Assembly (NCBI GenBank): GCA_937904325.1
Contig: CALGTK010000375.1
Location: 55,034 to 119,033, forward strand
Length of the DNA stretch: 64,000 bases
Direction: 5' to 3'
From: an uncultured Planctomyces sp.
GTDB lineage: Bacteria > Planctomycetota > Planctomycetia > Planctomycetales > Planctomycetaceae
Shown: positions 1-64,000 of the stretch, piece by piece
Layout: each line of letters begins with the position of its first letter
Numbering within the stretch: position 1 is the stretch's first letter
Notes under the pieces: model-generated
Databases searched by the model: none
Told to the model about the DNA's origin: nothing
What the model saw: only the letters and a program-made list of their open reading frames with translations
Program-made: the position numbers and the translations under genes

Positions 1-204
1 CGTGCCAGCGAGGTCGCAACCAACAATGTATGGAAACTCGGTCGCCAGCGCGACGGCGCCGCTGCGAATGTAAGTATCGATCGGGTTAACTGCGACCGCT
101 CCGACTTTGACGAGTACTTCGTTTGCGGCCGGCTCAGGAGTCGGCAGGTCTCCGTACTGAATGACGCTCGGTTCACCGGTCTCTCTGATCAAAGCAGCTT
201 TCAT
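1..204 (-). CDS. Zinc-type alcohol dehydrogenase / quinone oxidoreductase, N-terminal part (truncated by window edge)
   Basis: Reverse translation from ATG at 204: MKAALIRETGEPSVIQYGDLPTPEPAANEVLVKVGAVAVNPIDTYIRSGAVALATEFPYIVGCDLAGT, typical MDR-family N-terminus; runs off the window. Confidence 0.85.
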   Translation of the reverse strand, partial: MKAALIRETGEPSVIQYGDLPTPEPAANEVLVKVGAVAVNPIDTYIRSGAVALATEFPYIVGCDLAGT

Positions 205-309
205 TGAGGAGTTCCTGCACTACTTCGCCGTTGAATGTGTAGGGTGGGTATTGCCGACCAGCCTGTTTGTTCGTGGTGGCGGTGCCCACCCTGCATGACA
301 AGAGTCTTC

Positions 310-990
310 TTACTCTGACTCCGCAGGCGACGATTCGCCTGAGAAACTTTGCGAAACCAGTTCGGTTACAAACGGCGTAATATCTTTTTGGTACGTAAAC
401 GATTCGCCGTCTGACTCGTCGAACTGGCGAGCCAGTTTTCCATCGACGTCAAACACGAAGACGGCAGGAATCGATGCGATTCTCAGCTTGTCATCCATCA
501 CCGTCAGGCTTTCGTCGCTCAGGATGAAATTGTCAAGCGTTGATTTTTTCTGTTCAAGAAACTCGAGCGCAGCTTTTCGACAGTCTTCGATGGGGTAGTC
601 CGGGAGGCCATCGTAGTCCAGACTCGCTGACACACATCGAACCTGATCGTGGGGAAGTTCGTTGTGGAGAGCGACAAGACCGGGAAACTCTTTCATGCAC
701 GGCGGGCAGGAAGTTGACCAGTAATCAACGATAACGATTTTGCCTTCTGATCCGGCAATCGATGTCTGAAGTTCATCGAAAGAAACGACTTTCAGGTCAA
801 CTGTCGCTGCAGTGGCAGCGCCATTCGAACCTTCGTCATCTATCGGCAGTAGCGACTCGGTCGAGTCAACGGTCCGCGCGTCCGGAGTGCCTGCGGGCGA
901 CGCGGTCCCGGTGGCCACATTCTGACCACAGCCTGTAACACCGAATGCGAAGACAAGCAGACCAGCAAATAGAAATATGGTTCGAGTCAT
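310..990 (-). CDS. Thioredoxin-like (TlpA family) lipoprotein
   Basis: Lipobox-like GVTGCGQN and thioredoxin-fold motif VDYWSTSCPPCMKEFP. Confidence 0.85.
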   Translation of the reverse strand: MTRTIFLFAGLLVFAFGVTGCGQNVATGTASPAGTPDARTVDSTESLLPIDDEGSNGAATAATVDLKVVSFDELQTSIAGSEGKIVIVDYWSTSCPPCMKEFPGLVALHNELPHDQVRCVSASLDYDGLPDYPIEDCRKAALEFLEQKKSTLDNFILSDESLTVMDDKLRIASIPAVFVFDVDGKLARQFDESDGESFTYQKDITPFVTELVSQSFSGESSPAESE

Positions 991-1081
991 GGAGACGTTC
1001 CACTTTGAGCAGTGATTTTCAGGCAGGCCGGAACAAGCTCCGCGCCGGCAATCGGCTCATCCGGCCAGAATAACTATAGCG

Positions 1082-2230
1082 TCACACATGCTGAAGGAGC
1101 ATCTCGCGGAATTGGCCGAAGAGGTAGTGGCTGTCGTGAGGACCGGCTGAAGCTTCGGGATGATACTGCACGGCGAATGCGGGGTAATCTTTGTGCCGGA
1201 TTCCTTCGACCGTTTGATCGTTAAGGCTCACGTGAGTCACCTCAACGTTCGATGGCATTGAGTCTGCTTCCAGAGCGAAACCGTGATTCTGCGACGTGAT
1301 CTCGACTTTACCCGTGCTCTTATTGAGGACCGGCTGGTTGGCTCCACGGTGCCCGAATCGCATTTTGAAAATTTCAGCGCCGCACGCGAGGCCGAGCAGT
1401 TGGTTGCCGAGGCAGATTCCAAAGATCGGAGTCTTGCCAAGCAGTCCCTGAATCGTCTTGATGGCGTACTCCAGCGGGCGAGGATCGCCAGGACCGTTCG
1501 AGAGAAACACGCCAGCAGGCGAGAGTTCCAGAATTTGCTCAGCGCTCCAGGTGCCTGGCACAACGGTGACTTTGCAGCCGAGTTGCTTCAGGTGCCGCGG
1601 GATGTTCCACTTCATGCCGTAGTCAATGGCGACGACATGCGGGCCTTCACCAGTTGTCGCCTCGTGGATTCCATCGTAACCGCCGGTCACGGGGTCTCGA
1701 ATGATCTCGTTCAGGCCTTCTGACCAGCTAGCGCTTCCTGCAGGGATGACCTCACTGACAAGGTCCTGCCCGGCCAGTTCTGGACTTTTTTTAGCTTTAG
1801 CGATCAAGGAGTCGTTGTCGAGGTCCTCGGTCGAGATGATGCCGGTCATCACTCCCTGAATTCGGATTCGCCTGACGAGCGATCGTGTATCGAGACCATC
1901 GATTCCAATCACGCCGTGTTTTGCCAGATAGCTGTCGAGCGATTCGTCCGATCGAAAATTGCTTTCGTGGCGGCAGAGTTCTTTGACGATGAATCCTCGC
2001 AGCGAAAGTCCGCCGCTTTCGACATCCTCGAGATTGACTCCGTAATTACCGATCAGCGGGTACGTCATGGTGACGATCTGGCCGCAGTAAGACGGATCAG
2101 TGAGGATTTCCTGGTAGCCGGTCATGCTGGTGTTGAACACGACTTCGCCGTGGATTTCACCAGAAGCACCAAAGGCTCGGCCTTCAAAGACCGAACCGTC
2201 AACCAGAGCAAGTTTCGCCGGACGACTCAT
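1082..2230 (-). CDS. carA: Carbamoyl-phosphate synthase small subunit (start trimmed to MSRPAKL; the track ORF extends to 2389)
   Basis: Class I glutamine amidotransferase motifs GVFLSNGPGDP, PIFGICLGNQLL, AVQYHPEASAGPHD; N-terminal LALVDGSVFEGRAFG. Confidence 0.95.
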   Translation of the reverse strand: MSRPAKLALVDGSVFEGRAFGASGEIHGEVVFNTSMTGYQEILTDPSYCGQIVTMTYPLIGNYGVNLEDVESGGLSLRGFIVKELCRHESNFRSDESLDSYLAKHGVIGIDGLDTRSLVRRIRIQGVMTGIISTEDLDNDSLIAKAKKSPELAGQDLVSEVIPAGSASWSEGLNEIIRDPVTGGYDGIHEATTGEGPHVVAIDYGMKWNIPRHLKQLGCKVTVVPGTWSAEQILELSPAGVFLSNGPGDPRPLEYAIKTIQGLLGKTPIFGICLGNQLLGLACGAEIFKMRFGHRGANQPVLNKSTGKVEITSQNHGFALEADSMPSNVEVTHVSLNDQTVEGIRHKDYPAFAVQYHPEASAGPHDSHYLFGQFREMLLQHV

Positions 2231-2401
2231 GCGTATGCACCGTGAGCGTGAGAACGAATATTGAACGCAGGGAAGTCCCTGCAGAATGCGAGCGCATGCT
2301 CGCGAGGCGGGGGCGACTTCTATCAAAGTGCGGCGCAAAATAGAAGAGACCGCCGGATTGAGCGGTCTCTGGAATGGCTCGTTGAGCACGGGATGCTATG
2401 C

Positions 2402-2875
2402 TCATTCCGTACTGCTGGTTTCGTCCTGCCGGAGCACAAAATCACTGAATCTCAGCGACTCGCCGGTTTCGGCCGTCATATTGGCAAACAGCTCGCCCAT
2501 GATCCGATGAAAGTGTTCACGGCGTACGGAGTAAAAGTTGTGTTTGCCATCGCGCCGAGCTTCGATCAGGCCGGCGACTCGTAAGAGTGCGAGGTGGTGA
2601 CTGACCGCCGGCTGGCTCTGGTCGAGACGTTCGCAAAGGGCCGTAACATGCAACTCGCCTTCGCGCATCAAGTACATCAAAACTCGTAGACGAGTCTCGT
2701 CCGACAACAGTTTGAACGTCTGGACGAGATCCTGTTCGAGCTGATCTGGAAGGCCGGTTGACGCCACGCGACGGCTGTCATCGACTTCGTTAGTGCTGCT
2801 GATCATGTCATACTCGGTTTCTGCTTCGCCAATCGGCTGATCGCCGAAGTTCGCTGTGCCATCATTATCAGTCAA
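2402..2875 (-). CDS. ArsR-family winged-helix transcriptional regulator
   Basis: LLSDETRLRVLMYLMREGELHVTALCERLDQSQPAVSHHLALLRVAGLIEARRDGKHNFYSV is a classic ArsR HTH. Confidence 0.9.
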   Translation of the reverse strand: MTDNDGTANFGDQPIGEAETEYDMISSTNEVDDSRRVASTGLPDQLEQDLVQTFKLLSDETRLRVLMYLMREGELHVTALCERLDQSQPAVSHHLALLRVAGLIEARRDGKHNFYSVRREHFHRIMGELFANMTAETGESLRFSDFVLRQDETSSTE

Positions 2876-3270
2876 CGCATAACCTCAGTGTTCGCAACCG
2901 CCTGGTAGACCAAATCGCCAGCCAGCCGATGAGATAACGCGATGCTTCCGGAGCGGTTAAACAAGCCGGACGCCCGCAGATCTACGATAGAAACTGTAAA
3001 ATCGACGAATCAGCCATAATTAAATTGAAGAATTGTCCAACATCGGCACTGACGACAATGTCCAGCAACGTAAAGAATGGCGCAACCTGAACCCTATCAA
3101 CGACTTTGATTGCTGACGAAACGTCATTCGAAATGCTGGATGACCTGACTACGGATGTGAGTTGCACAGAACGTGCGTCGATTAGGTCATCGAGAAAAGA
3201 TTCGATGATTATGGACGGACCAAATTGCCCCGTCAATCAGTGGACTGGGATTTTCAACAAGGTTCGGCGA

Positions 3271-4749
3271 TTAGCTTGCCGGCTCCTGTTTCGCCTTCGA
3301 GGCTGCTGGGCTCTGAAGTGGAGCGAGCGTTTCCGCACTGTCGACTCGAATCTGGCGACGGTCTTCCAGCTTGACGGCTCCTTCGACATGACCGGACGCG
3401 GTCAATGAACTGGAATTTTCAATCGGTTGGGTCAGCCTCAGGCTGACCGGCACATTTTCCTCACAATCATTCATGCGTCGGATGTCTGCACCGAGAGAAT
3501 TCAGCCGATTTTCGAACTGCTCGTATCCCCGGTCGAGGTGATAGATTCGGCGAATCACCGATTCTCCATCGGCGGCCATCGCCGCAAGGACGAGTGCCGC
3601 ACTTGCCCGAAGATCGCAAGCCATCACACAAGCGCCGTGCAATTTTTCAGTTCCGTTGATAATCGCACTTTGGCCTTCACGGTGAATACTCGCGCCGAGC
3701 CGAACGAGTTCGGCAACATGCATGAATCGATCGGGGAAGACTTTGTCGGTCACCACACTGATTCCATCCGCTCGGCTGAGCAACGCCATAAATTGAGCCT
3801 GCACGTCTGTCGGCAGGCCCGGATACGGTAACGCTGAGCATTCGGTCGAAGTCAGTTTTCCCGACGGAAGGACGTGCAGTGTGCTGCGGTCTGAGCTTCC
3901 AGGATCTTCGGTGATTCCAATACGGACTCCGACATCTTTCAGTTTGTCCAGCACCGCGCTAAGATGATCGATGCAGACATTTTCGACGCTGACTTCGCCA
4001 TGTGTGATCGCTCCGGCAATGAGCAGTGTCGCTGCTTCGATGCGATCTGGAATGACGTGATGTTCGGCACCCGCCAACGACTCCACGCCTTCGATTTGCA
4101 GGAACGGCGTACCGAGCCCTTCGATCTTCGCGCCCATCGCATTAAGCAGCTGCCCATAATCGGCAACTTCGGGTTCGCACGCCGCTGACTCGATCGTTGT
4201 AACGCCGTCGGCCAACGCCGCTGCAGCCATCACGTTGCAGGTTCCTGTGACGGTGCTACCGAACGAGCCGCCAAGAAAGACTCGTGCGCCCTTCAGCTTC
4301 CTGGCTGTCGCGATGACATAGCCATGTTCAATTCGAATATCGGCTCCCAGAGCCTTCAGACCTTTCAGATGCAGATCGATCGGCCGGTCGCCGATGTTGC
4401 AGCCGCCTGGCAATGAAACGGTCGCTCTTCCTCGCCGAGTGAGCAACGGCCCAAGTACGCAAATGCTGGCACGCATGCGGCGGACAAGTTCGTAGTCTGC
4501 GACAACGGGCGAGTCGTCGATTACTTCCAGGCGAAGTGCGTTGTCAGCCTGTCGTTCACTGATGACGCCGAGCGTACCGAGAAGCTGCGACAAAGTTCGG
4601 ACATCAACGAGGTCGGGGACGTCGTGCAGCGTGATCGGCCCGTCAGCCATCAGCGAGGCAGCCATGATCGGCAGGGCCGCGTTCTTGGCCCCACTGACTC
4701 GAACTTGCCCCTTCAACGGCTTCCCGCCCCGCACAACAAACATGTCCAT
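3271..4749 (-). CDS. murA: UDP-N-acetylglucosamine 1-carboxyvinyltransferase
   Basis: [26 protein letters not shown], catalytic-loop [19 protein letters not shown], full length; extra C-terminal tail of about 60 aa. Confidence 0.95.
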
Positions 4750-4841
4750 CCCTGGACCTCCTCAATCGTCAGTAGTCGTAGGGTGCGTCTCGACGCACCA
4801 TTCTGGTCGATGATAGCTCGGAACCCACCGACCGATAACCG

Positions 4842-5747
4842 TCAGCTCATCAGTCTCTTCCTTGCCCAGACGATTCGCGAATGACCTCCGAGATCCTTCA
4901 CAATCTGAGCAGGCTCGAATCCACCTGAATCAGCAAAGAGTTGAGTAACCGCGGCACTTTGCTGTTCACCAATCTCCAGCAGCAACGCTCCGCTGTTCGC
5001 CAGCCACGGGCCACTTTCCGCAATCAGTCGCCTGACGATGTCCAGGCCGTCGACTCCGCCTCGTAACGCAAGTTGCGGCTCGTGCAGGCGAACGTCGAGC
5101 TGCAGTGTATCCATTTCCTCATCCGTCACATACGGCGGATTCGCGGTAATAACTTCGAACAAAGCGTCGCTGGAAAGCGGACTGAACAGGTCGCCCTGCA
5201 GCAACGAAATCCTGCCCGTCAGACCGTTTTTCTGGATGTTTCGCTGGGCAACCTGGTGGACTTGATCGTCCAGTTCAATGGCTGTCAGGGTGGCGGATTC
5301 ACAGTTCGAAGCAATGGCGACCGGTACGCAGCCGGTCCCCGTGCAGACGTCCAGGACGGTTGCTGCCGGGAGTTCATTGAGAATTTCCAGAGCGGTTACA
5401 ACTAGAGTTTCCGTGTCCGGCCGCGGGATCAGTACGCCAGGTTCTACCTCGAAATCCAGCCCAAAGAATTCACGAAAACCAACGAGGTAAGCAACCGGCT
5501 CCAAAGTTGCGCGGCGTCTGACAAGATCGCGCATCACGGCGCGTTCATCGGGCTCCAGCGGAGTGTCGTACTGAGTGTAGAGCTGAATTCGCTGACAACC
5601 TCGGGCGTGCGCCAACAGAATCTCAGCGTCAAGTCTGGGTGACTCGCTGCCGTGCTGCTTCAAATGCCCGATCGTCCAGTCCAGGACTTTCTTAACGGTC
5701 CAGACTTCTTCGGCATCGGCAGTTTTGGGAGTCCCTTCGCTGCTCAC
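4842..5747 (-). CDS. prmC: Peptide chain release factor N5-glutamine methyltransferase
   Basis: VLDVCTGTGCVPVAIA SAM motif and ANPPYVTDEEM (NPPY); adjacent to prfA. Confidence 0.93.
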   Translation of the reverse strand: MSSEGTPKTADAEEVWTVKKVLDWTIGHLKQHGSESPRLDAEILLAHARGCQRIQLYTQYDTPLEPDERAVMRDLVRRRATLEPVAYLVGFREFFGLDFEVEPGVLIPRPDTETLVVTALEILNELPAATVLDVCTGTGCVPVAIASNCESATLTAIELDDQVHQVAQRNIQKNGLTGRISLLQGDLFSPLSSDALFEVITANPPYVTDEEMDTLQLDVRLHEPQLALRGGVDGLDIVRRLIAESGPWLANSGALLLEIGEQQSAAVTQLFADSGGFEPAQIVKDLGGHSRIVWARKRLMS

Positions 5748-5774
5748 TGGGTATTCCGTTTTCGAGGCAGCAGT

Positions 5775-6845
5775 CTAGGTGACGCCGCCCTTGAGGCGTT
5801 CCATCCGGTCAAACTCGAGCAGGGCGTCGACAAGCTCATCAATATTGCCCTGCAGAATCTGATCCAGCTTGTGGACGGAAAGATTGATGCGGTGATCAGT
5901 GATCCGGTTCTGTGGAAAGTTGTAGGTGCGAATTCGCTGACTTCGATCTCCTGACCCGACCAGCGTGCGACGATGCTCTGCCCGCGCGTTGGCAGCTTCC
6001 ATTTCTTTTTGTTCGAGGAGTCGGCTTCGCAGAACCCGCATCGCCTTTGCTCGGTTCTTGTGCTGACTCTTCTCGTCCTGAATCTTCACGACGATTCCGG
6101 TTGGAATGTGTGTGATGCGGACGGCGCTTTCCACTTTGTTGACCTTTTGTCCGCCGGGACCGCCAGCACGCATTGTATCAATCTGCAGGTCTTCGTTGTC
6201 GATTTCGATCTCGACTTCAGTTGCCTCAGCCATCACGGCGACTGTCGCGGCACTGGTGTGAACTCGGCCCTGGGCTTCCGTTTCAGGAACTCGTTGGACG
6301 CGATGCCCACCACTTTCGAACTGCAGGCGATGAAAGCAGCCTTCGCCTGAGATCGACAGAACCAGTTCCTTCAGACCGCCAAGTTCCGAAGCGTTCATTT
6401 CGATAATTTCGAACTTCCAGCCCTGGAGTTCGAGATATCGCCTATACATCTCGAAAAGATCGCGAGCGAAAAGAGCGGCTTCGTCGCCGCCAGCTCCAGC
6501 TCGGATTTCCATGATGCAACTTCCACGAGTCAGCGAATCACCGGACAGAACGATGTCTTCCAGTTCTTCCCGCATGGCTTCGTACTGAGCGGTCAGGTTA
6601 GCCAGTTCTTCGCGAGCGTACTCGCGCGCCGCAGACTCTGTTTCTTCCTGAAACATTTCCTTGGCAGTTTCGCAGTCTTCTTCGAGCTGATTGAACGCTC
6701 GCGTTCGCAGAGCAACCTTCGAAAGCCCACCATATTCCCGCTGGATATCCAGCAGTTTATGGGTGTCCGCAAGAACTTCGGGATCCTGCAATTGCTGCTC
6801 AAGCTCTTCGTAGCGTTTGAGCTTTTCCTGCAGACTGGGGAACAT
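5775..6845 (-). CDS. prfA: Peptide chain release factor 1
   Basis: [19 protein letters not shown] (GGQ), [24 protein letters not shown]; adjacent prmC. Confidence 0.94.
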
Positions 6846-7097
6846 CGAAACTGATCCTTAATCAACGGGGGCAGCGGATTTCAAAACCGAATGCGACGTA
6901 ATTTGAGTGTCGGGTTCGGTTTGTTTTCGGTGAAAATTCCCCGTTCGCATGCAAAGCTCTGCAAGCATGCCGCCCAGGCCCAACCGCGCAGCAAGCAAAC
7001 TTGCTGCAAACGTCCCAGACAAGAGGTAACAGCGACTTCACGGCACTGCCCAATGCAGAAGAGCACCCCGTGAGGAATTCGTCTGTCACCCCGAAAG

Positions 7098-7313
7098 CTA
7101 GCTTTTCTTCCGCTCGGCCCAGTTGTACTTCTTCTGGAACTTTTCAACTCGACCGGCACTGTCGATGTACTTCATCGTTCCCGTGTAGAACGGGTGACAG
7201 GCGGAGCAGATATCAATCTGAAGTTTCTCGACAGTGCTTCGAGTTTGAAAAGTGTTGCCGCAGCTGCACTTAACTTCAGTTTCGTGGTAATCCGGGTGAA
7301 TGTCTTGCTTCAT
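7098..7313 (-). CDS. rpmE: Ribosomal protein bL31 (start [11 protein letters not shown]; the track ORF extends to 7370)
   Basis: [27 protein letters not shown]...[28 protein letters not shown]. Confidence 0.95.
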
Positions 7314-7475
7314 GACGCTACCTGAGTGCAAATCCGAATATGGGGTTTGTTGATCACCTGTTGGGATCAACTTGAGTTTCGCCGCAAATCCACCATCGTG
7401 GATCGGGCCGAAAGCAAGCCGAGCAGTCTATGGACGACTCCTCGAAACAGCAAGTGCGCCACTATTTGCTCGCCA

Positions 7476-8087
7476 TTAAGCTTTGCTCTGAAGCGAAGAA
7501 TTACCGGTCGTCACGGTTGGAGCGGCATCCGGCTGAGACTCGTTGGCAAGATTGTTCGCCGGCTCAGCTCGAAATGACTGAATTGCGAGCATGATCGCAC
7601 CAGTGACGAGGAAACAGTCCGCTGCGTTAAAAATAGGATAGTGGTACGTCCCAAACGTGAACGCAAGGAAGTCTCGGACTCCGTAAATGGCTGATCCATC
7701 GGGCCTTACGCAGCCGTGCAGGCCAAGTCTGTCATATAGATTGCCCAGTGTCCCGGCCATGATCAGACCAAGACAGGTCGTTAACCACAAGCTGTTTGCG
7801 GCTCTATAAACAAACAGCCAGATTAAGACGCCGGCGACCGCACCAATGCTTAACAACGCGAACAGCCAGGTATATCCCTGGCCCATGCCCCACAAAGCTC
7901 CCTCGTTGATGCTCGTCAGGAAGCAGGCCGAACCCCAGTCGCCAAAGAACCCATAAGTCCAATCGCTTCGGCCGCCTGGGTAATTGAGTCTTCCAAAGAC
8001 TACCGACTTCGACCCAAGGTCGATCACCAGGCCAACGATACTGAGCAGGAAAAACCAGACGTAGCGATTTTGGGGAACTGGTGTCAT
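7476..8087 (-). CDS. lspA: Lipoprotein signal peptidase (signal peptidase II)
   Basis: Catalytic motifs GTLGNLYDRL and YPIFNAADCFLVTG; multiple TM segments. Confidence 0.88.
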   Translation of the reverse strand: MTPVPQNRYVWFFLLSIVGLVIDLGSKSVVFGRLNYPGGRSDWTYGFFGDWGSACFLTSINEGALWGMGQGYTWLFALLSIGAVAGVLIWLFVYRAANSLWLTTCLGLIMAGTLGNLYDRLGLHGCVRPDGSAIYGVRDFLAFTFGTYHYPIFNAADCFLVTGAIMLAIQSFRAEPANNLANESQPDAAPTVTTGNSSLQSKA

Positions 8088-8473
8088 GTGTATTGAGCTT
8101 CGTGTTTCCGTTCACACTCGACGCAATTTCGAGTCCACGGAAGTGCCTTCAGGCGGGTCTTGGGAATCAGAGCTTTACGCCCCGTTTTGCCCTCTTCAGT
8201 GCACCCCTTGCAAAGGCCGAATGTCTCGTCTTCGATTCGCTTCAGGGCTGAAGATATTTCCTTCAGAGTTTCCTGTTCGTTGTGAATCAGGTCGAGAGCA
8301 AAATCCTGCTCGTAGTTGTCCGAGCCAAGTTCAGCAGGGTGAGTCGGAGTTCGAGACTCTTCTTCACGACCAAATGCGCCGTCGGTAATGTTGTCAACAT
8401 CGCCTCGTAATCGGCCAGAAAGTGACAATAGTCGGTTCCGAAACTGGACGAGTTCGGTCTTGGACAAGGCCAT
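8084..8473 (-). CDS. DksA/TraR family zinc-finger protein
   Basis: CKGCTEEGKTGRKALIPKTRLKALPWTRNCVECE zinc finger; coiled-coil N-terminus; 4-nt overlap with lspA. Confidence 0.88.
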   Translation of the reverse strand: MALSKTELVQFRNRLLSLSGRLRGDVDNITDGAFGREEESRTPTHPAELGSDNYEQDFALDLIHNEQETLKEISSALKRIEDETFGLCKGCTEEGKTGRKALIPKTRLKALPWTRNCVECERKHEAQYT

Positions 8474-8791
8474 GGGAAGTCATTCTCTGTTGCGAACTTT
8501 CCAGAGGGTTCCACCTCACAAAATGTCCATTCAAGCCGGCTGCCGTCCTGGCCACCTGAAATGTGATGGTCTGCAGTATTGCCGGGTTTTCTCGCTCGTT
8601 CAAGCAGGGGAGACCACGAACGGAGCTAACACCTAGTTTGACACTTCGCTGTAAGATTATTTTTCAGAACGAGTTACGTGAATTGATGACTGACTGACAA
8701 AGATCGGCATCGGTGGATGCAGGTCTCGATGACTTCATGAGTTAGAGCAAGTTTTGTTTACTTCTGACTGGACGATCCAATCCAGGTTAAT

Positions 8792-9103
8792 TCAGCCGGT
8801 TTCTTCTTCGTCAGAGGCTTTGGTCATGGTGAAGAATAACAGTGCGGCTTCCAGCGATCCGAAGAGTAATTGATCGTCGAATCCTGATGAATTACCGGGT
8901 CGACCCGAAAGCCCTTTGCCCAGATCCTGCCGGCACAGTTTCGCCTGCAACCGGTCGCCGGGCATGGAATCTGCGACATCTATCTGCACGAACTTCAGGT
9001 GAAGCTGGCGTCTGAAACAGGATGCAACGTTGTCGCCGCAGACGCTCAGCGACGCTTGTCGAGCTTTGGGACTGACTCGAGTTTTGCTACGAACGAGATT
9101 CAT
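8792..9103 (-). CDS. Hypothetical protein, doubtful
   Basis: 103-aa ORF whose ATG overlaps the upstream TGA (ATGA); no recognised motif. Confidence 0.25.
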   Translation of the reverse strand: MNLVRSKTRVSPKARQASLSVCGDNVASCFRRQLHLKFVQIDVADSMPGDRLQAKLCRQDLGKGLSGRPGNSSGFDDQLLFGSLEAALLFFTMTKASDEEETG

Positions 9104-10476
9104 CTTTTGTTTAACAGAGTTTTAACTGCTCCCATCAGGACGCCTTCCACTTCCGGGGCAACGCGCGATGCTCTCTCGCTCGATTCGTAGCCACCCTGGC
9201 TGTAAGCGATTTCGGTGCCAATGTAGCCGGGTGAGTAATCTCCGTAAGCTGCCATCGCTACGAAAAGATCCGGACGAAGTTTCTGAGCGGCAAGCTGATA
9301 CTCGACGAACAGCTCGCCTGGCATGTGCAGGACCCTTGAGTTCCTCAACGTCAGGCACGAGATATCGATCGTTTCCAGATTGTTGCAGCGACGCAGCCAG
9401 AGCAAATGCTTGGCAGCAAACCACCGATCCGCTGGTTTCGCGTCTTTGTTGTGTAGAGTTTTTAACAAGGTCGACTCGACCAGGTGAGAAGCGACCGGCA
9501 GCGAAACCGGTGCCGTCGACCACGCAACGTCGGCTGCGGTGATGGGCGATTTCTTCGTCGCGTTCCAGGCGTCTACCATGCCGACTGCGACTTTGTCGGC
9601 GAGTACCTGACGATTCTCTTTCGAACCGTCGTTCCACTTTCCAGCTCCGATGTTGCCACCGGCTCCGTTGAAGTGGATGTGCGGAACCTTCGTCGCTGTC
9701 TGTCGTGAATTTCTGGCGAGCCCTGGGAAGTCGGGACTGGCCATACCGGTTCGGTAATAACTTTGCGGATGGCACGCGTAGTAACTCAGAGCGGCCAGTG
9801 CCTTGTCGCCGTTCCAGAATGAAACCATCTTCAATTGCGAATCGATTGTACCGGCCGGCATTGCTCGCAGCTTTTCGTCACGCGTTGCCGTCCACCGAGT
9901 AAATTTCACCTTGCCGTCTTCTCCGAGAATTCGCCGGTTCGAGGCAACGTCTTTCACCGTCCCAAAACCAAGACCGAGATGGGTGATTGCCCTGGCGTTA
10001 TCGATCGATTTTCTGATTGCGGCCGCTGCCCGACGAACCACATCTCTGGCGAAAGCGTCGTCGAATCCTGCGTTTTCAAGGCCGACGTTACGAAGCAGTT
10101 CTTCCACGGCGAAGTCGCAGCGGGGGGCATCGTGCTGGTGCAGAGTGTGAACCGCGACACGTCCTGGCGTCGTTCCTGCGGCTTTGGCGAAGCTTTCTTT
10201 AAAAACGACCTGCCCGCCGGTTCCGATTCCAATCCAGTCGACGGCACAAAGCACGATCGGCTTGCCTGATCCGATCAGAACAACACCGCGACAACTCAGT
10301 GGATTTTGTACTCCGATCGATGGGTCGTAAGCCAGAGCCGTTCCGACTGGTGGCGAGGCATCGACGTCAAACGTTGCCAGTTTCAAGTCCGCCTGGCTCG
10401 TTGAAGTGAATGCTCCCACAAGAAGGAACAACGCCGCAGCGATAGCAATTCGTCGCATCTCGGAGTCTCCACGCAA
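9100..10476 (-). CDS. Neutral/alkaline non-lysosomal ceramidase-like exported protein
   Basis: Signal peptide, FDVDASPPVGTALAYDP, HTLHQHDAPRCDF, YYACHPQSYYRTGMASPDFPG, FNGAGGNIGAGKWN. Confidence 0.75.
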   Translation of the reverse strand: MRGDSEMRRIAIAAALFLLVGAFTSTSQADLKLATFDVDASPPVGTALAYDPSIGVQNPLSCRGVVLIGSGKPIVLCAVDWIGIGTGGQVVFKESFAKAAGTTPGRVAVHTLHQHDAPRCDFAVEELLRNVGLENAGFDDAFARDVVRRAAAAIRKSIDNARAITHLGLGFGTVKDVASNRRILGEDGKVKFTRWTATRDEKLRAMPAGTIDSQLKMVSFWNGDKALAALSYYACHPQSYYRTGMASPDFPGLARNSRQTATKVPHIHFNGAGGNIGAGKWNDGSKENRQVLADKVAVGMVDAWNATKKSPITAADVAWSTAPVSLPVASHLVESTLLKTLHNKDAKPADRWFAAKHLLWLRRCNNLETIDISCLTLRNSRVLHMPGELFVEYQLAAQKLRPDLFVAMAAYGDYSPGYIGTEIAYSQGGYESSERASRVAPEVEGVLMGAVKTLLNKR

Positions 10477-10498
10477 AGCGGGTGTGAAGCGGTTAGGG

Positions 10499-10864
10499 TC
10501 AGTCCGGTTGCCATATCATGCGCCACATGGACTCGTCCAGTGAACCGTCCGAAGTTTTTTTTTGAAGCCAGACAGTACCGCGAAGCCGCATCCCCATCAC
10601 ACGTGTCACAAGGGAATCGTCGGTAGCCTCAACCAATTCGAAATCGCCTCGGTCGACTCTGGAAACCGATCCGCGGTTGCCGCTGATCGGACCTTCGTAG
10701 TCGAGGTACGCCACGCGATGGTCGAGCAAGCCGATCACGTCGAACTCGCAGCCTTCGGTTGGAATGCGGTCGAGACGCCAGGTCAGCAGAACGTCGCCGT
10801 TTTCGAACATGAAATCCCAGTGAAGTTCCGGGTGATCATGTTCGAGCAGCACGAAGTGCGACAT
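10499..10864 (-). CDS. LigD 3'-phosphoesterase (PE)-domain-like small protein
   Basis: FVLLEHDHPELHWDFMFENGDVLLTWRL resembles the PE-domain pattern (HD..H.DF.LE..G.L.SW); standalone, no ligase or polymerase domain. Confidence 0.6.
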   Translation of the reverse strand: MSHFVLLEHDHPELHWDFMFENGDVLLTWRLDRIPTEGCEFDVIGLLDHRVAYLDYEGPISGNRGSVSRVDRGDFELVEATDDSLVTRVMGMRLRGTVWLQKKTSDGSLDESMWRMIWQPD

Positions 10865-10917
10865 CGTTCATATCTCGCACGAAGCGATGATGTGGGATAA
10901 GTCCGCTCTCTTGCCGA

Positions 10918-11709
10918 TTACAGCAGTGTTTCGAGCAGCAATCGAAGCTTGCGCATTTCCAAGGCCAACGCGTCCTTGTCCATCTGTCCGCGGTCGAAGT
11001 CGACCGAAAGCGCGCGGTGGTAATCTTCTCGAGCCAGCAGTTGCATGATACGAGCGTAATCGACTTCGCCCAGACCAACCTGCACCTGAATCTGCTTGTC
11101 GGTGCTGTCTCGCAACAGCGTGTGGTAGACATATGGGAAGACCTGATCCCACGACTGATTGCTGTGTACGCCGCAGATGTAATAACTCGGGTCGAGCGAC
11201 AATCCCAGGCCGCGTACTGACTGACAAAGTTCAACCGCGGTATGCGGATCCTCAGTCAGTTGTCCGCCTTTGGTGTGAATCGAGATTCGGATTCCGTCTT
11301 CGTTGCCGATCGCGACGAACTGTTTCAGCCGATCGATCTCGGAATTGAACGGCGTTCCGATCGGCGAGGATGGGACCGTAATCTGAGTCACGCGGAGCAA
11401 CTTTGCAGCCGCGCACAGGCCCTTCATGGTCTCGGTGTCGACGTCGTGGGCGACCGTGAAGGCAACCGGTGTCAGGCGGCTGAGATCTCGATATCGCAAT
11501 ACGAAAGCCTCGGGATCACCGGCAAGCTCGGACGGCTTAAGGTGATTTGAGGATTCGTCGAGCCAGATGTCGATTCGGTCATATTCCAGATCGACGATGT
11601 TCTGGCAGGCTTCTTCAAACTTGAGATCCGAGAAGCATCGAGAAGATGCAGCAATAAACACGGTGACACTCCCTTGAAGTTGTGCTCGCCACGCACCGAA
11701 TTGTGCCAT
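10918..11709 (-). CDS. Sugar phosphate isomerase/epimerase-like TIM-barrel protein
   Basis: AP-endonuclease-2-like pattern: IDIWLDESSNHL, ISIHTKGGQLTEDPHTAVELCQSVRGLGLSLDPSYY, VGLGEVDYARIM. Confidence 0.75.
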   Translation of the reverse strand: MAQFGAWRAQLQGSVTVFIAASSRCFSDLKFEEACQNIVDLEYDRIDIWLDESSNHLKPSELAGDPEAFVLRYRDLSRLTPVAFTVAHDVDTETMKGLCAAAKLLRVTQITVPSSPIGTPFNSEIDRLKQFVAIGNEDGIRISIHTKGGQLTEDPHTAVELCQSVRGLGLSLDPSYYICGVHSNQSWDQVFPYVYHTLLRDSTDKQIQVQVGLGEVDYARIMQLLAREDYHRALSVDFDRGQMDKDALALEMRKLRLLLETLL

Positions 11710-12130
11710 GACGAAGACTCTGCGGCACAGGCCTCAGAACAAACATTCTACCGATCAGCGAACACTTCACAGGGGCTCTATCCCATTTAGATGAAAGTGT
11801 TTATGGATTCTGCGGCAGGTCCGTCTGCCAACTGGCTGACTAGCAACTGGTAATCTACTGAGAATGGGGTGGAGCTGCAATATCGGTGGACTTTTGCGGT
11901 TAATCCGGTTGTCCGTCCTGAATCGATTCTCCGAATTTCACGGTTGATATGGTCGATAAGTCACTTTGAGCAGCGAGGTGAGTTCTGGAGGTTGATCTTG
12001 TGTCGCCAGAAACAACGACCGTTTTGCTGCCCATCGAGCCGCCTCACAAGAGCACGAATCTACTTTGCTATGCCTCACGACGCAGGTCTGCGGTCGGGCG
12101 ATTTTCCAGAGACAGGGAAGGGATTTCCAA

Positions 12131-12559
12131 ATGAGACAGTCCGTCGTTTTACTTACGTGTTGCGGCTTCCTGATGGCATCGATCGGCTGCAGCCAGAACA
12201 TGGGCACCGTTCGAGGCCAGGCCCCCGGTCAGTTCCAACAGAACCCGAATCAGATGGCGTCAAATTCTGGCGGTGGAATGCGAATCGCGGGCCCACGGCC
12301 AGGCGTGCAGTACTGGGACGGGCCAGCTCACGATCCGAATCAGTTCAACTCAGCCGACTGTCCGACATGTCCCCAAGGTAATGACTGCCCAGTCTGCCCA
12401 CAGACCCACGGCTTCAATGCCTGGCGTCCAACACATCATCACACCTGGCAATACAACGCCCCAAAAAATCTGACCTACCCTGACCAGAATCAGCCACCGG
12501 CAACCGTGCAGTATCCGTACTACACGATCAAAGGCCCGAGCGACTTCTTTATGAAGTAA
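12131..12559 (+). CDS. Small Cys/His-rich lipoprotein of unknown function
   Basis: Starts MRQSVVLLTCCGFLMASIGCSQN (lipobox); CPTCPQGNDCPVCPQTHGF; HHHTW; ends PYYTIKGPSDFFMK. Confidence 0.7.
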   Translation: MRQSVVLLTCCGFLMASIGCSQNMGTVRGQAPGQFQQNPNQMASNSGGGMRIAGPRPGVQYWDGPAHDPNQFNSADCPTCPQGNDCPVCPQTHGFNAWRPTHHHTWQYNAPKNLTYPDQNQPPATVQYPYYTIKGPSDFFMK

Positions 12560-12770
12560 GCTGGAGTTGCGACTGAAGGTGCAAGACCATGCTTCGACAG
12601 AGCCAGATTACCAACCAGGCCCGAACCGCAGAATATCCAACAGGGCCTGTCGAAATCTGAAGTGTCCAGCGCTCGTCGCACTTATTGTTTTGGAAATTGG
12701 ACATTCGAGTCGCCCGGCAGCAAGCTTCTGGTCCTGCAAATCGGAACAATAATTTCCGATTTGCAGCGAG

Positions 12771-14297
12771 CTAGTCAGCAAGTGAAGCTGCAGCTTCGAC
12801 GAGTGTTCGGACCATGCAGCCTGTAGCTCCCCCTTCGCGGTGGGATGAGTTGCTTGAGGCGAACGACGGGCCGGCGATGTCGAGGTGAACCCACGGGGTT
12901 TTCTCGACAAACTTTTCCAGGAACTTTGCTGCCGAAATCGCTCCCCCCCATCGGCCACCGATATTACGGCAGTCGGCGACATCGCTTTTCAGCAGGTCTC
13001 CGAAGTGATCGAACATCGGCAACTGCCAGATATTCTCACCGGCTGTCGCGGCGGCCGTCGTGATGGTGTCGCACCATTCCTGGTCGTTGGTAAACGCTCC
13101 GGTGACCTCTTCTCCCAAGGCGACAACGCACGCCCCGGTTAAAGTAGCAAGGTCAACGATTCTGTCAGCACCATTGTCGACGGCGTAGTTCAGAACGTCA
13201 GCCAGTACGAGCCGACCTTCAGCGTCGGTGTTTTGAACTTCGATCGTCACTCCATTGCGAGCGGTCAGAATATCTCCGAGTTTGTACGACGTTCCGCTGA
13301 CCATGTTCTCAACAAGGCCCATGTAGCCGACAACGTTGACTGACAACTTCAGCCGGGCAATGGCGGAGACGGCTCCGAGTGCGGTCGCCGCTCCGGCCAT
13401 ATCGGACTTCATTGTGATCATTCCGTCCGAAGTTTTGAGCGACAGTCCACCACTGTCAAAAGTGACGCCCTTACCAACGATGGCCAGCGTTGGAGCATCA
13501 TCGCCTGCTCCTTGATATCTGACCGCTACGACGCGCGGGCCTCGATTGCTGCTGCTGCCCTGCGAAACGGCGAGCAGCGCGCCCATTTTCTCAGCTTCCA
13601 GATCCGACTGAACCAGCACATCGACATCCAAACCGAAGTCTTCCGCAACGGTCTGCGCACGCCTGGCGAACGATTCGGGATAGATCGTTTGCGGTGGCAG
13701 ATTAACCAGGTCTCTTGTCAGGTTGATGGATTCTCCGAGGATCGTGCCTCGCTCAACCGCCGCAGCCGTTTCCGAGTTGTCGCCGTTCGCGACGACGATC
13801 GAAGCTGCAGACAGCGGGAAGTGTCCGGGTTCTGCCTTCAGTGCGTCTTGCCCTTGCGGGCCGACGATGATGGCGGTCGCTGCGATCTCAGCGGCAACGG
13901 AGCTACTGACCGAACCGAAACCTGATCCGGTCAGGCAAATCGCCGTAGAAGTATCCGCTTTCGAGGATACTTTCCTCGCTGCAGCCATGACTGCTTTTTC
14001 GTAACGGGCACGGGTCAACTCGTCGGACTTCCCAAGCCCCAGGAATAGCACGCGATCAGCCGCAACTCCCGCTGCATCGTGCAGAGGTAACAGTTCGGCG
14101 AGTTTGCCTTTAAGATCGCCCGCTTCGATGAGCCGGGAGATCGTGCCGCCCATTGCGGTATCGAGTTCGCCGAGCGGTCCGGTAAGGTCGAGAGATTCAG
14201 TCAGACCAACGACGAGCCAGTCGCAGTCGACGTCTTTCCACGCAGCGTCGCTTGTTGAAATTTCCATCCGTGAACTCCGCTTCCTGAAATCCATCAC
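12771..14297 (-). CDS. pepA: Leucyl aminopeptidase (M17)
   Basis: NTDAEGRLVLADVLNYA signature; GKGVTFDSGGLSLK. Confidence 0.93.
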   Translation of the reverse strand: MMDFRKRSSRMEISTSDAAWKDVDCDWLVVGLTESLDLTGPLGELDTAMGGTISRLIEAGDLKGKLAELLPLHDAAGVAADRVLFLGLGKSDELTRARYEKAVMAAARKVSSKADTSTAICLTGSGFGSVSSSVAAEIAATAIIVGPQGQDALKAEPGHFPLSAASIVVANGDNSETAAAVERGTILGESINLTRDLVNLPPQTIYPESFARRAQTVAEDFGLDVDVLVQSDLEAEKMGALLAVSQGSSSNRGPRVVAVRYQGAGDDAPTLAIVGKGVTFDSGGLSLKTSDGMITMKSDMAGAATALGAVSAIARLKLSVNVVGYMGLVENMVSGTSYKLGDILTARNGVTIEVQNTDAEGRLVLADVLNYAVDNGADRIVDLATLTGACVVALGEEVTGAFTNDQEWCDTITTAAATAGENIWQLPMFDHFGDLLKSDVADCRNIGGRWGGAISAAKFLEKFVEKTPWVHLDIAGPSFASSNSSHREGGATGCMVRTLVEAAASLAD

Positions 14298-14445
14298 CCG
14301 CTCAGCCGGTGCATACTCTGCAACGTTTGACTGACCGGTTCGATGCTTTTAATCGTGGCGGCTGATCGTGGATTGTCAATCCGCGCCGACAGATGAAGCG
14401 GTGCCGAGAGAGATCCTGCACGGCGTTACGAATTGCGAGTTCGAA

Positions 14446-15594
14446 TCAAAACTCAATTTCGAGCTTCTGATCTTCGTCCAGCATTCGTGACTTGATGTGG
14501 ATTGTATCTCGGATCTGATTGTCGCCGCCTTTGACGGGAATCATGATCTGGACGTGATTCCTGATCACTCGTAAACGCGACGATGCTCGCAGCCTGACGA
14601 TCTGCCCGCCGCGTTCTGAACGGGCACCCAGGTCTTTGCGGTTTGGGTCGAATGGCAAATACTGCTTGTAAAGATCGGAACCTTCGACTTTGCCCGACAG
14701 ATCGGAGATTCGGTACAGCCTGGTTTTATCAGGCAGCTTGATCCGAATCACAATCATGTAGTCTTTGCGAGGCTCCGGATCTTCAGGCACTGTCCACGCG
14801 CTGAAACTCCCCCTGCTGACGACCTTTCCGCCTTGCGGCATACTGAACATGAAGCCAAAGCCTTCGTCAGTATCGCCACCTTCACCGTTATTTCCTGCGT
14901 TGCTGGCCGTGCTGTCGAGCAGGCTGCTGCTGATCTCCGCTTCGGCATTGGTGATCGGAATCTTTGTAAGTTGCGGAAGTTGATTTTCTGAGCTTCCAGC
15001 AGGCTCAACCGTCAGATCCATGATCTCGGTAAACTCGATCGGCATCGCATCCGCATCGGTGATGATCGTCGTAACTGACAGGTTGTCATCCATGCTCTGA
15101 TAAACGATGGCTGACAGCCCCACCAGCAGCACCGAATGAAAGATCAACGAAACGCCGTAGCCGCACGAGGCTGTACTGATGATCCAGGCGAGGGCGATCT
15201 TCTTCTTGTCCTTCTTCCAATCAAGTGGTGGTTCTTCGTCAGCCGTCTCGATCAGTGATTCGCCAGTTTTGGAATTTCGTTGTTTGTCAGATGCACCTCG
15301 CCGTTGCCGCTTGCGTTGACGAACCGTGACATCCTCAGACTCCGAAGGCTTAGACGTGTTGATCCCTTGTGAAGCGTCCTTGGGGGAAGCAGGTTCCGTG
15401 ACATCGGCGGTCCGGCTTTTGAACCTGGCCGGCGGTTCGGCTTCTGGTGACTCGCTGGTCGCTCCGTCGTATGCGTTTTCCCACTCAGCGTCATCACATG
15501 TGAACTCGGCAAACTCGATAGAATCGTCACCGTCGCCCGCGGACCGTTCGTCGGTCTGCAGTTTAGTTGGGGCGGTGGGGCGATGAGTCATCAA
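14446..15594 (-). CDS. Hypothetical single-TM protein with acidic N-terminus
   Basis: 382-aa ORF, one hydrophobic segment (IALAWIISTASCGYGVSLIFHSVLLVGLSAIVY), structured C-terminus; no family recognised. Confidence 0.65.
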   Translation of the reverse strand: MMTHRPTAPTKLQTDERSAGDGDDSIEFAEFTCDDAEWENAYDGATSESPEAEPPARFKSRTADVTEPASPKDASQGINTSKPSESEDVTVRQRKRQRRGASDKQRNSKTGESLIETADEEPPLDWKKDKKKIALAWIISTASCGYGVSLIFHSVLLVGLSAIVYQSMDDNLSVTTIITDADAMPIEFTEIMDLTVEPAGSSENQLPQLTKIPITNAEAEISSSLLDSTASNAGNNGEGGDTDEGFGFMFSMPQGGKVVSRGSFSAWTVPEDPEPRKDYMIVIRIKLPDKTRLYRISDLSGKVEGSDLYKQYLPFDPNRKDLGARSERGGQIVRLRASSRLRVIRNHVQIMIPVKGGDNQIRDTIHIKSRMLDEDQKLEIEF

Positions 15595-15992
15595 GTCCTC
15601 CTGAATCTGCTCGCTTCTGCATAAATCTGGTAAGCTTGCCGCTGTCGGGAATCTTACGGAGTAAATTCGGTGTTCTGTATGAACCGCCGTCCGTTACTTC
15701 AGTTTCGGTTGCTCAGGCTAACTGGTCAAAGGCTACAAGTCAGTTCTGTACGAGAAAACCCGTCAGAATCAACAGCAGAACCGACTGAGCCGTTCGAACG
15801 GGCTACCTTGCCCGGCTTTTTGATGCCTTTAACTCAGATGATTCCGCAGAATCCAGACGAGGATACACCGCGTTCGGGCAGACATCCGTTGACCAGTCCA
15901 GCTGGGTCGGGTAATTTCAAACAGATCAACGAACGTTGAAATCAACTGTCGATGTTAAGTTCAGCGTCCGTTCCCACCTTCGGAGATCTCCC

Positions 15993-17345
15993 ATGCTGAC
16001 CATCCTCGGTCCTCGCCAGAAGTCGTATTGTGACGGCATTTCTCGCCGCGGCTTTTTGAAAGTCGGTGGTTTTTCGATGGCTGGCACTGCCAGTCTCGGG
16101 CTGCCAGACCTCCTCCGCGCCGAAGCGGCGAGCCCGGCCGGCGGGCGTCACAAGGCTGTGATCAACATATTTCTGGGCGGTGGGCCCCCGCATCAGGACA
16201 TGTGGGAAATCAAGACAGACGCCCCACAGGAAATCCGTGGCGACTTTGACCCGATCGCCACCTCCGTGCCTGGCATTCAGATCGGCGAGTGTTTCCCGAA
16301 CATCGCTGCCGCTGCGGAAAAGTTCGTCTTTATTCGATCGATTGTTGGCTGTGCTGGCGGTCACGACGCGTTTCAATGCTTCAGCGGATGGGATCGCCGA
16401 AACAGTACATCAATCGGTGGTCGGCCGGCAATTGGCCCCGTGATGTCCAAACTGTTCGGCCCCACTCAACCGAGCGTACCACCAGCGATCGCTCTCGCTG
16501 ACAAAACCAAACACGCTCCCTGGTCAGAGCCCGGCGGCCCAGGTTTCCTGGGCGCAGCGTACGCCCCGTTCAAGCCGGACAGTGACGGCATGACGAATCT
16601 GAAACTCAACGGCGTGACGCTCGACCGGTTGCAGGACCGCCAGTCGCTGCTCAGCGGCCTTGATCAGTTGAAGCGAAAAGCGGATTCCGGCGGACTGCTC
16701 AAAGGAATGGATGCGTTCAATCAAGCGGCATTCGGTGTTCTGACTTCGAATAAGCTGCTCGACGCGCTCGACGTCAGCAAAGAGGATCCGGAACTCGTCG
16801 CCCGCTACGGAGACGGCAAGCCGTACCAGTACCAGTACGACGGTGCGCCGACTGTGAACAGCCACATGCTGGTGGCTCGGCGACTGGTTGAAGCAGGAGT
16901 TCGCTCGGTGACGATGTCTTACGGACGGTGGGACAGCCACAGCAAGAACTTCGATCTTGTCCGCGACCACGGCGGAAAACTTGACCTGGGTGTCGCGGCG
17001 TTGATTCAGGATCTGGACGACCGTGGAATGCTGGAAGACACAACGGTTGCCGTGTGGGGCGAGTTCGGTCGAACGCCGCGCGTCAATCCAAACTCCGGCC
17101 GAGACCACTGGCCGCGTGTCAGTTGCTGCCTGCTGGCTGGCGGCGGCATGAGAACCGGCCAGGCCATTGGCGCAACCAACCGGCTCGGCGAATACGCCCT
17201 CGACCGCCCGGTTCACATGCAGGAAGTCATCGCGACGATCTACCACAACCTCGGCATCGACCCCGGCACGACGACCATCTCTGATCCGACCGGCCGGCCG
17301 CAGTACCTGATCGAAAACCGAATCCCCATCCGCGAGATCGTGTAG
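15993..17345 (+). CDS. DUF1501 domain exported protein (Tat leader)
   Basis: SRRGFLKVGGFSMAGTASLG twin-arginine leader; GGPPHQDMWEIK, GEFGRTPRVN...GRDHWP, IATIYHNLGIDP. Confidence 0.9.
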   Translation: MLTILGPRQKSYCDGISRRGFLKVGGFSMAGTASLGLPDLLRAEAASPAGGRHKAVINIFLGGGPPHQDMWEIKTDAPQEIRGDFDPIATSVPGIQIGECFPNIAAAAEKFVFIRSIVGCAGGHDAFQCFSGWDRRNSTSIGGRPAIGPVMSKLFGPTQPSVPPAIALADKTKHAPWSEPGGPGFLGAAYAPFKPDSDGMTNLKLNGVTLDRLQDRQSLLSGLDQLKRKADSGGLLKGMDAFNQAAFGVLTSNKLLDALDVSKEDPELVARYGDGKPYQYQYDGAPTVNSHMLVARRLVEAGVRSVTMSYGRWDSHSKNFDLVRDHGGKLDLGVAALIQDLDDRGMLEDTTVAVWGEFGRTPRVNPNSGRDHWPRVSCCLLAGGGMRTGQAIGATNRLGEYALDRPVHMQEVIATIYHNLGIDPGTTTISDPTGRPQYLIENRIPIREIV

Positions 17346-18007
17346 CACGAGATAGTCTTTTCAAGCCTGACCAGCCATATCATCGAATCGCCCAATTGAC
17401 CTGTAAAGGTGATTCTAAGATCGTCGGGCTTGAACGCCCGGCTGATGTCAATCTCCATCCTGCGACGCCTGCAGTCGAATGTTGGCCCTGCCACAGCCTT
17501 CGTGCTCCCGGTGTGGGACTCTCGTAGTAGTGGCCGTTGTGTTCTTTCAACTTCGTCAGGAACCTGTGCCGTATCCTGGAAAGCTGGTGTTCCACACTGG
17601 TTCCAATCGGGACTCAAACGTTGATCTTTCAAAAATCCACTTACGCGCTCTCAACTTGTTTGTAAGCGGCTGAATCTATTGCCCTCGATGCCTGATCCGA
17701 CATGCAGAAAACCGAATGTAGCGGTAAGCACATTATGTGCGACGCGGCTGATGCAACGGACGGCACATATCGCGGAGAACACTTTCTGAACATTGACGAT
17801 CCACTATTCAAGCAGGTGGAGATTCATAACGATCATGATCAGCGGATTGTGGCCGGAGACGTGGATTTCCGATTGCGGGCGAACCACAACTCCGCTGCAT
17901 CGTTCTTTTATTCCGCCTGCTGGTAAACAGTCTCAGTATTCGAGATGGCAGGAGTGTCCAAGTCTTAGGCAACCTTGCTGTCGAGTTGGCAGTTGCAACA
18001 TCTTTCC

Positions 18008-18241
18008 TCACTGCAGGGTCAGTATTCCGAGCAAGAGAAGCCCGAAAATGAGATTCAGAGGCGCGCAGAGAACGATCAAAAGGATTCCGCCAACCTGAGC
18101 GATCACGCGGTAAAAGCGGCCATTCATTAGGCGGTGTTTGTCCGCATCAGGCATGAGAAACAGCATTTTCTGTGGCGCCGCCAGAAACACCACGCCGAGC
18201 GCGACAAAAAGAATGCTTGTAGTGAGGAAGAACCAGATCAT
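18008..18241 (-). CDS. Small two-TM membrane protein
   Basis: 77 aa, MIWFFLTTSILFVALGVVFLAAPQ... strongly hydrophobic with two TM segments. Confidence 0.55.
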   Translation of the reverse strand: MIWFFLTTSILFVALGVVFLAAPQKMLFLMPDADKHRLMNGRFYRVIAQVGGILLIVLCAPLNLIFGLLLLGILTLQ

Positions 18242-18411
18242 CGTCTTGGATAGCTAATCAAAATAGGACTCGCACCGGGCGGGAAGTCGTTAATCCTGAA
18301 CTCACGTCGGAAAGCTGAACAAAGAGGTTCGCTTCCAGATGTCTTCAAACCGGAACCGTGATTGCGATTTCTTTCGTCGAAGTCATCATTCTGCTCGCTG
18401 CTGTTGGAAAA

Positions 18412-18831
18412 TCATTCATGATCCGAAGCGGGTTCGAAGCTGTCGATAAGTTCCTGGGGAATCCGCCGAGGTACTCCGTGCTTGCGGCCGATGTAGGCCC
18501 AGTTTGTCTCGGCGCGAGCCAGCAAAGCACCATCGTCCGGACGACGAATGAGGTACTTTCTCAGCGAGGTAATCTTCTGAAAACTGGTGACCCAGGTTTC
18601 GACCACGATTGACTGGCCAGTGAAGCTGGCAGCCAGATACTCGATCGCGTGAGACCTGACGACAAATGCTGAGCCCTCCTCAACATACCTCTCGGGAGGC
18701 CACCCCTGCTCAGTTGAATGAGCAATAGCCGCCATCTGCATCCATTTAAGATGCTCCAGATTATTGACGTGCCCCTGCTCATCGATTTCATCTTCACGAA
18801 CAGTGTGTTCCCAGAAAAATACAGCAGGCAT
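18412..18831 (-). CDS. Acyl-CoA thioesterase family (hotdog fold)
   Basis: MPAVFFWEHTVREDEIDEQGHVNNLEHLKWMQMAA is the 4HBT motif; start trimmed from 18891. Confidence 0.87.
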   Translation of the reverse strand: MPAVFFWEHTVREDEIDEQGHVNNLEHLKWMQMAAIAHSTEQGWPPERYVEEGSAFVVRSHAIEYLAASFTGQSIVVETWVTSFQKITSLRKYLIRRPDDGALLARAETNWAYIGRKHGVPRRIPQELIDSFEPASDHE

Positions 18832-19024
18832 GAGCGTCTCCGATCGGTGGTCTGCGTGAGTTGTCGCGGAAGATAACTCGCGACCCGTCATATGACACTT
18901 TCAGAGTGGTTGAGTTCTGAAAGTGTCGCCTGTTTCGAACTGAAGACGTGGCCAGCGGCGTTGTCTATCATCCCTCGTCAATTGTTTATTCACGCTTTAT
19001 TGATCCGGCTCGAAACGAAATTAT

Positions 19025-20179
19025 ATGACTCAGCAATCCGATTCGTCATCTGCAGACTCTCTCACAGTGAACGTAGATCTGGCCGAACGTAGTTACGACA
19101 TCCGGATTTGCAGCGATCAGCTCTCTGCCGTGGGCGATTCCGTTGCCGACTGGCTTGATGAACGGCTCGGTGCAAGTTCGACTCAGCAATCGGCTTTGGT
19201 CGTGACAGATCGCAACGTGGCTGGCCATGCGAACGTTGTGCGGGCCAGCCTTGCGGCGGCGGGTTTTCGCGTGGAGTTGGCGGAGTTGGAGCCGGGGGAG
19301 AAAACGAAATCGCTCTCTGTCATTTCCGGTCTGTATGAGCGAATGGTCGAAATGAAAGCTGATCGTCGCACTGTTGTTGTCGCCGTTGGCGGGGGAGTGA
19401 TTGGCGATGCGTCCGGGTTTCTGGCGGCCACGTACAACCGCGGAGTCCCGTTTGTGCAGGTCCCGACAACGCTGCTGGCAGATGTCGACAGCTCGGTCGG
19501 TGGCAAAGTTGGCGTCAACCTGGCCGCAGCAAAGAATCTGATCGGGTCGTTCTATCAGCCGCTCGGTGTGTTTATTGACACTTCAGTTCTTTCGACGTTG
19601 CCGGACCGGGACTATCGCAGCGGGCTGGCGGAAGTCGTTAAGTACGGAGTCATTCTTGACGCTGAGTTTTTCGATTTCCTCGAGGAGAATGTCGACGGAA
19701 TCAACGCTCGCGAGCCAGCGGTATTACGGCGAATTATCGCCCGCAGTTGCGAACTGAAGGCGCACGTTGTCAAAGAGGACGAGTACGAGCGGACCGGCTT
19801 ACGGGCCGTCTTAAATTACGGTCACACGTACGCTCACGCCTTCGAGGCTCTCGCCGGCTATGGCGAATTGATGCATGGCGAGGCAGTTTCAGTCGGTATG
19901 CTGTATGCCAGCCGGCTCGCAGAGAAACGCGGGCTGATCGACGCTGACATGACGGCTCGACAACGAAACTTGTTGGAGCAGATTGGAGCTATGACTGATC
20001 TGCCTGATCCAGCGGCATTCTCGACGGATGACATCCTTTCAAAGATGAGGCTCGATAAGAAAACTGTAGGTGGCCAGCTTCGACTCATCCTGCCGACAAA
20101 AATGGGACATGTAACAACGTTTATGGACGTCCCCGAATCCGATGTGACCGCCGTCGTTGACGAATTTGCAGGACGGTGA
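19025..20179 (+). CDS. aroB: 3-dehydroquinate synthase
   Basis: GGGVIGDASGFLAATYNRGVPFVQVPTTLLADVDSSVGGKVGVN; LNYGHTYAHAFE. Confidence 0.95.
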   Translation: MTQQSDSSSADSLTVNVDLAERSYDIRICSDQLSAVGDSVADWLDERLGASSTQQSALVVTDRNVAGHANVVRASLAAAGFRVELAELEPGEKTKSLSVISGLYERMVEMKADRRTVVVAVGGGVIGDASGFLAATYNRGVPFVQVPTTLLADVDSSVGGKVGVNLAAAKNLIGSFYQPLGVFIDTSVLSTLPDRDYRSGLAEVVKYGVILDAEFFDFLEENVDGINAREPAVLRRIIARSCELKAHVVKEDEYERTGLRAVLNYGHTYAHAFEALAGYGELMHGEAVSVGMLYASRLAEKRGLIDADMTARQRNLLEQIGAMTDLPDPAAFSTDDILSKMRLDKKTVGGQLRLILPTKMGHVTTFMDVPESDVTAVVDEFAGR

Positions 20180-20464
20180 CCGCGAGACGAAGCCATTTGG
20201 ATCGTTAATCTTCAGTCAATCGCGAGCGTATCCTGCACACAGAAAAGGCACAACAGGCTACGGATCGCCTCAAACTGGGTTTAACGCTCTTACGTCATGG
20301 TTTCCACAAAGGCTCATACTTGACGATCTGCTTAGGACACTGGCACAATATGATCAATTATCGACCATTCATGTATTCACGAAAGACATTGCCTCGGCAT
20401 TTCGGGTCGCCTTTCGATTTAAATGCATCTCAACGCACCGTTTAAACATAACTTAGGACGCATC

Positions 20465-21517
20465 ATGACTACCGCGTCTGATTCCGGCCAGGCAGACTCG
20501 ATCGATGGCATGATCGGAAGCAGTCCTGCCATGCGCGAGGTTTTTGAGCTTTCGCGACTGGTAGCACCGGCATCGACGACCGTTCTGCTTACTGGTGAAA
20601 CAGGTACCGGCAAAGAGCTGATCGCGCGAGCCGTTCACGAACTGAGTCCGCGTGCGTCGGGGCCGTTTGTCCGCGTGAATTGCGGGGCACTCAGCGAAAG
20701 CCTGCTGGAAAGCGAGCTGTTTGGGCATGTCAAAGGCGCTTTTACAAGCGCCAACGAAAATCGCACCGGTAGATTTGAGGCGGCTCACGGCGGAACGATT
20801 TTTCTCGACGAGATCAATTCCGTCAGCTACACACTGCAGGTCAAACTACTACGAGTTCTGCAGGAGCAGGAGTTCGAACGGGTCGGCGACACGAAAACGA
20901 TTCGGGTGGATTGCCGGATCGTGGCGGCCACGAATCGTGACCTGCTGGACGAAATCGAAGCCGGGCGTTTTCGTGAAGACCTCTATTACCGACTGAATGT
21001 TGTGCCGATTTATCTGCCGCCCTTGCGGGAGCGGTCTGATGACATCCCAGTACTGATTGAGCATTTCGTTCAGATTTACGCCAAGATTAACCGCAGACCT
21101 GTACCGACGATTGCAAAAGAGACCATCGAGGCTCTCAAATCGTATTCCTGGCCGGGAAATGTTCGGGAACTGCAGAACTATGCCGAGCGGGCGCTGGTGC
21201 TGCTTCGCAATGGCGAGTTCACGGTTGATCTGCTGCCGCCTCATGTTCGCGGGCTGGCACCGGTCCGGATTGGCAGGCATCGAACGGGCGGGGCCGAGAA
21301 GACCGCAGAAGAACTGGTCACTCTGGGGCTCACCGAGTACGCTGACGAGTCTAAGCCCTTCGAAAAAGTGATGGGGCTGGTGGAGCGGCAACTGCTAAGT
21401 CAAATGTTGCGACAGTGCCAGGGAGTTCAGATTAAAGCGGCGGAACGGCTTGGTATTAACCGCAACACTTTGCACAAAAAAGTGACCGAATACGGTCTGG
21501 ATTCCGAAAGCCGGTAG
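20465..21517 (+). CDS. Sigma-54-interacting AAA+ transcriptional activator, receiver-less, with C-terminal Fis-type HTH
   Basis: [18 protein letters not shown] (Walker A), [11 protein letters not shown] (GAFTSA loop), GGTIFLDEI (Walker B), C-terminal [21 protein letters not shown]. Confidence 0.93.
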
Positions 21518-21590
21518 CAGACGGAGTCCGCCAATCTGGTCAGGTTCAAGCGGTCTTTCGTTTAGTGTCAAGGTATCGGAGAATCCGTCG

Positions 21591-22451
21591 ATGTGGATGG
21601 AGAAGGTCAGTGTTTTCTGTTTTCTCGCCAGTTACGTTGTCGCCACGGCGTTTGCGTTTCTGCGATTTCGAGGACAGAGCCGTCTGAACCACGCTCTCAC
21701 GGTTAGTGCATCGGTCGCCGGCCTGTTTGCTCACACGGGTTATCTATTAGTTCGCAGCCGAAACGTCGATTTGCCTCCGCTGATGGCGTCGTCGCACGAC
21801 TGGCTGCTGGTACTCGCATGGGTCGCTGTGCTGATCTATCTGTTTCTAACGATGCTCGATTGGCAGCTGCCGCTCGGAGCGTTCGTACTTCCCGTCGTGC
21901 TGGTTCTGGTAAGCGCTTCACGGTTCGTCAGTCTTGAGCCAAACCAATTGGTCAGTGCTCAGGAGCTCTCAGAGCAAGCGGCACGCGGCTGGGTGATGCT
22001 ACATGTTTCGATGCTGATTTTCGGAATCGCGGGCGTCATCGGTGGTCTGATCCTGGCGACGATGTACCTGATTCAGCATCGCCGTTTGAAACACAAACAG
22101 AGGATGCAGGAAGGCGTTGCTTTGCCGAGTCTTGCTCGACTGGCTCGTTGGAACTGGTGGGCGGTTGTGGTGTCTGTGCCGACGCTCTCACTGGGAATGG
22201 CTGCGGGAGTGCTGCTTGGAATCGCCGCCAAGCGAACGGCGACTCATCTTTCTTTCAGCGATCCTTTGGTGGTCGGTTCGGGCATCGGCTGGGTGGTAAT
22301 GCTGGGTTTTTTCTGCTGGCTGGTTTCGACCAAACGTGCCGCCGCGAAACAGGTTGCCCTGTTAACCGTGTGGGCCTGCGGCTTTCTGTTGCTGACGATC
22401 GTCGGGCTGCAGGTTTTGATGGGAAGCGGCCACAATCTGCTGGCAGGGTAG
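21591..22451 (+). CDS. Cytochrome c assembly (CcsA/HemX-like) membrane protein
   Basis: Eight or so TM segments; GWVMLHVSMLIFGIAGVIGGLILATMYLIQHRRLK pattern. Confidence 0.7.
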   Translation: MWMEKVSVFCFLASYVVATAFAFLRFRGQSRLNHALTVSASVAGLFAHTGYLLVRSRNVDLPPLMASSHDWLLVLAWVAVLIYLFLTMLDWQLPLGAFVLPVVLVLVSASRFVSLEPNQLVSAQELSEQAARGWVMLHVSMLIFGIAGVIGGLILATMYLIQHRRLKHKQRMQEGVALPSLARLARWNWWAVVVSVPTLSLGMAAGVLLGIAAKRTATHLSFSDPLVVGSGIGWVVMLGFFCWLVSTKRAAAKQVALLTVWACGFLLLTIVGLQVLMGSGHNLLAG

Positions 22452-22505
22452 CGCGGCGATACGGGCGGCATAAAGAACTCCGGAACGGAGGCGACGAGAG
22501 CCAGG

Positions 22506-23423
22506 ATGAGCTGCCATTCTCACGGTAATGGTCACTGCAGACATCATGGATACTCGCATTCGATGGCGAATCTAAAGCGTTTGCTGCTGACACTGATTCT
22601 GGCAGCCGGCTATATGGTTGCAGAGATTGTCGGCGGGCTGCTCAGTAACTCGCTGGCGTTGCTTGCCGATGCTGGGCATATGTTTTCGGATGTGGCTTCG
22701 TTGGCGCTGAGCGTTTTTGCGATCTGGATTGCTGCTCGACCAGCGGGTTCGCAACGCACGTTTGGGTACTACCGCGCCGAGATTCTGGCGGCGCTGGTCA
22801 ATGGAGCAACGCTGGTTGCTGTTTCGTTTTTTATCATTTACGAAGCCTGGCACCGATTCAGTGACCCGCCAGAAGTGCAGGGCGGGCTGATGATGTGGAT
22901 CGCCGTCGGCGGACTGATTGTCAACCTGTTCGGACTGGCGGTTCTTCACGGCGGAAAAGATCACAACCTGAATGTCCGCGGTGCGTGGCTGCACGTGATG
23001 TCGGACACGCTGGGAAGTATCGCCGCGATTGTCGCCGGGGTGTTGATTCAGAATTTTGGCTGGTACATCGCCGATCCGATCATCTCAGCAGTCATTTCTG
23101 TGCTGGTTGTTGTTTCTGCGTGGCGGCTGCTTTCCGACTCAGTGTGGGTGCTCATGCAGGCAGCGCCTCCGAATGTCGACGTTCCGGAAATGAAAGCGGC
23201 TTTGATCGAGACACCAGGAGTTGCCGAAGTTCACGACCTCCACGTCTGGACGATCACCAGCGGTATGGACTCGATGTCCTGCCACATCGTTTCCGACGGC
23301 TCGCTGCCGTACGAGCAAGTGTTGCAGAGTGTTCGTGACGTCGTGATCAAGACGTTCTCAATCGACCATGTCACGATTCAGATCGAACCGGAAGGCTTCC
23401 ACGAGCCTGATACGCCCGTGTGA
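22506..23423 (+). CDS. Cation diffusion facilitator (CzcD/ZitB-type) transporter
   Basis: His-rich N-terminus (MSCHSHGNGHCRHHGYSHS), SLALLADAGHMFSDVASL, AWLHVMSDTLGSI. Confidence 0.93.
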   Translation: MSCHSHGNGHCRHHGYSHSMANLKRLLLTLILAAGYMVAEIVGGLLSNSLALLADAGHMFSDVASLALSVFAIWIAARPAGSQRTFGYYRAEILAALVNGATLVAVSFFIIYEAWHRFSDPPEVQGGLMMWIAVGGLIVNLFGLAVLHGGKDHNLNVRGAWLHVMSDTLGSIAAIVAGVLIQNFGWYIADPIISAVISVLVVVSAWRLLSDSVWVLMQAAPPNVDVPEMKAALIETPGVAEVHDLHVWTITSGMDSMSCHIVSDGSLPYEQVLQSVRDVVIKTFSIDHVTIQIEPEGFHEPDTPV

Positions 23424-23514
23424 CGGGTTATTCCAATTACGCAGGGCTTAACCAGAACGCTCGACGAAACCGTTACAGACCTCGCCGTCGTTGGCGTCTG
23501 CGTTTCCCGGTGTA

Positions 23515-23530
23515 ATGACAGTCCTGTCAT
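23515..23530. repeat. Inverted repeat ATGACAG-TC-CTGTCAT
   Basis: Perfect 7-bp palindrome arms upstream of the receiver-protein gene. Confidence 0.7.
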
Positions 23531-23694
23531 AACGGGCTGACGGGAAATCGCCGGTTGACGGTATCAGTGTGGACTAGGTTTCCTTCGTCACCGGGTGATG
23601 TCTGCACGCTTGATAGCAATGATTTGTTGCTCATCAGCAATGACGGTTTGCTCGCGATGGAGATCAGAACAGCGTACAGCTTCAGGAACGTGGA

Positions 23695-25632
23695 TTGATG
23701 TCTGAATCATTGGCGTCACATACTGAGTGGATCCAGCACGCGGTTGCCGCGGCGAAGGCTGGCAATCCGTCTGTTGCAAAAATCCAGCTTCAGAAGGCTG
23801 CTGAAGAGGCACCCGGCGACCCGACCATCTGGCTGTGGATGGGATGGTTGGCTGACTCTCCTGCCAGCGCTGCGCAATGCCTGGAACTGGCCCGGTCCGA
23901 TGGACGGTTCGAGAAGGTGGCGGTCGCTGGCATCGAGTTCACCACAGCTCTGGCAGAATTTCAGCTCGAGCCGCAGCCAGAGTCTGTCACTGAAGAATAC
24001 GATGACCAACCAACCGAAGTCGCTGAACAGGGTAGTCCGCAATTAGATCCCGTTGAAGCTGTTGAAGAAGTGGTCGCTGCTGTCGAGTCTTTGCAGCAGG
24101 AAGACGCTCTTGAATCGAAAGTGGTTGGGGTCGAAGAGCTACCGACCGAAAAAGTTGCGGAAGAATCAGTTGAGTCGCCTTCTGATTCGGCACCTGCTTG
24201 CGACGGTCTGGAACCTGTTTGCGACAATGTGCCGCCAGAACCGCCAGCGGTTTCTGTGCATCATGGGATGACAGGCGAATCCAGTGACTCTGTTTCCAGG
24301 AATGAAGAGACAGTCAAAGAACAGCATCCTTCGACGCCGTCTGGCGAAGACGTCGAAGCTGAATTGATGCAATCCGCCAATGAGCTGTGTCAGGTTGCTG
24401 ACGATACAACTAACTCGTCTGTTCCTTGGTCGGCATCAACCGTGCCAGTTTTGGAAGAAGCGGCTGACGAACCGCAGGTTGATCAACAACTCTGGCAACC
24501 TGAGAGTGAAGAAGTCGCCCTGGCACCAATCACTAATGAATCAGATCAGCATGCCGAAGAGCCGACTGTTTCAGCTGTTGAGGAGTTGCCAGAACTCATT
24601 GCCGATGAGTCCGAAGACGACTTTTCCTTCGCAACTGATGACGATGCAGAATTCGGGACTGCTGTTCCTCGCGGTGTACAACCATGGTCAAGCATCGAAC
24701 ATCCTCCGGATGTTGACGATCAATGGTTGGAGCAACGGGCTGCAGGCTCGCCAAAAGCTCCGGTCTGGCGGAAAGCTCAGTCGGACTGGTTCAGTGTCGA
24801 TGCTCCATTCGAACCTGAATCAAACGACCTTCGTTCTTCGGCAGCTCCAGGATGTTCGTCAGCAGTCGAATCGACTCCGATTCACCAGAATTCTGGACTG
24901 ATCATTGAGCATCAGCCGTCATCGACAGAGAGTCCTGCAGTCGCGAGTGCTGGTTCCATTCCGGCTTCTGACCCAACATCTCAACCAATCGTTCCTGGAG
25001 TAACCGCAAGCGATGTCTGGCAGACGGCTGCCATCGAGAAATCAGATCTAACTGCGGGTTCGGCCCCACAGGGACCGGCTTATCAGCCAGCGACCGTGCC
25101 GCCGCAGTCTCGATCGAATCCAGAAACGGGGGCACTGGCGGGAGCGGCACCACAGCCGCCTGTCGTCACTTCCGTGCCTGCTCCGAACAACATATTTGCT
25201 GCCGACACCGGCATCGATCAATCTTCAGAAAGCGGATATGTTCACGCGACATCACTGGATCAGAAAACTGTGCTGGTCGTCGATGACAGCCCGACCGTCA
25301 GAAAACTCGTCTCTATTACGTTGGAAAAACGAGGCTACAGGGTCGTGTCCGCGTTCGACGGCGTGGCAGCCATAAAAGAGATCGCCGCTCACAATCCGTC
25401 GTTGATTCTGATGGACGTCAACATGCCTCGGCTTGACGGATACCAGTTGTGCAAGCTGGTCAAGAAACATGAAACCACTCGAGACATCCCCGTATTGATG
25501 CTCACGGGCAAGGATGGCATGTTTGATCGCCTGCGAGGTCGGCTGGTTGGTTGTGCGGGAAGCATCGCCAAACCATTCTCGCCGGAAGAACTGTTGAAAT
25601 TTGTTGAGCAAAACATTGTGCAGACAAAGTAG
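23695..25632 (+). CDS. Response regulator with N-terminal TPR-like segment, long acidic linker and C-terminal receiver domain
   Basis: C-terminal KTVLVVDDSPTVRKLVSITLEKRGY...LILMDVNMPRLDGYQL...VLMLTGKDG...AKPFSPEEL; N-terminal AKAGNPSVAKIQLQKAAEEAPGDPTIWLWMGWLADSPASAAQCLELA. Confidence 0.9.
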   Translation: MMSESLASHTEWIQHAVAAAKAGNPSVAKIQLQKAAEEAPGDPTIWLWMGWLADSPASAAQCLELARSDGRFEKVAVAGIEFTTALAEFQLEPQPESVTEEYDDQPTEVAEQGSPQLDPVEAVEEVVAAVESLQQEDALESKVVGVEELPTEKVAEESVESPSDSAPACDGLEPVCDNVPPEPPAVSVHHGMTGESSDSVSRNEETVKEQHPSTPSGEDVEAELMQSANELCQVADDTTNSSVPWSASTVPVLEEAADEPQVDQQLWQPESEEVALAPITNESDQHAEEPTVSAVEELPELIADESEDDFSFATDDDAEFGTAVPRGVQPWSSIEHPPDVDDQWLEQRAAGSPKAPVWRKAQSDWFSVDAPFEPESNDLRSSAAPGCSSAVESTPIHQNSGLIIEHQPSSTESPAVASAGSIPASDPTSQPIVPGVTASDVWQTAAIEKSDLTAGSAPQGPAYQPATVPPQSRSNPETGALAGAAPQPPVVTSVPAPNNIFAADTGIDQSSESGYVHATSLDQKTVLVVDDSPTVRKLVSITLEKRGYRVVSAFDGVAAIKEIAAHNPSLILMDVNMPRLDGYQLCKLVKKHETTRDIPVLMLTGKDGMFDRLRGRLVGCAGSIAKPFSPEELLKFVEQNIVQTK

Positions 25633-25645
25633 TAATCGTCGGCCG

Positions 25646-25662
25646 CATGACAGGATGTCATG
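25646..25662. repeat. Inverted repeat CATGACA-GGA-TGTCATG
   Basis: Perfect 7-bp arms just downstream of the receiver-protein stop; shares ATGACA/TGTCAT with 23515..23530. Confidence 0.7.
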
Positions 25663-25705
25663 TGAGGCGTGATTAAGCGGGCCCCTGAAAGTTGAAGTCG
25701 ATACG

Positions 25706-26215
25706 ATGGACCTTCAAAAATTCAGCGAACAACTCGACAGATACCGCGGAACCGATCCCGCCGTTCGCGATCAACGTCTGGAGCATGACTGTCTGATCCT
25801 GCTCAGTCGAATGCAGTTGCTGCTTGAGAAAATTGGCTCCAAATCTTCGCAGCAAGACATGAAAGCGACGGTCGAAGCGGGCAAATCTCTGCTGGTCGAA
25901 CTACTCGAATTTGTGATCGTTCGTTTCGGTGATAAGGCCGTTGCCAGTGATCTCGAAAATATCTGTATGCTTCGCGATTCGATGCGCGATCTGCAGAAAC
26001 TGATCGGCCGAACGTTCTGGGCCAACCTGTTTCGCACGGAGTCGTCCCACAACGACTCTCGCTTCCAGTTATATCGTCAAATCGGTCTCCATTTTGCCGA
26101 CGTTCTGAAAGACCTGATGTCCGTTGTCGACGGCCATTTCAACAGCCCGCAAAAGACTGCAGACTGGCAATCCAGCTCGCGAGTGCTCATTGAAGACTTC
26201 CGACAACGCTGGTAA
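25706..26215 (+). CDS. Helical hypothetical protein
   Basis: 169-aa ORF with helix-rich composition, same strand and 73 nt after the receiver protein. Confidence 0.65.
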   Translation: MDLQKFSEQLDRYRGTDPAVRDQRLEHDCLILLSRMQLLLEKIGSKSSQQDMKATVEAGKSLLVELLEFVIVRFGDKAVASDLENICMLRDSMRDLQKLIGRTFWANLFRTESSHNDSRFQLYRQIGLHFADVLKDLMSVVDGHFNSPQKTADWQSSSRVLIEDFRQRW

Positions 26216-26375
26216 CGCGGCCGGAATGCTTCTGCCGAAGCGGCCCTTGACGGTCTTCGCCCTTGACGTTCTCGTCTGTTCGGCGAAACTCAGTGGGGTC
26301 TGGTAATGATCCTGATACTTTAGTCGGTCATTGCTCTTCGTTTTTCACCACGCAGCCTTTGCGCTGGAGCACTTT

Positions 26376-29300
26376 ATGTTTTCGATCGGACGGAGCCCGA
26401 TCCTGAAATGTCACATACTCACTCGCTGCGCAACGTGCCTGATCATTGCGTCAGCTCCGGCTGTGAATGCGCAGTCCGCTCAGCCTCCAGAGTACCCTCA
26501 GCCTCCAGCCAAAGCGTCAACGCCTCCCAGCACAAAGCCAACTGCTGTTCCGCGGACGATTGCTGTTCCTCTCGCGACGACGAAGCCAGTTGCTCGAGCC
26601 ATCGATACTCGTTGGATTGCCCCTCCTGGATACGTCACGGACCGACAGTTAGTGATGCGGCTGACTCGGTTTCAAGGCGCTGTTCAGGGGCCGTGGCCTG
26701 CGGATTTCAACTGGAATGAAATGCTGCAGCAGGCTCATTCAGGAATCCTCGCCGCGTCAGAAGACACACTCGTTATTGCAATGCCCGACGGGGTGACTGG
26801 AGAAATGTCGCGATTGCCGTACGGAGTCCGTCTTCCGCCGCTTCGGAGCCTCAAGGGCGTCGCGGAAGAAATTATCGCTGACCTGCCGCAAGTCGGTCGC
26901 GAAGCATGGCACCGCGTGATTTCAAATCGTGCGGATGCTGAATACAGCGAAGCGGTTCGTACTGCCAACTGGGCGACGATCAGCAGAATCGCCAGCCAGG
27001 ATGTTCACACGCCCGCGGGCTACGCCGCTGTCGACCTGTTGGGTAATCGGCATCTGGATCAGAATCGACCGCTGGCTGCCATTCGGCAGTTTTATCGATT
27101 GCTGAAGTCAGAGGTCGCTCGGGAAAGTCGAGAACCGAGTCTTTCCGTCCGGACCGCAGTCGCGTGGAGCAATCTCGGACGACCTGGTCAGGCCAGACTT
27201 GCGTTAATCGACCTTTCGCGGTGGCTGAGTAAGCATCCGCAGGTCGCATCCAGTCTTCCGGGCGACTTCATCGCTGATACAACAGTCTGGATGCGTAATC
27301 ATCGGTTATCAGAAAACGCCCCGATTGATTATGAAATCGGCGATCGATTTGCGTCGGCGGGGCTATTGCCGAACGCTTCAAAATCGGCTTTCAGTCCTGA
27401 TGCCCCGGTGCTCTGGGAGTCGCGAACGTCTGGCTTCAATACATCTGTCACTGACTCGATTACAGATGATGATCGAGCGAAATTTCTGCGGCGAATTGAC
27501 GAAGAGGATTTCAATGCGGAAGACCCTTTTCCTGAGTCGGAGACAGAAACGGCCGCCCTTGTCGAAGTCGGACTGGCTCATCTGGCCCAGCGCGATTTGC
27601 GGCGAAAAACGAAGGCATTGCCGGCGACTGAGCCCATCCTTGCGAATGGGCATGCCGTATTCCGAACGCTCAACCGAATTCGCTCAGTTGACCTGAAGAC
27701 AGGCTCTCTCCGATGGGAATCTTTCCTTGCAGACTCCGCATTTGCTGAGCAGTTTGATCTGCAGCGAGCCGATCGGTCCGTCAACGTCCCACAGGAATCA
27801 AATGACATCACCAGTCCGCTGAACAGCCGACAGTCCGCCGTCATTTATGTCAAGAGCCGGTTGGATCGAACGAGCGGAACACTCAGTACCGATGGCAAAG
27901 TATTATTCGCTCTCGAAGAAGGTGGTGTTACAGCGAAGGCAACCTCTTATCAGCAGCCGGGAGTTCGGCAATCGGCGCCACGAAGCTGGAATCGACTTTG
28001 TGGAATTGATCTGGAAAACGGAATTCTGCAATGGCAGCTTGGTGGTCCCGAAGGTGAACACGAGCTTCCGGCAGCGGGCATGTTTTTCCTGGGCGTTCCG
28101 ACCGTCGTGGATGACTCGATTTACGTTCTTGGCGAACAGTCCGGATCGATTCGGCTGCTCTGTCTGGATCCGTTGACGGGGAAGGTCAAGTGGACTCAAC
28201 CCGTTGCAACAGCCAGCGCAGCGATCACCCAGGAAGGTCTACGGCGTATCGGCGGCATCAGTCCTCGAATCGCCGAAGGATTAATCATCTGCCCGACGGT
28301 TTGTGGCCTGGTCGTGGCATTTGATCCTGAACTTCAGCGTCTCGCATGGACAAGCAACTATCGCACAACGATGACCGCACGACCGATACCGCGACGTATG
28401 TTCCGCGGACCGGCGCCAGTCAACATGCACCATGTCGATTCACTGGATCGTTGGCGTCACGATGCAAGTTTTGTGACCGCGGGGCAGATTGTCATGTCGC
28501 CACTGGATTCACCGGAGCTGATCTGTGTGGATGCCGTGTCAGGGGACAGGATGTGGTCACAGCCGCGTGGCCAGGGATTATTCGTTGGCGCGGCGTTCGG
28601 AAATCAGGTCATCGTTGTGGATGATTCCGCCGTTCGTTCACTGAGTCTGAAGGATGGATCACTGAGCTGGGCAGTCCAACTGAACCAGAGAATCCCGACG
28701 GGCCGAGGTCTCCGAATCGGGCCCTTGTTTCACCTTCCTGTTGCGACCGTTGTCATGACGGAATCGACGACGAACCACGAAATCAGTGACGATCCCGCGA
28801 GTGACCAGGCGATCGAACACAATGGAAGACTGGTCACGATTGATCTTCGAACAGGCCGATTACTGGCTGAGTCCAGAACACCCGATGGTCAGCCACTGGG
28901 AAACCTGGTGGCCCACGAAGGGCAGCTTCTTTCTCAAAGATTTGACTCAGTCGTGGCGATGGAATCGTTGGCCGTCGTTGAGTCGACTCTGGCAAAACAG
29001 CTTAAGCTGAAGCCCGGCGATTCCAGCGTGCTGGAAAGTCGAGCGCGAATTCGACTGCATGAAGGAAGGCTTGAGGAAGGGCTGAGCGATTTGCAGTCGG
29101 CAGTACAGGACATAAAGGCAAGGACAGCGTTAGACCTGCTCGTTGAGCAGTCGCTTGAGCAATTGCGGCATGGTCAGGAACTGGTTGGTGAGACGAGGCA
29201 GGTTCTCGCCGATGCTGATTTGAGTGCAGTGCAACGTAACGCTCTGGATGCTGTTCGTGCCGAGCGTTTGCTGGCTGCAGGCAAGCATGTTGCTGCTTTC

Positions 29301-31124
29301 GACCTGCTCCTCGATTCGCCGAGAGTGGATGCGAAAACGGGTAAACCGTTCATCGTCTATGCGGACCCGCTGGCAATTTCGTCGGATGCCTGGGTCGCTG
29401 CTCAGCTTCAGGCCGCGTATGAGCAAGCTTCCTCGCGACGTCTCGGACTGGGCCATGTCGCCTCGCTGGATGAACGGGTTCGCAAACGTTTGGAGCAGGC
29501 GAAAGCTCAATCCGACCCGGAAGCATTGCGTGAATGGTTAGAGTTGTTTTCCTGGCACCAGCTTTTCGCAGAAACCGCTATCACATTGACGGAGCGACTC
29601 GATGTAGAAAACGACGCTTTCGAATTTAACTCGCTGTTGACGAGACTTTCTGTTCACTCGGACCCCGCGGTCGCCACCGCGGCCCGCAAGCGTCTTGCAA
29701 AACCAAACTTCACTGTTGCGTGGCCGGAAAACGTTCCACGTGTCAGGACTGCAAGTCATAAGCTTAGTGTAGATCGCAGAGTGCTTGTCGACGTCTCCGG
29801 CAACCGAAGCGCGGCCATCCGCGGCTTCGAATTCGAGCTAAGCCTTAACGGGGTAACAGCGCTGTCTCCGTCAGGAAAACCGCTCTGGACGCTGCAGGAA
29901 GAACAACTCGGCAGTGATCCATTACTGACGACAAGTCGGCACAACAGCAGCCGGTTTTTCAGCAACGGTCATCTGCTGGTCATGTTGACCGGCACGGAAT
30001 TCTCAGTGTTCGACATTCGAGAATCAACTCCGCAGCGGCTGTGGTTCAAGCGGTTTATCAGTCGAGAAGCCGAAGGGTTTCTTCAGATGCGGCAGACGCA
30101 TCCGCTCGGTAATCCGATTTTAGTTTCGGGAAGTACGCCGGTCGGTTCCGTGGACTTTCTGACTTCTCACAGTCTCGTGTACCGCACTGGTTCGACGCTC
30201 CGCGTGGCCGACGCCTTGTCCGGCAAGACGATCTGGGCGAGAGATAATATTCGCCCAGACGCCATTGTTGTCGGTGACGAATTCGCGTTGTCCGTCGTGC
30301 ATGTGCGAAGTGCTCATTGCCAGTTATTCGACATTCGCACGGGCCGGCTGATTGGTGAGCATTTCGATATACCACTAAATGGAATTTTGACAACTTTCGG
30401 TACAGATCTGATAGTCAGACAAAACCGCGGTGCGACGCATACCATTAGCCGGATCGATATGTATTCCGGGAAGCCAACATGGGAATTCGAATTCCCGGAC
30501 AACGGTTCCATTCGAGCGACCCGTGAAAGGGGGCTCGTAGAGTTTCACCCGGACGGAAAAGTACTTGTCCGAGATCAGTTGACCGGCAAAGTAATCATCA
30601 AAACGCAAGTAGAAAAGCAGGTCGTTCCCGGACGATTCTTCCTGCACGAAACTCCGACCGAGTACGTTCTGTTTTCGGCGACCCCGCAACGCACATTTCA
30701 ATCACGGATCGGAGCATTGCCCCAGCAACTGCAGGGGACTCCTCAGCACAAAGTGGAAGGCCTCGCTTACGGGATTGACCGCACAACCGGAAAGCTTCTT
30801 TGGTCGGTTGATATCGAGCCTCAGTATTTTGCAGCAAAGCAGCCATCGCAGTTACCGTTTGTCGTTCTTGCCTGCCGGTCGAATTCCGATCGTGTGAATG
30901 GTCAACTTTCGCGTCCGGCGCCGAAGTATCCGATGAGAGTTCTTGATACTCGAACAGGGCACACAATCTTCGCCACAGATGGCGAAACCGACGGAGAAAA
31001 CGTGATCCGATATCTCAGCACGGGAGACGTAGATAAAAAACAGGCGTCCATAATATTTGGAAAAGCAGTTATTCACTTTGACTATTCAGGAAAGCCACAA
31101 GCCACGGCACCATCACAGGATTGA
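26376..31124 (+). CDS. Very large exported PQQ-binding-like beta-propeller protein (about 1580 aa; the track ORF starts at 26331)
   Basis: Signal peptide; repeated PQQ-like blades LTGKVKWTQPV, AVSGDRMWSQPRGQG, LKDGSLSWAV, DRTTGKLLWSVDIEP, ALSGKTIWARDN. Confidence 0.82.
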   Translation: MFSIGRSPILKCHILTRCATCLIIASAPAVNAQSAQPPEYPQPPAKASTPPSTKPTAVPRTIAVPLATTKPVARAIDTRWIAPPGYVTDRQLVMRLTRFQGAVQGPWPADFNWNEMLQQAHSGILAASEDTLVIAMPDGVTGEMSRLPYGVRLPPLRSLKGVAEEIIADLPQVGREAWHRVISNRADAEYSEAVRTANWATISRIASQDVHTPAGYAAVDLLGNRHLDQNRPLAAIRQFYRLLKSEVARESREPSLSVRTAVAWSNLGRPGQARLALIDLSRWLSKHPQVASSLPGDFIADTTVWMRNHRLSENAPIDYEIGDRFASAGLLPNASKSAFSPDAPVLWESRTSGFNTSVTDSITDDDRAKFLRRIDEEDFNAEDPFPESETETAALVEVGLAHLAQRDLRRKTKALPATEPILANGHAVFRTLNRIRSVDLKTGSLRWESFLADSAFAEQFDLQRADRSVNVPQESNDITSPLNSRQSAVIYVKSRLDRTSGTLSTDGKVLFALEEGGVTAKATSYQQPGVRQSAPRSWNRLCGIDLENGILQWQLGGPEGEHELPAAGMFFLGVPTVVDDSIYVLGEQSGSIRLLCLDPLTGKVKWTQPVATASAAITQEGLRRIGGISPRIAEGLIICPTVCGLVVAFDPELQRLAWTSNYRTTMTARPIPRRMFRGPAPVNMHHVDSLDRWRHDASFVTAGQIVMSPLDSPELICVDAVSGDRMWSQPRGQGLFVGAAFGNQVIVVDDSAVRSLSLKDGSLSWAVQLNQRIPTGRGLRIGPLFHLPVATVVMTESTTNHEISDDPASDQAIEHNGRLVTIDLRTGRLLAESRTPDGQPLGNLVAHEGQLLSQRFDSVVAMESLAVVESTLAKQLKLKPGDSSVLESRARIRLHEGRLEEGLSDLQSAVQDIKARTALDLLVEQSLEQLRHGQELVGETRQVLADADLSAVQRNALDAVRAERLLAAGKHVAAFDLLLDSPRVDAKTGKPFIVYADPLAISSDAWVAAQLQAAYEQASSRRLGLGHVASLDERVRKRLEQAKAQSDPEALREWLELFSWHQLFAETAITLTERLDVENDAFEFNSLLTRLSVHSDPAVATAARKRLAKPNFTVAWPENVPRVRTASHKLSVDRRVLVDVSGNRSAAIRGFEFELSLNGVTALSPSGKPLWTLQEEQLGSDPLLTTSRHNSSRFFSNGHLLVMLTGTEFSVFDIRESTPQRLWFKRFISREAEGFLQMRQTHPLGNPILVSGSTPVGSVDFLTSHSLVYRTGSTLRVADALSGKTIWARDNIRPDAIVVGDEFALSVVHVRSAHCQLFDIRTGRLIGEHFDIPLNGILTTFGTDLIVRQNRGATHTISRIDMYSGKPTWEFEFPDNGSIRATRERGLVEFHPDGKVLVRDQLTGKVIIKTQVEKQVVPGRFFLHETPTEYVLFSATPQRTFQSRIGALPQQLQGTPQHKVEGLAYGIDRTTGKLLWSVDIEPQYFAAKQPSQLPFVVLACRSNSDRVNGQLSRPAPKYPMRVLDTRTGHTIFATDGETDGENVIRYLSTGDVDKKQASIIFGKAVIHFDYSGKPQATAPSQD

Positions 31125-31127
31125 CTA

Positions 31128-32492
31128 ATGCAGGACGTGATCGACCATCTCGAACAGAACCAGGAAGCGGCTCTCGAGCAACTGAAAGAGCTGTTGCGAA
31201 TCCCAACGGTCAGTGCCGATTCGGCCTTTGCTGATGACATGCGAAAGGGAGCAGAGTTTGTCCACAACGCGTTGCAGGAAGCCGGGCTGAGCGTCAAGAC
31301 GATCGAAACGCCCGGACACCCGATTATCTATGCTGAGTGGTTGAAGGCTGAAGGTGCTCCTACTGTTTTGATCTACGGTCACTACGATGTGCAGCCGCCG
31401 GATCCGTTGGACTTGTGGACGACGCCGGCTTTCGAGCCGGATGTTCGTGATGGTTGTATCTGGGCTCGCGGAGCGACCGATGACAAAGGCCAGTGCTGGA
31501 CTCATGTTTTGTCAGTTGGCGCGTGGCTTAAAGTTCATGGCTCACTGCCGGTTAACATTAAGTTCGTCATCGAGGGTGAAGAAGAGGTTGGCAGCGAAAA
31601 CCTTGACGTCTTTCTTGAGCAGCACAAAGAGAAACTGGCCTGCGACGTTGCCGTGGTCAGTGATTCCTCGCAGTACGCACCGGGCATTCCAGCAATCACC
31701 TACGGACTGCGAGGCATCCTTGCCTGTGAAGTGACGCTGACCGGCCCGAATCGTGATCTTCATAGCGGCTCGTTTGGCGGAGCGGTCATCAATCCCGTCA
31801 ACGCGCTCTGTCGGCTGATGGGCATGCTTCACGATGATCAGGGGCGGATTCAAATTCCCGGATTCTACGATTCCGTCATCGCATTGACTGCAGAAGAACG
31901 TGCACAGTTTGCGTCGCTGCCATTTGACGAGTCGGAATGGCTGGCGGATCTCGGCACGGATGCTCCCGCGGGCGAAGTCGGCTTTTCATCAAACGAGCGT
32001 CGCTGGGCTCGGCCGACGTGCGACATCAACGGAATTTCTGGTGGATACTCAGGAGAAGGCCCGAAGACCATCGTCCCTTCAAAAGCAACGGCCAAGATTA
32101 CGTGTCGCCTGGTGCCAGATCAGAATCCCGAACAATTGACCGCCGCGTTGAAGAATTTCCTGGCTGACAATCTTCAACCGGGTTTGAAATTTGAATTCAC
32201 ATCGCAGCATGGCGCCCCCGCAAGCGTTGCAGATCTCAACAGCCCCTACATGGCGGCGGCGAAGTCGGCGATCGAAAAATCATTCGACAGCGTGCCGGTC
32301 ATGGTGCGCGAAGGCGGCTCCATTCCCGTCGTGGGAAGTTTCAAGGAGATCCTCGGGATTGACACGCTGCTCCTCGGCTGGGGCCAGAACAGCGACAACC
32401 TGCACAGCCCCGACGAACACTTCAGTATTGAAGACTTCCACCGAGGCACCGCCGCGAGCGCCTATCTCTGGCAGGAACTCGCGAACGGGTAG
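31128..32492 (+). CDS. M20-family dipeptidase/peptidase
   Basis: [56 protein letters not shown]. Confidence 0.92.
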
Positions 32493-32546
32493 TGGGACCA
32501 AACGTCGCAGCTTCCACGACCGGTCCTGCATTCATCAAAACAGTTC

Positions 32547-32810
32547 TCAAATCACCTGGCCATCACAGACGATTGTGACCGGGCGGCCGATGTTGGTCAG
32601 GTATTCCTGAGTCTGGTCGATTCCTGACGCGTGGTAGAACCTGGCGACTGCATAGTCGGTAGTGAAGGCTTCGTCTTCGTTGGCTGGAAGCGTTGCGCTG
32701 GTATTGCTGCGTACGAGGACCTGGCCACCCAGCAATCTGGTTTTGTTGAACTCCTTGTAATCGTTGTCCGCATTTCGAGTCCGCTGAATTTCGTCGGTGA
32801 GAAACATCGC
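32547..32810 (-). pseudogene. Remnant of the C-terminus of a DUF1501 protein
   Basis: Minus frame reads DEIQRTRNADNDYKEFNKTRLLGGQVLVRSNTSATLPANEDEAFTTDYAVARFYHASGIDQTQEYLTNIGRPVTIVCDGQVI*; compare with the intact DUF1501 in this window GGQVFGSSNATASEPEENPLSVLDWATTIYHTMGIVADKELMAPGDRPIEIVDGGKV. Confidence 0.6.
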
Positions 32811-32939
32811 GTGAAACGGAATTGTGTTTCCTTCGCTCCGAAACTGCTGCAACTTCGGCCGAAGAATTCCGAACCGTTGCCACTTCTGCAATCCTGGTTT
32901 GGTTGTAAAAGTGTTGCTTTTTTTGACTCCTGTCGCGGA

Positions 32940-33304
32940 CCGAAGCTCCGGTAGTTGAACTTTGCTCCGCTTGCGACCCGGCGATACAGCAGCTGGGGTT
33001 GTCAACTTCCTTTTTCAAAGCAAAGCCCGCCTTCGGGATCATCGACGTTCGTCGGTTTATTGAGAATGATACTCTCTTGTGGCCTGGCAACATCGAGGCG
33101 ACCGTCGCTGATCTCTTTGTGATCTTTCTTGAAATCAAACTCCAACAGTGAAAGTTGAAATCCACCTCGAGCCTGAAAGGAACCGTGACACTCGGAGCCA
33201 TTGTTGCCCAGCCGGCCCATCAACGGCATAACGAGTCTGGCAACGACGTCCTGGACACGCCCGATCAGTACCCTGGCGTTAGACAGCTTTCTGGTGCAAC
33301 ACAA
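32940..33304 (-). pseudogene. Remnant of the N-terminal heme-domain part of a DUF1549-type planctomycete exported cytochrome-like protein
   Basis: DVVARLVMPLMGRLGNNGSECHGSFQARGGFQLSLLEFDFKKDHKEISDGRLDVARPQESIILNKPTNVDDPEGGLCFEKGS*QPQLLYRRVASGAKFN; same layout as intact [66 protein letters not shown] in 46409..48841. Confidence 0.7.
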
Positions 33305-33331
33305 CTCCGCATTTCTGACGGCACGATCGCT

Positions 33332-34831
33332 CTACTTTTTCTTGCCGCGTTTGCCTTTGCCGCTGCCCGACTTTTTATTCGGGTCGTATTGCGGATTGAG
33401 AGTTGTCGGGACCGGGGCGTTGACTTCTTTTCGCCAGGCGAGCATTGCCTCGTGGAGTTCTTTGCATTTGTCCACGTGCGACCTGGAAAGGTCGACCTGT
33501 TCGCCGAGGTCGTCGTGCAGGTAGTAGAGTTCCTGGCGGCCGGTTTCGAACCACTCGATCAGTTTCCAATGACCCATGCGGATGGCTCCGGCGGGAGTTG
33601 TGCGGAATGGCCCACCATGAGGATCACCAGTGCCCTGCAGGTAACACGGGAAGTGCCAGAACAGAGCACGGCGATCCAGCGATCCGTCAGGTGCGCTAAG
33701 CAACTCTGCGAAGCTGGCTCCGTCAAGCGTGTAATTCTTCGGCGGCTTTGTACCGGCAACTTCGAGCAGTGTCGGATAGAAGTCGACGCCGATCACTGGC
33801 TCTTCACATTTGGTGCCAGGCCTGGTGACTCCCGGCCAGCGGACAATCATTGGTTCGCGAATGCCACCTTCGTAGAGCATTCCTTTACCACCCCGCAACG
33901 GATAGTTCGAAGTCGCGCCCAGGTAGCCGCCGTTGTCTGAGAAGAACAGAACAATTGTGTTGTCGGCCAATTCGAGTTCGTCAAGTTTCGCCAGCACGTC
34001 GCGGACGCTGTGATCGACGCTTTCGACCATCGCTGCGTACTTCGCATTTTTGTGGTGTTCTGCTTTTGGTTTAGCTTCATATTTCTCAACAAGGTCGGCG
34101 CGTCCCTGAATCGGCGTGTGGACGGCATAGTGCGTCAGGTAGAGGAAGAATGGGACGCCTTTGTTCGCTTCGATGAACCTGCAGGCTTCGGCAGTCAGTC
34201 GATCGGTCAGGTACTCGCCAGACTCTTTGTTGACGAGGTTGGGGTATTTGTAGGGGCTGTGGTATCCGCCGCCGCTGGGACTACCCCATTCTTTGCCGGC
34301 AATATTGACGTCGAAGCCCTGCGTCGTTGGATCGGCTCCAAGGTGCCACTTGCCCATCGATGCGCTGGTGTAGCCGCTGGTGTGAAGCGACTCGGCAATC
34401 GTGATGAAGTCGTCGCCCAGGACGGTTTTGTTCGGAGTTGGTTCAAGTTTGCGTTGAGCGTGGTTGCCTCGTTTGGGATCTCCAACCGTATAGATGCCGT
34501 GCCGTGGTGAGTACTGGCCAGACATCAGGCACGCTCTGCTGGGAGCACAGTTTGGAGCACAGGCATAGGCATCGGTGAAGACGAGACCTTCGGAAGCAAG
34601 GCGATCGATGTTGGGCGTTTCGTGATTGTCACTGCCCATAAAGCCGACGTCGGTCCAGCCCATGTCGTCGATGAAAAAGAAGACGATGTTCGGCTTTTTG
34701 ACGCCGCTCTTCTTTTCAGCTGGCTCCGCCGCAGACGTCGACGATGCGGCCATCGTGCAGATTACGAACAAAGCGGCGAGCATGCTGAGACGGAAGAGAT
34801 CCCGCGCTGACTGAATCGGGAAGTGGGGCAT
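33332..34831 (-). CDS. Sulfatase (arylsulfatase family), exported
   Basis: PNIVFFFIDDMGWTDVGFMGSD, formylglycine motif CAPSRACLMSG, signal peptide. Confidence 0.94.
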   Translation of the reverse strand: MPHFPIQSARDLFRLSMLAALFVICTMAASSTSAAEPAEKKSGVKKPNIVFFFIDDMGWTDVGFMGSDNHETPNIDRLASEGLVFTDAYACAPNCAPSRACLMSGQYSPRHGIYTVGDPKRGNHAQRKLEPTPNKTVLGDDFITIAESLHTSGYTSASMGKWHLGADPTTQGFDVNIAGKEWGSPSGGGYHSPYKYPNLVNKESGEYLTDRLTAEACRFIEANKGVPFFLYLTHYAVHTPIQGRADLVEKYEAKPKAEHHKNAKYAAMVESVDHSVRDVLAKLDELELADNTIVLFFSDNGGYLGATSNYPLRGGKGMLYEGGIREPMIVRWPGVTRPGTKCEEPVIGVDFYPTLLEVAGTKPPKNYTLDGASFAELLSAPDGSLDRRALFWHFPCYLQGTGDPHGGPFRTTPAGAIRMGHWKLIEWFETGRQELYYLHDDLGEQVDLSRSHVDKCKELHEAMLAWRKEVNAPVPTTLNPQYDPNKKSGSGKGKRGKKK

Positions 34832-35106
34832 GACATTTCTTTCGCGGTAAAGTCGATTAAGTTTCCAGGAATACTGAACAGTCTGTCGAGAACGATGATG
34901 CTACTTTGGCTGACCGAAAACATTCTGCAACCGTGCGAACTCACGGCACTGAAATGCTTCGCTGCAGCCGCTATGAATCGTCTTTAATTTTTGGGCCAAC
35001 CCTTTTACTGGAATCGGTTCTTGCTTAGAGTTTGTGGAACAAACGTTTTCGATCGTACATTGTGCCTCGCACGGCGTTTTGCTGGTTGTCAGGTTGTTCT
35101 CCGGCC

Positions 35107-35132
35107 AGGTGGGACACACTGTTGTCCCACCT
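35107..35132. repeat. Perfect inverted repeat upstream of recA
   Basis: AGGTGGGACA-CACTGT-TGTCCCACCT, 10-bp perfect stem, no T-run after it. Confidence 0.8.
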
Positions 35133-35321
35133 GTTTGAAAACGCGGCATTAACAGTTTTCATCGGGCTTGTGAGCGTCGATAAGAATCGGCAGGATTAGC
35201 GAAGGCCTTTCAGTGTGCACTGTGCATCACTCGGTGAGGTCTGTGGATTCACTTTGATTGTGGCTGACAGCCACACTCGGACGCAGTTTTAATCGCAGAC
35301 AGAATGGAAGGAAGTCGACGT

Positions 35322-36401
<1,080 letters not shown>

Positions 36402-36462
36402 TACTGGTTCGACTTTCTATGCAAGAAGAGGGTCGATTCAGCCATTGATTACGAGTAAAAGT

Positions 36463-36510
36463 AACGAGCCGACACGGTGAGCAATCTACTTCCGCGTCGG
36501 TTCGTTTCTG
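36463..36510 (+). terminator. Putative intrinsic terminator after recA
   Basis: AACGAGCCGACACGG...CCGCGTCGGTTCGTT hairpin followed by a T-rich tract. Confidence 0.6.
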
Positions 36511-36609
36511 TTTGTCAGTTCTCTTTAGTTCAGCAGAAAGGTGCGTTATTGACGCGCCATCGGATGAAGTTTCAATCGCATTCGCACGTCGAAACATCCT
36601 CGACGCTTT

Positions 36610-38223
36610 GTGATTCTTCCATTAACCAGGTCAATCAAGGGTAGATCCGTGGCATCAACCTGGGCAGCATCTCTGCGACTGGCTGTTTGGTGCCTTGATT
36701 GTGCGCGTTTCAGTTTCCTGATTGTTTCAACGATTGTTCTAAGTACAGAATCGACATCTGCTCAGAGTTCGACCGACATCTTCTCGGCTATTGAAGATTC
36801 GGTGACTGATGCCGTTGAGAAGGCAGAACGCTCGGTCGTGGCGATTGCCCGAATCCCGATCGCACCTGAGCCTTTAGACCGGCAGGCGGCACGCAACCAG
36901 TTCGGCATACATGCAGATCTTCGTTCGAATAACCCGCTCGCTCCGGGCTACATTCCAAAAAATCCTGGAACCGGCATCCTGATGGCTTCGCCGGACAATC
37001 TCCATTTGCGATTGATTTTGACGAACTATCACGTTGTCAAAGGTGGGCAGCCGTTTCGTAATGACGGGATCATTCGATCGGAAAACCGGATCGCCGTCCG
37101 CTTCAGCCGGACTCAGGCCGCATGGGCAACTATCTATGCAGCTGATCCTCGCAGCGATCTGGCTGTGCTTGCCTTTGATCCTTCCGACATCGAATCTGCG
37201 CCGGCAGACATTCCGGTGATTTCGATTTCAGAGGACCCACGAGTTCGCAAAGGGCAGTTCGTTATCTCGCTGGGAAATCCCTACGCGATCGCTCGCGACA
37301 GTTCTCCCAGTGTCAGCTTGGGGATGATCAGCAACGTTTCACGTTTTCCGTTCACCGAAACGACATCTGATCGAGAAACGATTCACCATTTTGGAACGCT
37401 CCTTCACGTTGACACTCGACTGGGGCCGGGCACCAGTGGCGGGGCACTGTTGAATCGCAATGGTGATCTCATCGGCATAACGACGTCACTGGCGGCTTTG
37501 GAAGGTTATGAAACCTCGGTCGGCTATGCCGTTCCGCTGAATTCTTCGCTTCGCAGAATCGTCGAGGATCTGCTACGCGGCTACGAGATCGAATATGGAT
37601 TTCTCGGAGTCGTTCCGGGAGCACCTCAGGATGTGCAGGCAACGTTTGGCAGTGTGACACGCGAAACCCGCGGGGTAGCAATTCGACAGGTCGTTCCTGA
37701 GTCGCCAGCTTTTCGAGCGGGGCTCCGGCGGAAGGATATTGTACTTGCTGTAAACAGCGTTCCGGTTTTCGAACCAACGGACATCCTTCGCGAAGTCGGT
37801 TTACTTGCTCCTGGCTCGACTGGAAGACTGCGGATCATCCGAGCCAACAACGGTCGAGAACGGATAATGTCAGTGCCACTTGCAAAATGGCCCAGAAGAC
37901 ACGTCGATCGAATCATTGTGTCGAACGATCGCTACCCAATCTGGCGAGGGCTGAAAGTTGATTGGCCGACGTCGCGTTCCCGGCACTTTGACTACGATCG
38001 CCCGTACCCGCGTGCAATTGTTGTTGACCGTGTCGAGCCTGGCAGTCCGGCTGAAATCGCCGGACTGCGCGAGGGCGATTTGCTGACAGAAGCTCACGGG
38101 GCAAGCATCGAGACTCCGCAACAGTTTCTAAAAGCTGTCGCCAATGCAAATGGCCCTGTGCAGGTTCGGCTGATCGATGGCAGTCGCGAACCATTGATCC
38201 GAACGATCGATCCGAGCCGATAG
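36610..38223 (+). CDS. HtrA/Deg-like trypsin-type serine protease with PDZ domains
   Basis: Triad motifs LTNYHVVKGG, DPRSDLAVLAFD, GPGTSGGALLNRNGDLIGI; two PDZ-like segments (AFRAGLRRKDIVLAVNSVPV; GSPAEIAGLREGDLLTEAHG). Confidence 0.9.
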   Translation: MILPLTRSIKGRSVASTWAASLRLAVWCLDCARFSFLIVSTIVLSTESTSAQSSTDIFSAIEDSVTDAVEKAERSVVAIARIPIAPEPLDRQAARNQFGIHADLRSNNPLAPGYIPKNPGTGILMASPDNLHLRLILTNYHVVKGGQPFRNDGIIRSENRIAVRFSRTQAAWATIYAADPRSDLAVLAFDPSDIESAPADIPVISISEDPRVRKGQFVISLGNPYAIARDSSPSVSLGMISNVSRFPFTETTSDRETIHHFGTLLHVDTRLGPGTSGGALLNRNGDLIGITTSLAALEGYETSVGYAVPLNSSLRRIVEDLLRGYEIEYGFLGVVPGAPQDVQATFGSVTRETRGVAIRQVVPESPAFRAGLRRKDIVLAVNSVPVFEPTDILREVGLLAPGSTGRLRIIRANNGRERIMSVPLAKWPRRHVDRIIVSNDRYPIWRGLKVDWPTSRSRHFDYDRPYPRAIVVDRVEPGSPAEIAGLREGDLLTEAHGASIETPQQFLKAVANANGPVQVRLIDGSREPLIRTIDPSR

Positions 38224-38313
38224 GGCAAGGCGGTTCTTCAAGTGAGCAGTTTCAGGCTGAACATTGATCCCCGCTCACTCATGTTTACTTCATGTTTCGG
38301 TCTTTAGAACGTC

Positions 38314-39102
38314 ATGGTTGGACAGCGTCGAAAGAAACAACGTTCAAAGAAAGCCATGATGGGCAACCATCAGAACTCGTGGCTGCGCGGACGCAACGCA
38401 ATTGTTGAAACGCTCGAAGCAGGGCGGTGGTTGCCGAACGAACTTGTTCTTTCGGATCAGCTTGCCGAAGAGACTCACAAGCTGATCGTTGATTCAGCGA
38501 TGGTTCTCCTGGTGCCATTCGAAATCGTTTCGCACGAACGCGTCACCCAGCTTTGTGGCGCGAGGGACCATCAGGGAGTGATCGCGAGGATGCCTCCCTT
38601 CCCGTACGTTGATGTTGAATCGGTCATTGAACAGGCGGGTGAACCGCCGCTGTTTCTGATTCTCGACAGCCTGCAGGATCCCTTTAACTTTGGATCAGTA
38701 TGCCGAAGTGCTGGTGTTTTCGGTGTTAGCGGAGTGTTTGTGGCCGAGACCGGGCAAGCGGAAGTCAATAGTCAGGTTGCCCGCAGCTCAGCGGGGGCGA
38801 TCAACCGGTTGAAGATTACCCGTTCTCCAGACCTGATCGATACGACCGATTCGCTGAAAGAAACGGGAGTTCGAACTGTCGCTACGTCGCCACATGCGGA
38901 ACTCCGGATTGACGAACTTGACTGTACGCAGCCGATGGCCGTTATCATCGGAAACGAAGGTACTGGAGTCAGCGACGAATTACTTGAACGATGCGACGAG
39001 CTCGTGTCAATTCCTCATGCGACTGGAGTCGAATCGTTGAATGCAGCGGTGTCCACGGGCATCGTTCTATACGAGATTCACAGGCAGCGCTTGGCAACGT
39101 AA
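38314..39102 (+). CDS. TrmH/SpoU family RNA 2'-O-methyltransferase (RlmB-like)
   Basis: LDSLQDPFNFGSVCRSAGVFGVSGVFV, VIIGNEGTGVSDELLERCDELVSIPHATGVESLNAAVSTGI. Confidence 0.93.
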   Translation: MVGQRRKKQRSKKAMMGNHQNSWLRGRNAIVETLEAGRWLPNELVLSDQLAEETHKLIVDSAMVLLVPFEIVSHERVTQLCGARDHQGVIARMPPFPYVDVESVIEQAGEPPLFLILDSLQDPFNFGSVCRSAGVFGVSGVFVAETGQAEVNSQVARSSAGAINRLKITRSPDLIDTTDSLKETGVRTVATSPHAELRIDELDCTQPMAVIIGNEGTGVSDELLERCDELVSIPHATGVESLNAAVSTGIVLYEIHRQRLAT

Positions 39103-39114
39103 TCAATTGGACAC

Positions 39115-39882
39115 TTACAATGGGCGGCGAGCGAGACTGAACGATTGCCCTGTCGGACCTTTTCCTGACTGCGTTGCCAGCATTAAGGCCAGAGGTACAA
39201 CGTCTTCCGGAGCTTTGACCCACTCGCTGGAGATACCAGGGTGAGCCTTGCCCTTCGGGAAAATGTCGGCGGTCAGCTCCGTGTAGACGGGACCGGGGAT
39301 GAGCTCGTTGACGGTTACGCCGTCTTCCCAGAGTTCCAGCGCCAGGCATCGGGTCAGCATCCAGACGCCGGCTTTCGAAACATTGTACGAAGTGTTCTTA
39401 GCCCGTGCCTGGTGCCCCATACCTGACCCGACGTTGATAATTTTTCCGCCGCCGTTGGCTTTGAGATAGGGCAACGCGGCTCGAGTGCAGAAGTATGTTC
39501 CCAACAGATTGATCTCGACGACGCTTTGCCAGACGTCGGGATCGTCTTCTCCGACAAGCGTTCGTTCGAGTCCGCCACCTGCGTTATTAAGCAGGATGTC
39601 CAGCCGGTCATATTCACCGATTGTTCGCTCGAGCATTGCTTCGACGGATGAACGATCAGAGACATCGCATGTGACTGCGAATGCCTGGCCTCCAGCCCGC
39701 TCGATTTCGGAGACCACCTGATCGATTTCCGCCGAAGTACGAGCTGTCACGCAGACCACTGCTCCTGCATCGGCATAAGCGATCGCAATGGCTCGACCGA
39801 TACCTCTGCCGCCGCCCGTGATGAGTGCAACCTGTCCGTCTAGAGGCCGCTGTGAATCGGAGTCTGTCGTCGCCATAATCAA
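39115..39882 (-). CDS. SDR-family oxidoreductase
   Basis: ALITGGGRGIGRAIA (TGxxxGxG), NNAGGG, YNVSKAG (YxxxK). Confidence 0.92.
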   Translation of the reverse strand: MIMATTDSDSQRPLDGQVALITGGGRGIGRAIAIAYADAGAVVCVTARTSAEIDQVVSEIERAGGQAFAVTCDVSDRSSVEAMLERTIGEYDRLDILLNNAGGGLERTLVGEDDPDVWQSVVEINLLGTYFCTRAALPYLKANGGGKIINVGSGMGHQARAKNTSYNVSKAGVWMLTRCLALELWEDGVTVNELIPGPVYTELTADIFPKGKAHPGISSEWVKAPEDVVPLALMLATQSGKGPTGQSFSLARRPL

Positions 39883-39912
39883 TTCTCAACGTTCGCTTCG
39901 TCAGAGTTATTC

Positions 39913-40668
39913 TTGAAACTGCACAGTGTCATACCCGCCGAAGCAACGAATCTCCACCAAGTCATCTCAGCGAGAAGGAACACTTTCTTGAGTAAGTGCA
40001 CAACGATCGTCTTTGCGGTCATGCTCGGATCGCTGGTCAGTCGTGGATGGCTGACACTTGCAGATGAAAATTCGAAACCACAGAAGCCGACTCCGTTCGT
40101 TGATCGTGTGGTTTCTTACCAGATCGGATCGGGGGGCGGACAAGGAGAGGACAAGCTTCCAAAGATCGTGCTTGGGCCTCCAAAAGGCGGTGGGAAGCTG
40201 ATGGCCGGCAAGGATGTCTTTTCCCTGGGCAAAGACGGAGTCATCACTTTGGAATTTGTCGACAACGAAGTCTTCGACGGCAAAGGCCCGGACCTGATCG
40301 TTTTCGAAAACCCGTTCCTCGCTGAGCCTGGCAACGACCCGACCTACGGATTTTTTGAACTGGGGAAAGTAGAAGTCAGCTTCGATGGGATTATCTGGCA
40401 CGAGTTTTCGTACGACACGGCGTCGAAAGAAAACTGCGCCGGCTACGAGCCTGTGATAGCGAACTTCGAAAAGAACGAAATCTCACCGACTGACGTTAAG
40501 AAAGCCGGCGGCGATCATTTCGATCTGAAGCAGCTTGGACTGAAAGTGATTCGCTTCGTTCGAATTACAGATGTGCAAAGTTTCGGCGGCAAAGATGGCT
40601 CTGCAGGTTTCGACCTCGATGCCGTTGTGGCGGTTAATTCGCGGAAACGAGTCACCAACAAGAAGTGA
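39913..40668 (+). CDS. Exported hypothetical (cell-surface) protein
   Basis: N-terminal hydrophobic segment; VFENPFLAEPGNDPTYGFFELGKVEVSFDGIIWHEF; no catalytic motif recognised. Confidence 0.7.
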   Translation: MKLHSVIPAEATNLHQVISARRNTFLSKCTTIVFAVMLGSLVSRGWLTLADENSKPQKPTPFVDRVVSYQIGSGGGQGEDKLPKIVLGPPKGGGKLMAGKDVFSLGKDGVITLEFVDNEVFDGKGPDLIVFENPFLAEPGNDPTYGFFELGKVEVSFDGIIWHEFSYDTASKENCAGYEPVIANFEKNEISPTDVKKAGGDHFDLKQLGLKVIRFVRITDVQSFGGKDGSAGFDLDAVVAVNSRKRVTNKK

Positions 40669-40674
40669 GTTGCC

Positions 40675-41298
40675 ATGACGCTGCCTGAGCACGCTATCTG
40701 TTCGCTGATGATTGCGGAATTCGGAGTTCGGCAGCGGCTCGGATTGCAAGGTGTTCTGGTTGTTGTCGCAGCAGGAGTCGCTCCGGATCTGGATACGGCG
40801 GCAAAGCTGTTTGGGGACCAGTATTTCTGGAAGCTGCACCACGCGCTCGGGCACAGCCTGCTTTCGGTTCTTGTTATCGCCGTGGCGAGTTCCGTCGTTG
40901 GAAGTGCGGCTTTGAAACTGAGGAACTTTGGTTTGCTGTTTCGGTGGTCGCTGCTGGCGGCGGTCGCTCACATCCTCACGGATTCACTTTACTGGTGGGG
41001 CATTCAGCCGTTCTGGCCGGCAAATTCTTACGAACTCTGCTTCAAGCTGATCGAATATCTTGATCTGTTCGTACTGACGATCTGGCTTGGTGGGGCCGTC
41101 TGGCTGTTTCAATCTTCCAGGTCTGCAGATGGTTCTTCAACGGATCGTCGCCGTGTAGCGATGCTCACGCTAAGCACGTTCGCCGGCTACGTCTTATTGC
41201 GAGCGGCTCTCCCGAAACCGACGGGCATATTTCATCTGTTGACTGGAGGCTGGATATATGCCGCCCCTCAGGGAACGCCGGTGCTCGACTGGTGGTGA
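40675..41298 (+). CDS. Membrane-bound metal-dependent hydrolase-like (YdjM-type) protein
   Basis: LPEHAICSLMI, APDLDT, HHALGHSLLS, HILTDSLYWWGIQPFWP. Confidence 0.75.
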   Translation: MTLPEHAICSLMIAEFGVRQRLGLQGVLVVVAAGVAPDLDTAAKLFGDQYFWKLHHALGHSLLSVLVIAVASSVVGSAALKLRNFGLLFRWSLLAAVAHILTDSLYWWGIQPFWPANSYELCFKLIEYLDLFVLTIWLGGAVWLFQSSRSADGSSTDRRRVAMLTLSTFAGYVLLRAALPKPTGIFHLLTGGWIYAAPQGTPVLDWW

Positions 41299-41341
41299 GT
41301 CGCCCGCCGTTGAGCAGCGACGAACAAGGCAGCAGCATGAA

Positions 41342-41986
41342 TCAGAGCTGCGCGGTGGCGGGTTGCTGGCCGTCGTTCGAGCCGGTTGGCGGCACCGGTT
41401 GTTCGACAGGTGGCATTTGAATCGCCGGAGCCTTCGCAGCCAGAGCCTGTTCGATAGCTGTCTGAAGTGGCACTCGACCCTGTAGTGCTTTGTTCCAGAC
41501 AACTTTGCCGTCTCGGCCAATCAGCCAATAGCCGGGGAAGTATTCAGCATCGAACGCCATAAGAGCATTTGCTGCCCCATAAGCATTGGGCCACTCGACC
41601 TTGTACTTGTCGAGAAACTTTTCGACGTTCTTCACACTCTCCGAATCGTCAGAAGTCATCCCGACGAAGACAACGCCTTTACTGTGGTACTGGTCATAGA
41701 TTTCTACGAGTTCCGGCATCCCCTCGTGGCAGTACTTACAGTTCAGAAACCACCCGTTGACGAAGACGACTTTGCCATCCAGATCGGCAGGTGTTGGACC
41801 GTCACCGTTGAGCCATCCTTCGACTTCAGTAATTGGAGGAATCGCCTGACCGAGTTGCAGCCCGGCCCGTGACTGATCCAGTGCCCCAACCGTCCATAGA
41901 AGCGGAGCGGCAGCCACGATCAGGGCAAGTCCGATGAGGAGTCCGATGGTTTGGAGCGTTGTCTTGGACATGTTCGAAGCTTTCAC
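41342..41986 (-). CDS. TlpA-like redoxin, membrane anchored
   Basis: LDGKVVFVNGWFLNCKYCHEGMPELVEIYDQYHSKGVVFVGMTSD; N-terminal TM; CKYC active-site-like motif. Confidence 0.82.
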   Translation of the reverse strand: MKASNMSKTTLQTIGLLIGLALIVAAAPLLWTVGALDQSRAGLQLGQAIPPITEVEGWLNGDGPTPADLDGKVVFVNGWFLNCKYCHEGMPELVEIYDQYHSKGVVFVGMTSDDSESVKNVEKFLDKYKVEWPNAYGAANALMAFDAEYFPGYWLIGRDGKVVWNKALQGRVPLQTAIEQALAAKAPAIQMPPVEQPVPPTGSNDGQQPATAQL

Positions 41987-42030
41987 ATGATCGTCAGTTT
42001 GAGTCGTCGGTGGGTGATGGTGTCAGGCTG

Positions 42031-42053
42031 ATTTGACAGTAGCATTTGACAGT
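42031..42053. repeat. Short direct repeat ATTTGACAGT-AGC-ATTTGACAGT
   Basis: Two identical 10-mers, 13-bp period, upstream of the minus-strand TlpA-like gene. Confidence 0.6.
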
Positions 42054-42409
42054 TCTAAAGATATTACGTTCTCAGTCCGAAGGCAGGTTGCGTCAGGAAT
42101 GATAAGCTTCGATTCCAGTGATCGTGGAGACATGTCGATATAATCGACACAGGCTGGCAGTCGTGACGGTTGTTTGTCCAGCCCGAGCTTGACAATCGCC
42201 CCGAAACTCGGTCTGCTGTTGCCACATTTAAGTCGACTCTGATGGGACTATCGCTGCTTCCCACCCGCCGCCCTCAGCGGCTTGAGCAGCGCCCAGAATT
42301 CGGCCCCCACCTTTGAACCACCAACTAACCCGGCATGCCGGGATGTGTTACTCAGCTTAAAATAGATTTCGCAATCCTCTAAGTTTGTGAACCTTCAGGA
42401 GAATGTCCA

Positions 42410-43708
42410 ATGCGCACTGGTACTAATCGTCGTGGATTCCTGCAGGCCGGATTCGCCGGCGGTGTCGGACTGTCGCTTGCTAATTACTTTCAGATGCAGA
42501 AGGCTCAGGCCGATCTGAAGAATTACGATAGCTTCGAAGGCACTGCAAAGAATGTAATCTACATCTACCTTCCGGGTGGTTGTGCCCACCAGGAAACCTG
42601 GGATCCCAAGCCGTACGCTCCGGTTGAATATCGCGGACCGATGGGGTCGATCGACACCAACGTCTCAGGCATCCGCATCAACGAGACGATGAAGCACACC
42701 GCCAAGGTCGTCGACAAGATAGCCATCTGCCGATCAATGACCCACGGAGAGGCGGCCCATGCGCGTGGCACGCACAACATGTTCACGGGAGCTCGACCCA
42801 GCCCGGCTCTGAAATACCCAAGTATGGGCAGTGTCGTCAGTCACGAACTGGGCCCACGGAAAAATCTTCCGCCGTACGTCTGTGTTCCGAACCAGCCAAA
42901 CGAATTCGCAGGGACTGGATATCTCAGCTCGTCCTTCGCACCGTTCAGCCTTGGTTCTGATCCCGCGGCCAACGGCTTCAAAGTCCGCGACCTGAATCTG
43001 CCGAACGGAATTGACGATGCTCGATTTACAACACGTCGAAACGTTCTCGACAAGGTCAACGATCACTTCCTGACCAAAGAAAAGGCTGATAATCTCGACG
43101 CATTGAACAGCTTCTACGATCGTGCATACAGCTTGATCAGCTCGCCTGCAGCCCGAGAAGCGTTCAATATTGAAGCCGAAGACAAAGGCCTTCGCGATCG
43201 ATACGGTCGCAACCAGGCCGGCCAGCGAATGTTAATGGCTCGACGTCTCGTCGAAGCTGGAGTTCGTTTCGTGACGCTGACTTACGGCGGCTGGGACATG
43301 CACAGCAACATTGAAAACAGTATCAAGGGGCAGGTTCCATCTCTCGACCAGGGCCTGGCTGCTTTACTGACTGACCTTTCAGATCGCGGGCTCCTCGACG
43401 AAACACTCGTCTGCATCGCTTCTGAGTTTGGTCGGACACCAAAGATCAACAAGACTGCCGGCCGGGATCACTGGCCAAAAGTCTTCAGCGTTATCCTTGC
43501 CGGCGGTGGCATCAAGGGCGGACAAGTCTTTGGATCATCCAACGCAACTGCCAGCGAACCAGAAGAGAACCCACTGAGCGTCCTCGATTGGGCAACCACG
43601 ATTTACCACACGATGGGAATCGTTGCAGACAAAGAGTTAATGGCTCCTGGTGATCGGCCAATCGAAATCGTTGATGGCGGCAAAGTTCGTCACGAACTGC
43701 TCGCTTAA
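42410..43708 (+). CDS. DUF1501 domain exported protein (Tat leader)
   Basis: TNRRGFLQAGFAGGVGLSLANYF; GGCAHQETWDPK, ASEFGRTPKINKTAGRDHWPKVFSVILAGGGIKGGQVFGSS. Confidence 0.92.
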   Translation: MRTGTNRRGFLQAGFAGGVGLSLANYFQMQKAQADLKNYDSFEGTAKNVIYIYLPGGCAHQETWDPKPYAPVEYRGPMGSIDTNVSGIRINETMKHTAKVVDKIAICRSMTHGEAAHARGTHNMFTGARPSPALKYPSMGSVVSHELGPRKNLPPYVCVPNQPNEFAGTGYLSSSFAPFSLGSDPAANGFKVRDLNLPNGIDDARFTTRRNVLDKVNDHFLTKEKADNLDALNSFYDRAYSLISSPAAREAFNIEAEDKGLRDRYGRNQAGQRMLMARRLVEAGVRFVTLTYGGWDMHSNIENSIKGQVPSLDQGLAALLTDLSDRGLLDETLVCIASEFGRTPKINKTAGRDHWPKVFSVILAGGGIKGGQVFGSSNATASEPEENPLSVLDWATTIYHTMGIVADKELMAPGDRPIEIVDGGKVRHELLA

Positions 43709-43719
43709 TTGAGATCAAA

Positions 43720-43754
43720 GAAGCCCGGTGTCTGTTTTAAAGACGCCGGGCTTC
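43720..43754 (+). terminator. Putative transcription terminator/attenuator hairpin after DUF1501
   Basis: GAAGCCCGGTGTCT-GTTTTA-AAGACGCCGGGCTTC long stem; weak T-tract. Confidence 0.55.
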
Positions 43755-43844
43755 CTGCGTATTTTGAGTTTGTCAGTTTCGAATTCTTTTTACTGCTGGT
43801 CTTAACCACAGTTTTGATTTCTAAGTATTCCGCGATTTAGAGGT

Positions 43845-46301
43845 ATGGATATGCCTGCGTTTCGGTCCTTCCGTTCACTGCTGGCTTTTGCACTCGTGAT
43901 GTCAGCCAGCACGTTGTTCGCCGCTTCTCCGCGACTGACGATCATTCTGCCCCGAGGTGCTCAGCGAGGTAAAGACACCGAACTGACCTTCAGTGGTCGA
44001 CTGCTTGCCGACGTTGAAGAGATCATGTTCTACGAATCAGGCTTCTCGGTGAAAGAGTTCAAGCCGGTCAACGCGAACTCCTTTAAAGCTGTGATCAGTG
44101 TTTCTGCGGACGCTCGTCTGGGTGAACAGGTCTGCCAGGTTCGAACGAAGACAGGCATATCCGATTTCCGAACATTCTTCGTGGGTTACCTGCCGGACGT
44201 GGTTGAAAAAGAGCCGAACAGCGACTTCGCTACGCCGCAAGTCGTCCCCATCAACTCTACCGTTAACGGAGTCGCCGCTTCTGAAGACGTCGACTATTAC
44301 GTCGTCGAGGCGAAAAAGGGGGATCGTATTGCGGCCGAAGTTGAGGCTATCCGGCTTGGTACCACTCTGTTCGATCCGTACGTCGCAATTCTCGACGCCA
44401 AACGATTCGAACTTGCGTCAGCTGACGACTCTCCGCTTCTCGTTCAGGATTGCGTCGTTTCGGCGATAGCCCCGGACGACGGGAAATATACAATCGAAGT
44501 CCGTGAAAGTTCCTACGGTGGCAACGGCAACTGTCGCTACCGTGTTCACATCGGCAACTTCCCGCGCCCAACCGCCGTCTACCCGGCAGGTGGAAAGATC
44601 GGTGAAGAAGTCGAACTGAGATTCATCGGCGACGCCGGTGGCGACTTCGCTCAGAAGTTCACACTGCCCAACGAAGTCATCCCTGAGTACGGTGTGTTCG
44701 CCGGTAAGGAAGGAAGCTGGTCACCGAGTTGGAACACATTCCGACTCTCGGATGTTGGCAACTCGCTGGAAGTCGAACCGAACAACGACCGAGCAACAGC
44801 AACTCCCTCTGATTTTCCGTCAGCCTTTAACGGCATTCTTCAGGAAACCGGAGATCAGGACTTCTTCAAGTTCACCGCGAAGAAGGGGCAACAGTTTGAA
44901 GTCGAGTGCTACGGTCGCCGGATCCGTTCTGCGATTGACCCGGTAATGTATCTCTACAATGCAACAGGTGGGCGCGTTGCATCAAACGATGACTCACGCG
45001 GGCCAGACAGTTACTTCAGATTCAACGTGCCGGCGGATGGCGAATACACGCTACTCATTCGAGATCATTTAATGCGCGGCGGACCGGCTTACGTTTACCG
45101 AGTCGAATTTCAGCCAATCAAGCCCGGTCTCACACTGAGCATCGCGCGGACCGAACGGTACGGACAGTATCGACAGCAGATTTTCGTTGGGCGAGGCAAT
45201 CGATTTGGAACAAACATTAATCTCGCTCGTCGCAACTTTGGCGGTGAACTGGTCCTTGCACCAAAAGAACTTCCAGCCGGAATTACGATGCACCACGACC
45301 AGGTGCCGGCAAATATGAGTGTCATGCCGGTCGTGTTTGAAGCGGCAGCGGATGCTCCACTTACCGGCGGACTGTACGATTTTGTGGCTCACCACGCTGA
45401 GAACCCGGAAATCAATGGTGGGTTCTCAAACAAGTCGGACTTTGTCTATGGAGCCCCGGGACAATCCCTGTACTACACAAAGACCATGCACCGTATGCCG
45501 ATCGCTGTGGTTGACGAAATCCCGTTCAAGCTTGATATCATCGTTCCGAAAGTTCCTATCGCTCGCAATGGATCAATGAATGTGAAAATTGTTGCCACCA
45601 AGCAAGATGGCTGGGACGAAACCATTACCGTTCAATTTCCGTTCCGACCGCCAGGGCTCGGAGCCAGAAGTTCAATTCAGATACCTAAGGGCAAGACTGA
45701 GGCTCTCTATCCGATCAATGCAAGCGGCAGCGCTGCCATCGGCATATGGAAGGTCTTCGCTATTGGTTGGGGAGCCGTCGATGGAGGTAACGCGTTCGCC
45801 TCATCTTCACTTACTCCACTCGAAATTTCCGAGCCATACGTCACTTTTGCCATGAGTCGTAGTGCTTGCGACCAGGGGCAGGAAACGGAAATCGTCTGCA
45901 CGTTGACGCAAACCAAGGAGTTCCCGGGTGAAGCTGTCGCCAAAATCTACGGGTTGCCGAATAAGGCTGTTACGGGCCCGATGAACTTCACCAAGGATAC
46001 GAAGGAAGTCATCTTCAAAGTGACTACTGACGCTACGACACCAGCGGGACGTCATAAAAGTGTCTTTGGCCAAATCACGATCACGATGAACGGTGAGCCG
46101 ATCGTCCATAACGTTGGCACAACCGAACTTCGAATCGACAAGCCGCTGCCACCAAAGGTTGAACCAAAGCCGACACCCAAACCAGCGACTGTCGCAGTGG
46201 TAAAGCCGGCACCGAAGCCGGTTGCGAAACCACCGCGACGGCTGACTCGACTGGAAATGCTGCGTCTTGAAAAGGCGAAAGCCGCCGCCGCCGGTAAATA
46301 A
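43845..46301 (+). CDS. Exported protein with pre-peptidase C-terminal (PPC)-like domains
   Basis: Signal peptide; two PPC-like segments (EPNSDFATPQVVPINSTVNGVAASEDVDYYVVEAKKGDRIAAEVEA; EPNNDRATATPSDFPSAFNGILQETGDQDFFKFTAKKGQQFEVECYG); Pro/Lys-rich C-terminal tail. Confidence 0.82.
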   Translation: MDMPAFRSFRSLLAFALVMSASTLFAASPRLTIILPRGAQRGKDTELTFSGRLLADVEEIMFYESGFSVKEFKPVNANSFKAVISVSADARLGEQVCQVRTKTGISDFRTFFVGYLPDVVEKEPNSDFATPQVVPINSTVNGVAASEDVDYYVVEAKKGDRIAAEVEAIRLGTTLFDPYVAILDAKRFELASADDSPLLVQDCVVSAIAPDDGKYTIEVRESSYGGNGNCRYRVHIGNFPRPTAVYPAGGKIGEEVELRFIGDAGGDFAQKFTLPNEVIPEYGVFAGKEGSWSPSWNTFRLSDVGNSLEVEPNNDRATATPSDFPSAFNGILQETGDQDFFKFTAKKGQQFEVECYGRRIRSAIDPVMYLYNATGGRVASNDDSRGPDSYFRFNVPADGEYTLLIRDHLMRGGPAYVYRVEFQPIKPGLTLSIARTERYGQYRQQIFVGRGNRFGTNINLARRNFGGELVLAPKELPAGITMHHDQVPANMSVMPVVFEAAADAPLTGGLYDFVAHHAENPEINGGFSNKSDFVYGAPGQSLYYTKTMHRMPIAVVDEIPFKLDIIVPKVPIARNGSMNVKIVATKQDGWDETITVQFPFRPPGLGARSSIQIPKGKTEALYPINASGSAAIGIWKVFAIGWGAVDGGNAFASSSLTPLEISEPYVTFAMSRSACDQGQETEIVCTLTQTKEFPGEAVAKIYGLPNKAVTGPMNFTKDTKEVIFKVTTDATTPAGRHKSVFGQITITMNGEPIVHNVGTTELRIDKPLPPKVEPKPTPKPATVAVVKPAPKPVAKPPRRLTRLEMLRLEKAKAAAAGK

Positions 46302-46408
46302 CTGATACATGAATAACCGAGCTCAAGATATCGTTTCTTAGTTAAATTGTTGCTGTATCACTGAGTCCCTTTCAAACCATGCTGTACGGCTTCTGAAGGA
46401 CTACTGCC

Positions 46409-48841
46409 ATGTTTCGTTCCCGACTGTGGACCGTTGCTATTGCGTTCATCGCTTCACTGAATTCGCTCACGACGGATGCTCAGGAAAAGCCAATTTCTCT
46501 TGAGGTCTATCCTGGCGAGGTACACATCAACACGATGCGTGACCGACAGTCATTCGTCGTGCAGGTCGCCTATCCAAACGGCTTGACGCGCGACGTGACC
46601 AAAGAGGCAAAATTCACGCTGAGCGATGCTGCGAAAGTTAAGCTGGAGGGAAATGTCCTTCACCCGGTCTCAGATGGCGATAGCCAAATGGCGGTCGAAT
46701 TCGGGGGCCTTTCTAAGATGATCCCGATCAAAATCGAACAGGCGACCGCTGACCGTGATGTCAGTTTCAAGCTGGACATCATGCCGATATTCATGAAATC
46801 CAACTGTAACACTGGTAGCTGTCATGGTGCTGCTCGAGGAAAAGATGGTTTTCGCCTCTCTTTGTTCGGTTTTGATCCAGCCGGCGATCAGTTTCGAATT
46901 GCCCGCGAATTGCCCGGCCGCCGAATCAATCTGGCGTTGCCCGAAGAAAGTCTGCTCATGACCAAGTCTGTTGGCTCGGTACCACACACAGGCGGCAAGC
47001 GGTTTGGGACCGACAGCGAGTACTACGCGACTATGCTCCGGTGGTTGAAAGCGGGCGGAAACAATGATCAGGGCGAAGTCCCCAAGGTACTTACTGTGGA
47101 GCTATACCCACCAGCTGCAGTCCTTGACGGTGCAGGGACCACTCAGCAATTGACTGTCCGAGCAAAATACTCAGACGGAACTGACCGCGATGTTACAAAC
47201 CTCGCAGTGTTTCTTTCAAACAACGACACGTCCGCAACTGTCTCGCCCGACGGCCTGGTCACCGCTCACGAGCGGGGCGAAGCCTTCATTATGGCTCGCT
47301 TTGAAACTCACACCGTCGGTCGACAGTTCATTATGTTGCCCAAGGGGCAGCAGTACACGGACCCGAAAACGCCAGAGTTCAACTTCGTGGACAACCTCGT
47401 CTACAACAAGCTGAGGAAACTCAGAATCCTGCCTTCCGGTGTCTGCACGGATGAGGAATTCCTGCGACGGGCAAGCCTCGACATCGTCGGAGTTCTGCCC
47501 ACGATGGAAGAGTACGTTCGATTCATGGAAGACAAAGACGAGAAAAAGCGAGTCAAGCTTGTCGATGAACTACTGAACCGCAAAGAATTCGTTGAAGTCT
47601 GGGTGATGAAATGGGCGGAACTGCTCCAAATTCGAACCACAAACCAGATCAGTTACAAGTCGATGCTGCGTTACTACAACTGGCTTCAGGAACGGATCGC
47701 CAGCAACATGCCGACCGACCAGATGGTTCGTGAATTGCTTGGCTCCAGCGGTGGGACATTTCAAAACGCGGCAACGAACTACTATCAGAATGAACGCGAT
47801 ACCTTGAAAACATCGGAGAATGTAGCTCAGGTCTTCATGGGTATGAGAATTCAGTGTGCCCAGTGCCACAATCATCCGTTTGACCGTTGGACAATGGACG
47901 ATTACTACAGTTTCGCCGCATTCTTCTCACAGATCGGTCGAAAGCGTGGCGAAGACCCACGTGAATTGATTATCTACAACAGCGGTAGCGGCGACGTCCG
48001 ACACCTTGTTGGCAACAAGGTGATGGCTCCGAAGTTCCTTGGTGGAGAAGTGCCCGATGTCAAAGGCAAAGACCGACGAGTCGTGATGGCAGACTGGCTT
48101 GCATCGCCACAGAATCCATATTTTGCGACCAATCTTGGCAACATCGTTTGGGCACACTTCTTTGGCAAAGGCATCATCGATCAGGTCGACGACGTTCGAG
48201 TATCCAACCCACCGGTCAACAAAGAATTGCTTGACGAACTGGGGCGACGTTTCACTGAATACAACTACGATTTCAAGAAACTCGTTCGTGACATTTGCAC
48301 GTCGCGTGTTTATCAGCACTCAACCGCCACTAACGAAACAAACGTCAAAGATTCTCGAAACTTTTCACACGCGGCTCTTCGCCGGGTTCGAGCGGAAGTT
48401 CTGCTGGACGCGATCACGCAGGTCACCGATACGAAGAACAAGTTCCAGGGATTACCGACTGGAGCTCGAGCGGTTCAGATTGCAAATGGAAATACATCGA
48501 CATACTTCCTGACGGCATTCGGGCGAGCCAAACGGGAAACAGTCTGTTCTTGCGAAGTCTCCATTGAACCGAATCTCTCACAAGCTCTTCACCTGCTGAA
48601 TGGTGACACCGTGAATACGAAAATGGCACAGGGGAAACTCGTGCCAACTCGACTGACGGAAGGTAAGACACCGGAACAGATCGCCGAAGAAATCTACATC
48701 CGCTGCCTTAGTCGAAAGCCAACGGAGCGAGAAGCAGCTGCTCTGAAAGAGGTCGTCGACAATGAGCAGAACAAACAGCAGGCTCTGGAAGATATTTTTT
48801 GGGCCACGCTGAACTCCCGCGAGTTTGTGTTTAACCATTGA
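46409..48841 (+). CDS. DUF1549/DUF1553 protein with Ig-like (Big2) and cytochrome-like heme-binding domains
   Basis: CNTGSCHG (46805-46825), CAQCHNHPFDRW CxxCH (47855-47869), Ig-like LTVRAKYSDGTDRDVTNLAVFLSNNDTSATVSPDGLVTA, EEFLRRASLDIVGVLPT. Confidence 0.92.
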   Translation: MFRSRLWTVAIAFIASLNSLTTDAQEKPISLEVYPGEVHINTMRDRQSFVVQVAYPNGLTRDVTKEAKFTLSDAAKVKLEGNVLHPVSDGDSQMAVEFGGLSKMIPIKIEQATADRDVSFKLDIMPIFMKSNCNTGSCHGAARGKDGFRLSLFGFDPAGDQFRIARELPGRRINLALPEESLLMTKSVGSVPHTGGKRFGTDSEYYATMLRWLKAGGNNDQGEVPKVLTVELYPPAAVLDGAGTTQQLTVRAKYSDGTDRDVTNLAVFLSNNDTSATVSPDGLVTAHERGEAFIMARFETHTVGRQFIMLPKGQQYTDPKTPEFNFVDNLVYNKLRKLRILPSGVCTDEEFLRRASLDIVGVLPTMEEYVRFMEDKDEKKRVKLVDELLNRKEFVEVWVMKWAELLQIRTTNQISYKSMLRYYNWLQERIASNMPTDQMVRELLGSSGGTFQNAATNYYQNERDTLKTSENVAQVFMGMRIQCAQCHNHPFDRWTMDDYYSFAAFFSQIGRKRGEDPRELIIYNSGSGDVRHLVGNKVMAPKFLGGEVPDVKGKDRRVVMADWLASPQNPYFATNLGNIVWAHFFGKGIIDQVDDVRVSNPPVNKELLDELGRRFTEYNYDFKKLVRDICTSRVYQHSTATNETNVKDSRNFSHAALRRVRAEVLLDAITQVTDTKNKFQGLPTGARAVQIANGNTSTYFLTAFGRAKRETVCSCEVSIEPNLSQALHLLNGDTVNTKMAQGKLVPTRLTEGKTPEQIAEEIYIRCLSRKPTEREAAALKEVVDNEQNKQQALEDIFWATLNSREFVFNH

Positions 48842-49072
48842 GTTCCCTGTTCACGTCCAGTTGTGCAGGACATGGCAGGTTTGTGATATCTGTGGAGATT
48901 TCCGGATCGTTGCATTTGTGATCCAAATATTTCACTGCCTTCTCAATCCAGAATCCCAACAGGCAGTAGCTAACCTACATTGACTTAGTGTGTTGCGGCT
49001 CGGACGCACTAGACATGTTCTTTACTGAGCACCCCACCCTCAAATTTTTCGACTTAGCGTCCGGAGACGGCC

Positions 49073-51769
49073 ATGCTTCATTTTCGACTGGCTTTGACTG
49101 CATGCATCCTGTTTGTGACAACAGCATCCACCCGGGCTGCAGATGAGAAAATCACCTACGTTGACCACGTTCAGCCGATTTTCCGCGCCAAGTGCTTCGC
49201 TTGTCATAACCCGGACAAGAAGAGCGGCGGACTCGATCTGACAAACTACACCGCCATGAAAGAGGGTGGCAGCTCTGGTGACGTCGTCGAAGCCGGTGAT
49301 GTGGACAGCAGTTATTTGTGGCTCCTGGTCAATCACGAATCTGAGCCATACATGCCTCCCAAGGCTGACAAGCTGCCGGCCGAAATGCTAGACGTGATTA
49401 AGGCTTGGATCGTCGGCGGAGCACTCGACACGAAAAGCAGTAAGGCAGTTGTTCGTCCAAAAGCAAAGATGGAATTTGCATTGTCGTTTGGCTCGACTGG
49501 ACGACCGGACGGCCCGCCCCCATTGCCGACGCGGCTTTCACTGCAGCCGGTCGTACATACCGAGCGGAGCACCGCGGTTAACTCTATTGCCACCAGTCCG
49601 TGGGCAACGCTCGTTGCAGTTTCAGGCCAGAAACAAATTCTGCTTTACAATACGCAGACGCTGGAACTCGCTGGAACGTTGCCATTCCCGGAAGGCGAAC
49701 CACATGTTCTTCAATTCAGCCGAAGCGGTCACCTGTTACTCGCTGGCGGTGGTCAGGGTGCAACAGCCGGCCGGGTTGTGGTGTTCAACGTAAAAAATGG
49801 TGAACGCATCTTCGAAATAGGTGACGAGCTCGACGCTGTCATGGGGGCGGACATCAGCTCGGATCACAAGTACATTGCACTCGGTGGTCCACAAAAGGTC
49901 GTACGTGTCTATTCGACGGAAACCAGCGAAGTCGTTTACGAAGTTCGGAAACACACTGACTGGGTAAGTGCCGTGTCGTTCAGTCCGGATGGCGTGTTGC
50001 TGGCAACAGGTGACCGAAATGGTGGCGTATTCGTTTGGGAAGCAGACACAGGCCGGGAATACCTTGGTCTGAAGGGCCATTCGAAACGGATCAGCGGCTT
50101 TTCGTGGCGAGCGGATTCAAACCTTCTTGCATCGGCCAGTGAAGATGCTTCCGTCCGATTGTGGGAAATGGAAAACGGTAAACAGATCAAGAGTTGGGGC
50201 GCTCACGGTGGAGGGACGGCATCTGTCGACTTCACTCGAGATGGAGAAATCGTCACCGCCGGACGGGACAAGACCGTCAAGCTGTGGAAGGGAGATGGAG
50301 CCGCGATCCGTACCTTTGAAGCATTCGCCGATCTCGCGCTGGCAACGGCGTATTGTGACGAAACAAAGCGAGTGGTCGGTGGAGACTGGACGGGACTCGT
50401 CCGTGTCTGGAACGCTGCAGATGGCAAGCGACTTGGTGAACTATCAACCAACCCCATTACGCTTGAATCTCGACTGGCGCTAGCACAGGCAGATGTGGGT
50501 AAAGTCGTAGCGGATCAAAAGACCAAGCAAGCGGCTTACACTGCCGCACAGGCGAAAGTAACTGCTGCAACCGCTCAGCTGGCAGCAGGTCAGAAGAAAC
50601 TGGCGGAGGCTACCACTCTGGAAAAGACCCTCACTGCAAAGCTGGTAGTCGATCAAAAAACTGCCGCCGACGCGAAGGTCAAGTTGGATGTATCCGCGAA
50701 AGTAGTTGCAACCTTGCAGCCACTCGTTCCATTACTGAAGGAAGCTGTTGCGAAAGCCGATCTGGCTGTTGCGAAAGCCGCCGGAGATCCGGATGTCGTC
50801 AAAGCTGCTGCCCAGTTGAAAGCGGTGGCAGTTTCTCGCGATGGCTCATTTGTGGCCGCAACCAGAACGGTTGCAGAAGAAACGGCAAAAATGAACACAG
50901 CAACTGCTGCCGTTGCAGCTGGCACGAAGGCGATTGCTGCAACGAAGACGGTCATCGCTGCCACTCAGAAAGCGGTCACACAATATACAGCATCCCTGGA
51001 CGCCGAGCAGAAGAACGCCACAGCATCAAAGGCTGCTCTTGACTCAGCAAACGCTGCAGCCGCAAAAGCTCAGCAGGCGGTGACTCGATGGCAGAACGAG
51101 ATTCAGTTTACCGCCAAGCTGGTCGCGCTAAACGAACGTCAGCAGAAGTTTGGCGAACTTGAACTCGCGTTTCTGGAGGCCGAAGCTGAGCTGAAGGAAA
51201 TGCAAAACAAAGTTTCACTGGCGCAGGCGGCCGTGTCTGCTGCACAGAAGACTGAGAAGACATCAACGGACATAGTGGTTGCGATAAAGCAAAAGCTTGC
51301 TCAGGTCACGGTAGATAAGCAGACGCAGGCGGCGCAGGTTGCTGTTCGCGAAAAAGCTGTTCCAATGCTGCAGGATGCGGTCTCTAAAGGTGCAGCAGCC
51401 GTAGCAGCACTACCTGCTGACAAAGAGCTGGCTGCCGCTGCCGGTCAGTTGAAGGCGGCGTTCGACCGCAACAATGCGACAATCGCTCAGGTTAAAACGA
51501 AAGTCGCCGAGTTGGACAAATCATTGGCGGTCATTCAGAAGGATGTCACAGCGGCTCAGCAGAAAGCTGTTGGGGCGAAAGCTGTCGTCGCGGAAGCAAC
51601 GAAGAAGTACCAGGCCGAGCAGGCAGCCACTGCTCCGGTTCAAGCCCGAACAACGACGGCCAAACAGGCATTTGAGCAAGCCCGCGCTTCGCTTGATCAG
51701 TTGAAGCAGGAAGTGGATGGTTTGCGTCAGCAGGCCAGCACAGGAGCAGCTGGCCCGGCTCAAGGGTGA
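49073..51769 (+). CDS. Exported c-type cytochrome-like domain + WD40 repeats + long Ala/Lys-rich coiled coil
   Basis: RAKCFACHNPDKKSGGLDL; WD40 blades (VSFSPDGVLLATGDRNGGVFVWEADTGREY, FSWRADSNLLASASEDASVRLWEMENGKQ); about 435-aa Ala/Lys/Gln coiled coil from about 50451. Confidence 0.9.
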   Translation: MLHFRLALTACILFVTTASTRAADEKITYVDHVQPIFRAKCFACHNPDKKSGGLDLTNYTAMKEGGSSGDVVEAGDVDSSYLWLLVNHESEPYMPPKADKLPAEMLDVIKAWIVGGALDTKSSKAVVRPKAKMEFALSFGSTGRPDGPPPLPTRLSLQPVVHTERSTAVNSIATSPWATLVAVSGQKQILLYNTQTLELAGTLPFPEGEPHVLQFSRSGHLLLAGGGQGATAGRVVVFNVKNGERIFEIGDELDAVMGADISSDHKYIALGGPQKVVRVYSTETSEVVYEVRKHTDWVSAVSFSPDGVLLATGDRNGGVFVWEADTGREYLGLKGHSKRISGFSWRADSNLLASASEDASVRLWEMENGKQIKSWGAHGGGTASVDFTRDGEIVTAGRDKTVKLWKGDGAAIRTFEAFADLALATAYCDETKRVVGGDWTGLVRVWNAADGKRLGELSTNPITLESRLALAQADVGKVVADQKTKQAAYTAAQAKVTAATAQLAAGQKKLAEATTLEKTLTAKLVVDQKTAADAKVKLDVSAKVVATLQPLVPLLKEAVAKADLAVAKAAGDPDVVKAAAQLKAVAVSRDGSFVAATRTVAEETAKMNTATAAVAAGTKAIAATKTVIAATQKAVTQYTASLDAEQKNATASKAALDSANAAAAKAQQAVTRWQNEIQFTAKLVALNERQQKFGELELAFLEAEAELKEMQNKVSLAQAAVSAAQKTEKTSTDIVVAIKQKLAQVTVDKQTQAAQVAVREKAVPMLQDAVSKGAAAVAALPADKELAAAAGQLKAAFDRNNATIAQVKTKVAELDKSLAVIQKDVTAAQQKAVGAKAVVAEATKKYQAEQAATAPVQARTTTAKQAFEQARASLDQLKQEVDGLRQQASTGAAGPAQG

Positions 51770-51814
51770 CGCTGATTAAGTTGCTTGTTAACTCCCGTTA
51801 AGCAATGGCGGAAT

Positions 51815-52756
51815 TCAATCGCGTGGTGGATCGTGGAAGACCATCACCGGTTTCGCCGTTCGATCTTCAAACCGGTAAGTCGAAACGGCGACAAGCTGCT
51901 GGTTATTATCGACCAGTATGAGCCTGGCTGTATTCCCGTTCTCGGGGGCGTGTTTAAGTGCCGCCACGGTGTCAATTTCCACCATCCGTCCGTTGTAGAT
52001 TCTTTCTTTCTGCAGCTCATTGATCTCGTAACTGGGCAAGTGCGAAACTGCTGTTATCGGTGGTTCAACGAATGATTCTATGTTCTCCGGTGTTAACTGA
52101 TTCGGAGTCACAGAATTAGAGAGAGAGAATGCTCCGATCGCCGAGCGATTCAGAGTGTTCATTGTCGCTCCGCATCCAAGTCTTTCTCCGATGTCACGCC
52201 CCAGGGAACGAATATAGGTTCCGGAGCCGCATTCGATTTGCAGCTTGAATTCGGGTAGTTCGAATCCGGCCAGTTCAAGGCGGTAGATGTGCACCGGCCG
52301 CGGCTCCAGTTCGACATCGTGGCCTTGCCGGGCGAGTTTATAGGCTCTTTTTCCGTCGACGTGGATTGCTGAAAATTTCGGTGGAACCTGTTCGATGTGT
52401 CCGGTGAAGTCGGGGAGCAGGTCGACGATAGCCTGCCGCGATAAGTTCTCGGTATCAAGTTCCGATTCAGCCAGCACTTCTCCGGTGCAGTCGTCCGTTG
52501 ATGTTACGAGCCCGAGTCGAAATGTGCCAGAATAGGACTTCGGTTGTTCCTGGATCATCTGCACCAGTCGTGTAGACCTGCCAACACAAATGACAAGAAT
52601 TCCGGTTGCCAGTGGGTCGAGTGTCCCGCAGTGCCCTACTTTGATCTGTCGACCATACCCGACTTTTCGCAGGAGATTCTTGACGCGAGTGACGGCTTGT
52701 CGAGACGTCATCCCTTCGGGTTTGTCAATCGAAAGTAGTCCGCTGATCGTCTTCAT
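51815..52756 (-). CDS. truB: tRNA pseudouridine(55) synthase (start MKTISGLL; the track ORF extends to 52798)
   Basis: GLLSIDKPEGMTSRQAV, VGHCGTLDPLATGILVICVGRSTRL, IECGSGTYIRSLGRDIGERLG. Confidence 0.95.
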   Translation of the reverse strand: MKTISGLLSIDKPEGMTSRQAVTRVKNLLRKVGYGRQIKVGHCGTLDPLATGILVICVGRSTRLVQMIQEQPKSYSGTFRLGLVTSTDDCTGEVLAESELDTENLSRQAIVDLLPDFTGHIEQVPPKFSAIHVDGKRAYKLARQGHDVELEPRPVHIYRLELAGFELPEFKLQIECGSGTYIRSLGRDIGERLGCGATMNTLNRSAIGAFSLSNSVTPNQLTPENIESFVEPPITAVSHLPSYEINELQKERIYNGRMVEIDTVAALKHAPENGNTARLILVDNNQQLVAVSTYRFEDRTAKPVMVFHDPPRD

Positions 52757-52922
52757 CGGGATGTGGGTGCTTATTCGGAGATCAAGAAACATGTCCACTG
52801 GCGTGAGTGCGGATTCTTCATATCAGCGCCGACGAACGCAATCGAAGAGGACATTGATACGTACGATCGTGTCGAGGCGGAATTGACTCGAAGAGTTCGC
52901 TCGGTCTGCGTACGCTTCGGGC

Positions 52923-55900
52923 ATGAGTGATAAATCGCCGTCAAAGTTGATACCTGCAGAGTCGGTGTTGCCAAACATCGAACTCAGAGGCGTTCGCGTG
53001 CACAACCTCAAATCGGTTGACGTCGATGTCCCATTGAACAGTCTCACGATAATTACCGGAGTCAGTGGTTCCGGAAAGAGCAGTCTGGCGTTTGATACTC
53101 TGTATGCGGAAGGTCAGCGTCGATACATCGAAAGTTTCTCATCATCGGCTCGACGTCATCTTGATCGACTTGAGAAACCAGATGCCGACAGCATCGACGG
53201 CATCCCGCCAGCAGTCGCTTTGCGGCAAAACGCCGCTGCAAAGGCGGCATCTCGACTTGCAACCGTTGCCACAGTGACTGAGATCGACGATACGCTTCGA
53301 GTTTTATTTGCGCGGCGTGGAGTCGTTGTCTGTCCCGATTGTAAACAGCCCGTTAGCCAGGATTCAGCCGTGTCGGTTGCAGAGTCGATCGATCGGTTAC
53401 CGCCGGGTACCCGACTGCAGATTGGTTTTCCGTTGCCAGCCAGCGAGCGAGACATCGATCATGACGAATCGGCCAATGAAACAGATCGGAATCTCACGGT
53501 CGCAGAATTGCTCGAAGCCGGGTTCACCCGCACCGTAACCTTCAATCGCTTCGACGCTGAGTCGTCAACTGGTGATGGTGACTCTGCTTTGTCCGGGAGC
53601 AGTGTTTCAGTTCAGGATTTATCTTTTCAGCCTGATGATGGCGAACAGCGGATTGTGATTGTAGATCGACTCGTCTCGGGAAAAATCAGTCTAGAGCGAA
53701 TCGTAGAGGCGGTTGAAACATGCTTTGAGGAGTCCGGTGGACGGTGCATGCTGCTTGCTCAGCTGTCAACGCTCAATGTGTCTGTTGGTTTAAAGGACCA
53801 ACTAGACGCTGCAGGTAGTCGTGCGTGTGAGCCCGTACTGATCGACAATGATTCGTGGACGGTTCACCGTTTCTCTGCCAACTTTGATTGTTCAACTTGT
53901 GGCAGGTTATTTACGAAGCCGGAGCCTGCGACTCTGAGTTTTCGCAGTCCACTGGGAGCATGCCCGGATTGTTGCGGAACTGGAAGCGTTACAAAGCTGG
54001 ACTTCGACAGCATGGTCCCGGATGAGTCACTGTCACTGCGAGCCGGAGCGATCGTTGCGCTGCGAGGCGACCGATGGAAACGCGAGCGGGAGAGGCTGCT
54101 TCGCTTCGCAGAGAATTCTTGCGTGCCCCTTGACGTTGAGTTTCGAACCCTGACGTCCGAGCAGAAGGCTCTAATTTATAGTGGTGGCTCATCTCAAGTG
54201 CCTGGCACGAAGAATTCCGAGGGGCTTAGCGGTCTCTTTGAGAGACTCGAACGACGAAAACCACAGACCGCCACTCGTGAGTTTCTTAGCCAATGGCGTC
54301 AGTTCAAATGTTGCACAGCATGTGAAGGAACGCGGCTCCGCCCGGATGCCCTTGCCGTTCGTCTTGGTAGTTCGACAGACTCCGCCGGGCGCGATTGTTC
54401 GGCGTCGATCAGCGACCTGTCGTCTCAGACGGTTGATGACCTGTTGGCCTTCTTCCAAACTGAACTGACCACGTCGTTAGAAACAGCGTCCATCGCTTCA
54501 AATCTGGTTACTGACATTGTTGAGCGATTGAAGTTTCTGACGTTGGTTGGGCTTGGCTATCTGCGGCTGCACCGTGAAATGAATTCACTGTCGCGCGGCG
54601 AAGCTCAACGTGTGGCTATGACATCGATCGCCGGATCAAGTCTGGTCAACACGTTGTTCGTGATTGACGAGCCTTCGGCTGGTTTGCATTTGCGAGATGT
54701 ATCGCGTGTCGTAAGCATCGTCCGAGATATTCGAGACAGTGGAAACACGGTCGTCGTCGTCGAGCATGAACGGGAATTTCTTAACGCGGCAGATCATGTG
54801 CTTGATATCGGACCTGCCGCGGGCCGCGACGGTGGGAAACTGGTTTATGCCGGGAACACAGACGCCCTGGCGGCAGTTGCGGAGTCTGCAACCGGGCGTT
54901 GGCTCGCTGGAACGGCCACCCGCGAGACAGGAAGCGAGCACACAGCAGCGAGAGGATCAACGTGTCGACAGGCAAGAGGTTGGCTGCAGCTCAGCGATGC
55001 GACTTTTCATACCGTGAAAGATTGTTCGGTCAAGTTTCCTCTGGGTGTTCTTTGCGTCGTTACTGGCGTCAGCGGTGCGGGGAAATCTTCGTTAATTGAG
55101 AGTGTGTTGTTTCCAGCCGTTTGCAAGGAACTGGAGCAGTCGTGCTCGGTCGCCGTTGTTGGCGAATATGGTGGACTCAAAGGCGCGGATTCGATCAGCT
55201 CGGTAGAGTTGATTGATGATCGACCGCTGGCGGGTTCTCGACGCAGCAATCCGGCAACGTGGCTCAAAGTCTTTGACGAGATTCGGCGTTTGTTTGCTGA
55301 AACGGAGGCCGCTCGCAATCAAAATCTCACCGTTTCGCACTTCAGCTTCAATACTGATTCCGGTGGGCGCTGCAACAAATGCGAAGGTACGGGCCGCGTG
55401 GAGATCGACATGCAGTTTCTGGCCGACGTGTCGATGACGTGCCCGGACTGCAGCGGGACTCGTTATCTGCCGCACATTCTCGAGGTTCAGTGGCGGGCAC
55501 GAACCATCGCCGATGTGTTGGCGATGACGGCGACCGAAGCATTTTCATTCTTTCGAGGCCAGCCGAAGATTCAGAAACGACTACGGTCACTGAAGGATGT
55601 CGGTCTTGATTATCTGACCCTTGGGCAACCTCTGGCGACATTGTCCGGTGGCGAATCACAACGGCTGAAACTGGCTTCGTGCCTGGCGGCGAACAGTCGG
55701 ACGGGCTCGCTGCTCATCATGAACGAACCGACAACCGGTCTACATCCAGCGGACGTTGCTCGGTTGCTGGAATGTTTCGAAGGACTGATTTCAGTCGGAC
55801 ATTCGCTGATCGTGATTGAACATAATCTCGATGTGATTCGCCGAGCGGACCACATCATCGACATGGGGCCTGAAGCTGGGCCTGGCGGCGGGCAAGTCGT

Positions 55901-55973
55901 GGCAACAGGTTCGGTTGCCGATATTGTTGCGTGTCGAGAATCGATTACGGGGCAGTACCTAAAGAACTCGTAA
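52923..55973 (+). CDS. UvrA-like excinuclease ABC subunit A, divergent paralogue
   Basis: Two Walker A (GVSGSGKSSLAFDTLYAEGQRRYIES; GVSGAGKSSLIES), two signatures (SLSRGEAQRVAM; TLSGGESQRLKLA), Zn modules CSTCG..CPDCCGTG and CNKCEGTG..CPDCSGTRY. Confidence 0.9.
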   Translation: MSDKSPSKLIPAESVLPNIELRGVRVHNLKSVDVDVPLNSLTIITGVSGSGKSSLAFDTLYAEGQRRYIESFSSSARRHLDRLEKPDADSIDGIPPAVALRQNAAAKAASRLATVATVTEIDDTLRVLFARRGVVVCPDCKQPVSQDSAVSVAESIDRLPPGTRLQIGFPLPASERDIDHDESANETDRNLTVAELLEAGFTRTVTFNRFDAESSTGDGDSALSGSSVSVQDLSFQPDDGEQRIVIVDRLVSGKISLERIVEAVETCFEESGGRCMLLAQLSTLNVSVGLKDQLDAAGSRACEPVLIDNDSWTVHRFSANFDCSTCGRLFTKPEPATLSFRSPLGACPDCCGTGSVTKLDFDSMVPDESLSLRAGAIVALRGDRWKRERERLLRFAENSCVPLDVEFRTLTSEQKALIYSGGSSQVPGTKNSEGLSGLFERLERRKPQTATREFLSQWRQFKCCTACEGTRLRPDALAVRLGSSTDSAGRDCSASISDLSSQTVDDLLAFFQTELTTSLETASIASNLVTDIVERLKFLTLVGLGYLRLHREMNSLSRGEAQRVAMTSIAGSSLVNTLFVIDEPSAGLHLRDVSRVVSIVRDIRDSGNTVVVVEHEREFLNAADHVLDIGPAAGRDGGKLVYAGNTDALAAVAESATGRWLAGTATRETGSEHTAARGSTCRQARGWLQLSDATFHTVKDCSVKFPLGVLCVVTGVSGAGKSSLIESVLFPAVCKELEQSCSVAVVGEYGGLKGADSISSVELIDDRPLAGSRRSNPATWLKVFDEIRRLFAETEAARNQNLTVSHFSFNTDSGGRCNKCEGTGRVEIDMQFLADVSMTCPDCSGTRYLPHILEVQWRARTIADVLAMTATEAFSFFRGQPKIQKRLRSLKDVGLDYLTLGQPLATLSGGESQRLKLASCLAANSRTGSLLIMNEPTTGLHPADVARLLECFEGLISVGHSLIVIEHNLDVIRRADHIIDMGPEAGPGGGQVVATGSVADIVACRESITGQYLKNS

Positions 55974-57275
55974 CCAGAGTGCTCGCAAGTACTCTGATTC
56001 GGGGCAGCTTCCGGCGACGGGATGATCGGAAGATGCACCGGTGCGGTCGAAGATTTGGACTTCACGCGGCTGGCGTCTCGGGTTTTCTTCCGATTCCGTG
56101 CCAGGTACTGGTGGACCCGCCTGGCGCGCCGCGGAACGGACAAGTTTGTCGAACTCTTCATTGGTTAAGAGGCCCGCGCACGTAAACGTCACCATGATTC
56201 CGCCAGGACGAACGAGTTGCAGGGCCAGACGGTTCAGATCGAAGTGAGTGCGTCGCCCTTCTTCAATTTCCTCACGGGAATGGATCAGTTTTGGCGGATC
56301 CAATGCGAGAACGTCGAATTGTCGGCCGTTGCGAACTATGTCGCGCATCCAGGCGAAGGCATCTGCCTGAACAAAGCTGACTTTCGCCTGGTTGAGATTG
56401 GCGTTGGACTTTGCCAGTTGAAGCGGGTTTTCGTCGAGTTCTACTCCGGTTACTTCAGCAGCGTTGCCGGCTTTCTTTGCCTGAATTGCGAAACCGCCGG
56501 TGTAACAGCAGATGTCGGCGACTGATTTTCCTTCGCAGTATCCGGCAAGCTTGATACGGTTTTCGCGCTGGTCACAGAAGAAGCCGGTCTTGTGACCTTG
56601 GTTGAAATTGATGCGGAACCTCGTTCCGTATTCATGGATGGTTGTGGTGCGTGGCAGATCTGGGGAACTGATGACCGGTGCGGAAAAACCTTCCTGAGTC
56701 TCACTTTTTGGACTTGGTTTGACGATCCAATGTTTAGTGCCGCAAACGGCGGCAAGTCTTTCGGCGATCGACTGAGCACGCTGAAACATTGCCAGAGAAT
56801 ACGCTTCAAGTGACAGCACATCGTTGTAACGGTCGACAACGATTCCAGGCAGAAAATCGCCTTCTGCATGGATGAGGCGGCAGGCAGTTGTGGATTCACC
56901 GATTTTCAAGGTGTCATGACGAAACGAAACTGCGCGTTTCAGAAGTTGATCCCAGAACTCGTCATTGGGCGGTTCAGCGCCCCATCGAATGAAACGCAGG
57001 GCGACGCCAGCCGTCGAGTTGAAATAACCGTAACCAAGATGCCGGCCGTCGGTGTGCGAGATGGAAACGAGATCGCCCGGTTTCGCTTCCTGGGGGATGT
57101 TGCGAAGGCGTTTTCGGAAAACGTTTGGGTGTGGAAAGTCGGTATCAATCTGCACGGCCGGCAAAGACGACGGATCTTCGACGATGTCCAGCGGGCGTTG
57201 AGACGTGTCCAGCAACACGGGAGCCTGCCGTTGCCATTGCTTCCGTTGGGGACGCTTGTCGCGGTAGTTGGCCAT
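55959..57275 (-). CDS. Class I SAM-dependent rRNA methyltransferase (RlmI-like, PUA + Rossmann)
   Basis: VADICCYTGGFAIQAKKAGNAAEVTGVELDENPLQLAKSNANLN; FDVLALDPPKL; FFCDQRENR. Confidence 0.92.
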   Translation of the reverse strand: MANYRDKRPQRKQWQRQAPVLLDTSQRPLDIVEDPSSLPAVQIDTDFPHPNVFRKRLRNIPQEAKPGDLVSISHTDGRHLGYGYFNSTAGVALRFIRWGAEPPNDEFWDQLLKRAVSFRHDTLKIGESTTACRLIHAEGDFLPGIVVDRYNDVLSLEAYSLAMFQRAQSIAERLAAVCGTKHWIVKPSPKSETQEGFSAPVISSPDLPRTTTIHEYGTRFRINFNQGHKTGFFCDQRENRIKLAGYCEGKSVADICCYTGGFAIQAKKAGNAAEVTGVELDENPLQLAKSNANLNQAKVSFVQADAFAWMRDIVRNGRQFDVLALDPPKLIHSREEIEEGRRTHFDLNRLALQLVRPGGIMVTFTCAGLLTNEEFDKLVRSAARQAGPPVPGTESEENPRRQPREVQIFDRTGASSDHPVAGSCPESEYLRALWLRVL

Positions 57276-57430
57276 TTCGACAGAAACCGATCGTACGGTG
57301 TGAGAGAGAGGAAGGTGCCGGGAAGAGTATTGGCTCGACGTTCATATCGAGGCCGTACTTTGACCTGTCGAATGATGGAAGCAACCTTGCGACGGTTGGT
57401 GGGAGTTGACGACGGTGGAAAGCCGGTCCG

Positions 57431-58756
57431 TTATTCGTGTCGCAGGGCTTCGATGGGGTCCATCAGGGCGGCTCGGCGAGCGGGGTACAAGCCGAACAGG
57501 ATTCCGACGATAACCGAGATTGAGAATGCCACTCCGACTGACCAAGGGGCGACGATCGGCTCCAGGTTTTGGATTGCCAGTGGAAGAGCGGTCCAGACAT
57601 TCGGCAGGAACTGCTTCAACACATACTGGACGCCGAAGACTGCCGGGCCGCACAGGAAACCGAAGGCGACTCCCGTCAGCCCGCCCGTGCCGGTCAGCAC
57701 GACGGTCTCAGCAAGGAACTGAGTGATGATGTCGCTGCGGCGCGCTCCCATTGCTCGTCGCACGCCGATCTCGCGAGTTCGTTCGGTGACCGTTGCCAGC
57801 ATGATATTCATGATACCGATGCCGCCCACCAGGAGTGAAATCCCGGCAATCAGAACGAGCAACACGTTGAACATGGCTCGCAGAACTTCTGCCTGGCGGA
57901 GCAGTTCCTTGGGTACGACAATCGTGTAGTCATCTTCGACGTGGTACTTTTCGAGAAGGATTCGAGCGACGGCTGCGCTTTCTTCGACAGACTCGACGTC
58001 TTCGATCATGAGCGTGATCTGGCTGATCTCGACGAGTTCGCGATCGATACCACCGGAAGGTGAAGTTGTCAGCTCGTCGCCTAACCGCGAGCGAAAGGTC
58101 GTGACGGGGATATAGATATCTCGGTTATATTCCCGTCCGGCGAGGCTGCCACCGATCGATGCGGAAGATTCGCGACTTTCCGTAACGCCAATCACGGTGT
58201 AGAAGTCCTGGTCGATCAACAGTCGTTGACCGATTGGGTTTTTCAGCGGAAACACTTCCGCAGCGACGTCGGCGGCGATAACACAAACAGTGGCGTTGTC
58301 GATCTCGTGCTGCTGCTCAAGAAATTGTCCTTGAGCCATATCGAGATGATTGATTTCGTAATAGTCGGACACGCAACCTACAAGCTGCGTTGCGATGACG
58401 TGACCCTCGTGCCGCACGACGGTCGACAGTTCCCGCATTGGAACTGCTCGTTCAACGGTGGGAATGGTCTCAACGAGACGGTCGTAATCGGCGTCGGTCA
58501 GCCCATAGATCGTGACAAAGATTCGGTCGCCGGTTCCTGACGCAGCGGGCTTGACGCTCTTGATGATGATGTTTCGAGCACCCAGTTGTTCGATCTGTTT
58601 CTGAGCCTGGTCGCTGACACCTTCCCCCAGCGCGACGAGCCAGATGACGGCCATCACGCCGATCAGGATTCCGACCATCGCGAGCGACGATCGTAACGCG
58701 TGCAGAGAAAGACTTTTGATGCCGAGCTTGAGAGTTCGCAGAACGTACGACAGCAC
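57431..58756 (-). CDS. ABC transporter permease (MacB-type FtsX fold)
   Basis: LRSSLAMVGILIGVMAVIWLVALGEG; IGIMNIMLATVTERTREIGVRRAMGARRSDIITQFLAE; GTG start. Confidence 0.93.
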   Translation of the reverse strand: MLSYVLRTLKLGIKSLSLHALRSSLAMVGILIGVMAVIWLVALGEGVSDQAQKQIEQLGARNIIIKSVKPAASGTGDRIFVTIYGLTDADYDRLVETIPTVERAVPMRELSTVVRHEGHVIATQLVGCVSDYYEINHLDMAQGQFLEQQHEIDNATVCVIAADVAAEVFPLKNPIGQRLLIDQDFYTVIGVTESRESSASIGGSLAGREYNRDIYIPVTTFRSRLGDELTTSPSGGIDRELVEISQITLMIEDVESVEESAAVARILLEKYHVEDDYTIVVPKELLRQAEVLRAMFNVLLVLIAGISLLVGGIGIMNIMLATVTERTREIGVRRAMGARRSDIITQFLAETVVLTGTGGLTGVAFGFLCGPAVFGVQYVLKQFLPNVWTALPLAIQNLEPIVAPWSVGVAFSISVIVGILFGLYPARRAALMDPIEALRHE

Positions 58757-60549
58757 TAGCGGGCTCCCGATTCGGGACGACCACTAGCTCCAGAACCGCC
58801 ACCGGATGACGGTCGTTTGGGACGATTTTTCCATTCCGCCGAAGAAACCGCTCCGTCGCCGTCCTTATCGAGTCTATCGATAGCCCCTGGCCAGGTAATC
58901 TCGTCACTCGTCAGTTTTCCATCGCTGTTCTTATCGAGACTGGCGAAACTCGGTGCTTGTCGTGAGCCACCAGAACCTCCGCCGGATTGACCACCGGATG
59001 GTTTGCCGCCACCTGCTGCTGGTGGGGGAGAGCCGCTTGATTCTCCGAATCGACTCTTGACACCCGTCGATTCATCAGCTTCCTCTTCACTCTTTTCTTC
59101 GTTGATCTGCTCGCTCATGACGGCTCGTGGATTCATAAGAATTTCTTCACCTTCGCTGACTCCGTCTTTGACTTCGACGAATTTGTCGTTGCTCAGGCCG
59201 AGAAGTAACTCGCGTTTCTGTGGCCCATCAGGAGTCTTGACATATCCGTAGAACTGATCGCCCTTCACGACGACCGACGAAACAGGCACAGTCAAGACGT
59301 CCACAAGATTTGCAATCAGAATTTCCACTTCGGCCGTCATGCCGGGTCGGAGACCTTCGCAATCGCCTTCGATTCGTACTTCAGCCGGGTACTCTTTGAC
59401 CTTGGCCGAGAAGAATGACTTCGCTTCCGGCTGGTTGGCGATCGAAGTGACAGAACCCTGGAACTCTCGATCCAGTACCTTCAGATAAACACGCTGCCCA
59501 GCGTGAACCTGTTCGACTTTTGATTCATGGACCGGAACTTTGGCCTGCATCTGCGTCAGGTCCGGAAGCTGAATGATTGTCTGACGCTCTCGGACCGGCG
59601 ACCCCTCTTCTATCTGGCTGCTGGAACTTCCGTAGCGACTGCGTTCTGCGAAGTAGACAACCATGCCTGCCTTCGGTGCAAAGATGACGCACTTCGTGAG
59701 CTGCTTCGTGAGTTTGTCAAGCTTCGCTTTTTCAAGCTTCACCGCCGCAACTTCAGATCGAGACAATGCTTCAGCCGCGTCGCGAGTTGCTTCTAAGCCA
59801 CGAGTCGTTTTTTGGCGGGTGAACTTTTCGAGCACGCTCTTCGACGTTTGCGCAAAGTCAAGATCCAGTTTGGATCGTTTTACGGCAAATTCGTCAGCTT
59901 CAACCTGGAGCGGCGTGGCGAATCCTTTTCGAGACATCCGCTGTGTGTGATCCAGGACATTTTGAGCGCTCCGCAGGTTTTCCTGAGCGATCGTGATTAA
60001 CGATTCGACTTCCTGCAGGTCTTTCAGGTAGGTCCCTTCGACATACTCCTGGACGGCGATGTCGGCCGCAGCCGCGTCCTCGGTGGCCTTGATCTGTGCA
60101 GCAAGCGCCTTCTCGTAAACGCCGGTCTGTGCGGCAAGCTGTTCTTCAATGCCCGATGAATCGAGTTCGACAATCTTCTGTTCGGCCACGACCACTGTGC
60201 CGTCATCGATGATCCACAAGATCGTGCTGCCACCAGAAATTTCACACTTCACGTCGACGTTGCTGGCACTTTGCAGCTCGCCATCGTCCGTGACAGTAAC
60301 GACCAGATTCTCGCGACCAACTGTGTGCGTCATCGCCTCGCTGTCTGAAGTTTCGCTGCCAGCATTTATTTGAGACAGCAGACCCGGTCCGAAAAAGTAC
60401 GCTCCGGCCGTGACCAGAATTGCCAGAACGGCAAGGACGACGACGACGGAATTTCCGTTCCGTCGATGATCACTCGCTACGACTGAAGATGTTTTTGAAT
60501 TTGAAGGACGCTGCATTGCAACCTCACCACTAACTTGATGCGAGGTCAC
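58756..60549 (-). CDS. HlyD/MacA-type periplasmic adaptor with C-terminal EF-hand pair
   Basis: N-terminal TM, coiled coil, AGMVVYFAERSRYGSSSSQIEEGSPVRERQTIIQLPDLTQMQAKVPVHESKVEQV; C-terminal DKNSDGKLTSDE and DKDGDGAVSSAE. Confidence 0.9.
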   Translation of the reverse strand: MTSHQVSGEVAMQRPSNSKTSSVVASDHRRNGNSVVVVLAVLAILVTAGAYFFGPGLLSQINAGSETSDSEAMTHTVGRENLVVTVTDDGELQSASNVDVKCEISGGSTILWIIDDGTVVVAEQKIVELDSSGIEEQLAAQTGVYEKALAAQIKATEDAAAADIAVQEYVEGTYLKDLQEVESLITIAQENLRSAQNVLDHTQRMSRKGFATPLQVEADEFAVKRSKLDLDFAQTSKSVLEKFTRQKTTRGLEATRDAAEALSRSEVAAVKLEKAKLDKLTKQLTKCVIFAPKAGMVVYFAERSRYGSSSSQIEEGSPVRERQTIIQLPDLTQMQAKVPVHESKVEQVHAGQRVYLKVLDREFQGSVTSIANQPEAKSFFSAKVKEYPAEVRIEGDCEGLRPGMTAEVEILIANLVDVLTVPVSSVVVKGDQFYGYVKTPDGPQKRELLLGLSNDKFVEVKDGVSEGEEILMNPRAVMSEQINEEKSEEEADESTGVKSRFGESSGSPPPAAGGGKPSGGQSGGGSGGSRQAPSFASLDKNSDGKLTSDEITWPGAIDRLDKDGDGAVSSAEWKNRPKRPSSGGGSGASGRPESGAR

Positions 60550-61191
60550 CGGACGACGCCGGTGTCTCGCGGGAAAAACTGATCGAATTCCAAGTCAATC
60601 GACATCTAATGAGATCTGAAACTCGTATCCCTGTTCCACTCAGGCTCATCGCAGGATTTTTTTTCAAATCGTTTGTGCAGGTCAAAACTTGACGTTGGCC
60701 AACTCAACAGCTTCGAAATCGTGCTAATCGATATTGTCCACGTTTTTCATAGTTCAATCCACTCGCAGAGTTTATCGCCGAGCGAGCCGTTGCATATGCA
60801 GTGCAAACCGCCGAAGTGCTCATCCTGCCGAAAGGACGTGCTGGTCGGGGCGCGTGATCTGCCAATTCGGCCCGATTGGTGCTGCATCAACGCGATGGAT
60901 TGTTCCAGTTCCGCAGGTCAAACTTCACTTGACGGAATCAAGGATTCGGTGTCCTACACCTCAAATTTCGTCAAGCAGGGCCAGACCTGCCCGAAACCGC
61001 ACACTGCGGTCATCGCATGTCTTCGGCTATGATTTCCCCGCCAGACTCCTAGAATCCCCCCCGTTTTCAGTCCATTCCGCGATGGCCAACCTCCCGCATG
61101 CAAATTGGCAGGGAAGGCCCTCAGCTCCTGGGCGTTTCCGTTAAAGACTGGTCACTCAGAGGCCGGTGAATAAAGGTTCAATTCAGGCGTT

Positions 61192-62442
61192 ATGTCACGA
61201 GTCTTCGTCACAGGGATGGGCGTTGTATCACCACTTGGAAACAGTGTTGAACACTTATGGTCAGGACTGACGGAAGGGCGATCTGGCATCGATCGGCTTC
61301 AAAGGGTCGACACGAAGGATTTGGCTGCGACCATCGGTGGAGAAGTTGAGGGGCTTGACGAGGCTCCATTTGAATTGCCTGAGCAGGTTGCCTGGCGACG
61401 CATGGACCGTGCGAGCCGGTTCGCTGTTTCAGCCGCCAGGCAGGCGATCGACGACGCCGGACTCGTTCCATCAGAATTCGGACACCGCTGCGGAGTAATT
61501 GTAGGAGCTGGCCTCAGCGGCTTGGACACACTGCAGCAGCAAACAGACGTCCTACTGAATCGTGGCCCGGACCGAGTCAGCCCATTGACGATTCCCTTGC
61601 TGATGCCAAATGCGGCTCCGGCCAATGTGAGCCTGACGTTCGAAATTCGCGGCCCCGCCTTCACAGTCAGCGCTGCCTGCGCAAGTTCCGGACTGGCGAT
61701 CATTCAGGCCACTGAACTTCTTAGAAGCGGTGCTGCCGATGTCGTGATCACTGGCGGAACCGAGTCGTCGTTGACGCGGCTCGGCATCGCCGCCTTCTGC
61801 CGCATGGGGGCGATGGCGACAAAGTACAACGACGATCCTCAGCGAGCAATCCGGCCTTTCGATGCGAACCGGTCTGGACTTGTCATGTCCGAAGGTGCAG
61901 GCATCCTGATTCTGGAATCCGAGCACAGCGTTGCTCGCCGCGGTGCGACTCCTCATGCCGAAGTTCTGGGCTACGGTTCAACGTCCGACGCCTGTCATCT
62001 GGTCAGGCCCGAACCAAGTGGACAGGGAGCGGCTCAGGCTATCCGGTACGCACTTTCGTCTGCTGGTGTTGAAGAGTCAGAAATCGCGTCGCGCACTTAC
62101 ATCAACGCTCACGGTACGGGAACAAAAGCGAACGACGTCGCCGAAACGCTAGCCTTGAAAGAGGCATTTGGGACGGCCACTCCGCAACTAAGGGTCAGCT
62201 CGACAAAGAGCATGCTCGGGCATTTGATCGGTGCGGCGGGAGCAGTCGAGTCCGTTGCTTGCGTCCGAACGTTGCAAACAGGCACCATTCCACCAACGAT
62301 CAATCTTGATACTCCCGACCCGGAATGCGATCTGAATCTGGTGACGGGTTCTGCTCAGCAGGCCGACATTCATTATGCTATTAACAACACGTTTGGCTTC
62401 GGTGGTCATAACGTAAGCCTGATCCTCGGCCGTTCTTCCTGA
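61192..62442 (+). CDS. Beta-ketoacyl-ACP synthase II-like (FabF-type)
   Basis: VFVTGMGVVSPLGNSVEHLWSGL, active site FTVSAACASSG, INAHGTGTKANDVAE, NTFGFGGHNVSL. Confidence 0.92.
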   Translation: MSRVFVTGMGVVSPLGNSVEHLWSGLTEGRSGIDRLQRVDTKDLAATIGGEVEGLDEAPFELPEQVAWRRMDRASRFAVSAARQAIDDAGLVPSEFGHRCGVIVGAGLSGLDTLQQQTDVLLNRGPDRVSPLTIPLLMPNAAPANVSLTFEIRGPAFTVSAACASSGLAIIQATELLRSGAADVVITGGTESSLTRLGIAAFCRMGAMATKYNDDPQRAIRPFDANRSGLVMSEGAGILILESEHSVARRGATPHAEVLGYGSTSDACHLVRPEPSGQGAAQAIRYALSSAGVEESEIASRTYINAHGTGTKANDVAETLALKEAFGTATPQLRVSSTKSMLGHLIGAAGAVESVACVRTLQTGTIPPTINLDTPDPECDLNLVTGSAQQADIHYAINNTFGFGGHNVSLILGRSS

Positions 62443-62484
62443 GCAGGGATGAATGCCGTCGAGTCTGCACTTCGACGTGACATC

Positions 62485-63630
62485 ATGCAGAGTCTCATTC
62501 GGCAGGAAATCATTCAGACCGTCCGCACGGTCGTCATCAAGGTCGGGACGACCGTTCTGTCCAACGACGATGATTCGCTCGATGTCTCACGGATCGACGC
62601 CCTGGCCGAGCAAATCTGTCGCATCCGGCAAACCGGCCGACGAGTCGTGTTGATATCGAGCGGTGCCGTCGGTGCAGGAATGGGGCTGTTGAATCTCAAG
62701 CAGCGCCCGTCAGATCTTCCGCATCTGCAGGCTGCGGCAGCTGCCGGCCAGGCTCACCTGATTCGCCTCTACAATGATTGCCTGGAGGTTCACGGATTCC
62801 GCGCGGCTCAACTTCTACTTACGGCCGACGATTTCCGAAACCGCGAGCGATACCTCAACGTTCGCAATACTCTGAATACGCTGTTTGAATTTTCGATCAT
62901 CCCGATCATCAACGAAAACGACACCGTCAGCATCCGCGAGATTCAGTTTGGCGATAACGACCATCTGGCGGCGATGGTCAGCAACCTTTTGGGAGACTCA
63001 TTGCTGATCGTGCTGTCCGTTATCGACGGATTGCTAGACGGAGATCCGGACTCACCAGACAGCAAGGTGATTCCCGTCGTTGAACGCTGGGATGAAAACC
63101 TGCTCGCTCTGGCATCCGAATCAAAGAGCCGAGGCGGAACAGGGGGCATGAAGTCCAAATTGCAGGCCGCGCGAAAGGTCACGGAAGTCGGAGAAAATGT
63201 CATTATCGCCAATGGCCGCCGGAACGGCGTGCTCGATGAGATCATGGCCGGAGATGAAATCGGAACCCTGTTCCTGGCCCAGGGACGGAACATTCCGGCG
63301 TGGAAACGCTGGATCGGGTACACGGTCGAACCACGCGGGAGGTTACGGATCGACACGGGTGCTCAGAAAGCTCTGACAACCAACGGCCGATCATTACTTC
63401 CAATTGGAATCATCGGCGTCGAAGGAAACTTCGGCCGCGGCGACGTTGTATCTTTGTTAAGCGAAGACGGGCAGGAATTCGCTCGAGGGCTCACTAACTA
63501 CGATAGTTCGACGACGAATCGATTGAAGGGGCAACGGTTAGCGGATTTGCCATCAGTTCCAGCCAATCTCCCCTACGAAGAAATCATCCACCGCGACAAT
63601 CTGTTGGTTTTCGGGCAGGATTCCAGATAG
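62485..63630 (+). CDS. proB: Glutamate 5-kinase with PUA domain (start uncertain; the track ORF starts at 62449)
   Basis: VVIKVGTTVLSNDDDSLD, VVLISSGAVGAGMGLL, INENDTVSIREIQFGDNDHLAAMVSNL, GTGGMKSKLQAARK. Confidence 0.95.
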   Translation: MQSLIRQEIIQTVRTVVIKVGTTVLSNDDDSLDVSRIDALAEQICRIRQTGRRVVLISSGAVGAGMGLLNLKQRPSDLPHLQAAAAAGQAHLIRLYNDCLEVHGFRAAQLLLTADDFRNRERYLNVRNTLNTLFEFSIIPIINENDTVSIREIQFGDNDHLAAMVSNLLGDSLLIVLSVIDGLLDGDPDSPDSKVIPVVERWDENLLALASESKSRGGTGGMKSKLQAARKVTEVGENVIIANGRRNGVLDEIMAGDEIGTLFLAQGRNIPAWKRWIGYTVEPRGRLRIDTGAQKALTTNGRSLLPIGIIGVEGNFGRGDVVSLLSEDGQEFARGLTNYDSSTTNRLKGQRLADLPSVPANLPYEEIIHRDNLLVFGQDSR

Positions 63631-63835
63631 CCGCGACGCAGTTCGACTGTGTAATTCGCCGAGACGGAATCCCCATGAATGTCTGCTTTTCTGGCTGAGT
63701 CAGAGCAGTCCGAACATGCTTGGGTATTTTCTGCTAATGAATCTACCTGATGTGGTCGATCTATTGACCTCCGTGGGGGCGGAGCTAAAATTCCGCCACA
63801 CAACATCAGCCGGTTGATTGAACCGACGACGTTAA

Positions 63836-63909
63836 GGCCCTGTAGCTCAATTGGTTAGAGCGCCGGACTGTCGATCCGGAGGTTGCGAGTTCAAGTCTCG
63901 TCGGGGTCG
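63836..63909 (+). tRNA. tRNA-Asp (anticodon GTC)
   Basis: Cloverleaf: acceptor GGCCCTG/CGGGGTC, D-arm GCTC..GAGC, anticodon stem CCGGA/TCCGG with loop CTGTCGA, T-arm GCGAG-TTCAAGT-CTCGT. Confidence 0.95.
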
Positions 63910-63913
63910 CTTT

Positions 63914-63951
63914 AAAGCCTCTTTGCCGTTCACCGGCAGAGCGGCTTTTTT
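63914..63951 (+). terminator. Rho-independent terminator after tRNA-Asp
   Basis: AAAGCCTCTTTGCCG-TTCAC-CGGCAGAGCGGCTTTTTT hairpin + T-run. Confidence 0.85.
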
Positions 63952-64000
63952 CGTATATTACTGATTGTTTTATCTGGAAAGTGGATGCTTGTGTGTGAGG

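Follow-up and report, generated by a model that had tools for sequence, protein, structure and literature searches.

A planctomycete PSCyt1-WD40 protein with a duplicated coiled-coil tail that probably folds back as hairpins

Within the window, by which we mean the whole 64,000-nucleotide stretch of DNA that was analysed, an ORF at 49073..51769 (+ strand) encodes an 898-aa protein. ORF, Pfam, AlphaFold2 and orthologue data together give it a signal peptide, a PSCyt1 cytochrome c domain, a WD40 propeller and a hairpin coiled-coil tail. Judged by its sequence, the tail is a tandem duplication of a ~211-aa helix-loop-helix unit with an exact offset of 211 residues, and instead of extending as a single straight rod it probably folds back into one or two hairpins.

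Head domains and the coiled-coil tail

The protein begins with a probable Sec-type signal peptide (MLHFRLALTACILFVTTASTRA, followed by ADEK; 49073..49138, + strand), which was read directly off the sequence and not by a predictor, and is apparently exported from the cell. The sequence-only reading had proposed a CxxCH domain at the N-terminus followed by WD40 repeats, and profile searches bore out both. The former is a PSCyt1 (PF07635) cytochrome c domain at residues 41-97 (49193..49363, + strand), scoring 57.4 bits against a curated cutoff of 22 (E 2.2e-15). Its heme motif is C41FACH45 (C41-x-x-C44-H45), and C41, C44, H45 and M94 are kept in at least 90% of 64 relatives. M94, within EPYMPP, is the probable axial Met of a His/Met c-type cytochrome domain, and we infer covalent heme attachment to the predicted PSCyt1 domain. 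The WD40 profile (PF00400) reached 93 bits against a cutoff of 27, with repeats at residues ~165-460. These form a seven-bladed propeller at residues ~172-458 (49586..50446, + strand), where AlphaFold2 places strands from 172 to 458 and the best PDB fold match is 7bie, a 7-bladed propeller (TM 0.92 on the target).

C-terminal to the propeller, from residue 463 onward, lies a tail of 436 aa that is rich in Ala (26%) and Lys (11%). Its start, previously put at about 50451, was found at residue 463 (50459), 8 nt away, and the AlphaFold2 helix runs from 464. The COILS formula, with GCN4 as a positive control (P~1), gave P>0.5 for 51% of tail residues and for 0% of the cytochrome/WD40 core, against 8% +/- 7% (maximum 27%) in 100 shuffles. 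Moreover, when hydrophobic periodicity was taken by window and averaged across all the tails, it peaked at 3.5 residues. Together with the COILS signal far over the shuffles, this upholds the earlier description of the tail as a heptad-compatible coiled coil. The accompanying label of low complexity suits the Ala/Lys-rich composition but misleads, since 16 tails of 425-440 aa align nearly without indels. Over their first 420 columns the only exceptions are L054 (1 column) and L055 (8 columns), seven of the 16 being at 46-100% identity to the window's tail and nine at 22-30%. The tail has a dN/dS of 0.08-0.11 vs about 0.03 for the core; it evolves faster than the core, yet under purifying selection. 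A Pfam search of the tail returned no family above cutoff, including the named coiled-coil domains, and a PDB sequence search with it returned no homologue. We also considered the tail as a domain common to other proteins of the window's genome and rejected this, none matching at E<=1e-5.

Duplication and predicted fold of the tail

Repeat 1 spans residues 463-673 (50459..51091, + strand), ending in the RW of an RWQNEI motif, and repeat 2 spans residues 674-884 (51092..51724, + strand). The tail self-alignment score was 177 vs 96 +/- 9 in block shuffles, and the fixed-offset comparison peaked at 211 residues (6.4 SD); there were also several lower peaks, each a whole number of heptads from it. 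Comparing repeat 1 with repeat 2, HHalign gave 99.8% (E 7.7e-29), compared with 6.5% for a reversed half as control. Moreover, Pro/Gly positions of the tail recur at the 211 offset (90/301, ~107-110/318 and 181/392). A DNA-level tandem repeat was rejected as the source of the tail: the search turned up no more than one small 15-bp array, and the protein duplication is therefore old.

A helix-loop-long helix-loop-helix model was set down from the sequence, and AlphaFold2 later gave the same helices. Helix A (residues 464-568; 50462..50776, + strand) leads through hairpin loop 1 (569-572; 50777..50788, + strand), the site of recurring P/G/D at tail ~107-110, into long helix B (573-779; 50789..51409, + strand), whose 207 aa measure about 31 nm at 1.485 A per residue. 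Hairpin loop 2 (780-783, tail ~318-320; 51410..51421, + strand), again with recurring breakers, then leads into helix C (784-892; 51422..51748, + strand). AlphaFold2 was run on the window protein as a single chain with 9 sequences only (pTM 0.52), and pLDDT dropped to 60-70 in the loops and to less than 50 in some stretches of the cytochrome domain. Its output is secondary structure with no contacts, and the antiparallel packing is what we infer. Four segments can be told apart along the hydrophobic seam, each of nearly constant phase, with phase shifts at the two loops and around residue 674. This midpoint break (~660-700) falls at the duplication joint, and helix B is expected to switch packing partner near residue 674. 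On this model, the first half of B is likely paired in antiparallel fashion with A and the second half with C, giving two hairpins in a bar of ~31 nm. The tips of the bar would be the two loops, and its middle, with the start of A, the RWQNEI motif and the end of C, would sit beside the propeller. For the 278-aa tail of orthologue L044, AlphaFold2 predicted one hairpin whose arms measure 129 and 144 aa. The helix-loop-helix with near-equal arms that marks a fold-back hairpin is thus present in the predictions, and folding back is favoured because of the 211-aa duplication, the loops, the seam phase breaks, the near-equal arms and the two AlphaFold2 models. Of the exported ~435-aa coiled coil previously proposed on the heme/WD40 protein, the conserved coiled coil is supported; the single rod acting as a spacer, which would measure ~65 nm if straight, is not supported in that form. 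AlphaFold2 returned the long helices, but the breaks at 569-572 and 780-783 speak against one continuous rod.

Two other accounts of the tail were weighed. It could be unstructured or loosely helical Ala/Lys-rich filler that drifts by composition bias, as its 26% Ala and 11% Lys and the wide variation of tail length across the class would allow. This is hard to reconcile with a coiled-coil score above that of shuffles, a low dN/dS, a tail length fixed within clades and an exact duplication, and we regard it as very improbable. A stronger competitor, which we nonetheless judge unlikely, is that chains join through the tail in a parallel coiled coil, homodimeric or higher, which would oligomerise the cytochrome and in which the loops would be no more than kinks. 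The heptad signal would suit such an assembly, and the AlphaFold2 runs, being of monomers, leave room for oligomers. However, helix breakers recur at equivalent sites of each repeat, the seam shifts phase at those sites, and arms remain near-equal in tails that differ in length. The almost indel-free alignment is also more natural for arms paired within one chain.

Known proteins offer partial likenesses to folded-back hairpins. The arms of SMC/Rad50-type proteins are likewise long helices that fold back in one chain, and the tail partially matches TIGR02168. Membership of the SMC family was rejected, the match being confined to part of the tail at 28.5 bits vs a 567-bit cutoff with no ATPase head or hinge match; moreover, unlike SMC proteins, the window protein is apparently exported. 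Adaptors of the HlyD/MacA type carry a periplasmic helical hairpin, which the tail may resemble in form and setting; the Pfam search gave no HlyD-family profile match to the tail. Elsewhere in the window (57431-60549), a MacB-like permease gene adjoins an HlyD-type gene, which has weak EF-hand profile matches near its C-terminus.

Operon context and variation among relatives

Four genes run in the same direction here, and the cytochrome-propeller gene comes last. It is preceded by genes for a DUF1501 protein (PF07394; 42410..43708, + strand), whose N-terminal twin arginine (R7 R8) is at least 95% conserved, a PPC-domain protein (43845..46301, + strand), identified by Pfam and locus comparison, and a Big_2/PSCyt2/PSD1 protein (46409..48841, + strand). 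Pfam and conservation define the first and third of these. Conservation in the third protein extends to a pair of heme-type motifs, CX4CH (CNTGSCH, residues 133-139) and CXXCH (483-487), the former a possible non-standard heme site. A divergent redoxin-like gene flanks the operon on one side and a convergent gene, which we take to be TruB, on the other. Inside the operon there was no signal for promoters (2 promoter-like sites vs 1.0 expected) or terminators (4 terminator-like sites vs 4.3 expected). Of about 40 loci, nearly all keep the four-gene order, the exceptions being mostly contig ends; the PSD1 gene lies 3.5 kb off at L067, and at L068 the fourth gene comes directly after the PSD1 gene. 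At E<=1e-110 the core was matched in 125/143 good genomes of the class Planctomycetia, and at E<=1e-75 in 20/110 good genomes sampled over the phylum. The window's genome also holds a second, divergent copy of the four-gene operon (L079; G000:C315:1-18024, 1230-9194; 25-46% identity), and the WD40 protein of that copy lacks a coiled-coil tail.

The PSCyt/PSD clusters of Planctomycetes and Verrucomicrobia (PMC5615132) share the same PSCyt1 and the PSCyt2/PSD1 neighbour and include WD40 among their accessory domains; in the literature searched we found no account of the hairpin tail, of its duplication or of how it varies between lineages. Nothing is known of the function of PSCyt-encoding genes, and a link to carbohydrate metabolism has been tentatively drawn, with sulfatase neighbours in some Verrucomicrobia (PMC5615132). 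DUF1501 genes often adjoin planctomycete WD40 genes, and the survey reporting this (PMC5587647) likewise has a WD40 gene beside DUF1501; it reports the neighbourhood only, and a search by term found no mention of cytochrome in it. The protein family is known; its tail architecture is apparently undescribed.

Tails differ among relatives. Orthologues L087, L090, L093 and L059 each have one unit: the first three align with repeat 1 end to end without offset, and L059 aligns with it from column 46 only. The tails of family f3 (L063 and L071) match repeat 1, but their first arm is longer by 14 residues, or two heptads; the loop nevertheless stays close to the tail's middle. L074, L075 and L077 are practically without a tail. 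A tail hidden by a frameshift was rejected for these three and for L079 and L085, no coiled coil continuing downstream. Absence of the tail in orthologues, which had been named as counting against the earlier proposal, thus concerns a minority only, namely a few orthologues and the tail-less paralogous copy of the same genome. For the short tails of L058, L080, L094, L095, L096 and L104 homology to repeat 1 was not demonstrable, and therefore the tails need not all share one origin. On the core tree the members of the two-unit class group together, with 5 changes vs 19.4 in shuffles. Two one-unit rows fall inside the same poorly resolved clade, so that loss and independent duplication are indistinguishable. 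Tail length is fixed within clades and different between them. The tail is a module, as relatives with a single hairpin or with no tail at all indicate, and the tail-less copies show that some lineages manage without it. Tails longer than the double hairpin, at 509-623 aa, occur in L102 (G134), L065 and L070. The proteins L043, L044, L045, L087, L090, L096 and L104 finish with short peptides that resemble one another (AQASA-S/A-K/R or the like); such an end is found in part of the relatives only and is absent from the window's protein.

Possible role in a redox complex

The best explanation overall, whose chances we put as evenly balanced, is that a cytochrome-propeller protein with a duplicated hairpin tail takes part in a periplasmic multi-heme redox complex with its operon partners. 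The functional side of this is less sure: the protein may be both a scaffold and an electron-carrying subunit of that complex. The redox complex is proposed because of the gene order and the heme motifs, and nothing else. In such a complex the heme would trade electrons with those of the third operon protein, the propeller would dock the partner proteins, and the hairpin arms would hold or space the complex within the envelope. The tail itself would be a variable accessory of 0, 1 or 2 hairpins outside the core activity.

Alternatively, the arms could serve the envelope as a strut or ruler, bridging membranes or wall across a defined distance. This comes near to the earlier suggestion of a spacer or oligomeriser that might span the periplasm or a crateriform cell envelope. 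Apparent export, arms of about 15.5 nm with tail length fixed within clades, and changes of that length between clades would all agree with a strut; we saw no membrane anchor or wall-binding domain in the protein, however, and several lineages have a short tail or none, which leaves this reading rather improbable. A T-shaped periplasmic electron-transfer strut would combine these elements, with a heme/propeller head midway along a ~31-nm double-hairpin bar whose arms, tuned by lineage in length and number, serve as a ruler positioning a multi-heme complex within the planctomycete periplasm, and we offer it as an outside chance. The scaffold of a redox complex remains our preferred reading.

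Planctomycete genes of the PSCyt/PSD/DUF1501 clusters form a large set with no function known so far. A class-wide operon, together with a definable module of 0, 1 or 2 hairpins, offers a concrete handle on the role of these clusters in the unusual planctomycete envelope.
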